From positions 1-35,766 of the forward strand of contig JAFGJV010000019.1 of the NCBI GenBank assembly GCA_016928955.1: 35,766 bases of DNA, written 5' to 3'. The translations under genes and the position numbers were made by a program. The notes below the pieces were generated by a model. That model worked only from the letters and a program-made list of their open reading frames with translations, was not told the DNA's origin and made no database searches. Below, one piece after another: positions 1-35,766 of the stretch. Positions within the stretch are counted from its first letter, which is position 1; every line of letters begins with the position of its first letter. Origin of the DNA: Spirochaetales bacterium (GTDB taxonomy: Bacteria > Spirochaetota > Spirochaetia > Treponematales > UBA12059).

Positions 1-12
1 CATGCGTCGCAT

Positions 13-52
13 GGGGCGGGCAGCTGGCCGCGTCCTGCGGCCACAACGCCCC
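13..52 (-). terminator. GC-rich hairpin after the glutamine synthetase stop
   Basis: A two-part stem lies 5 bases past the stop codon of the minus-strand glutamine synthetase gene. The inner stem pairs TGGCCGC (25-31) with GCGGCCA (37-43) around a 5-base loop. The outer stem pairs GGGGCG (13-18) with CGCCCC (47-52). No U tract follows on the minus strand. It could be a factor-assisted terminator or a 3'-end stabiliser. The pairing is visible; the role is inferred. Confidence 0.55.
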
Positions 53-57
53 GCTTC

Positions 58-1410
58 TTAGAAATACAGTTCATACTCCTGCGGTACGGGGGCGTTGTAC
101 ACATACTCGGCTTCCTTCCGTTTCAGGGCGGCCCAGCCGGACAGAAGCTCGTCAGGGAAGGCTGGCTTGAGGTAGGCCTTGTCCTTTTCCAGCCCGGTCA
201 GCACGTGGTACAGGCCCGTGGGGAAGGTGTTCTTGGGCGTTTCCTTGGTTGCGGCAAAACCCAGCTTGACAGGGTCCAGCTTGCGCTGCACGCCGTCCAG
301 GCCCGCCAGCAGCATGGCCGCCAGGAAGTAGTAGGTGTTGGCCGTGGCGTCGCCCGTGCGGAACTCTATGCGCGCCTCGCCCTTTTTGAGGTAGCCGGGT
401 ATGCGCACGGCAGCCGCGCGGCTGGCCTGGGCAAAGGTGGCCGATACCGGGGCCTCGTAGCCGGGCACCAGGCGCCGGTAGCTGTTGGTGCTGGGATTGG
501 ACCAGGCCAGGAGAGAGCCGGACAGGGCATGGGTCAGGATGCCCGCCGTGTACGCAAGGCCGGTATCCGACAGGCCATACAGGCCCTCGCCGGGGAACAC
601 GCTCTTGCCGCCCTTCTCCACGAACTGGTGCACGTGCATGCCGTTGCCCGCGATCTTGTACATGGGCTTGGGCATGAAGGTGACGTGGAGCCCAAGCTCG
701 TCGGCCACGTTGCGGATGATCCACTTGGACAGGACCACGGCGTCGGCGGCGCCGAGCAGGGATATGAAGTTGAGCTCGATTTCCAGCTGGGCGGCGCCCA
801 CCTCGTGGTGGTGGTACTTGACCGGTATGCCGGCGGCTTCCATGAGCTTGACGGCCTCATTGCGCAGGTAGCCATAGCGGTCGTCCGGGTGCACGCGGTG
901 GTAGCCCTTGGACAGGCCGAAGCGCGGCGCGTCCTCGTACTCGTCGCCTATGCCCTCCTCGGTACCCACAAAATAGTAGGAGTGGGCCGTGGTGGTTGAG
1001 TAGCTCACATCGTCAAACACGTAGAACTCGAGCTCGACGAGCATCTTGGCCTCGTCGCCCAGGCCCTGGGAGCGCATGTGCTCCACGGCCTTGCGCGCCA
1101 CCGTGCGGGGATACTGGTCAAAGAGCTCGCCGTCCGTGGTCCACACGTCACAGAACGCGTGCAGGATCTTGAAACCGTCCCGCTCCTCCACAAAGGCGGA
1201 GGACAGGTCGGGTATGGCGACCATGTCGCTCTTGTGCACCTGGGCGTAGCCAAAGTTGCTGGCATCAAAGCCTATGCCGCCCTTGAGCACCTTGTCGCTT
1301 ACATAGGAACGCGGCAGGGACACGGAGCGTATGGCTCCGTGGATGTCTACGACGAGCATGGACAGGTAATCGATTCCGGAGAGCTCCCCGTTGTACTTGG
1401 ACAGCTTCAT
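58..1410 (-). CDS. glnA: Glutamine synthetase, type I family
   Basis: Cytoplasmic enzyme that joins ammonia to glutamate using ATP to make glutamine. The 450-residue length is that of GSI-alpha enzymes. Visible family motifs are the beta-grasp segment FDASNFGYAQVHKSDM (48-63), the metal-binding ELE (126-128), HHEVGAAQLE (201-210) with ligand glutamates, NGMHVH (256-261), RRLVPGYEAP (312-321) and EFRTGDATANTYY (349-361). The last motif is RTGD where most GSI proteins have R-x-PD. I see no adenylylation loop of the NLYDLPP type, so adenylyltransferase control is unlikely. The start is supported by AAGGAG at 1416-1421, five bases before the ATG. The gene stands alone, with a hairpin after its stop and paired repeats upstream. 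A GlnA-like paralog acting on another amine cannot be excluded. Confidence 0.93.
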   Translation of the reverse strand: MKLSKYNGELSGIDYLSMLVVDIHGAIRSVSLPRSYVSDKVLKGGIGFDASNFGYAQVHKSDMVAIPDLSSAFVEERDGFKILHAFCDVWTTDGELFDQYPRTVARKAVEHMRSQGLGDEAKMLVELEFYVFDDVSYSTTTAHSYYFVGTEEGIGDEYEDAPRFGLSKGYHRVHPDDRYGYLRNEAVKLMEAAGIPVKYHHHEVGAAQLEIELNFISLLGAADAVVLSKWIIRNVADELGLHVTFMPKPMYKIAGNGMHVHQFVEKGGKSVFPGEGLYGLSDTGLAYTAGILTHALSGSLLAWSNPSTNSYRRLVPGYEAPVSATFAQASRAAAVRIPGYLKKGEARIEFRTGDATANTYYFLAAMLLAGLDGVQRKLDPVKLGFAATKETPKNTFPTGLYHVLTGLEKDKAYLKPAFPDELLSGWAALKRKEAEYVYNAPVPQEYELYF

Positions 1411-1504
1411 GACGACTCCTTAAAGGCGATGGTGGCGGGCCGACGATACGGCACGGCCGCAGCGTATAGTAACGTCCTTGGGGAGCTTTATGCAAGGGTT
1501 AAAG

Positions 1505-1539
1505 TTCATTTAATGATACGTCGTTTCATTTATTGATAC
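1505..1539 (-). promoter_or_regulatory. Two 15-bp direct repeats upstream of glnA, candidate operator
   Basis: TTCATTTAATGATAC (1505-1519) and TTCATTTATTGATAC (1525-1539) differ at one base and start exactly 20 bp apart, about two helix turns. The first holds the palindrome TCATT-T-AATGA. They sit 95-130 bases upstream of the glutamine synthetase start, in an AT-rich patch of otherwise GC-rich DNA. This looks like a tandem binding site for a regulator of glnA. The regulator is unknown; the sites do not match the GlnR/TnrA or NtcA consensus that I know. Confidence 0.45.
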
Positions 1540-1677
1540 AAAAAGATGTGCATCGAAGCTTTGATGTCGGGCGACGTAAGGCCATGAGGAGCATACAGCC
1601 AACCACGGAAGCTCGGAGAAACACTTAAAACAGTGTAGGCGGTTTTCTGCGAGATCCCTGGTCAGGAGGGCGGACGG

Positions 1678-2922
1678 CTACTCGTCCCCGAACAGGAAAC
1701 CGGCGGGGTTGCGTTCGAGCATGGCTGACTTGAGTTCCTGGTCCAGGCCGCTGGCCGTGAAGCCGGCCACGTAGTCCAGGTAGGACTGGCTTTTGGTCAG
1801 GTTGATCAGGAAGTCGCTGCCAAAGAGCAGGCGACGCCTGACCACGGCCTCCGCGGAGTCGGACAAGCCGGCCATGAAGGAGCCCAGCTCGTTCCAGTAG
1901 GCGCGCTCCGTGCCGTTGAACGCCACGTCGGCATACACCCCGGGCAGGCGCTCCATGTAGCCCACGATGGTGCGCGACCAGCGCTCGCGCGTGTCTCCCC
2001 TGGCCGCCGGCAGGTAGCGTCGCCCAAAATGGGCAAAGTTTACGGACAGCTCAGGGTAATCCGTGAACACCCGCGACCAGCGCTCGGGGGCCGTATACAG
2101 CTCGGCCAGCTCGTGGGCTATGACGCGGTAGCCCTGGTCGTCGCAATGGACCGTGATGGGTATGCCGCGGCGCTCGCAATACGAGTAGAGGACGCGCACG
2201 GCGTCCCTGGCGCGCCTGTCCTCCGGCCAGGGGTCAAAGCCCAGGGGCGGATAGAGCTTGACGCCGGCAAAGGCGTTGCGGGGCGGACGCAGGGGATTGC
2301 CCCGCCAGCGGCGCGCGTCGCGGAAGGCGGCCAGCTGGGCCTGGCGTCCTTTGGCGTAGGAACGAAAGTACCTGTCCAGGACCTCTTCCGTGCGGCCGGG
2401 GCCCAGCCAGGTGGGATCCATGCCAAGGAAGGGCCGTATGACCAGGCGGCCCCAGGGCCGTTCGCGGCGGTAAGCGGACACTCCTGCCAGGATCTCGCGC
2501 ACGGCCTCCTCCAGGGGTTTTCGCGGCTGGGCGGGATAGCGGCAGGCCGCTGGAGCGTCCACGGGCCGGGAAAAATCCATGGCCTGGGGGCATACCAGCC
2601 ACCTGTCATCTCGGGATCGGCCGACTAATGCGCGCGCGGCCACGGCCAGCTCTGGATCGGCGGGTGGCCCGAAAGACCCCGCCAGGTCATCCTCCATGAG
2701 CATGAACTGGCCGGCGGGATCGTTGTCGGCCACCGACAGGAAATTCCTGGCGGCGTCGCCGCCGCGCCTGAGCAGGGAAAAAAGGAGGAACGTAGGCGCG
2801 GCCACCTGCGACATGAGGTAGTCCATCTTGCGGCGGGCCAGGGCGTCCAGGAAGGGGCCCAGGGCCGGCCGGGCCAGGGTCATCACGTGGCAATGGACGT
2901 CAAAACTCAGCCTGCTAGCCAT
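1678..2922 (-). CDS. Amidohydrolase family metal-dependent hydrolase
   Basis: A 414-residue TIM-barrel hydrolase of the amidohydrolase superfamily (uncharacterised COG2159-like group). The N-terminal metal site is DVHCH (about residues 8-12). Further barrel-strand signatures are GVKLYPPLGFDP, ITVHCD, NFAHFG and, near the C-terminus, LLFGSDFL, whose Asp is the expected catalytic base. The substrate cannot be read from sequence. The start is the ATG at 2922, with AGGAG five bases upstream; the open frame runs further up, but that part is low-complexity Arg/Gly sequence and overlaps the neighbour. The gene begins 8 bases after the stop of the nuclease-like gene on the same strand, so the two are probably co-transcribed. 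No clear terminator follows. Confidence 0.85.
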   Translation of the reverse strand: MASRLSFDVHCHVMTLARPALGPFLDALARRKMDYLMSQVAAPTFLLFSLLRRGGDAARNFLSVADNDPAGQFMLMEDDLAGSFGPPADPELAVAARALVGRSRDDRWLVCPQAMDFSRPVDAPAACRYPAQPRKPLEEAVREILAGVSAYRRERPWGRLVIRPFLGMDPTWLGPGRTEEVLDRYFRSYAKGRQAQLAAFRDARRWRGNPLRPPRNAFAGVKLYPPLGFDPWPEDRRARDAVRVLYSYCERRGIPITVHCDDQGYRVIAHELAELYTAPERWSRVFTDYPELSVNFAHFGRRYLPAARGDTRERWSRTIVGYMERLPGVYADVAFNGTERAYWNELGSFMAGLSDSAEAVVRRRLLFGSDFLINLTKSQSYLDYVAGFTASGLDQELKSAMLERNPAGFLFGDE

Positions 2923-2930
2923 AGCATCTC

Positions 2931-3641
2931 CTACGCGCCGGCCACGCGGTACAGCTTGCGCCGTCCGGCCTGTCCCGCGTCCGCCAAGAGTCCCGCTTTC
3001 CGGTAGGTGTACAGAATCTTGCGGGCGCGCTCGGGTCCCAGGCCCAGGGCCTGCCCGAGGCTGGCCGAGTCCCAGACGCCGGCGCCGCAGGCGGGCAGGA
3101 GCCCGAGCCAGTCGTCCTTCGTGTCCAGGGACCGCGTGTCCAGCACGTCCACAAGCTCTCGACCAGCCACCCTGTCGCCCCGCCGCCGCCACGAGCCCGA
3201 GCCGTCACGCACGCGGATTTCCCTGGCCCGCACCAGGACTATGTCCATGCGCACGTTGGGCGACGCCACGATGAGGGGCGCCCGTACCAGTTCGTCGAAG
3301 GCGCTGTACACATCCCCCCGCTTCGGGGAGCGCCGGCGGCTGGGAGCGCCGCGCTGGTCGCCCCGCTCTATCCACAGTTCCGCGAGCACGGGGTATACCA
3401 CGCGCACGGGCATGACGCAGGCCAGATGGAGGATTTTCTCGGATATGGAACCCAGGTTGCGGGTCTGGATTTCCACCAGCTCGTCGGGCAGGACCACGTC
3501 CACCACCTTGCCGGCCACCCTGGCTTCCAGCCTGGCGCCTGGCCGGCAAGCGTAGCGGCGCTTCAGGGCGTCGTGGAGGCCGGTTTCCGAATACAGGCCT
3601 ATGCCGGGGCTCTCGGCAACAAGTTCGTTCACGCCTTCCAT
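2931..3641 (-). CDS. Uncharacterised protein: PD-(D/E)XK-like domain plus winged helix
   Basis: A 236-residue protein of a conserved family without an assigned function, as far as I can recall. Residues about 15-100 hold an acidic residue in the first helix (ETGLHDALKRRY), then VVDVV and VEIQTRN. This E...D...E-x-Q arrangement is what PD-(D/E)XK nuclease folds look like. A middle block contains SRRRSPKRGD and GSGSWRRRGD, very basic and likely nucleic-acid-facing. The C-terminal ~60 residues (ASLGQALGLGPERARKILYTYRKAGLL) read as a winged helix-turn-helix. The ATG at 3641 is preferred because the in-frame extension to 3803 overlaps the divergent helicase gene. It is upstream of, and likely co-transcribed with, the amidohydrolase. 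Nuclease activity is inference. Confidence 0.75.
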   Translation of the reverse strand: MEGVNELVAESPGIGLYSETGLHDALKRRYACRPGARLEARVAGKVVDVVLPDELVEIQTRNLGSISEKILHLACVMPVRVVYPVLAELWIERGDQRGAPSRRRSPKRGDVYSAFDELVRAPLIVASPNVRMDIVLVRAREIRVRDGSGSWRRRGDRVAGRELVDVLDTRSLDTKDDWLGLLPACGAGVWDSASLGQALGLGPERARKILYTYRKAGLLADAGQAGRRKLYRVAGA

Positions 3642-3681
3642 GCATACAGTATCGGCTTGATGGGCGGCCAGCGGGAAGCCC

Positions 3682-3711
3682 TTGCCCCGGACGCCGCGCG
3701 CCGGGCAGAAT
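3682..3711 (+). promoter_or_regulatory. Candidate promoter for hrpB, near-leaderless
   Basis: TTGCCC (3682-3687), an 18-base spacer and CAGAAT (3706-3711), with the -10 box only 5 bases before the ATG at 3717. No Shine-Dalgarno sequence precedes that ATG. Each hexamer matches four of six consensus bases, so this is suggestive only. It fits the wider pattern of -10 boxes next to start codons seen in this window. Confidence 0.3.
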
Positions 3712-3716
3712 GGGAC

Positions 3717-6194
3717 ATGGCCGCACGCCCTTCCATACAGCCCTCGTCGCTCCCCATAGCGCCCCGCGTGGGCGACATAGCGCGGGCCCTGGAAGCCGGG
3801 CACCTGGTCCTGTCGGCCGAGACGGGCTCGGGCAAGACCACGTACCTGCCCGCAGCCCTGCTTGAGGCCATGGTCGGATCCGGAGCCATCCTGGTGCTGG
3901 AACCCAGGCGCCTGGCCGCGGTGTCGGCGGCCGTGCGCGCGTCCTGGCTTTTGGGTCAGAAGCCCGGCGACAGCGTGGGCTACCGGGTGCGCGGCGCTAC
4001 CACAGCCGGCCCGTCCACCCGCCTTTGGTACCTGACCTACGCGGTCTTCCTCCGCATGGTCCAGGACGATCCCTTCCTGGACGGCGTGCGCCTAGTGATC
4101 TTTGACGAATTCCACGAACGCTCGGCCGTGGGCGACCTCTGCCTGGCCTATGCCCTGGAGGCTGCCGGAGCCAGGGACGGCCTGTCAATCATGCTGACCT
4201 CCGCCACCCTGGCCGACCCGCGCCTGTCGCTGTGGCTGGGCGCGTCAACCATGGACGTACCGGGCAGGACCTACCCCGTGGACCTAGCCTACCTGCCGTC
4301 CAAGGACCGGCCGGTAGCGGCGGTGGCCGACGGCGTGGATCTGGCCCTGTCCAGGACCTCCGGCGACGTGCTCGCCTTCCTGCCCGGCGCCCGCGAGCTT
4401 GCCGAGTGCGCGTCGCTCGTGCGGGCCAGGCATACCGACGTGGACGCGCTCGTCCTGCACGGCTCGCTGCCGCTGGAAGCCCAGCGCCTGGTCATAGACC
4501 CGCCCCCGGCCGCACCCAGGCGCGTGGTGCTGGCCACCAGCGTGGCGGAGACCAGCGTCACCGTGCCGCGCGTCGGAGCCGTGGTGGACTCAGGCCTGTC
4601 CCGCCTGTCGCTATACGATGCCCGCCTGGGCATGAACCGCCTTTCTACCCTGCGTTCAAGCGACGCGGAAGCCGAGCAGAGGCGCGGCCGCGCCGGCCGC
4701 CTGGGACCGGGGCTGTGCGTTCGTTGCTGGGACCGGAGCGACAAGCTGGCGCCGGCCAGGGAACCAGAAATACTGCGGACCGAGTTAGCCGGCATAGCGC
4801 TCGAGTGCGCCGTGCGCGGGGCCGTCCGGCCCGCGGATACCCGCTGGCTGGACGCTCCGCCGCCTGCCGCCTGGGCCGCTGGCTTGGACCTGATACGGGA
4901 GCTTGGCTTTGTGGGCACGGACTGCGGGGCCACGGAGCGCGGACGCGCGGCTGCGGGCTTGGGCGCTGACCCCAGGGCCGCGGCAAGCGTGCTGTCCGCC
5001 GTGGAAGCCGACCCCGGGGGACCGGACGCCCACGCCGCCTGCCTCTTGGCAGCGCTGGGGACCGAACGCGACGCTGCCGATTTTGGCCAAAGCCAGGCGC
5101 TGGACGAGCGCGTGAGGTTTGCGCTTGACGGCGGGGGCGGTCAGCGCGGCGCGGCCATCCTGGCCGAGGCCAGGCGCCTGTACAGGCGGGCCACGGGCGG
5201 CCAGTGGTCGGAAGCGGCAGCGCGTGCGGCGGCATCGGAACCGGGCAGGCTCCTGGCGCCAGGCTACCCCGACCGCTTGGCCCGCCCCAGGCCGGATGGC
5301 TTCTGGGAATTCCGCTCGGGCAGGCAGGCCCGCCCCGGACCAGGCCTCCCCGTGTCTGGATGGGTGGTGGCCGTGGACGTGGACGCGGGTGACAGGCAGG
5401 GCCGCATCCACCGCGCGGCTCCCGTGGACGACGCCGTCGCCCTGGCGGTGCTGTCCAAATCGGCGGTCCAGGAAACCGTGACCGAGTGGAAGGGACTGGA
5501 AGCGCGCAGGGTCAGGCGCTCGCGGTCCGGCGTCTTTACGCTGGCCGAAACCCGGCTGCCGCGGCCGTCCGGTGGCGACCTGGCGCGCGCCGTGGCAGAC
5601 AGGCTGGCCGCGGAGGGCGTGGACTGGCTGCCGTGGTGCGGCCAGGCCGAAGCCATGTTGACCAGGATACGGTACGCGTCCAGGCATGGCGCCTTTGAGG
5701 CACCCGCCTGGCTAGACGACGCTCGGGCCCTGGCCACCGTGCTGGCCGAGTCGCTTCCGCCCTGGCTGTCGGATTCGGGACCGGCGCTGGACAGCCAGGG
5801 CCTTGCCCAGGCCGTGCGCTATGCCCTGGACCTGGACCAGCCCTGCCTCATGGCCACGCTGGACCGGGTAGCGCCGGCCACCCTGGTGACCCCTGGCGGC
5901 CGCAGACGAACCATACCCTATCCGGAGGAGGGCGACGCCAGGCTATCCCTGCGCATCCAGGAAGTGTTTGGCATGGAAAGCTCGCCTCTGGTGTGCGGCC
6001 GGCCCCTGGTGCTGGAGCTGTTGTCGCCCGCGGACAGGCCGGTACAGGCAACCAGCGACCTGGCCGGCTTCTGGCGGAACACCTATCCCCGGCTCAGGCA
6101 GGAACTGTCCAGGCGCTATCCCAAGCACCACTGGCCGGACGATCCCCTGGCCGCGGTCCCGGGCAAGGGGCTGAAGCCCAAGATGTCGCCCTGA
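3717..6194 (+). CDS. hrpB: ATP-dependent helicase HrpB
   Basis: An 825-residue DExH-box helicase of the HrpB family, close to the usual ~820. Motifs in order are Walker A ETGSGKTT (about 34-41), EPRR (motif Ia), DEFHERS (motif II, about 130), TSATL (motif III), ATSVAETSVTVP (motif V region) and QRRGRAGR (motif VI). The C-terminal HrpB-specific domain shows YPEEGDARLSLRIQEVFG, SPADRPVQATSDLAGFW and RRYPKHHWPDDP. These separate it from its paralog HrpA. The family is broadly linked to RNA metabolism, with no firm cellular role. The start is taken at 3717, because the open frame upstream to 3426 lies in the antisense of the divergent gene. An ATG at 3660 is possible but would overlap the divergent promoter region. 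It converges on the SpoIIE gene with 3 bases between stops. Confidence 0.93.
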   Translation: MAARPSIQPSSLPIAPRVGDIARALEAGHLVLSAETGSGKTTYLPAALLEAMVGSGAILVLEPRRLAAVSAAVRASWLLGQKPGDSVGYRVRGATTAGPSTRLWYLTYAVFLRMVQDDPFLDGVRLVIFDEFHERSAVGDLCLAYALEAAGARDGLSIMLTSATLADPRLSLWLGASTMDVPGRTYPVDLAYLPSKDRPVAAVADGVDLALSRTSGDVLAFLPGARELAECASLVRARHTDVDALVLHGSLPLEAQRLVIDPPPAAPRRVVLATSVAETSVTVPRVGAVVDSGLSRLSLYDARLGMNRLSTLRSSDAEAEQRRGRAGRLGPGLCVRCWDRSDKLAPAREPEILRTELAGIALECAVRGAVRPADTRWLDAPPPAAWAAGLDLIRELGFVGTDCGATERGRAAAGLGADPRAAASVLSAVEADPGGPDAHAACLLAALGTERDAADFGQSQALDERVRFALDGGGGQRGAAILAEARRLYRRATGGQWSEAAARAAASEPGRLLAPGYPDRLARPRPDGFWEFRSGRQARPGPGLPVSGWVVAVDVDAGDRQGRIHRAAPVDDAVALAVLSKSAVQETVTEWKGLEARRVRRSRSGVFTLAETRLPRPSGGDLARAVADRLAAEGVDWLPWCGQAEAMLTRIRYASRHGAFEAPAWLDDARALATVLAESLPPWLSDSGPALDSQGLAQAVRYALDLDQPCLMATLDRVAPATLVTPGGRRRTIPYPEEGDARLSLRIQEVFGMESSPLVCGRPLVLELLSPADRPVQATSDLAGFWRNTYPRLRQELSRRYPKHHWPDDPLAAVPGKGLKPKMSP

Positions 6195-6197
6195 CGC

Positions 6198-8357
6198 TCA
6201 CACCTTGCGTATGACCACGGCGGTAAGATCGTCCGTGCGCCGCGCGCCCGCGGTAAAGTTGCGGTAGTCGATCATGATGGACGCCAGGATGGATTCGGCG
6301 TTTTCGTCGTCGGCCCTGCCCAAGGCTTCCATGAGCCGCTCCTCGCCGTATTCCACGCCGCGCGCGTTGCGACCCTCAGTCAGGCAGTCGGTGTACAGAA
6401 GGAGGGCGTCCCCCGGCAACATGGAAAAGGCCAAAGCCTTGACGTTTACCTCTAGGCCCTCGCGCCCGAGGGGCGGCGCCTTGAAATCCTGGCCGTCCTT
6501 GGACGTGAGCGCCTGCACCTTGCCCGATCCCGCCTTGCGGAACAGGACGTCCGTGTGGGCAGCGTTGACGTACTCGACGCGGTCACCGGCCATGCGGAGA
6601 TACGCGCAGGTCAGGTAGTTGTCCACGCTGGACAGCTCGCGCACCAGCTCCCGGTTGGCCTCGGCCAGGAGGGCGCCGAGCGCTTCCTTTGACCTGGACG
6701 ACACGCGCCGGAAAAAGACGTTGCGGGCAAGCAAGGTGATCAGGCCGCTGGCTATGCCGTGCCCCGACACGTCGCCCACCATCACGCCGCGGAGCTCGCC
6801 GTCCCTCTCGTAGAAATCGTAAAAGTCCCCGGACACTCCGGCCGCCGGCTCGAACACAAAGCTCAGGTCCCAGCCTTTGACCGCGGGTGCCTTGGCCGGG
6901 AAAAAACCTCTCTGCACGGACACCGCTATGCTCATGTCCCGCTTGGCCGCGTCCATGGCCGTCCGCAGGTTCCTGTTGGCGCCGGCTATGTCCACGTTCA
7001 GGCGGGAACGGTCCTCCGCGCTCTTGGCCAGGGCCGCGGTGCGCTCCTGGACGGTCCGCTCGAGTCCCGCGGTCAGCAGCTCCAGATTGGCGTAGGTTGA
7101 GGTGAACTGGCTGGCAAGGACAAAGGCCGCGCCTAGGAGAAACAGGAAAAACGCGTATTTGGACAGGCTGAGCGTGGAGCCCGCGTTGTTGAGGAACACG
7201 TCCCCTAGTACGGCCGCCGCCATGACCGCGGAACCGACCAGCATCTTGCCCACGTCCGAACGCAGGGCAAAATCCCGCGCCCAGCGCGCGGCGCGCACAA
7301 AACGGTTGGGCCCGGTCACCCGCACGGCCAAAGCCCGCACGTCGCGTATCAGGGCGCGGGGCAGTATGAACACCAGGAGGTAGAGCACGGCCGCTATGGC
7401 CAGCACGTACCATACGTCAAGCACGTGGTGCCGGTGGACAAACTGGCCGGCCACGCCGACCGCAACGAACACGGCCGACAGTATCTTGCCGCCCAGGGAT
7501 AGCTTGCCGTTGAGCACGGTCTCCAGGAAGGCCACGAACATGGGAATCATCAGGAAGAGTACCAGGTATTCCACGTGCACCACGATGTCCGTGTTGATGA
7601 TCAGGTCGGTGATGGCCCTGGTCCTTGAGGTCAGGTAGATGGACAGAAGCAGGGCCGCGCCTCCGAAGTACAGATAGCCCCGCGATTCCCGGTGCAGCAC
7701 GTACAACAGGAGGTGATAGAGCGCGAAGAACATGTATATGCCTATCAGCATGAGGTCGATGGTCTCGCGGCTTCTGGCCGACAGGGTGCGGTACGAGTCG
7801 ATCATGTAGGGGCCCGGCAGTTTCATGCCCGTGCGGGTGTCGCCCGGGTCGCCGTTGATATGGAAGGCCAGGATGTTTTTGCCCCTGTTGATGAGGCGCT
7901 TGTCCAGCGGAATGATGACGCCGCGCAGGGACCGCTGCATGAACGGGCCCGCCGGATCGCCGCGCAGTTCGTTCCGTATGAGCGTGCCGTTCAGGTACAG
8001 GGCCCAGGCCTCGCCCACATGGGCGATGTACAGGCCGGGGTCCGTCAGGTTGAGCAGCCGGAGGTCGGCCTCAAAGGGAATCAGTATGGTGAAATCCTTT
8101 GACGGCATGGGAAACAGGCTCTTGACGGCGTCTTTGGGCATGCCCGGCACGTTCAGCTCGGGTAGGACCAGGGTCCGCTTGCCCCGCTCCGGCTGGACCA
8201 CGAGCCACGCTGAATCGCCCAAGAGCGGCAGGTTGCGTATCCAGGTTGTCTTGAATCCAGAACGCACGTATATCTCGGATTGGGTGAGGTCGACAATTTG
8301 GGCGCCGGCCGCGGCGGATAGCAGGGCCAGAAACAACGCAAGCACACGTTTCCGCAT
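6198..8357 (-). CDS. 7TM-DISM receptor with SpoIIE/PP2C phosphatase output
   Basis: A 719-residue membrane sensor. A signal peptide (MRKRVLALFLALLSAAAGA, cut about residue 19) is followed by a ~170-residue extracytoplasmic beta-rich domain, seven transmembrane helices (about 200-430) of the 7TMR-DISM type, a coiled linker (LERTVQERTAALAKSAEDR), and a C-terminal PP2C-type phosphatase (about 475-719). Phosphatase motifs are intact: SGDFYDF, GDVSGHGIASG, LYTDCLTEGR and DDLTAVVIRK. Such proteins usually dephosphorylate anti-sigma-factor antagonists, but no STAS or anti-sigma kinase gene is in the window, so the partner is encoded elsewhere. There is no clear Shine-Dalgarno sequence; a -10-like box ends 6 bases before the ATG, suggesting a leaderless mRNA. 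Confidence 0.92.
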   Translation of the reverse strand: MRKRVLALFLALLSAAAGAQIVDLTQSEIYVRSGFKTTWIRNLPLLGDSAWLVVQPERGKRTLVLPELNVPGMPKDAVKSLFPMPSKDFTILIPFEADLRLLNLTDPGLYIAHVGEAWALYLNGTLIRNELRGDPAGPFMQRSLRGVIIPLDKRLINRGKNILAFHINGDPGDTRTGMKLPGPYMIDSYRTLSARSRETIDLMLIGIYMFFALYHLLLYVLHRESRGYLYFGGAALLLSIYLTSRTRAITDLIINTDIVVHVEYLVLFLMIPMFVAFLETVLNGKLSLGGKILSAVFVAVGVAGQFVHRHHVLDVWYVLAIAAVLYLLVFILPRALIRDVRALAVRVTGPNRFVRAARWARDFALRSDVGKMLVGSAVMAAAVLGDVFLNNAGSTLSLSKYAFFLFLLGAAFVLASQFTSTYANLELLTAGLERTVQERTAALAKSAEDRSRLNVDIAGANRNLRTAMDAAKRDMSIAVSVQRGFFPAKAPAVKGWDLSFVFEPAAGVSGDFYDFYERDGELRGVMVGDVSGHGIASGLITLLARNVFFRRVSSRSKEALGALLAEANRELVRELSSVDNYLTCAYLRMAGDRVEYVNAAHTDVLFRKAGSGKVQALTSKDGQDFKAPPLGREGLEVNVKALAFSMLPGDALLLYTDCLTEGRNARGVEYGEERLMEALGRADDENAESILASIMIDYRNFTAGARRTDDLTAVVIRKV

Positions 8358-8363
8358 ACCCCC

Positions 8364-8392
8364 ATCCTACGCCCACGCGCACGGGCGGTCAA
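8364..8392 (-). promoter_or_regulatory. Sigma-70-type promoter for the SpoIIE receptor gene, leaderless
   Basis: On the minus strand, TTGACC (8392-8387, five of six consensus bases) is followed by a spacer of exactly 17 bases and TAGGAT (8369-8364, four of six). The bases GGGGGT then lead straight into the ATG at 8357. With the usual 6-7 bases from -10 box to start point, transcription would begin at or next to the A of the start codon. Confidence 0.55.
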
Positions 8393-8516
8393 GCTCGGAT
8401 GCTCTCGCAGTGCCCGCAGGGCGCCACAGACGCCCGCTCGCGTGACGGAGCCTTGATGTGGTACCGATACGGGCGCCTACGGGCGTAACCTGCTGGCGTT
8501 GCCGGTGCTTATCCGG

Positions 8517-8522
8517 TATACT
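8517..8522 (+). promoter_or_regulatory. Candidate -10 box upstream of the signal peptidase gene
   Basis: TATACT, five of six consensus bases, lies 71 bases upstream of the signal peptidase ATG in the divergent intergenic region. The hexamer at the right distance (CTGGCG, 8493-8498) is a poor -35 match, so support is weak. Confidence 0.3.
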
Positions 8523-8593
8523 GCCTCCGGCGCGGCACAGCCACCCGCCGGAGCTATCCTGGCGGCATTCGTCGCGGCAAGGACGCGGTACCT

Positions 8594-10228
8594 ATGAAAT
8601 TTCTCGAGTATCTAAAACCCCTCACGCGGGTGCTGTTCTGGATCGGTTTCTGCTGGTCGGGCCTCTTTGACGCGGCCCTGCTCCTGTTCGCCGAGCCCCT
8701 GCGTCCGGCCGCCTGGGTGTTCACCGCGCTCAAATGGGCAGCCGCCGTCGCCTTCATCCTGCTCCAGCGCAGGGCAGCCAAGGCTGATGAGTGGAAAAAG
8801 GCCTATTTCCTGTCGCGGGTGGCCTTGTTCTACGCGGTGGCCCTGCAGGGGTTCCAGCATTTTTACGGCGTGTCCCTGGTCGCCAACAGAACCATGGCCT
8901 ACGTCCTGTTCTACCTGTCCATAGCCACGGTGCTGATACCGTCCATCGTGTTGTACCTGTCCGCCTTTGGCAAGAAGGCCCTGCTCGCCCGCGGCGTCAT
9001 GGTAAAGAACGGCCGCAAGTACCACCACGGCTTTTCCACGGGCGCGGCCTTTGCGGTCCTGGACTGGGTAGACGCCATAGTCGGCGCCTTCATCCTGGTC
9101 ATGTACCTGAGCTCGTTCGTGTTCCAGTGCTACGTGATTCCTTCCGGATCAATGGAGAACACCCTCCTGGTGGGCGACCGCCTGATATCCCTGAAGCCCG
9201 CCTACGGCATAGAGCCGCCCTTCTCCAACGTCAAGCTGCCCCGCCTGTCGAGGCCTGGCCGCGGCGAGATAGTCATCCTGCACAACCCGCGCGTCCCCGC
9301 CGAGGAGCGGCAGGACGTGGGTTTCATACTCGGCCAGTACCTGCAGGTCCTGTCCAACGCCATCTTCAAGGACAACGCGGCCGCCGCTGTGGCCGAACCC
9401 CTGGTCAAGCGCGTGATTGGCCTGCCCGGCGAGCGCCTGTACATGCTGAACGACATCGTGTACGTGCAGACCAAAGGCTCTGAGGCCCGCGCCCTGTCCG
9501 AACCGTACACACGCGTGTTCGCCAACCCGGCATCCGACATGTCCGTGGGACCTGAGGCCACGATCATCCTGGACATAGATAGGATGTTCGCCGGCATGGA
9601 CTTGGACCGGCTTGAAGCGTCCACCCGCGCTGTGGTGGGCCAGCTGGCCTCGGACTACGGCCTTTCAGGCGGCCCGAGCAACGCCTTTCTGCCCACCAAC
9701 GTTGCGGACTTCACCGGCGCCGTGACCGCCTTGGCCACGGGCGTAAGCGGCCGGAACCTGTCGCGGACCGACCTTGAGGAATTTTTCCTGGGCGCCTTCA
9801 CAGGCTCGCCGTCCAATCCCTACGAAGTGCAAGCGGCCACGGTCAACGCCTGGCTCAAGCTCAGGCTCCTGGAATGCGCCCGGGACATCCTGGCCGGCTC
9901 GGACGAGCGCGCGGTTTTCTCCGACGAGACCCTGCGCCGCGTCATAGGCACCTGGCTCAACCGCTACGACGCGCGCAACTTCCCGCCCTTCCCTGCCGCC
10001 GGCTACCTGGGCAAGGACGAATGGTTCCTGATGGGCGACAACCGCTACAGCTCCCTGGACGGCCGCCACTGGGACTCGTTCATGGAAGAACGGAAGCTGT
10101 GGACCGGAGACCCTTCGTCGCTCACCTATCCGTCCCTGCTCGATCCCTTTGCCATATCCGGCGAGATGTTCTTTGCCGAGCCTTTGGCCGTGGCCTGGCC
10201 ACTGTCCAACGCCAAGGCCCTGCCCTGA
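8594..10228 (+). CDS. lepB: Signal peptidase I with a large internal insertion
   Basis: Membrane serine protease that removes signal peptides from exported proteins. At 544 residues it is much longer than typical enzymes (about 180-330). Several transmembrane helices fill the N-terminal ~170 residues. The catalytic boxes follow: IPSGSMENTLLVGD with Ser186 nucleophile, RPGRGEIVIL, VKRVIGLPGERLY with Lys272 general base, and GDNRYSSLDGRHW (481-493). About 195 residues lie between the Lys box and the GDNR box, where compact enzymes have far fewer; this insert is rich in Ala, Asp and Leu and has no recognised domain. AAGGA lies 10-14 bases before the ATG. It is probably a single-gene unit, since a strong hairpin follows the stop. 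The alkaline phosphatase next door is a plausible client. Confidence 0.92.
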   Translation: MKFLEYLKPLTRVLFWIGFCWSGLFDAALLLFAEPLRPAAWVFTALKWAAAVAFILLQRRAAKADEWKKAYFLSRVALFYAVALQGFQHFYGVSLVANRTMAYVLFYLSIATVLIPSIVLYLSAFGKKALLARGVMVKNGRKYHHGFSTGAAFAVLDWVDAIVGAFILVMYLSSFVFQCYVIPSGSMENTLLVGDRLISLKPAYGIEPPFSNVKLPRLSRPGRGEIVILHNPRVPAEERQDVGFILGQYLQVLSNAIFKDNAAAAVAEPLVKRVIGLPGERLYMLNDIVYVQTKGSEARALSEPYTRVFANPASDMSVGPEATIILDIDRMFAGMDLDRLEASTRAVVGQLASDYGLSGGPSNAFLPTNVADFTGAVTALATGVSGRNLSRTDLEEFFLGAFTGSPSNPYEVQAATVNAWLKLRLLECARDILAGSDERAVFSDETLRRVIGTWLNRYDARNFPPFPAAGYLGKDEWFLMGDNRYSSLDGRHWDSFMEERKLWTGDPSSLTYPSLLDPFAISGEMFFAEPLAVAWPLSNAKALP

Positions 10229-10233
10229 AACCC

Positions 10234-10266
10234 TAACAGGCCGGGGACCAGTTCTCCGGCCTGTTA
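10234..10266 (+). terminator. Hairpin after the signal peptidase gene
   Basis: TAACAGGCCGG (10234-10244) pairs perfectly with CCGGCCTGTTA (10256-10266). Three more pairs, including one G-U, can close a 5-base loop. It starts 5 bases after the stop codon and is not followed by a U tract (GCACCTTCC instead). It is likely a transcript end or stabiliser. Confidence 0.65.
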
Positions 10267-10401
10267 GCACCTTCCTCACAACAAACAAACACTCAGCTCA
10301 CCATAGGCGCGGACGCATGCCGCATCCTGTGCATGACGCGGAATCACCCGGGCGGCCGGAACGGACGCCGCCCGTCCGCCAAATCAAGCCAGGAGGCAGC
10401 A

Positions 10402-11892
10402 ATGACAAGGTCGGCAAGATGCGCGGTACTATTGGCCGCGCTCGCTCTCAGCAGCGCCCAGGTGTTTGCCATGGGGTCACGGGAACAAAAGGCTCCCGGC
10501 TCCGTACAGGAGACCGCTCCGGCAAAATACGTGTTCCTTTTCATCGGCGACGGAATGTCCATGGCCCAGGTGAGCGCCGCAGAGGTGTACTCGAACGCCC
10601 TGGCATCAAAAACCCCGGGCCAGGCCAGACTGGGCTTCACCCAGTTTCCGTCCCAGGGGCTGACCACCACCTACGATTCGAGCTCGATTATCACCGATTC
10701 AGCCTCCGCGGGCACCGCGATAGCGACCGGGAACAAGACGGCCAGCGGGGTAATCAACATGGATCCGGGCAAGACCCTGAAGTTCAAAACCATCGCCGAG
10801 TACGCCAAGGAGATGGGCTGGAAGGTCGGTGTCGTGTCGAACGTATCGCTGGACCACGCGACCCCCGCGTCGTTCTACGCCAAGGTACCGAGCCGGGGCG
10901 ACATGTACTCCATCGCCACGCAGCTGGTCGCCTCAGGGTTCGACTACTTCGGTGGAGGCGGCTTTGCCCAGCCCAGGGGGAAAAAGGGCGACCAGGCTGA
11001 CGTGCTGGCGATCGCGCGGGAGGCCGGCTACCGGATCGTCAACACCGCTGATGGCTTTAGGAAGCTCGACGCTGCCAGTGCAGGCAAGGTCATAGCCATC
11101 AACGAGACCCTCCAGGACTCGGAAGCCATGCCGTACGAGATAGACCGGCATCCGGACGACCTGTCCTTGGCGGACTACGTGGCCAAGGGCATCGAGCTCC
11201 TCATGAACGACAAAGGCTTCTTCTTAGCCGTTGAATCCGGCAAGATAGACTGGGCCTGCCACGCGAACGACGCCGCGGCATCCATCGGCGACACGCTCGC
11301 CTTCGACAGCGCCATAGCGGTGGCGGTGGCCTTCCAGAAACTGCATCCCGAGGACACGCTTATTGTCGTAACCGGTGACCATGAGACGGGGGGCATGAGC
11401 CTTGGTTTTGCGGGCACCAAATACACGACCGCGTTCGAGAGGGTTTCTGCCCAGACAGGATCATACGTGGCCTTTGACCAGACGGTGCTGGATCCCTACA
11501 AGGACGGCCGCTCTCCAGGAGAGGGCAGCCTGAAAGACCTGCTGCCGGAGATACAGCGCTTCTTTGGAATAGACGTAAACGCCCTCCCGATCAAAGACCG
11601 CGAGATGGTAGAGCGGGCCTTTGTGCGGAGCATGAAGGGAGAGGTGGAACGAGCCGCTCAGGAGGACACGTACCTCCTGTACGGAGGGTACGAACCCCTG
11701 ACCGTCACGCTCACGCACATAGCCAACCAGTCCGCCGGTATCGGCTGGACCACGTATTCGCACACCGGAGTTCCGGTGCCGACCTACGCCCTCGGCAACG
11801 GCCAACAGCTCTTTGATGGATACTACGACAACACGGATATTTTCAGGAAACTGGCCGCGGTCATGAACGTCAGGCTTCCGGCCACCAACTGA
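10402..11892 (+). CDS. phoA: Secreted alkaline phosphatase
   Basis: A 496-residue phosphomonoesterase of the alkaline phosphatase superfamily, exported to release phosphate from organic esters. The signal peptide runs to about residue 23 (MTRSARCAVLLAALALSSAQ, then VFA); the mature start reads MGSREQK, a Ser/Glu-rich start I associate with spirochaete exported proteins. Catalytic features are FIGDGMS (metal ligand Asp50), TDSASAGTA with nucleophile Ser100, VSLDHATPASF, the zinc/magnesium set E-S-G-K-I-D-W-A-C-H with E. coli-like spacing, GDHETGG and YSHTGVPVP. The start is fixed by AGGAGG at 10391-10396, five bases before the ATG; an in-frame ATG at 10333 would spoil the signal peptide. A 12-bp hairpin follows. 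No Pho-type regulator is nearby. The symbol is by family only. Confidence 0.92.
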   Translation: MTRSARCAVLLAALALSSAQVFAMGSREQKAPGSVQETAPAKYVFLFIGDGMSMAQVSAAEVYSNALASKTPGQARLGFTQFPSQGLTTTYDSSSIITDSASAGTAIATGNKTASGVINMDPGKTLKFKTIAEYAKEMGWKVGVVSNVSLDHATPASFYAKVPSRGDMYSIATQLVASGFDYFGGGGFAQPRGKKGDQADVLAIAREAGYRIVNTADGFRKLDAASAGKVIAINETLQDSEAMPYEIDRHPDDLSLADYVAKGIELLMNDKGFFLAVESGKIDWACHANDAAASIGDTLAFDSAIAVAVAFQKLHPEDTLIVVTGDHETGGMSLGFAGTKYTTAFERVSAQTGSYVAFDQTVLDPYKDGRSPGEGSLKDLLPEIQRFFGIDVNALPIKDREMVERAFVRSMKGEVERAAQEDTYLLYGGYEPLTVTLTHIANQSAGIGWTTYSHTGVPVPTYALGNGQQLFDGYYDNTDIFRKLAAVMNVRLPATN

Positions 11893-11903
11893 TTCGTCAC
11901 GCG

Positions 11904-11930
11904 GCAGCCAGGCCGCGACGGCCTGGCTGC
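11904..11930 (+). terminator. Hairpin after the alkaline phosphatase gene
   Basis: A perfect 12-bp stem (GCAGCCAGGCCG at 11904-11915 with CGGCCTGGCTGC at 11919-11930) closes a 3-base loop, starting 11 bases after the stop. TAAACCC follows, so there is no U tract. It probably ends or stabilises the phosphatase mRNA. Confidence 0.65.
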
Positions 11931-12073
11931 TAAACCCAAGGAACCATATCGACACCGCTCCAGCAAGCCGCGGAAACCGCGTGTCCGCGGATGGCCATCA
12001 GAAAAGCGAGCGTCGTGGACCGGAATACCGGGGTAGCCGTTTGGGCTGCCCCGGACGGAAATTGGAGTGGTAC

Positions 12074-13255
12074 ATGAGCTTAAGCGCCTCGTTACGGGCG
12101 TATTTCAGGCACGCGTGGGGAAACGCCCACGTCAAGGACATGGTGTTCGTCGCAATCGTGCTCGCTATCTCAGGCTTGGCCGTGCTGGCTCCCACGGGAT
12201 ACGAGCGGGCCCCGGACGGCATGCACCGTGCACGGGCGGCCATACTGGAAACCTTTGACCAGGGCATCCGCCATTACGGGCCCGTCACGCAGGGCGAGCA
12301 GTACGCTACCGTACGCGTCCTGGCCGGTCCCTTCAAGGGCCTTGTGGGAGAGGCCCACAACATCCTGTACGGAAAAACGGACATAGACAAAATCTTCAAG
12401 GCCGGCGACACGGCCCTGGCCGTGATAGCGCCCGGAATCGAGGGTGGGCCGGCGGATATAACGCTGGTCGACCACTGGAGGCTGGACATCCAGGTGTGGC
12501 TGGTGTGCGCATTCCTATCGCTCCTGGTGCTCCTGGGCGGATGGACGGGCGTCAAGAGCTTTGTCTCATTCATTTTTACAGGCACGGTCATTTGGAAAGT
12601 CCTCATCCCTGCATTCCTGTCAGGATTCCCAGCGATTCTCTCCAGCCTGGCCGTGGTCGCCCTCTTGTCCTTTGTCATCATCTTCCTTGTTTCCGGCTTT
12701 TCGCGAACCGGGCTGTCGGCCTTCCTGGGCAGCGTCATGGGCACCGCCATAAGCGCCGCCCTTGCCCTGGCGCTCAGTAACCCCTACCACCTGAACGGCT
12801 CCGTGCGCTCCTTCTCGGAGACGCTCAAGTACAGCGGCTTTGACCACCTTGACCTGGCCCAGATCTTCCTTGCGGGAACCTTCCTTGCGTCGTCCGGAGC
12901 CTTCATGGACCTGGCCATGGACGTGGCCGCGTCGATGGAGGAACTGCACTTGAAACGTCCGGCCCTGGGCTTTATCGAACTGGCCAAATCCGGGCTCAAT
13001 GTTGGTCGCAAGGTAATAGGCACCATGTCGACCACCCTACTGCTTGCCTACACGGGCGGTTTCACAAGCTTGCTCATGGTATTCATGGCCCAAAACGTCA
13101 ACCCGCTCACCATGTTCAGCATGTCCTACGTATCCAGCGAGGTATTCCACACCATGGTCGGTTCGCTCGGCCTGGTGCTTATCGCCCCGCTCACCGCCCT
13201 CTTGTCGGCATGGCTCTTGTCCAGCCAACCGTCCCAGAAAGGATACCTCCGATGA
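12074..13255 (+). CDS. YibE/F family membrane protein
   Basis: A 393-residue polytopic membrane protein. One transmembrane helix near residues 22-38 is followed by a ~100-residue extracytoplasmic segment, then about seven helices. The family signature SGAFMDLAMDVAASMEEL is clear (about residues 275-292), followed by GLNVGRKVIGTMSTTLLLAY. The function of YibE/F proteins is not established; transport has been suggested. The start is the ATG at 12074, with GGAG six bases upstream; the longer in-frame start at 11981 adds charged sequence and has no ribosome site. It is flanked by the phosphatase hairpin upstream and by the metallopeptidase gene 147 bases downstream. Confidence 0.85.
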   Translation: MSLSASLRAYFRHAWGNAHVKDMVFVAIVLAISGLAVLAPTGYERAPDGMHRARAAILETFDQGIRHYGPVTQGEQYATVRVLAGPFKGLVGEAHNILYGKTDIDKIFKAGDTALAVIAPGIEGGPADITLVDHWRLDIQVWLVCAFLSLLVLLGGWTGVKSFVSFIFTGTVIWKVLIPAFLSGFPAILSSLAVVALLSFVIIFLVSGFSRTGLSAFLGSVMGTAISAALALALSNPYHLNGSVRSFSETLKYSGFDHLDLAQIFLAGTFLASSGAFMDLAMDVAASMEELHLKRPALGFIELAKSGLNVGRKVIGTMSTTLLLAYTGGFTSLLMVFMAQNVNPLTMFSMSYVSSEVFHTMVGSLGLVLIAPLTALLSAWLLSSQPSQKGYLR

Positions 13256-13402
13256 CACCGCACGGAATGCACGAAATGCCATATCATCATTTTGCCGACC
13301 TGGGGCCGTCCGCCACGCCCATGCCGCATCCGCTTGCTTTCGCCCGGGCGCCGGATTATGTTCAAAACGAAGACGGGCGCGCGCCCCGGGAAAAGGAAAA
13401 AC

Positions 13403-14179
13403 GTGGGATTGTTTGGCCGCATCTTTGGCCGTCGCGTTTGGGAGCCACTGCCGGACTCCTTGTGGACTGAGCTCTCCGGCGACCGGCCCTGCCTGCACCT
13501 CCTAGCGGAAGCGGACGCCCAGAGACTGAGGCGGCTCGCCACGTGGTTCATGGCAAAGCGACGCTTTGTGCCCGTGGGCGGTGCCGAGCCCTCGGAGCTG
13601 GACAAGGCGACCATAGCGGCCCTGGCCTGCCTGCCCATCCTGAACCTCGGGACCGCCTGGTACCGGCTCTGGTCCACCGTGCTCCTTGAGCCGGACGGGT
13701 TTATCCACCGCATGGAAACGGTGGACGACGCAGGCGTGGTCACCGAGTACGACGACGAGCTGGCCGGGCGCGTTACCGAGCTCGGGCCGGTCATACTCAG
13801 CCTGCGCGACGTGCGCGAGTCCGGCCACGGCGACGGTTACGACGTGGTCGTCCACGAGATGGCCCACAAGCTGGATGAGCGCGACGGCGGGCTGGACGGC
13901 GTTCCGCCCCTGCCCGGCGGCATATCCCGCGCGGCGTGGAGGGCCGTGTTCAGCTCGGCGTTCGAGGATTTCCGCGCGCGGGCCGGAAGCAGGCGCCTGA
14001 AGGGCAGGCGTCGCTCCCTTCCCTTGGACGAGTACGCGGCGGACAGCCCGGAGGAATTCTTTGCCGTGTCCTGCGAGCACTTTTTCGGCACGCCGTCCGC
14101 CTTGGCAAGGGCCTATCCGGAGCTGTACGGCCTTTTGTCGTCGTTTTTCAGGCAGGATCCAAAAGCGCTTGGATACTGA
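13403..14179 (+). CDS. mtfA: MtfA/M90-type zinc-dependent peptidase
   Basis: A 258-residue member of the MtfA (Mlc titration factor A) family. The zinc site is HEMAH at residues 151-155, preceded by VVV and followed by KLDERDG. The third-ligand region DSPEEFFAVSCEHFF is near the C-terminus, as in the family. The usual core motif (LATWFMAKRRF, then LPILNLG) is recognisable. In enterobacteria MtfA binds the glucose repressor Mlc and has aminopeptidase activity; there is no sign that Mlc exists here. The GTG at 13403 is chosen because AAAAGG lies six bases before it and the protein then begins MGLFGRIFGRR. An in-frame ATG at 13358 has no ribosome site but is possible. The sensor gene starts 69 bases downstream. 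Confidence 0.85.
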   Translation: MGLFGRIFGRRVWEPLPDSLWTELSGDRPCLHLLAEADAQRLRRLATWFMAKRRFVPVGGAEPSELDKATIAALACLPILNLGTAWYRLWSTVLLEPDGFIHRMETVDDAGVVTEYDDELAGRVTELGPVILSLRDVRESGHGDGYDVVVHEMAHKLDERDGGLDGVPPLPGGISRAAWRAVFSSAFEDFRARAGSRRLKGRRRSLPLDEYAADSPEEFFAVSCEHFFGTPSALARAYPELYGLLSSFFRQDPKALGY

Positions 14180-14248
14180 GCAGTGATATGCGGGCCGTCC
14201 AGGGAACGCCCAGGGTGTTCCCGGCGGCCCCGCGCAAGGAGGCAGGGA

Positions 14249-15466
14249 GTGAGCGAGCATTTTGGCGGACAGGACGACAAGAGCGCGCGGCTGAGGGTCA
14301 TCGTGGAAAAACTGGCCGCAGGGGTTCCGGCGTCGGAGGTCAAGCGCGAGTTCCACGAGTTGATCAAAGGCGCGGACGCGGCCGAGGTTGCCGCCATGGA
14401 ACAGGCCATGATAGAAACCGGCACCCCGGTTGAGGAAGTGCAGCGCCTGTGCGAGGTGCACGCGGACCTGTTCCGCGCCGGGCTTGAGCGCGGCGAAAAA
14501 GCCGACCGCATGCCGGGCCACCCGGTCCACACCTACCGCGCCGAAAACCAGGAGGCCAGGAAGCGCCTGCGCCCGCTCAGGCTTGCTGCGCTCGCGGGAG
14601 GCTTGGATGCCCTGACCAGGGCCGCCGACAGCCTGCGCCCCATCATCGTCCACTACCAGCGCAAGGAAAACCAGCTCTTCCCCTTCCTGGAGCGCACGGG
14701 CTTTACGGGCCCCTCAAAGGTGATGTGGGGCAAGCACGACGAGATCCGGGAAGCGTTCCGGGAGCTTGACGCGGCCATCCAGTCAAGAAGCGCTGGGCTT
14801 GCCCGCAAAACCGCCCGCGCCCTGGCCCGCAAGATAGCCATGATGATATTCATGGAAGAGAAAATCCTCCTGCCCAACGCCTTGAAGCGCCTGTCCGACG
14901 CCGACTGGGCGGCGGTCAGGCGCGGAGAGGACGCGATTGGCTTTGCCTGGGTCAAGCCGGGCGCCCAGTACGACCCGGCCCTGGTCAACCAAGGCGGCAT
15001 GTACGCCAATTTCCAAGCGGCCGCGGACAGCGCGTCGTCGCAAGCCGGCCAGGACCAGGCGGCGGGCATACGCCTGTCCGAGGGGAGCCTGCCCCCGGAC
15101 ATCCTGGACCTCATGCTGAGGCACCTGCCCCTGGACGTGTCCTTTGTGGACGCGGACGACAAGGTCCGCTACTACTCCGATTCCCCGCACAGGGTGTTCC
15201 CCAGGAGCCCGGCCATCATAGGCCGCGACGTGCGCAACTGCCATCCGCACAAGAGCGTGGCCGTGGTCGAGCGCATTCTGGAAGCGTTCAAACGCAAGGA
15301 AAAGGACACCGCGGATTTCTGGCTGGAGGTGGGCGGGCGCTTTGTGTACATCACCTACAAGCCGCTGTACGCGGCGGACGGTTCCTACCTGGGCACCATG
15401 GAAGTCAGCATGGACGCCACCGAACTGCGCGGGCTGACCGGAACGCGCACCCTGCTGGATTGGTAA
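14249..15466 (+). CDS. DUF438-hemerythrin-PAS sensor protein
   Basis: A 405-residue cytoplasmic protein with three parts. A DUF438 helical domain (about 1-80) has AGVPASEVKREFHELI. A hemerythrin-like four-helix bundle (about 85-240) carries probable di-iron ligands in GHPVHTYRAEN, IIVHYQRKENQLFPFLE, WGKHDEIRE and FMEEKILLP. A C-terminal PAS domain (about 300-395) has FPRSPAIIGRDVRNCHPHKS and FWLEVGGRF. The combination suggests sensing of oxygen, nitric oxide or redox state; it has no enzymatic output domain, so it must signal by contact. The GTG at 14249 is set by a full AAGGAGG (14236-14242) six bases upstream; the open frame from 14183 has no such site. The close position behind mtfA suggests co-transcription. 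Confidence 0.9.
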   Translation: MSEHFGGQDDKSARLRVIVEKLAAGVPASEVKREFHELIKGADAAEVAAMEQAMIETGTPVEEVQRLCEVHADLFRAGLERGEKADRMPGHPVHTYRAENQEARKRLRPLRLAALAGGLDALTRAADSLRPIIVHYQRKENQLFPFLERTGFTGPSKVMWGKHDEIREAFRELDAAIQSRSAGLARKTARALARKIAMMIFMEEKILLPNALKRLSDADWAAVRRGEDAIGFAWVKPGAQYDPALVNQGGMYANFQAAADSASSQAGQDQAAGIRLSEGSLPPDILDLMLRHLPLDVSFVDADDKVRYYSDSPHRVFPRSPAIIGRDVRNCHPHKSVAVVERILEAFKRKEKDTADFWLEVGGRFVYITYKPLYAADGSYLGTMEVSMDATELRGLTGTRTLLDW

Positions 15467-15488
15467 ACTGGCGCGTTTTGGTTACACT
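15460..15488 (+). promoter_or_regulatory. Leaderless promoter for the Pr6Pr-type gene
   Basis: TTGGTA (15460-15465), a spacer of exactly 17 bases and TACACT (15483-15488) are followed by GGCGGA and then the ATG at 15495. The -35 box overlaps the last codons of the upstream gene. Both boxes match four of six consensus bases. Predicted transcription begins at the start codon. Confidence 0.45.
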
Positions 15489-15494
15489 GGCGGA

Positions 15495-16184
15495 ATGATG
15501 AACAAAGCTTCAGCCTTCCGCCTGCCGGCGTCCCTGCTGATTGCGGCCATGGCGGCCGGGGGCATCGTCATCCAGATGACCCTGCCCATAGCCGGGCGCT
15601 CGGCTTTTGGCATGTGGCGCTACTTTACCGTCCAGAGCAACGCCCTGGTCGCGCTTGCCGCCGCCCTTGATGCCCTGGCGCTTGTCCGCGGCCGCCGGCC
15701 GGGAACCCGCCTGGCCCTGTTCCGAGGCCTTGCCCTGTTCGCCATCACGGTGACCAGCACGATGTTCGCCCTGTTCCTGTCCAGGCTGTGGAACCCCCCG
15801 GGCATGGCAGGGCTGGCCAATTCGCTTCTGCACGCGTGGACGCCGCTGGCCTTCTGGGCGTACTGGCTGGTCTTTGGCGAGCGAGGCCTGCTCAAGCCCA
15901 CGGCTCCAGCGCTGTGGCTCGGCTACCCGCTTGCGTACCTTGCGGGCTCCCTGCTTGTGGGGAGCGTGTCCGGGTTTTATCCCTATTGGTTCATCAACCC
16001 GGCTCCCCCGCCCGACGGCTTGGGTTCCTACGGACACGTGGCGCTTTTCTCGTTGGGCTCGGCCGCCGCCTTCCTGGTCCTTGGGTACGCGCTTTGGGGC
16101 GTGGACAGGTTTCTGGCAGCCGCGGCCGTTCGCTTGGTCGCTAGAAAACCGGAGAACGATCCGCGGGATACCAGCTCGCCATAA
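15495..16184 (+). CDS. Pr6Pr-type six-helix membrane protein
   Basis: A 229-residue integral membrane protein with six predicted helices. Motifs of the Pr6Pr family (FAR-17a/AIG1-like group) are visible: GMWRYFTVQSNALV near residue 40, LHAWTPLAFWAYWLVFG near 110, and GYPLAYLAGSLLVGSVSGFYPYWF near 140-165. Members are uncharacterised in bacteria; eukaryotic relatives hydrolyse fatty-acid esters of hydroxy fatty acids, using Thr/His residues in the membrane. The start Met-Met pair makes 15495 or 15498 possible. No Shine-Dalgarno sequence is present, and a -10-like box ends 6 bases before the ATG. It converges on the histidine kinase gene. Confidence 0.78.
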   Translation: MMNKASAFRLPASLLIAAMAAGGIVIQMTLPIAGRSAFGMWRYFTVQSNALVALAAALDALALVRGRRPGTRLALFRGLALFAITVTSTMFALFLSRLWNPPGMAGLANSLLHAWTPLAFWAYWLVFGERGLLKPTAPALWLGYPLAYLAGSLLVGSVSGFYPYWFINPAPPPDGLGSYGHVALFSLGSAAAFLVLGYALWGVDRFLAAAAVRLVARKPENDPRDTSSP

Positions 16185-16188
16185 TGCG

Positions 16189-16237
16189 GCGGACTGACAG
16201 GCCGCGGGCAACGCCGCTTGTTTTGCCGGCAGTCTGC
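16189..16237. terminator. Imperfect hairpin between convergent genes
   Basis: GCGGACTGACAGG (from 16189) pairs with the complement region ending CAGTCTGC (16237), with two mismatches and a long inner region. It lies between the stops of the Pr6Pr-type gene and the histidine kinase gene, so it could serve both strands. On the minus strand AAAACAA, not a U tract, lies in the loop. Confidence 0.4.
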
Positions 16238-17808
16238 TAGGCGTCCGGCTCGTCCTCATCAGGGGCATGTAGCGGGAAGCGGATGACAAAACGCGTGCCG
16301 GAAGCGGGCGACGATTCCATGCGCACGCTGCCGTGCAGCACGCGCGACACGGCCGAGTCCACGATAGACAGGCCCAGGCCCGTGCCTCCCGCTCCCCGCC
16401 TGGTGGTGAAGAACGGCTCAAAGGCCCTGGCTGCCGTGTCCTGGTCCATGCCCACGCCGTTGTCCGCATACTCGATCACGACGTCTGAGCCGTCCTGCCG
16501 CACGTCCAGGGTAAGGATCCCGCCCTCGTCCGGCCGGAAGGCGTGGGTCAGGGAATTCATGATCAGGTTGCTGACGATCTGCGTAAAGGCTGACGGCCAG
16601 GTATCCAGCTCCAGGTTCTGGGGACAGGACAGACTGACGCTGGCCCTGTGCTTTCTGAGTTCCGGCCGGATGCTGTCCAGAATGTCACCCAGGTAGGTAC
16701 CCAGGTGGATCACCCGGCGCTGCCCGGTCATCTGGTCGGCCGCCAGTTCCTTGAACGAACGGAGTATGTTGCGCGCGCGCTGGAGGTTGGACTGGATAAG
16801 GTCTATGGACTCGGTCGCCGCCACAAGATGCTCGTTGGGAAGCACGACGCCGGGATCGTCGCCCCTGGCCACGCTCCGGAGCTGGTCGGCCAGGTAGCTT
16901 GCCGCGGTTATGGATACGCCCAGGGGCGTGTTCACCTCGTGCGCCACGCCGGCAACCAGGGTGACCATGGCCGCCATCTTTTCCTTGCGCACCAGCTCGT
17001 CCCGGGCTTCCTCCAGCTGCCGTATGGTGGCCGTCAGTTCGGCCGTGCGAGCGCGCACCTGGTCCTCAAGGCCGGCCGTGGCCATGCCCAGCTCGCCGGC
17101 CATGGCGTTGAAGGATTTGGCAAGCGACAAGACCTCGCCGTCCCCGGTTTCGTCTGCCCGCACCTGCATCTCGCCGCGGCCCATCAGTATGGTGGCCGCC
17201 TCAAGCGCCTCCAGGGGCGCGGCCACCCGTTGTCCAGCGCTTCTGGCGGCCAGGCTTGCGGCCATGATTCCCAGGAGCACCACCACGCCCACGGCCGGGA
17301 GCGACGAAGCGGCCGCCTGGGATATGTATTCCGCCGGCACGGCCAGGATGACGGTCCAACCCCAGGGTTCAAAAGCCTCGTTCCAGCCCAGGAAAGACTT
17401 GTAGCCCAGGCCCCAGTAGCCAGGCCCCGTGTCGCCCCGCCCCAGGCTTTGCACAATCACCATGGACGACGCGGTGCCCACCGCCTCCCAGGGGCTGGCC
17501 AGTACCTTGCCGTCGGCGCCTAAAACCACCACGCCCACTTCCTGCCCGGACGCCTGGGATACCTGGGCCAGGGCCTCATTCTGGGCCGAGCGGGAGTAAA
17601 ACGGGGAGTCGTCTATGCCCAGGCGGACAACAGTGTCGTATTCCGCGCGGATGCCCTGAAGCACGGCCCCTGAGCGGGACGCCAGCAGGTCCTGGTACAG
17701 CCGCCTGACCGTGCCCGCGGACGCCGCGTACACGGCCGCCCCCGTTACCAGGCCGACGGCGGCAACCACCGGCACGATTACCATGACCAGGCGCGCCCTG
17801 AGCCTCAT
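16237..17808 (-). CDS. Membrane histidine kinase
   Basis: A 523-residue sensor kinase. Transmembrane helix 1 (about 7-29) is followed by an extracytoplasmic region (30-165) with a Cache-like segment (GVVVLGADGKVLASP), helix 2 (about 171-190) and a HAMP linker to about 245. A coiled segment leads to the phosphoacceptor motif LVAGVAHEVNTPLG with His290. The ATPase domain shows NLIMNSLTHAF, YADNGVGMD, FEPFFTTRRGAGGTGLGLSIV. It should autophosphorylate and pass phosphate to a response regulator, but none is encoded in this window. It starts only 3 bases after the stop of the tandem substrate-binding lipoprotein gene, so the two are almost certainly co-expressed and probably work as one receptor. 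Confidence 0.92.
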   Translation of the reverse strand: MRLRARLVMVIVPVVAAVGLVTGAAVYAASAGTVRRLYQDLLASRSGAVLQGIRAEYDTVVRLGIDDSPFYSRSAQNEALAQVSQASGQEVGVVVLGADGKVLASPWEAVGTASSMVIVQSLGRGDTGPGYWGLGYKSFLGWNEAFEPWGWTVILAVPAEYISQAAASSLPAVGVVVLLGIMAASLAARSAGQRVAAPLEALEAATILMGRGEMQVRADETGDGEVLSLAKSFNAMAGELGMATAGLEDQVRARTAELTATIRQLEEARDELVRKEKMAAMVTLVAGVAHEVNTPLGVSITAASYLADQLRSVARGDDPGVVLPNEHLVAATESIDLIQSNLQRARNILRSFKELAADQMTGQRRVIHLGTYLGDILDSIRPELRKHRASVSLSCPQNLELDTWPSAFTQIVSNLIMNSLTHAFRPDEGGILTLDVRQDGSDVVIEYADNGVGMDQDTAARAFEPFFTTRRGAGGTGLGLSIVDSAVSRVLHGSVRMESSPASGTRFVIRFPLHAPDEDEPDA

Positions 17809-17811
17809 AGA

Positions 17812-19539
17812 CTAGCGCCCGACCACACCGAGATACTCGGCGAACGACGAACCGTGATAGTCGTACCAGACATCCTCGAACGCGCCCCTGGCTTTGGCCG
17901 CGTCCAGCCAGGCGCGCAGCAAACCGGCCAGTTCCTCGTCGTCTTTTTTCACGCCCCAGGACAGTTCGTCCACGGTCTTTGACGCGGGGTACATGGCCAA
18001 GGTGGCATAGCCGCGCAGCCAGGCCACCGCAAAGCTGGAATCGGCCAGCGTGGCGTCCGCCGCTCCCGTGGCCACCAGGTCCACGCTCTGGCCCATGGAC
18101 TGCGTTCGCGTTACGACGGGCCTGACGCCGGTCTCAGCCAGGCGCTCGGCCAGCCAGGGCTCGTAGCTGGAATCGGCCAGCACGCACAGGGGACGGCCTT
18201 CCAGGTCGGCTATGGACTCCACGCGGTCGTCCTCGCGGAAAATCCACACCAGGGTGCTGGGGAACACGGGCACAAAACGGAGGAATTTTTCCCGCCACGG
18301 CAGGGGCGTGAACGGGGCCACATACATGTCCACGCGCCGTATGAGGTCGGGGGTCCAGGGCAGTTTGGGATCCGTCTTGACCCGCTCCGGCAAGGCGCCG
18401 CCTGCCGTCCAGAAATCCTGAAAGCTAACGGTTTCCACGACCAGCTCTATGCCGAACGTCTCCGCGAATCGGGCCAGGAGGGCGTAATGGTAGCCGGCCG
18501 GGGGAAGGCCGGGGCGGCTTTCATACACGGTCAGGTCGGCGTCCAGGGCGGCGCGCAGGCCCGAGCGCCTGAGTTCCGAAATGCGCTCGGCCTGGGCTTC
18601 CGTGATAGCCGGCATGGCTATGTCGCGGCAACGCGCCAGGATCTCGTACTCGTCGTAGGTCATGCGGAAAGAATCGGACCACAGGCGCCTGAGCGTCCCG
18701 TCCAGCCTGGCGGAATCCAGGAAGGACCTGAGCGCCGACTCCAGTTCGTCGTTGCCCTTTTGGAGCGCCCAGCACAGGCTTTGCTGTTCGGAAACGCTCG
18801 GGCCCACGGTTATGTCGCCGCGGGTCATGAGCACGCTGGCCAGCCCAAAAGCGTCGCGGAACGTGAAATCCGCCTCGCCGGCCACCACGGCCCCGATCGT
18901 GTCGTAGTCATAGGGCTTCAGCTCGGGCCGCAGGTCGATACCCAGGCGGTCCACCAGATCCCGGGCGTACGCCTCAAAACTGGTCCGCCTGATGACGAGC
19001 GCCGACTTGCCCGAAAGTTCCTGCACCCCGCGCGCCTGTGCTCCTTTGGGGAACACGGTCAGGATACGGTTGGGGACCACGGGAACCAGGGTGCTGATTT
19101 TCTCGCGCCACAGGAGCGGGGTCAGGGCGTGGACGACCATGTCCACGCGGGAAAAAATGTCCGGCGTGGCGTCCGGGGGCGGATCATCGAAAACGGGCTG
19201 GCCGTTGACGGCCAAGAGCTCGTCGTACCCCACCACCTCAATGACCAGGGGAAGGTCCAGGCGACGCGCGAACTCGGCCGCGAGCAGGGTCATGAACCCG
19301 CCTGGGCTCCCATCCGCGCGCGGTTCGTATATGCCCTCGGTCAGGGTGGTGGCGACGCGCAGACCCCCTTGTCCCCGGAGTCGATCTGCCAGGGCCAGGG
19401 CGCGGCCATCGGGCGCCCAGGGCTCGGCCACGGCGGCTCCGGCAGGCTCGGGGTCGGGCTCACCTTGGGCGCAGGCAAACACGGCCACGGCCACGGCCAG
19501 AGCAAGGCCCATAACGCCCACTGTTGTCCAGAATCGCAT
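17812..19539 (-). CDS. Lipoprotein with two tandem substrate-binding domains
   Basis: A 575-residue lipoprotein. The signal peptide ends in lipobox VFAC (Cys23). Two successive periplasmic-binding domains of the SBP_bac_3 type follow, about residues 55-310 and 325-570. They are repeats of each other: RVDMVVHALTPLLWREK in the first matches RVDMYVAPFTPLPWREK in the second, and LRVATTLTEGIYEPR matches LRAALDADLTVYESR. The same double Venus-flytrap layout occurs in the sensor part of BvgS/EvgS kinases. The ATG at 19539 has GGAGGG a few bases upstream; longer starts would displace the lipobox. No ABC permease gene adjoins; the neighbour is a histidine kinase, 3 bases downstream. A sensor role is therefore likelier than import. 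The ligand is unknown, probably an amino acid or small acid. Confidence 0.88.
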   Translation of the reverse strand: MRFWTTVGVMGLALAVAVAVFACAQGEPDPEPAGAAVAEPWAPDGRALALADRLRGQGGLRVATTLTEGIYEPRADGSPGGFMTLLAAEFARRLDLPLVIEVVGYDELLAVNGQPVFDDPPPDATPDIFSRVDMVVHALTPLLWREKISTLVPVVPNRILTVFPKGAQARGVQELSGKSALVIRRTSFEAYARDLVDRLGIDLRPELKPYDYDTIGAVVAGEADFTFRDAFGLASVLMTRGDITVGPSVSEQQSLCWALQKGNDELESALRSFLDSARLDGTLRRLWSDSFRMTYDEYEILARCRDIAMPAITEAQAERISELRRSGLRAALDADLTVYESRPGLPPAGYHYALLARFAETFGIELVVETVSFQDFWTAGGALPERVKTDPKLPWTPDLIRRVDMYVAPFTPLPWREKFLRFVPVFPSTLVWIFREDDRVESIADLEGRPLCVLADSSYEPWLAERLAETGVRPVVTRTQSMGQSVDLVATGAADATLADSSFAVAWLRGYATLAMYPASKTVDELSWGVKKDDEELAGLLRAWLDAAKARGAFEDVWYDYHGSSFAEYLGVVGR

Positions 19540-19632
19540 CCGAGGCCCTCCGCTGGTTCCGTTCATGCCGCATGCTAGCACGGGCAGTGTCCAGGAGCGT
19601 TCAGAAATCGAACATTCACGCCGGTGTTCTCT

Positions 19633-19661
19633 AGCATATTGTCAAGGAAGCGCGAGCGCAA
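19633..19661 (-). promoter_or_regulatory. Candidate promoter for the receptor-kinase pair
   Basis: On the minus strand, TTGCGC (19661-19656), 18 bases, then TATGCT (19638-19633). A perfect TTGACA (19645-19640) lies just before the -10 box but at the wrong distance to serve it. It sits in the 140-base gap between the MFS gene and the lipoprotein gene, the only sizeable gap in this minus-strand run. Weak evidence. Confidence 0.25.
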
Positions 19662-19679
19662 GAACGCGGCCCAGCCTCA

Positions 19680-20939
19680 TCAACGCTTGGCGGAGCTACG
19701 GATCGTGTCGCCGCGGTAGATGAACAAACTGAACCCGGCGCTCAAGAGGGATAAGACCGCCACAAACGGCCACACGGCCGCCGATCCCCGTGCGTCGGAG
19801 ACGGCGCCGGCCACCAGCGGCCCCATGGCGCCGCCAGCCACGTGACAGACGGATATGAAGGAATTGATACGCGCCCGGAATTCCGGCGGGGAACGTTCCG
19901 CTATAAAGGCGTTGCCGTTGGTCGCGCCTAGGATTTCGCCCACGGTCCATAAGGCGGTCATGCCCAGTATGGGTAGGGCGGACAAAGACAGGGCGTAGCC
20001 GCCAAACCCGGCCGCGTAGAAGAGATAGGACAGGGAAACGGCAGCCAGGCTGGGAAGCCGCCTGGACAAAAGGGTCACCAGCGATGTGAGCAGTACCACG
20101 GTCAGCCCGTTGGTGGTCATGGCCGAGCCGAACAGCTTGGGCCCGAGTTCCGGCCCAAGCCCGTCTTTGAGGTACACGGGCAGGGCAAAGCTGTGCTGGG
20201 CGTAAATGAAGGAGCCGAGCACGCTGGACAGGCCGTACAGCACCAGGATGGGATGGCGCCTGAGCGCGTCCACCAGGGCGGACTTTCTTGAAAGGGGACG
20301 GGCTACGATCGTCGCCTCAGCGGCCCGCTCAGCGACGGCCGCCTGGGCGCCTCCAGGCGCCGCGCCCGGCCGCCGTACGAATAGGCCGACCACGCCTGCC
20401 GCTATGAACAGGGCCACCGCGTTGCCGACAAACAGGGCGCGCGGGGCGGCGTCAAACAGCAGTCCGGCTATCAGCGGCCCGATCGAGAACCCTATGTTGT
20501 TGCCCCAGTAGATCAGGGCAAAGGCTTCCTTGGTCCGCTCGGGCGGGGCCCTGTCCGCGACCAGGGCGTTGATCAGGGGCCAGGTACCCTGAAGCGTCAC
20601 CAGGGCGGCGGCCATCAGAAAGGGCGTAACGGGCGTAAAGCCGACCAGGGCGCACACCAGGAAGATCCCGGCCGTGGCGGCCTGGAGCCAGCGCAGGACG
20701 CCTGCCCGTTCCAGCCTGTCGCCCAGGTGGCCGCCGGCGAACAAGCCCACGGCGCCGGCAACCGTAACGCCCGATACGAAGGCGCCCGCGGCGCCGTCGG
20801 CGTAGCCCAGCTTGATGGTGAGGATCATGGTCAAAAACGGCCCCACAAAGCTGCCCGCGGATACCACAAGTCGCACCACAAAGAGGGCGTATATCTCCGG
20901 GGGCAGTTTTGCCGTGGGAAGCGCGCTGGCGCGGCTCAT
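19680..20939 (-). CDS. MFS transporter
   Basis: A 419-residue major facilitator with twelve predicted helices. The loop 2-3 signature is present as GHLGDRLERAGVLRW (about residues 70-84). Helix-rich halves are split by a polar Ala/Gly/Arg linker near 190-215. Helix 5 shows GNNIGFSIGPLIAGLL, which resembles motif C (G-x-x-x-GPxxGG) of drug-proton antiporters. Helix 11 region GNAFIAERSPPEFRARINSF is typical of efflux-type MFS proteins. The substrate is unknown. AAGGGA lies eight bases before the ATG. It follows the Nim/PPOX-like gene after a 45-base gap that holds a strong hairpin. Confidence 0.85.
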   Translation of the reverse strand: MSRASALPTAKLPPEIYALFVVRLVVSAGSFVGPFLTMILTIKLGYADGAAGAFVSGVTVAGAVGLFAGGHLGDRLERAGVLRWLQAATAGIFLVCALVGFTPVTPFLMAAALVTLQGTWPLINALVADRAPPERTKEAFALIYWGNNIGFSIGPLIAGLLFDAAPRALFVGNAVALFIAAGVVGLFVRRPGAAPGGAQAAVAERAAEATIVARPLSRKSALVDALRRHPILVLYGLSSVLGSFIYAQHSFALPVYLKDGLGPELGPKLFGSAMTTNGLTVVLLTSLVTLLSRRLPSLAAVSLSYLFYAAGFGGYALSLSALPILGMTALWTVGEILGATNGNAFIAERSPPEFRARINSFISVCHVAGGAMGPLVAGAVSDARGSAAVWPFVAVLSLLSAGFSLFIYRGDTIRSSAKR

Positions 20940-20958
20940 GTCTGGTATCCCTTCAAGC

Positions 20959-20984
20959 GGCGCGGACCTCAGCCGGTCCGCGCC
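20959..20984 (-). terminator. Hairpin between the PPOX-like gene and the MFS gene
   Basis: A perfect 10-bp stem (GGCGCGGACC at 20959-20968 with GGTCCGCGCC at 20975-20984) and 6-base loop begin directly after the stop codon of the PPOX-like gene. No U tract follows. It may separate expression of the PPOX-like gene from the transporter gene, or protect the 3' end of the first. Confidence 0.6.
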
Positions 20985-21470
20985 TCACGCGCTGTACGCC
21001 TTGCCCCGCAGGGAGTCGATGTCCAGCCTGAGTATGGTAACCGCGTCGTAGGACGCGTCGTTCTTGATGTTGCGCTCCAGTATCGGCTGCGGATCCTTCT
21101 CAAGGTGCCCAAGCAGGGTCAGGAGGGCGTGCTTCTTCTCGGCCAGGTCCGTGACCACGGCCATCCGGCCGCGTATGACCAGGGACGCGTAGTCATGGTC
21201 GCACTTGCCATCCAGATACCCGCGGTCCTGGATGACGGTAGCGCATACCCGGTCGTTGGCCCTGATGAAGTCGAGCTTGTCGCCGTGATTGGAGCTGTGA
21301 AAATACACGTTCCCGCTATCCCGGTCGTAGCCATAGCTCAGCGTCACGATGTACGGCTCGTCGACCCTGGCCAGGGCCAGGGTCATGTATTTCCCGGCTT
21401 TGAGGATGCCGGTCAGCTGTTCCTGGTCCAGGATTTCCTTGTCCCGCCTGCGGGGATGGTACGACGCCAT
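20985..21470 (-). CDS. Pyridoxamine 5'-phosphate oxidase-like flavin-binding protein (Nim type)
   Basis: A 161-residue split-barrel protein. The N-terminal RRRDKEILDQEQL and GKYMTLALARVDEPYIVTLSYGYD, then VYFHSSNHGDKLDFIRANDRV, match the FMN-binding family that includes 5-nitroimidazole resistance (Nim) proteins. Members bind flavin and may reduce small molecules; resistance cannot be claimed from sequence. The ATG at 21470 is preferred, with GGAGGA upstream on the minus strand. The longer start at 21515 passes through a TATACT box at 21507-21502 that may be its promoter. A hairpin directly follows its stop. Confidence 0.85.
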   Translation of the reverse strand: MASYHPRRRDKEILDQEQLTGILKAGKYMTLALARVDEPYIVTLSYGYDRDSGNVYFHSSNHGDKLDFIRANDRVCATVIQDRGYLDGKCDHDYASLVIRGRMAVVTDLAEKKHALLTLLGHLEKDPQPILERNIKNDASYDAVTILRLDIDSLRGKAYSA

Positions 21471-21577
21471 GACTATCCTCCAACGCTGCGCTAGTGGGCG
21501 CAGTATACCATACACGGCCTCAAGTCCAGCGGCTTCGGACAGCGCCGTCGCCGCTTCCCCTGCCGTTCACGCCCGGC

Positions 21578-22378
21578 CTACACGCGGGTATCCATGCGGT
21601 TGCCGGATTCGTAGCGCTTGAGGCCCAGGCCAAAGAACGCCCTGGCCAGTACCGCGTACACGATGGCCACGCCCCAGAGGGCGGGCACCAGGGGCCAGTC
21701 CATGGAACGGAACACGCGCAGCGGCACAAAGGCCACAAAGCCCGAAGGTACCAACGAATACAGCACCCAGCGGAGACCCTTCCCGAACACGCCCTCCGGA
21801 TACAGCGAAAAAGACAACAGGAACTCGCTCAGGGCGCCCGCTATGCCCTGGGAATTGCCCATGAAGAAGGCCAGGCTTTCGGCCATGGCAAAGGCCGACG
21901 CGAATATCACGGCCGCCGGCACCGCCAGGGCGCAGAACAGGGCCAGGCGCTCAAGGCTCAGGCCGGGGAGGAGACCCAGGACCACAAAGCCGTACAGAAG
22001 GTCGCCCCAGGCCCCCACGTCGGTCTTGGACAAAAGGACATTGAGGAGCGCGTCTTTGGGCTGGAGCAGGTACACGTCCAGGGATCCTTCCATGATGATC
22101 CTGCCCAGCTGGCGCACGTTGCCGGCCAGGATGTGGGCCAGCCCAAAAGCCGTGGACACCAGGCCCCACACGAACATCACGTCCTGGAAACCGTAGCCGC
22201 CCACGGCCCCCGTCCGGCCTATCAGCACGGCCCAGAAGGCGGCAAAAGCCGCGTTGTTCAGCATCATCCCAAAGGTCTGCACCAGGAAGTTCACCCGATA
22301 CTCGATCACGCTCTTCACGTTGGCCGCAAAAGCCGCGGCCATGAAGCGGCCATACGCCGCCAGTCTCCATTTCCTCAT
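21578..22378 (-). CDS. ABC exporter permease, DUF990 type (second permease)
   Basis: A 266-residue membrane protein with six predicted helices, of the ABC-2-like permease group once called DUF990. The diagnostic stretch is ILAGNVRQLGRIIMEGSLDVYLLQPKDALLNV (about residues 83-114; the pattern is G-x-LD-x-x-L-x-x-P). It starts 2 bases after the stop of the first permease and is the last gene of a three-gene exporter operon. With the partner permease and ATPase it should form an export complex. The exported substrate is unknown; relatives are linked to lipid, peptide or drug efflux. Confidence 0.88.
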   Translation of the reverse strand: MRKWRLAAYGRFMAAAFAANVKSVIEYRVNFLVQTFGMMLNNAAFAAFWAVLIGRTGAVGGYGFQDVMFVWGLVSTAFGLAHILAGNVRQLGRIIMEGSLDVYLLQPKDALLNVLLSKTDVGAWGDLLYGFVVLGLLPGLSLERLALFCALAVPAAVIFASAFAMAESLAFFMGNSQGIAGALSEFLLSFSLYPEGVFGKGLRWVLYSLVPSGFVAFVPLRVFRSMDWPLVPALWGVAIVYAVLARAFFGLGLKRYESGNRMDTRV

Positions 22379-22380
22379 GA

Positions 22381-23187
22381 TCAGCCTCCGTTGAGGGCCA
22401 CGCGCCGGGAACTCAGGGAGAAGACGGCGCGGGCCAGGAGCACGGCAAACGCCACCCAGGCCAGCTGCCTGGCTATCAGGGACAGCGCGTCCGCCGGGCT
22501 AAAGGCGACGAACACCCGCGCGGGCGCCCAGGACAGGTACGGGAAGGGCGTCCATAAAGCCGCCGCCGCCACCGTGTCCGGCAGGAACTCGATGGGCACC
22601 AGCGTGCCGACTACCAGCACGAGCTTCTGGTACACCCAGTAGAACGCGTCGTTTTCCTCCAGCCAGAAGGCGGTCAGCGATATGCTGAAATGGAGAAGAA
22701 AGTTGAGCGACCCGGCCAGGAGAAGCGACACGGCCAGGAGCCCTCCCCGCAGGATTTCCGCCCCAAGGCCGCCGCCCGCGGACGGCGGCGTGCCCACCAG
22801 CAGGAAACCCACCGCCAGGCCCTCGGCCAAAATGACGGCGGCGTCCGCAAGGCTGCCTCCCACCCGCTCGGCGTAGTTGTAGGCCACAAAGTCGTACGGC
22901 CGGCCCAGCTGGTACGCCACCTGCCCGCTTTTCACGTCGCGCGACAGGCCCCAGAAATAGCGGCCAAAGCCAAAGCTCGTGATCTCGGCCACAATGAAAT
23001 ACCACACGGCCATGGATTGGGTGTAGCCGGCTATCTCAGAGCGTCCGGCGTAAGCCCCGGCCCATACCCGGGAGAAGATGAACACAAAGAGACCGTAGGT
23101 CAGCATGGACGCCGTGAAATTCCCGAGGTACATGGTGCGTTCCCGCAGAGACGTGGACGCGGCCACGGAATAGAGCCTGGCCCTCAT
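22381..23187 (-). CDS. ABC exporter permease, DUF990 type (first permease)
   Basis: A 268-residue membrane protein with six predicted helices, a diverged paralog of the following permease. The matching cytoplasmic motif is SRDVKSGQVAYQLGRPYDFVAYNYAERVGG (about residues 83-112). Its start overlaps the ATPase stop by 4 bases (ATGA), so translation is coupled. The pair likely forms a heterodimeric membrane channel driven by the upstream ATPase. Confidence 0.88.
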   Translation of the reverse strand: MRARLYSVAASTSLRERTMYLGNFTASMLTYGLFVFIFSRVWAGAYAGRSEIAGYTQSMAVWYFIVAEITSFGFGRYFWGLSRDVKSGQVAYQLGRPYDFVAYNYAERVGGSLADAAVILAEGLAVGFLLVGTPPSAGGGLGAEILRGGLLAVSLLLAGSLNFLLHFSISLTAFWLEENDAFYWVYQKLVLVVGTLVPIEFLPDTVAAAALWTPFPYLSWAPARVFVAFSPADALSLIARQLAWVAFAVLLARAVFSLSSRRVALNGG

Positions 23188-24200
23188 GCCGAGCCTCCCC
23201 GCGTCACGGCCGCCGCCTCCGCGCCCGAGCGCGCCGCGTATATCTGCTCGATCACGTTCTCAAGCGGCTCGTCCTCAACCGTGATGTCCACCAGCTCGCC
23301 GCGCTCGGCCAGGGCGCGCACCACGTCGCGCAGGGCATGGCGGTTGGTGTCCACCTCGTAGCGCGCACTCTGCTCGGTGCGCTTGAGAGGCGACAGGCCG
23401 GGCAGGTCCATGGACGTGGGACGGGCGTAGCGCACACCAACGTGCTTGCGGGACAGGGCCCGATGCTTGAGCGTCTTCATGGACTCGTCCACCACCACCT
23501 CGCCGTGGTGGATGATCACGGCCCGCTTGCACACCTTTTCTATGTCGCCCATATCGTGGCTGGTGAGGAAGACGGTCACGCCGTCGCGCTTGTTGAGCTC
23601 CTCTATCAGCCGGCGGATCTCCTTGCGGGCCACCACGTCCAGCCCTATGGTCGGCTCGTCCAGAAAGAGCACCCGGGGCGCGTGTATGAGACTGGCGGCT
23701 ATCTCGCAGCGTATGCGCTGCCCAAGCGACAACTTGCGCACGGGCACGTCCATGAGCTCGGCAAGGCCAAAGCGCTCCACAAGCGCGCCGGTGCGCTCCC
23801 GCAGGAGCTTCGGTTCCACCTCGTACACCGCGCCAAGCAGCCTGAACGAGTCGGCCGGCGGCAGGTGGAACCACAGCTGGCTCTTCTGCCCGAACACCGA
23901 GCCTATGGACCAGGCCAGGCGCTTGCGCTCCCTGGCTGGATCAAGGCCAAGCACGCGGGCTCCGCCGCCGGAAGGCGTGAGTATGCCGGTCAGCATCTTG
24001 ATGGTTGTGGACTTGCCCGCCCCGTTGGGCCCAAGAAAGGCGACCACTTCGCCTTCATCCACCGAAAAATTCACGCCCTTGACGGCGTCGACGATCCGGC
24101 GCTCGGGCCGCACCAGAGCGCGCAGGGCGGCAAAGCGCCCCTGGGGCCGCACGCGGAGAATAAAACGCTTGGACAGGTTTTCGGCCACGATGGCGGCCAT
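23184..24200 (-). CDS. ABC exporter ATP-binding subunit
   Basis: A 338-residue ATPase. Walker A GPNGAGKSTTIK is near residue 57, followed by the Q-loop region FGQKSQLWFHLP, the signature as LSLGQRIRCEIA, Walker B VLFLDEPTIGLD and switch SHDMGDIEKVC. The signature deviates from LSGGQ at its third position (LSLGQ), as is common in this exporter group. An additional ~80-residue C-terminal domain follows the nucleotide-binding core. GGAGGT lies six bases before the ATG, and the gene heads the operon. The long N-terminal insertion (RVRPQGRFAALRALVRPERR) is typical of the group that pairs with DUF990 permeases. Confidence 0.93.
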   Translation of the reverse strand: MAAIVAENLSKRFILRVRPQGRFAALRALVRPERRIVDAVKGVNFSVDEGEVVAFLGPNGAGKSTTIKMLTGILTPSGGGARVLGLDPARERKRLAWSIGSVFGQKSQLWFHLPPADSFRLLGAVYEVEPKLLRERTGALVERFGLAELMDVPVRKLSLGQRIRCEIAASLIHAPRVLFLDEPTIGLDVVARKEIRRLIEELNKRDGVTVFLTSHDMGDIEKVCKRAVIIHHGEVVVDESMKTLKHRALSRKHVGVRYARPTSMDLPGLSPLKRTEQSARYEVDTNRHALRDVVRALAERGELVDITVEDEPLENVIEQIYAARSGAEAAAVTRGGSA

Positions 24201-24537
24201 GGGGGACCTCCGAGTCGACGGGACGGCGCCGCCAGAGCGGCAGACGGGTCCCGTGGTCGATCGAGACTCCGTCCTCGGGCTTTTGTCCCGTGGGTGTCGC
24301 GGCTGTCACGCGGCCGCCGGCGCCGCTCGGTCTCGGCCACCGGCAGCGTCTTCACGCTGGCCGGGCGGAACCCTAGGCGCCCTCTCGAAGGTAGATGCAC
24401 TGTTTGTAGCTGACCCTCGCTCGGCGGTCAAGTGGATGTACCGTTACTGCGAGGAGCATCGCACGCGCCCGCCGGGCCGGGAATGGTTCACGCCCGGCAT
24501 CTTGCGCGTTGGGCGTACCGAGTCTATCCTTATAGCC
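24201..24537. other. 337-base divergent intergenic region
   Basis: It separates the ABC ATPase gene (minus) from the CHASE-GGDEF gene (plus). It is GC-rich and full of short self-complementary runs such as ACGGGTCCCGT. The frames through it give low-complexity Arg/Ala/Pro sequence. I see no tRNA and no match to the c-di-GMP riboswitch cores I know. Its only supported content is the promoter at 24502-24530. Confidence 0.5.
24502..24530 (+). promoter_or_regulatory. Leaderless promoter for the diguanylate cyclase gene
   Basis: TTGCGC (24502-24507), exactly 17 bases, then TATCCT (24525-24530). Seven bases later is GTG (24538), in frame with the cyclase. This supports the GTG as the start and a leaderless transcript. 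Confidence 0.4.
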
Positions 24538-25917
24538 GTGGTAACCTTACCAGGCGAGCTGGACAGCGACGTCATCCCCTACAGGCGCCCCGCCGTTATC
24601 TTTGGCGTGTTGACCACCTGCCTGCTCTATGTCCTGTCCGCGACCGCTGCCCATTTCTGGATGGCCCACCTGGGCGACATGGAGCGCGTCGAGGTGTCCC
24701 AGGAAGCGTCGCGCCTCCGCGCCCGCCTTGAGAACGTGCTCAACGAAAAGCTGTCCATGGAACGTGGCCTGGTGGCGTACATAGAAACCAACCCGGACAT
24801 GACCACCGACGAATTCAACGCCTATACCTCCGCCCTGATCATGGACGACCCCGTAATACGCAACATATCGGTGATCAAGGGCACGGTCATAGGCTTTGCG
24901 TTTCCGTACCAGGGGAACGAAGCTGCCATAGGCAAGGACCTTTCCCTCATACCCGAACAGGCGCCCACCCTCAGGCTGGCCATGGAAACCAGAAAGCCCA
25001 TCCTCTCCGGCCCCCTGGACCTGGTCCAGGGCGGGCGCGGCATCATCACGCGCATGGGCATCTTTCCCATCGGCGAACTGGGCCCTGAATACTGGGGCCA
25101 GGCCAGCGTGGTTCTGAACGAGGACGAGGTATACCGCCAGGCGGGTTTTTATGACGCCACGGCCATACGGCTGGCCATCCGCAAAGTAGACGAACGCGGC
25201 GTTGACGGGCCAGTGTTCCTGGGAGATGAGTCCGTCTTCCTGGACGAGCATATTGCCCTTGACGTGGTGGTGCCGGGCGGCTCGTGGCGAATGGCGGCCG
25301 TGCCGGCCGAGGGATGGCCGCGCTACACGGTCTATGTCGTGGCCAGCGTGGTCATCCTCCTGGGCCTGTCCACCGCGTTGGGAGTCGTCATTTACCTGCT
25401 GGTGTCCGCGCGCGGGCGGCTGGCCATCATGGCCTACCGCGACCAGCTGACGGGCATGCCAAACCGCCTCCTGTTCTGGGACCGCCTGTCGGTAACGCTG
25501 CCCCAGGCCGAGCGCGACGGCCGTCGCGTGGCCCTGCTCATGCTGGACATGGACGGCTTTAAGGAAGTGAACGACACCCTTGGACACGCCGCCGGGGACG
25601 CGGTGCTGGTGGAGGCTGCCGCCCGCCTGAGCGCGGCCTTCCGGCGCGGCGACACGGTGGCCCGGCTGGGAGGCGACGAGTTCGCGGTGATAGCCCCGTT
25701 GTGCGGCGACGCGGGGGCGCGTATCGTGGCCGCAAAGGCCGAGTCCTGCTTCACGGAGGCCTTCAGAGCGGCCGGAAGCATCAAGCTGTCCGCCAGCGTC
25801 GGCATGGCTGTCTTCCCGGACGACACCCACGACCCTGAGGAGCTCCTGGCCATGGCCGACCGGGCCATGTACAAGGTCAAGATAAAACCGGCTAGCGCTT
25901 CCAGAACGAACGGGTAA
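24538..25917 (+). CDS. CHASE-domain diguanylate cyclase (GGDEF)
   Basis: A 459-residue membrane enzyme that makes cyclic di-GMP from GTP. Helix 1 (about 18-36) is followed by an extracytoplasmic CHASE domain (about 45-265) with MDDPVIRNISVIKG, LSLIPEQAPTLRLAMETRKP and RGIITRMGIFP. Helix 2 (about 268-290) precedes the GGDEF domain. The active site RLGGDEF is intact, and the inhibitory I-site RxxD is present as RRGD five residues before it, so product feedback is expected. There is no EAL domain. The GTG at 24538 is favoured by a promoter-like sequence 7 bases upstream; the first in-frame ATG is at 24436 without a ribosome site and would add 34 unusual residues. The 3' end overlaps the convergent trkH gene by 26 bases. 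Confidence 0.88.
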   Translation: MVTLPGELDSDVIPYRRPAVIFGVLTTCLLYVLSATAAHFWMAHLGDMERVEVSQEASRLRARLENVLNEKLSMERGLVAYIETNPDMTTDEFNAYTSALIMDDPVIRNISVIKGTVIGFAFPYQGNEAAIGKDLSLIPEQAPTLRLAMETRKPILSGPLDLVQGGRGIITRMGIFPIGELGPEYWGQASVVLNEDEVYRQAGFYDATAIRLAIRKVDERGVDGPVFLGDESVFLDEHIALDVVVPGGSWRMAAVPAEGWPRYTVYVVASVVILLGLSTALGVVIYLLVSARGRLAIMAYRDQLTGMPNRLLFWDRLSVTLPQAERDGRRVALLMLDMDGFKEVNDTLGHAAGDAVLVEAAARLSAAFRRGDTVARLGGDEFAVIAPLCGDAGARIVAAKAESCFTEAFRAAGSIKLSASVGMAVFPDDTHDPEELLAMADRAMYKVKIKPASASRTNG

Positions 25918-27349
25918 AGAGCACCAGCACCGTGTATATCTCCAGGCGCCCCAGGAGCATCACAAAGGACAGCCAGGCCGTCACGTAATCGGGAAAAAAG
26001 TCGTAGTTGAACACCGGTCCCACCAGGGCAAAGCCCGGGCCTATGTTGCCCAGCGTGGCAAGGGTGGCGGTGATGCTCGTCTGTATGTCGTAACCGCCCG
26101 ACGCAACCACCAGGGTGCTCACGATAATGGCGGCCGCGTACAGGAAAACCATGGCCGCTATGTCGTATACCACGTTTTTCTTAAGGTAGTGGCCGTCCAC
26201 ATACACGCCGTATATGCCCCGTGGGTTGAGCAGGTAGCGCATTTCGGACAGGCCCATCTTGAACAGGGTGACGATGCGGCCCACCTTGATTCCGCCGCCT
26301 GTGGACCCCGCGCAGCCTCCAATGAACATGAGAGCGAACAGGATGGCCTGGGACAGGGCCGGCCAGGCTAGGTAGTCCGCGGTGACAAACCCGGTGGTGG
26401 TCAGGATGGACGACGTCTGGAACGCCGAATAGCGCAGGGCCTGCCCAAAGCCCTGGTAGGCGCCTCCGCGCATCAGATCCAGGGCCATCACGCCGCTGGA
26501 CGCCACGAATATCAGGATATAGGTGACAAATTCGCTGTTCTTGAACACGGCCTTGAAGTCCCCGCGGAGCATGCGCCAGTGGAGGGAAAAATTCATGCCG
26601 GCCAGGACCATGAACACGGTGACAACCCAGTCAACGTAACCCGAGCCAAAGGCGCCCACGGACTGGTTCCGCGTGGAAAAACCGCCGGTGGCCATGGTCG
26701 CGAACGAGTGGGTTACCGCGTCCAGGAGGTCCAGGCCACCCAGCATGAGCAGGGCCGTCTCAAGCACTGTCAGTCCTAGATAGATGAGCCACAGAATCTT
26801 GGCGGTTTCTGAGATGCGCGGGGTGAATTTGTCCACCTGGGGACCGGGCGCCTCGGCTTCCATGAGGGCCCTGCCGCCCATGCCCAGGAGGGGAAACACG
26901 GCCACCGTCAGCACGACGATGCCCATGCCGCCCAGCCAGTGCGTGGTAGCGCGCCACAGGAGTATGGAGTCGGGAAGGCTCTCTATGTCGGATAGCACGG
27001 TCGCGCCCGTGGTGGTCAGTCCGGATATGGTCTCGAACAGGGCGTCCACAAAGGACGGGATGGAACCCGACAGCACAAACGGCAAGGCGCCAAGCACTCC
27101 TGACAGGGTCCAGCCCAGGGTGACAAAAAGGTACCCGGTTTTGGTGGACAAGGCAGGCTTATCGCGCTTGCGGCCCGTGGCCAGGACCAGTACCAGAAAA
27201 CAGAGGCCGGCCGCCACGGGCAGGGCAAAGGCATGTACGGCTGCCGCCCCCTCTCCGAGCGCCAGACCCACCGCCATGCAGGCCGCCATGAAGCCCGACA
27301 CGATGGACAAAAGCAGGGCCAGGGCCCTGGCGAGCGGCCTAGGCTCCAC
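25892..27349 (-). CDS. trkH: Trk potassium uptake protein TrkH
   Basis: A 485-residue membrane subunit of the Trk potassium uptake system. Four pore loops with selectivity-filter glycines are visible: SGLTTTGATV, TMATGGFST, SSILTTTGFV and TLGNIGPGF. GCAGSTGGGIKVGR precedes the intramembrane loop region, as in TrkH/KtrB proteins. The GTG at 27349 is chosen because GGAGGG lies just upstream; the reading frame can also open at a TTG (27373). Its start overlaps the end of trkA by 11 bases, implying translational coupling and one operon. Its tail overlaps the convergent cyclase gene. Confidence 0.93.
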   Translation of the reverse strand: MEPRPLARALALLLSIVSGFMAACMAVGLALGEGAAAVHAFALPVAAGLCFLVLVLATGRKRDKPALSTKTGYLFVTLGWTLSGVLGALPFVLSGSIPSFVDALFETISGLTTTGATVLSDIESLPDSILLWRATTHWLGGMGIVVLTVAVFPLLGMGGRALMEAEAPGPQVDKFTPRISETAKILWLIYLGLTVLETALLMLGGLDLLDAVTHSFATMATGGFSTRNQSVGAFGSGYVDWVVTVFMVLAGMNFSLHWRMLRGDFKAVFKNSEFVTYILIFVASSGVMALDLMRGGAYQGFGQALRYSAFQTSSILTTTGFVTADYLAWPALSQAILFALMFIGGCAGSTGGGIKVGRIVTLFKMGLSEMRYLLNPRGIYGVYVDGHYLKKNVVYDIAAMVFLYAAAIIVSTLVVASGGYDIQTSITATLATLGNIGPGFALVGPVFNYDFFPDYVTAWLSFVMLLGRLEIYTVLVLFTRSFWKR

Positions 27350-28748
27350 CCCGCCCTCCAAAGATCCTCTCAAGGGCGCCTATGCCGCTTTTGCGTACCA
27401 CAAAGGCAACGGTGTCGCCGCTGTCTATGACCGTGCGGCCGCTCGGTACCGTCAGCTCCCCGGATTTTAGCATAAAGGCCACCAGGGAGCCCTTGGGCAA
27501 GGACAGGTCCATGAGCTTTTTGCCGGCCGCTGGCGACGAGTCCTCCACGGCCAGCTCCACGATTTCCACGTCGTCCTCGAAAAAGTCATGGATGGTGCGT
27601 ATGTGGGCGCGGCGGATCAGCTCCAGCGCAAAGGCGGCAACCACGTTTTTTATGTTCACCACGGCGTCGAGCTCAAGGACGCCGCCCAGGGGGGCGTAGC
27701 GGTCATTGATGGTAATGGCAATGCCCTTGGCCGCGCCCAGCGACTTGGCCAGACGGGCGGTCAGCATGTTGTAGGTCTGGGATTCCGTGGCGCACACCAC
27801 CAGATCTGCCCTGTCAGCCCCGGCCTGTTCCAGCACCCCGAATTCCGAGCTGTCGCCGTTGACCACCTCGATGCCCTGGAAAACCCTGGACAGGCGCTTG
27901 CCCGCCTCCCGGGATGAATCCAGCACGGTGATGGACCTTCTGGACCTGAACAAGCCCTTGAGGATGCGGCCCAGGCCCCGGGCCCGCTCAAGCTCCCGCT
28001 CCTGGAGCCTCTGCACCAGATGCTCGGTTACGCGGGTGGCGCCCACGATAAGCACCTTGCGGGTAGCCTGACGCACGGCTGCCACAGGACCAGACACGCC
28101 GTCCAGGTCCTCGGGCGTGCCCAGGATGTCGAGCATGTCGTCACTGGCCACGCGGTAGTCGCCGGACGGCACGGAAAGCGTTCCGTTCTTGACCACGGCC
28201 GCCACCAGGAACTCCCTGCCTGACTGGCCGCGGAGCTCCTGCAAGGTCCGGCCGGAAAAGCCGGGCACCGCGCCCGCGTCCAGGTAGCGCAGTTGCAGCT
28301 GTCCGTCATGCAGGGGAACCACGTCCTCGGCAAAGCCGGCGTCCACGATGCGGGCCACGGCCTCCGCTGTGGCCATGGCCGGATTCACGATAACATCCAG
28401 GCCAAAGGCCCGCCTTTGCGCCTCTGACAGGGTCGAGTAAAAGGGATTCGCAACGCGGGCCACGGTCCGGACAGACTTGTTTTCCGCGGCCACCAGCCCG
28501 CAGGCCACAATGTTCACCTCATCTGAGCCCGTCAGCGCAAGGAACCACTCGGCGTCGGCTATCTTGGCCTTGCGGAGCACTTCCGGGCGGGAACCGTCGT
28601 CATGCATGACCAGGCAGTCCAGCTCGTTGGAGGCCACCCGGGCCGTTTCCGTGTCCTTTTCGATCAGGACAACATCGCGCCGCTCTTCTATCAGCTCCCT
28701 GGCAATGTGAATGCCAAGCATGCCGGCACCCACGATGATCACTCGCAT
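27339..28748 (-). CDS. trkA: Trk system regulatory subunit TrkA
   Basis: A 469-residue cytoplasmic protein with the duplicated layout RCK_N-RCK_C-RCK_N-RCK_C. It binds NAD(H)/nucleotides and gates TrkH. The first Rossmann motif is VIIVGAGMLGIHIA, with acidic strand-2 end LIEKD. The second is VLIVGATRVTEHLV, where the usual glycine triad is lost, so only the first half may bind dinucleotide in the canonical way. The C-terminal sub-domains show PSGDYRVASDDMLDILG and PSGRTVIDSGDTVAFVV. There is no Shine-Dalgarno sequence; TATAGT ends 6 bases before the ATG. It is first gene of the trkAH operon. Confidence 0.93.
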   Translation of the reverse strand: MRVIIVGAGMLGIHIARELIEERRDVVLIEKDTETARVASNELDCLVMHDDGSRPEVLRKAKIADAEWFLALTGSDEVNIVACGLVAAENKSVRTVARVANPFYSTLSEAQRRAFGLDVIVNPAMATAEAVARIVDAGFAEDVVPLHDGQLQLRYLDAGAVPGFSGRTLQELRGQSGREFLVAAVVKNGTLSVPSGDYRVASDDMLDILGTPEDLDGVSGPVAAVRQATRKVLIVGATRVTEHLVQRLQERELERARGLGRILKGLFRSRRSITVLDSSREAGKRLSRVFQGIEVVNGDSSEFGVLEQAGADRADLVVCATESQTYNMLTARLAKSLGAAKGIAITINDRYAPLGGVLELDAVVNIKNVVAAFALELIRRAHIRTIHDFFEDDVEIVELAVEDSSPAAGKKLMDLSLPKGSLVAFMLKSGELTVPSGRTVIDSGDTVAFVVRKSGIGALERIFGGRGGA

Positions 28749-28754
28749 CCCGCC

Positions 28755-28760
28755 ACTATA
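28755..28760 (-). promoter_or_regulatory. -10 box of trkAH, leaderless position
   Basis: TATAGT on the minus strand, followed by GGCGGG and the trkA ATG. No good -35 hexamer lies at the usual distance. It is listed because position and spacing match the boxes before the SpoIIE, Pr6Pr and cyclase genes. Confidence 0.35.
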
Positions 28761-28810
28761 TACGACAGCGGCTAAACACGCTAGCTGACCAGTTCCTATG
28801 CAAGAAAGAC

Positions 28811-28840
28811 TTGACGTTCAATAATTTTGAACGTTACACT
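28811..28840 (+). promoter_or_regulatory. tldDE promoter with a palindromic operator in its spacer
   Basis: TTGACG (28811-28816), 18 bases, TACACT (28835-28840). The spacer is almost entirely a palindrome: ACGTTCAA (28814-28821), TAATT, TTGAACGT (28827-28834). A regulator bound here would cover both boxes, so repression is the natural reading. Unlike its neighbours this gene has a 25-base leader and a strong ribosome site. Confidence 0.5.
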
Positions 28841-28870
28841 GAGCCGTTACGTTTCGATAAAGGAGTTGCC

Positions 28871-30316
28871 ATGCGACACGACCTCAAACGGCTCCTGGAC
28901 GCGGCAGCGGCCGCAGTTCCCGGGGCGGAATGGCTGGGACTGCGCCGCCGCCGCGGTGTACAGCGCCTGTATATGGCCAGGGACGGCGTTCTGGAGCAGG
29001 CCGTTGAGACCGACGACCAGGGCGTCATGCTGGAGGCCTTTTTCCAGGGCCAGTTCGGCTATGCCGCCACCCAGGACCTGAGCCCCGAGGGCATAGCCCG
29101 GGCGGCCAGCAGGGCCCTGACAGCCGCCAAGGCCGCCGCCGGCAAGGGCGTGCACGCGTTCAGCCTGGACGTACGGCCGGCCACCAAGCTGGTATGGGAA
29201 ACCCCCCGGGCGCGCCTGTCCGCCCCGGCCGCCGACGCGGTATTCGGCTTCCTGTCCGGCGCCTGTACGGCCCTCAAGGTGGGCGACAAGATCATCCAGA
29301 CGGCCGCCATGGTCGAGTCCGGCACCTACGAGTACGATATCGTGTCGACCAACGGCGCCGACATCAGCCAGACCCTCCACTACCTGGGTACCAGCATGCA
29401 GGCCATAGCCCGGGACGGAGCCATCGTGCAGAGGCGTAGCGCCTTTGGTCCCCGGGGCCTTACGCGCCAGGGCGGCTGGGAACTCCTGGACACGTCCGCC
29501 CTGCTGGACAAGGCCACAAGCGTGGGCGAGGAAGCCGTGGAGCTCGTGTCGGCGGAAAACTGCCCCAGCGACACGCGCACCCTGGTCCTCATGCCCGACC
29601 AGATGATGCTCCAGATCCACGAGAGCGTGGGCCATCCCCTGGAAGTGGACCGCATGCTGGGCGACGAGCGGAACTTTGCCGGATTTACCTTCGTCAAGCT
29701 GGCCGACGTGGGCTCGTTCCAGTACGGCTCCGAGCTCATGAACATCAGCTACGACCCCACCGTGCGCGGCGAGCTGGCGTCCTACGGCGCCGACGAGATA
29801 GGCAACCTGGCACGCAAGGAATTCCTCATCAAGGACGGAGTCCTGGTCAAGGCCCTGGGCAGCCTTGAAAGCCAGGCCCGCTCGGGCGTGCCCGGCGTGG
29901 CCAACCAGCGCGCGTCGGACTGGAACCGCCCGCCCATAGACCGCATGGCCAACCTCAACCTGGAGCCCGGCTCGTCCAGCTTCAAGGACATCATAGCCGG
30001 CGTCCAGAAGGGCGTCCTCATGCGCACCAACCGCTCGTGGTCCATAGACGACTACCGCAACAAGTTCCAGTTCGGCTGCGAGTACGGCACCCTGATAGAG
30101 AACGGCAAGCTCACGCGCACCGTCCGCGACCCCAACTACCGGGGCGTGTCGTCCAGCTTCTGGCGCAACCTGAGCGCGGTGGGCGACGCGTCCACGTTCG
30201 AGTTCTTCGGCACGCCCAACTGCGGCAAGGGCGAGCCCAACCAGGTGATCTTCGTGGGCCATGCCAGCCCCGTGTGCGCGTTCAACGACGTGGAAGTGTT
30301 CGGAGGTGCGAAATGA
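28871..30316 (+). CDS. tldD: Metalloprotease TldD
   Basis: A 481-residue metallopeptidase subunit. The zinc motif HESVGH (HExxxH) is at residues 250-255, followed by PLEVDR. Other TldD landmarks are GADEIGNLARKEFLIKDG, SGVPGVANQRASDWNRPPIDRMAN and the C-terminal TPNCGKGEPNQ with the conserved Cys that supplies a zinc ligand. TldD pairs with TldE to form a heterodimer that degrades small unfolded peptides and, in some hosts, trims modified peptides such as microcin B17. AAAGGAG (28859-28865) precedes the ATG at 28871; the frame opens upstream at 28811 but across the promoter. Its stop overlaps the tldE start by 4 bases. Confidence 0.93.
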   Translation: MRHDLKRLLDAAAAAVPGAEWLGLRRRRGVQRLYMARDGVLEQAVETDDQGVMLEAFFQGQFGYAATQDLSPEGIARAASRALTAAKAAAGKGVHAFSLDVRPATKLVWETPRARLSAPAADAVFGFLSGACTALKVGDKIIQTAAMVESGTYEYDIVSTNGADISQTLHYLGTSMQAIARDGAIVQRRSAFGPRGLTRQGGWELLDTSALLDKATSVGEEAVELVSAENCPSDTRTLVLMPDQMMLQIHESVGHPLEVDRMLGDERNFAGFTFVKLADVGSFQYGSELMNISYDPTVRGELASYGADEIGNLARKEFLIKDGVLVKALGSLESQARSGVPGVANQRASDWNRPPIDRMANLNLEPGSSSFKDIIAGVQKGVLMRTNRSWSIDDYRNKFQFGCEYGTLIENGKLTRTVRDPNYRGVSSSFWRNLSAVGDASTFEFFGTPNCGKGEPNQVIFVGHASPVCAFNDVEVFGGAK

Positions 30317-31653
30317 GCGGCGCGGCCGACTTCAAGACCCAGTTCGACGCCATCGTGAAGCTTGCCCTGGGGGAACTGCAGGGCGACGAGGCCCTGTCCC
30401 TGACCTTTGACGCCGAACGCTCGGCGTTCATGCGCTTCAATAACTGCAAGGTCCGGCAGACCGGCTTTGTGGACCAGGCATACGTGGGCATGAAATTCTT
30501 CCGCGGAGCCAAGACCTACCGCCTGCAGGTGGGCCTGTCCGGAGACCAGGCGGCCGACGCAGCCACGGTCGCGGACGCCATCAGCCGCGCGCGCGTGGCC
30601 TCGGCCCTGCTCCCGGACGACCCTTACCAGGTTCGGCCCACGTCCGCCGACACCTCGGACGCCAGCTACTCGGGCAAGCTCCTTGCAGACGACGCCATAC
30701 CCCAGAAGGTCCTGGGACCGGCGGCCGGACTGGACTTTACCGGCATCTATTCCCAGGGCACCATCTGCCGGGGCGCGGCAAACTCCGCTGGGGCCCGCCA
30801 CTGGTTCAGCACGGACACCTTCCTGGTGGACTACTCGGCCTGGCTGCCCAACGGCCGCGCCGTCAAGTCAAGCTACGCCGGCCGAGACTTTGTCGACGCG
30901 GACTACGCCGCCCGCCTGTCGGCCACCCGCATGGCCCTGGAGAACCTCCACAAGCCCGAGGTGGCCTTAAAGCCTGGCGCCTACCGCGCCTTCGTCACCG
31001 CGGACGCCCTCAACGAGCTCATCACCTTCTTCAGCTGGAACGGCCTGGGCGAGCGGGGCCTCAGGCAGGGCGAGAGCGCCTACCTGGCGCTCAAGGAAGG
31101 CCGCGAGAGCATGTCGCCGCTCTTCAGCCTGACCCAGGACTTTACCCTGGGCGTAGAACCCGCCTTCAACGGCGAGGGCGAGCTGGCCGCGGACACGCTG
31201 GAGCTGATCAAGGGCGGCAAGCTGGCCAACACCCTGGTGTCGTCCCGCAGCGCCAAGCAGTACGGCATAGCGTCCAACGCGGCCACCGCCTGGGAAGGCG
31301 TGCGCTCTCCGGCCATAGGCTCGGGCGCTTTGCCGGAAGCCGACGCCCTCAAGGCCCTGGGCACCGGCGTGTACGTGTCCAACTTCCACTATCTCAACTG
31401 GAGCGACACGGCCAGCGCCCGCGTGACGGGCATGACGCGCTTCTCCTGCCTGTGGGTTGAGAACGGCCAGGTGGTCGGGCCCATCAAGGACATGCGCTGG
31501 GACGAATCCCTGTACGCCATGCTGGGGTCCAAGCTCGAGGCCGTGACCAAGGAACGCCACCTGATCGTGGAAAGCGCCACCTATGAGGCGCGCCAGGTCG
31601 GCGGCTGCCTCTTGCCCGGCCTCTTGGTGAACGGACTGACCTTCACGCTGTAG
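30313..31653 (+). CDS. tldE: TldE/PmbA, partner of TldD
   Basis: A 446-residue homolog of TldD without the HExxxH motif, as expected of TldE (also called PmbA). Landmarks are YVGMKFFRGAKTYRLQVGLSG near the N-terminus, LNELITFFSWNGL in the middle, and the C-terminal GTGVYVSNFHYLNWSD and GMTRFSCLWVENGQVVGPIKDMRWDESLY. It forms the half of the heterodimer that shapes the peptide chamber. The ATGA overlap with tldD makes translation coupled. No modified-peptide precursor is seen nearby. A strong intrinsic terminator follows 50 bases later. Confidence 0.92.
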   Translation: MSGAADFKTQFDAIVKLALGELQGDEALSLTFDAERSAFMRFNNCKVRQTGFVDQAYVGMKFFRGAKTYRLQVGLSGDQAADAATVADAISRARVASALLPDDPYQVRPTSADTSDASYSGKLLADDAIPQKVLGPAAGLDFTGIYSQGTICRGAANSAGARHWFSTDTFLVDYSAWLPNGRAVKSSYAGRDFVDADYAARLSATRMALENLHKPEVALKPGAYRAFVTADALNELITFFSWNGLGERGLRQGESAYLALKEGRESMSPLFSLTQDFTLGVEPAFNGEGELAADTLELIKGGKLANTLVSSRSAKQYGIASNAATAWEGVRSPAIGSGALPEADALKALGTGVYVSNFHYLNWSDTASARVTGMTRFSCLWVENGQVVGPIKDMRWDESLYAMLGSKLEAVTKERHLIVESATYEARQVGGCLLPGLLVNGLTFTL

Positions 31654-31702
31654 TTTCCCTTGCCGGGGCTCGGCGCGCTTACCATCACGCAAAAAGTACG
31701 AC

Positions 31703-31733
31703 AACGGCGCCGCCCTCCCGGCGCCGTTTTTTT
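31703..31733 (+). terminator. Intrinsic terminator of tldDE
   Basis: An 8-bp stem (CGGCGCCG at 31705-31712 with CGGCGCCG at 31719-31726), loop CCCTCC, followed by seven T (31727-31733), with AA ahead of the stem to pair with the first Ts. It is the only textbook Rho-independent terminator in the window. Confidence 0.9.
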
Positions 31734-31775
31734 GCCCTTATCAGTTAAGGCTCCTTTTTTAAATTGGCTCGGTTT

Positions 31776-31988
31776 TCAGTAATGCGGCGGGCGCTCGGAC
31801 GCCGGCATGCCCTGTTCCTTGCCCGCATCGGCAAGATCAGAAAGGCGACCGGACAAAAGCTTCATCGCGCCCTCCAGCCTCTCAACCCGGGTCCGGTACT
31901 CGATCACCAGTGAACCAAGGTCGGCAAGGGCGGCCTCCTGCCAGGCCAGCTTGGTTTCCAGTTCGTCTATGCGTTTGGACTCGTCCAT
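31776..31988 (-). CDS. slyX: SlyX-like coiled-coil protein
   Basis: A 70-residue protein, nearly all one coiled coil: RIDELETKLAWQEAALADLGSLV then VERLEGAMKLLSGRL. The C-terminus ends PPHY, the hallmark of the SlyX family. Its function is unknown. The ATG at 31988 is used; a TTG at 31997 overlapping the ABC-F stop is possible, since GGAGGAAGG lies right before it. It is translated behind, and coupled to, the ABC-F gene. Confidence 0.82.
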   Translation of the reverse strand: MDESKRIDELETKLAWQEAALADLGSLVIEYRTRVERLEGAMKLLSGRLSDLADAGKEQGMPASERPPHY

Positions 31989-31993
31989 GGGAC

Positions 31994-33865
31994 TCAACCT
32001 TCCTCCACGATGGCCGCCAGTTCCTCCCAGCGGGCCGTGCGCGCGTCTATGAGCGGCCCGAGCTCGGCGTAGCGCCGCGAGGCAGACTCAAGCTCGGGAC
32101 CCGACGAGCCGCTTGAGAACAAGCTCTCAAGGTCGGCCTTCTCCGCCTCCAGGGCGGCTATCTCGTCCAGAATGCCGTCGTATTCCCTGCGCTCCGCCCA
32201 GCTGGCCCGGCGCGCCCGGTTGGAACCGCGGCCGTCGTCTGCCCGTGCCGCCGCCGCGGGCGCATCCCGGGCGCCGGCGGCGCGTTCGTCGGCATAGACC
32301 TTGTAGTCGCCATAGCATCCGGGAAAGAGGCTCGCGCCTCCCGAGCCGTCAAAGACCAGCGTCATATCCGTGACCCCGTCCAGGAAGGCGCGGTCGTGCG
32401 ACACGGCCACCACGCAGCCCTCAAAGCCGTCTATGTAGTCTTCCAGAAGCTCAATGGTGTCTATGTCCAGGTCGTTGGTCGGCTCGTCCAGGACCAGCAC
32501 GTTGGGATGGCCGGCCAGCGTGGCCACCAGCTGGAGGCGCCTAAGCTCGCCGCCTGAAAGGGTGGACAGCCTCTGCTCGTGCATGTCGCGGTCGAAGAGG
32601 AAGCGCTCAAGGAGGCGCTCGGCGTCAAGCTCGGAGCCGTCGCCCATACGCGTGAGCTCAGCGTGCCTGCGGATATATTCGATGACGCGCGCGTCCATGG
32701 GAAGCCCGTCAGCCGTCTGCGCGTAATGGGCGCACACCGTGGACGCGCCCCGGTCCACCGCGCCGCCGTCCGGCTCCAGGGCGCCAGATATGATGGACAG
32801 GAGCGTCGTCTTGCCAGACCCGTTCGGGCCGACCACGCCAAGGCGGTCGCCCTTGCCGAACTCGTAGCTGAACGGCGACAGCACCGTGCGGCCGCCATAC
32901 GCCTTGGTCACGCCCTTGAGCTCCAGGATCTTCTTGCCGAGCCGGCGCGCCCGAGACGAGAACGCGCCCATGGCGTCAGGCCTCTCAAGCGCCTGGGCCT
33001 CAAGCTTCCGGATATCGTCCTTGCGGCGCTCGCTCTTGCCAGCGCGGGCCCTGGCGCCACGGTTCAGCCATTTGAGCTCTATCTTGAGGATGGCCCTGCG
33101 CCGCGAGTCAGCCTTCTCCAGGGACGCCCAGCGTTCCTGCCTGGCCCGGATGAAGGCGTCGTAGTTGCCCGGATAGGAGAACACTTCCCGCCGGTCTATC
33201 TCCATGATCCGTCCGCAGGTTGCCTCCAGAAAGGCGCGGTCATGGGTCACGAGCACGAACGCGAAACCGCCCTGGGCCAGCTTGCGCTCCAGGAGCTCGA
33301 TGGCTTCCAGGTCAAGGTGGTTGGTCGGCTCGTCCAGGATGGCAAGCTCGGGACGCTCGGCCAGGCAGCGCGCTATGGCCGCGCGCTTGATCATGCCGCC
33401 CGAGAAGCCGTCCATGGACGCGTCCTGGTCGGCCAGACCGAACTCCGAGCACAAGGACGCGTAACGCCGCTCCAGGAGAAAGCCGCCCTCGGCCTCCATG
33501 CGCGCCGCAAGCCTGTCCAGCTCCGCCTGTCCCGCCGCGCGCGAACCGTGCACGGCCGCGTGGTAGGCGCGCGCCAGGGCCGCCCCCGGCGATGCCCCTT
33601 CCAAAAGGAAGTCAGCCAGCGTGGAGCCAGGCCTGGCCGTTGGCCGCTGTGGCAGAACCGATACCCTGAGCCCGCGCTTTCTGGCCACGGTACCCGAGTC
33701 GGGCTCAAGCTCTCCCGAGAGCACCCTGAGCAGGGTGGACTTGCCCACGCCGTTCCGCCCCACAAGGCCGACACGCTCGCCCTCCTCAAGCCCAAAGGAC
33801 ACGTTTTCAAACAGAGGAGAGCCTATGAGGGTGACGGACACGCCGTCCAGTGAAAGAATGTTCAT
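31994..33865 (-). CDS. ABC-F family ATPase (Uup-like)
   Basis: A 623-residue soluble protein with two ABC domains and no membrane part. First domain: GRNGVGKSTLL, FSGGMIKRAAIAR, ILDEPTNHLD. Second domain: GPNGSGKTTLLS, LSGGELRRLQL, VLDEPTNDLDID. Between them lies the P-site tRNA interaction motif region (about 230-310) with ARARAGKSERRKDD. The C-terminal coiled coil (about 545-620; LDEIAALEAEKADLESLF, ARTARWEELAAIVEEG) is of the Uup type. ABC-F proteins act on ribosomes with stalled peptides, and Uup also affects DNA transposon excision. The ATG at 33865 has no clear Shine-Dalgarno sequence; TATAGT lies 10 bases upstream without a good -35 box. It leads the slyX gene in one operon. Confidence 0.92.
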   Translation of the reverse strand: MNILSLDGVSVTLIGSPLFENVSFGLEEGERVGLVGRNGVGKSTLLRVLSGELEPDSGTVARKRGLRVSVLPQRPTARPGSTLADFLLEGASPGAALARAYHAAVHGSRAAGQAELDRLAARMEAEGGFLLERRYASLCSEFGLADQDASMDGFSGGMIKRAAIARCLAERPELAILDEPTNHLDLEAIELLERKLAQGGFAFVLVTHDRAFLEATCGRIMEIDRREVFSYPGNYDAFIRARQERWASLEKADSRRRAILKIELKWLNRGARARAGKSERRKDDIRKLEAQALERPDAMGAFSSRARRLGKKILELKGVTKAYGGRTVLSPFSYEFGKGDRLGVVGPNGSGKTTLLSIISGALEPDGGAVDRGASTVCAHYAQTADGLPMDARVIEYIRRHAELTRMGDGSELDAERLLERFLFDRDMHEQRLSTLSGGELRRLQLVATLAGHPNVLVLDEPTNDLDIDTIELLEDYIDGFEGCVVAVSHDRAFLDGVTDMTLVFDGSGGASLFPGCYGDYKVYADERAAGARDAPAAAARADDGRGSNRARRASWAERREYDGILDEIAALEAEKADLESLFSSGSSGPELESASRRYAELGPLIDARTARWEELAAIVEEG

Positions 33866-34039
33866 GCGTGGGCCCACTATACCCGGAAGGGACCAGCGGC
33901 GGCTACCGGGGAGGCACGGAGGATCGCGCTTCTCTTGCTGTCTTTGGGCGCCTCGCGCGGCGCTTATGTGCCCAGTGGATTTCCTGGATCACACAGCTTC
34001 CAAGGTTCCATCCTGGCGCGACCGGGCTCTCGGCTTTAT

Positions 34040-34062
34040 CTTTCCGCGCTAAGCGCGGAAAG
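34040..34062. repeat. Near-perfect palindrome in a 264-base intergenic region
   Basis: CTTTCCGCGCT (34040-34050), one central A, AGCGCGGAAAG (34052-34062). TATC to the left and GATA to the right extend the pairing past a one-base bulge. A second palindrome, GGCCAGCTGGCC, lies about 30 bases to the right. Between the ABC-F gene and the AT-rich tail no ORF is supported, so this 264-base gap is best described as a candidate dispersed palindromic element. Repetition elsewhere cannot be tested here. Confidence 0.45.
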
Positions 34063-34129
34063 GATACCGCCTCGATCCCTGGCGCTTGTTGGCCAGCTGG
34101 CCCATTCTCTTGTAGCCCCGGTCCAAACG

Positions 34130-34813
34130 TCATTTTTTTTCATAGTTCATTTGATGCCAGATAGCATCTTTACCGAAAGACAGAAACGCGTTGCCGTAAA
34201 ACCATTCGCCATCATTGTAGAAAGGACTAAATACCTGAGTCAAAAAAAATTGCTTATCCGACACCATGGTAATCCTGAGAACCCCGTACAGTTTCTCCTG
34301 ATATCGCTCCCCCTCCAGGTACAGATCCAGAACATTTTTCTCCCGCTCCTCGCACCCGAGTATTCTTTTAGAAAACATTCCTTGTACTGACAAAATCTTT
34401 TCCCCTGAAATGCAATCTATGATCAGCGAAGTCGGCGAGCTATACACAAGGACCCCTCCAATCCTTTCCTCATGGAGCGATGCATAATGGCGTTCATCCA
34501 GTACCAATTGATCTTCAGAAAAAGCCTCCCACACACCCGACACAGCAAGCAGGACATCTTCGGAAGCGGCGAACCCTTTTTTTGCTCTTTCTAGAATTTC
34601 CTCATCCGCGAAATACTCCCCTACATACCTACCCTCATCGAATTTTTCAGGAACACTCTCTAAGGCTGGCGCATCCTGATTATTTACTCCCGCTGCCTCC
34701 CTGATAGTAGCAGCTACTACCGGGGATTCTGTTTTACCATCATGCGTCCCAACATGATTTCTTGAACAACCTGAGAGAAAAAAAATCAACAACAGGCTTG
34801 CATAAATCCTCAT
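34130..34813 (-). CDS. Lipoprotein of unknown function, AT-rich, possible immunity protein
   Basis: A 227-residue lipoprotein. Signal peptide MRIYASLLLIFFLSGC with lipobox LSGC (Cys16), then a Ser/Thr/Pro-rich linker and a domain of alternating strands (GGVLVYSSPTSLIIDCISG, VLDLYLEGERYQEKLYGVLRITM). I do not recognise a family. Base composition is far more AT-rich than in the genes to the left, pointing to acquired DNA. The ATG at 34813 is preferred, with GAGGAG seven bases upstream; an upstream ATG pair at 34831 would put charged residues before the signal peptide. It begins 24 bases after the stop of the broken gene, so it once shared its transcript. An outer-membrane or periplasmic immunity role is inference. 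Confidence 0.75.
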   Translation of the reverse strand: MRIYASLLLIFFLSGCSRNHVGTHDGKTESPVVAATIREAAGVNNQDAPALESVPEKFDEGRYVGEYFADEEILERAKKGFAASEDVLLAVSGVWEAFSEDQLVLDERHYASLHEERIGGVLVYSSPTSLIIDCISGEKILSVQGMFSKRILGCEEREKNVLDLYLEGERYQEKLYGVLRITMVSDKQFFLTQVFSPFYNDGEWFYGNAFLSFGKDAIWHQMNYEKK

Positions 34814-34837
34814 GGCCTTACTCCTCATCATAAAATA

Positions 34838-35101
34838 TTACGATTTTTGTAATGCCACCTGGCACCGGATACCTATTGTGGGGATTTTTTTTCCATGCCA
34901 TGGGTCCCAAATCAATGTGCCAGAACTATCCCCTAATTGAAAATGTCCGGGTACATTGCGGATTGTATAAGTTGCAGGCACACCACTATAACCTGTTTGC
35001 CAACTTTTAGTCCCACGCACATAGGCATCAGTAATCCCTAGTCGTTCGAGTGCGTCCTTAATGACAGCCGTCCAATCAGTTTTTAGAAGTTCCCTTCGTT
35101 G
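34838..35101 (-). pseudogene. C-terminal remnant of a larger protein, possibly a toxin tip
   Basis: An open frame of 88 codons without its own plausible start: it is open back to a stop at 35104-35102. It reads from RRELLKTDWTAVIKDALERLG through YVRGTKSWQTGYSGVPATY to VPGHFQLGDSSGTLIWDP and ends IRCQVALQKS. The GHFQL-x-x-x-x-G-x-x-x-WDP part resembles the His/Asp half of papain- or C39-like peptidase folds found at polymorphic-toxin C-termini, which is a guess from pattern. A GTG at 35020 could give a 60-residue product. The 5' part is missing where transposon-like sequence begins. The downstream lipoprotein would be its immunity partner. Confidence 0.5.
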
Positions 35102-35123
35102 TCACCCGAAAACACAGGATTTT

Positions 35124-35167
35124 ATAAGGGAGGCTCTAAAAACTGAAGTTTTTAGAGCCTCCCTTAT
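35124..35167. repeat. Perfect 20-bp inverted repeat, 4-base loop
   Basis: Positions 35124-35143 are the exact reverse complement of 35148-35167, with TGAA between. The arm reads ATAAGGGAGGCTCTAAAAAC. It lies between the broken gene and the transposase ORF. Two abutting, outward-facing transposon ends, a MITE-like remnant, or the end structure of the IS630-type element are all possible. It lacks the layout of a terminator because the A/T run is next to the loop. Confidence 0.8.
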
Positions 35168-35196
35168 CACAGATACTAATACCTGCATAAGTAGTT

Positions 35197-35202
35197 TATA
35201 AT
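35197..35202 (+). promoter_or_regulatory. -10 box of the IS630-type transposase
   Basis: A perfect TATAAT, 16 bases before the ATG at 35219; a second box, TATACT (35207-35212), lies 6 bases before the ATG. No Shine-Dalgarno sequence is present. The -35 match is poor (TACTAA at 35174). Confidence 0.35.
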
Positions 35203-35218
35203 GTGATATACTATAACA

Positions 35219-35698
35219 ATGAAAGATCACGACGGAAGAAAACTCAGCCACAAAACTCTTGAAGAGATCAGGATCAGAGCAGTAAAGCAAGTAGAAGCTG
35301 GTGAAAGTCCGGAAATTGTCATCAAGACTCTTGGATTTAGTCGTCCATGCATCTATACATGGATTGCTGCATATAGGGAAGGTGGATACGAAGCTCTGAA
35401 AGCAAAAAAGTTGATGGGGCGGCCAACAAAATTAACAGGAAGGCAGCTTCAACAACTCTATCATATTATCGTAAATAAAAGCCCACTTCAGCTCAGGTTT
35501 GCATTCGCATTATGGACCTGTGCATTGATAAGAGAAGTAATAAGGCAGAAGTTTGATGTTAGGCTTTCTGAAGTATCTGTAGGAAGACTATTGAAGAAAC
35601 TGGGATTATCACCTCAGAAGCCACTCTGGCGAGCATATCAACAAGATCCAGAAAAAGTCGAGGCGTATCTGAAAGAAGAGCAAATCCAGTCAAGATAG
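35219..35698 (+). pseudogene. IS630-family transposase, N-terminal half only
   Basis: A 159-residue ORF. It covers the two helix-turn-helix domains of IS630-type transposases: KTLEEIRIRAVKQVEAGESP, then SRPCIYTWIAAYREGG, GRPTKLTGRQLQQLY and LSEVSVGRLLKKLGLSPQKP. The family usually runs to about 330-350 residues, with a DDE catalytic domain after the segment DPEKVEAYLKEE. Here the frame reads QIQSR and stops, so the whole catalytic domain is absent in this frame, and no other frame in the next 60 bases restores it. It is either truncated by the following element or an OrfA-type half whose second part lies elsewhere. Confidence 0.75.
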
Positions 35699-35722
35699 AT
35701 TACGCCATTTGGAGGGCGTAAT
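35699..35722 (+). promoter_or_regulatory. Hairpin over the ribosome site of the second transposase
   Basis: ATTACGCC (35699-35706) pairs with GGCGTAAT (35715-35722). The loop and right arm contain the GGAGGG (35711-35716) that precedes the ATG at 35726. Folding of a read-through transcript would hide this ribosome site, a known way of damping transposase expression. The pairing is visible; the control is inferred. Confidence 0.4.
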
Positions 35723-35725
35723 TGC

Positions 35726-35766
35726 ATGAGATATTCTGAGGGTTTCAAGGCATCCATAGTCAAAAA
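35726..35766 (+). CDS. Start of a second transposase (partial, runs off the window)
   Basis: Thirteen codons only: MRYSEGFKASIVK. This start is characteristic of IS3-type OrfA proteins (K/R-Y-S-x-x-F-K-x-x-I-V), which bind the element ends through an N-terminal helix-turn-helix. GGAGGG lies nine bases upstream. The family call rests on a very short stretch. Confidence 0.5.
   Translation, partial: MRYSEGFKASIVK

Follow-up and report, generated by a model that had tools for sequence, protein, structure and literature searches.

Sigma70-type promoters next to start codons predict leaderless or near-leaderless mRNAs in a spirochaete genome

The window analyzed here, a stretch of 35,766 nucleotides, is contig C30 of a 59-contig, 2.87 Mb Spirochaetales genome (99.5% complete) and has a G+C content of 64%. 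A 16S rRNA gene was searched for in the assembly and not found; the closest named relatives of the window's trkA are Spirochaetota metagenome-assembled genomes, including HGW-Spirochaetae-7, with 63–65% protein identity. The window carries genes for an HrpB helicase, a 7TMR-DISM/SpoIIE-phosphatase receptor, a Pr6Pr-type protein, a CHASE-GGDEF diguanylate cyclase, TrkA and an ABC-F type ATPase (Table 1). For the first five of these genes, the initial annotation had described a –10-like hexamer close to the start codon and no Shine-Dalgarno site. All five motifs read as written, the hrpB box being weaker, as had been conceded, since CAGAAT is not a TANNNT match. Gene calls also confirm that four of the five genes head a divergent pair and that the Pr6Pr-type gene does not. 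The ABC-F gene was not on that list and is a possible further candidate for a near-leaderless or very-short-leader mRNA. The pyridoxamine-oxidase-like gene (20985–21470, minus strand) has an ordinary layout, in which a GGAGG site is present and TATACT lies roughly 30 bases upstream, and offers a contrast to the candidate leaderless genes. About 1.8 kb of the window lack confidently called genes, and this part contains a minus-strand match to the Rfam family RF01705 (Flavo-1 RNA) at 34016–34088. The match is full-length, shows no marked broken pairs and scores 44.4 bits, where the gathering score is 42 (E 1.6e-6).

Table 1. Genes and candidate promoters in the window, with minus-strand elements given in reading direction.
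Feature	Position	Strand	Elements	Basis
hrpB candidate promoter	3682–3719	+	TTGCCC, 18 bp, CAGAAT 3706–3711, 5 bp, ATG 3717–3719	Orthologues
hrpB helicase gene	3717–6194	+		Pfam HrpB_C, DEAD, Helicase_C
7TMR-DISM/SpoIIE-phosphatase receptor gene	6198–8357	-		Pfam PF07695, PF07228
spoIIE-receptor candidate promoter	8355–8392	-	TTGACC 8392–8387, 17 bp, TAGGAT 8369–8364, GGGGGT, ATG 8357–8355	Exact genome-wide pattern hit (C30:8355-8392:-)
Pr6Pr-type candidate promoter	15460–15497	+	TTGGTA, 17 bp, TACACT 15483–15488, GGCGGA, ATG 15495–15497	Reads as described
Diguanylate cyclase candidate promoter	24502–24540	+	TTGCGC, 17 bp, TATCCT 24525–24530, 7 bp, GTG 24538–24540	Orthologues
CHASE-GGDEF diguanylate cyclase gene	24538–25917	+	Start GTG 24538	Pfam PF03924, PF00990; start from orthologues
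trkA gene	27339–28748	-		Pfam TrkA_N, TrkA_C
trkA candidate –10 box	28746–28760	-	TATAGT 28760–28755, GGCGGG, ATG 28748–28746	Orthologue retention
ABC-F type ATPase gene, possible box	33863–33881	-	TATAGT 33881–33876, 10 bp, ATG 33865–33863	Gene call and upstream scan

We assessed the layout in a blind sample of this genome totalling 344 kb, in which contigs C1–C20 are each represented by their first 20 kb (or less) and which was picked independently of the motif. Gene calling relied solely on coding statistics, with Shine-Dalgarno and promoter signals left out, and gave 159 transcription-unit-first and 108 operon-internal genes (267 in all). A second batch of stretches was computed and left out of the estimates, as it had been picked partly around pattern hits and is therefore biased.

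Our data demonstrate that the layout occurs beyond chance in this genome. TANNNT lies 5–10 bases before the start in 22 of the 159 transcription-unit-first genes of the blind sample, against a mean of 7.1 and a maximum of 13 in 300 dinucleotide shuffles and against 9.0 expected from other distances. The commonest distance between box and start is 6 bases, and at exactly this distance 7 boxes were found among the 159 genes versus 1.2 after shuffling. Operon-internal genes of the sample show no enrichment (TANNNT in 3/108, 2.5 expected), which counts against a gene-calling artefact as well as against stop-codon effects. Of the 22 box-carrying genes, 12 have a TTG at –35 with a spacer of 17 or 18 bases, whereas all other spacers from 8 to 31 together account for 1 of the 22. 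The box and the Shine-Dalgarno site are nearly exclusive, the latter being present in 1/22 genes with a box versus 70/137 genes without one (Fisher p = 1.6e-5); Shine-Dalgarno sites in the same genome form a sharp GGAG/GGAGG peak a few bases before starts. Together with the orthologues described below, this position-specific enrichment, –35 spacing and near-exclusion support the earlier proposal that two initiation modes coexist. The layout is not special to divergent pairs, being carried by 10 of 72 divergent genes and by 12 of 87 same-strand genes with a gap of more than 30 bases in the sample. A pyrimidine at –1 is more frequent ahead of starts at distances of 6 or 7 (p = 0.016), a weak signal given that it is common before starts generally. 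The excess over expectation amounts to 13–15 of the 267 genes of the blind sample, or about 5%.

Whole-genome counts for ATG starts, controlled by spacings of equal codon phase (N15 for N6 and N16 for N7), agree with the blind sample. TANNNT-N6-ATG occurs 414 times versus 322 for N15 (an excess of 92) and TANNNT-N7-ATG 501 times versus 448 for N16 (an excess of 53, small taken alone), giving a combined excess of about 145. A reversed-pattern control for TANNNT-N7-ATG was rejected as misleading owing to codon periodicity. Genome G001 of the phylum search has 2128 TANNNT-N7-ATG occurrences versus 1580 for N16, and there the reversed-pattern control, at 2191, is about as high. Under same-phase spacing controls, many spirochaete genomes show an excess, while in others it is slight or absent. 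Two further genomes of that search have larger TANNNT-N6-ATG excesses than the window's genome, 1734 versus 1402 (G138) and 2040 versus 1670 (G147), and on these counts other spirochaete families may make greater use of leaderless genes. The longer pattern TTGACN{17,18}TANNNTN{5,8}ATG was also counted across the phylum against its reversed pattern; no ranking of families is drawn from it, since that control is poor in AT-rich genomes.

At the level of single genes, the layout is retained ahead of trkA. We compared 28 trkA orthologues, most of them members of the same family and order; TANNNT lies 5–10 bases before the homologous start in 22, compared with a shuffle mean of 4.3 and a maximum of 11; the box stands at 6 or 7 bases in 16 of them, 7 being the commonest distance. 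The homologues align from residue 1 and keep a start codon there, and the count involved essentially no choice among starts. Mean pairwise identity over the 40 bases upstream of trkA is 0.28 among the orthologues, indicating that the rest of the upstream region is saturated. A few orthologues carry a Shine-Dalgarno-like sequence in place of the box.

Not every candidate behaves in this way. The Pr6Pr-type gene has a candidate promoter that overlaps the end of the preceding gene, and although the motif described for it is there in the window, the layout is not kept in the relatives compared, most of which have Shine-Dalgarno sites at this position, so that this example depends on the window alone. 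Such a case illustrates the reading in which the boxes arise by chance, as TANNNT matches in upstream regions that are richer in AT. TANNNT is degenerate and chance alone should yield about 7–9 of the 22 sites in the blind sample, which leaves single genes that lack orthologue support uncertain, the Pr6Pr-type gene among them. Chance matches, however, would not produce a peak at one short distance or a sharp –35 spacing, would not be absent from operon-internal genes, and would not persist in diverged orthologues. We regard this explanation as extremely improbable and, for the set as a whole, refuted; for the Pr6Pr-type gene a chance match is possible.

The orthologues of hrpB and of the cyclase bear on the position of the start codons. 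In the cyclase orthologues, the start is the equivalent of 24538 or close to it, and TANNNT lies 5–10 bases ahead in 8 of 9, versus 1.3 after shuffling. For hrpB, where the box is mostly CANNNT, TTG-(16..18)-[TC]ANNNT-(5..8)-start is matched by 10 of 14 sequences, the window's own among them, versus 0.05 on average and at most 1 after shuffling. Both counts lean upward, several orthologues having more than one possible start and the start having been chosen with the layout in view. The orthologues speak against the starts given by the gene caller, 24436 for the cyclase and 3660 for hrpB, and favor those of the initial annotation. These two disagreements could be taken to mean that the start codons are wrong and that the true starts lie downstream, on mRNAs with ordinary leaders; the caller's alternatives, though, were both upstream. 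Against such misplacement stand the backing of the hrpB and cyclase starts by orthologues, the alignment of trkA homologues from residue 1, with a start codon kept there, and the fact that the starts of the spoIIE receptor and Pr6Pr-type genes are the first in their frames. Misplaced starts are thus a very unlikely source of the layout.

In sigma70-type promoters, a –10 box ending 6–7 bp before the start codon directs transcription to begin at that codon's first base or beside it, and leaderless mRNAs in other bacteria are translated by 70S ribosomes with initiator tRNA. From the position of the promoters we infer where transcription starts, that a leader is absent and how the ribosome binds, and we consider it very probable that sigma70-type promoters give leaderless or near-leaderless mRNAs in this genome, beside Shine-Dalgarno initiation in other genes. 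A –10 box ending about 6–7 bp before the start codon would set transcription to begin at the first base of that codon or within a few bases of it, for which a leaderless or near-leaderless mRNA is the most likely product. Translation would then proceed from the 5′ end, presumably by 70S ribosomes and initiator tRNA as elsewhere, and the other transcription-unit-first genes as well as the operon-internal genes would rely on Shine-Dalgarno sites. Against this model, trkA has no TTG at –35 distance in the window, and the orthologues of the spoIIE receptor gene often have their start at 10–11 bases. TTGACC-17-TAGNNT is seen ahead of several of these orthologues with the start 6 or 10–11 bases further on, and the larger distance predicts that a few leader bases remain. 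The same prediction applies to the half of the blind-sample sites (11/22) in which TANNNT lies 8–10 bases before the start.

These larger distances, including that of TAGGAT at 10–11 bases in spoIIE orthologues, also favor a related possibility, namely that the promoters yield very short leaders (1–5 nt) and that translation needs a few upstream bases or starts by another route free of Shine-Dalgarno pairing. The commonest distances, 6 in the genome sample and 7 in the trkA orthologues, fit a start on the first codon instead, and we hold very short leaders in place of none to be rather unlikely. The practical difference from leaderless mRNA is small in any case, because a leader that short has no room for a Shine-Dalgarno site.

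The leaderless layout is already known, also in the phylum Spirochaetota, and its share of genes here is within the reported range. The initial annotation knew of no description for this lineage; the phylum has two precedents, one predicted (PMC3160421) and one from differential RNA-seq (PMC5243855). The TANNNT signal was found in about 206 of 953 bacterial genomes, and leaderless genes were predicted in 6 of 18 spirochaete genomes at a mean of 3.9% and a range of 1.8–6.9% of genes, which includes our estimate of about 5% (Zheng et al., 2011, PMC3160421). Those genomes had been sequenced by 2010, and the metagenome-derived lineage of the window is therefore probably not among them; our analysis differs in also showing conservation at single genes. 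The table of Zheng et al. (2011, PMC3160421) gives an average leaderless share of 39% for Deinococcus-Thermus and 19% for Actinobacteria, and in Deinococcus the layout was put to experimental test in 2025 (PMC12340547). The genome studied here has in common with those groups TANNNT a few bases before the start, Shine-Dalgarno-led genes alongside (PMC3160421; PMC12340547; PMC3898074) and the restriction of leaderless genes to promoter-proximal positions, but the layout is much rarer here and a –35 TTG at 17–18 bp is common. Leptospira interrogans belongs to the same phylum, in a different part of it, and has about 440 mRNAs with leaders shorter than 10 nt: according to differential RNA-seq, transcription begins no more than 10 bp from the start codon in 430–450 genes and exactly on it in 184 genes at 30°C and 170 at 37°C (PMC5243855). 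The ends were mapped in that study, which reported no general promoter motif apart from sigma54 (PMC5243855), whereas the –35/–10 promoter is here read from sequence alone. In the literature searched, no paper on the layout in Treponema or Borrelia was found, which is not proof of absence.

A possibly new element is that single genes, trkA above all, retain the layout across a family. The layout is kept in 22/28 trkA orthologues despite saturated upstream DNA, versus about 5% of genes genome-wide, and this contrast prompts a more tentative reading, possible though on balance not the expected one, that trkA, hrpB and the GGDEF cyclase gene have conserved their leaderlessness under selection across this spirochaete family and in part the order, and do not owe it to promoter drift alone. 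If so, conserved leaderlessness could serve gene-specific control, for example through 70S initiation favored under stress. Our analysis extends leaderless expression, as it can be read from sequence, to uncultured spirochaetes. The layout can also improve start-codon calls, having given better starts for two genes than a caller that uses coding information only. Finally, the retention of the layout at trkA across the family makes it possible to ask whether the mode of initiation is itself under selection.
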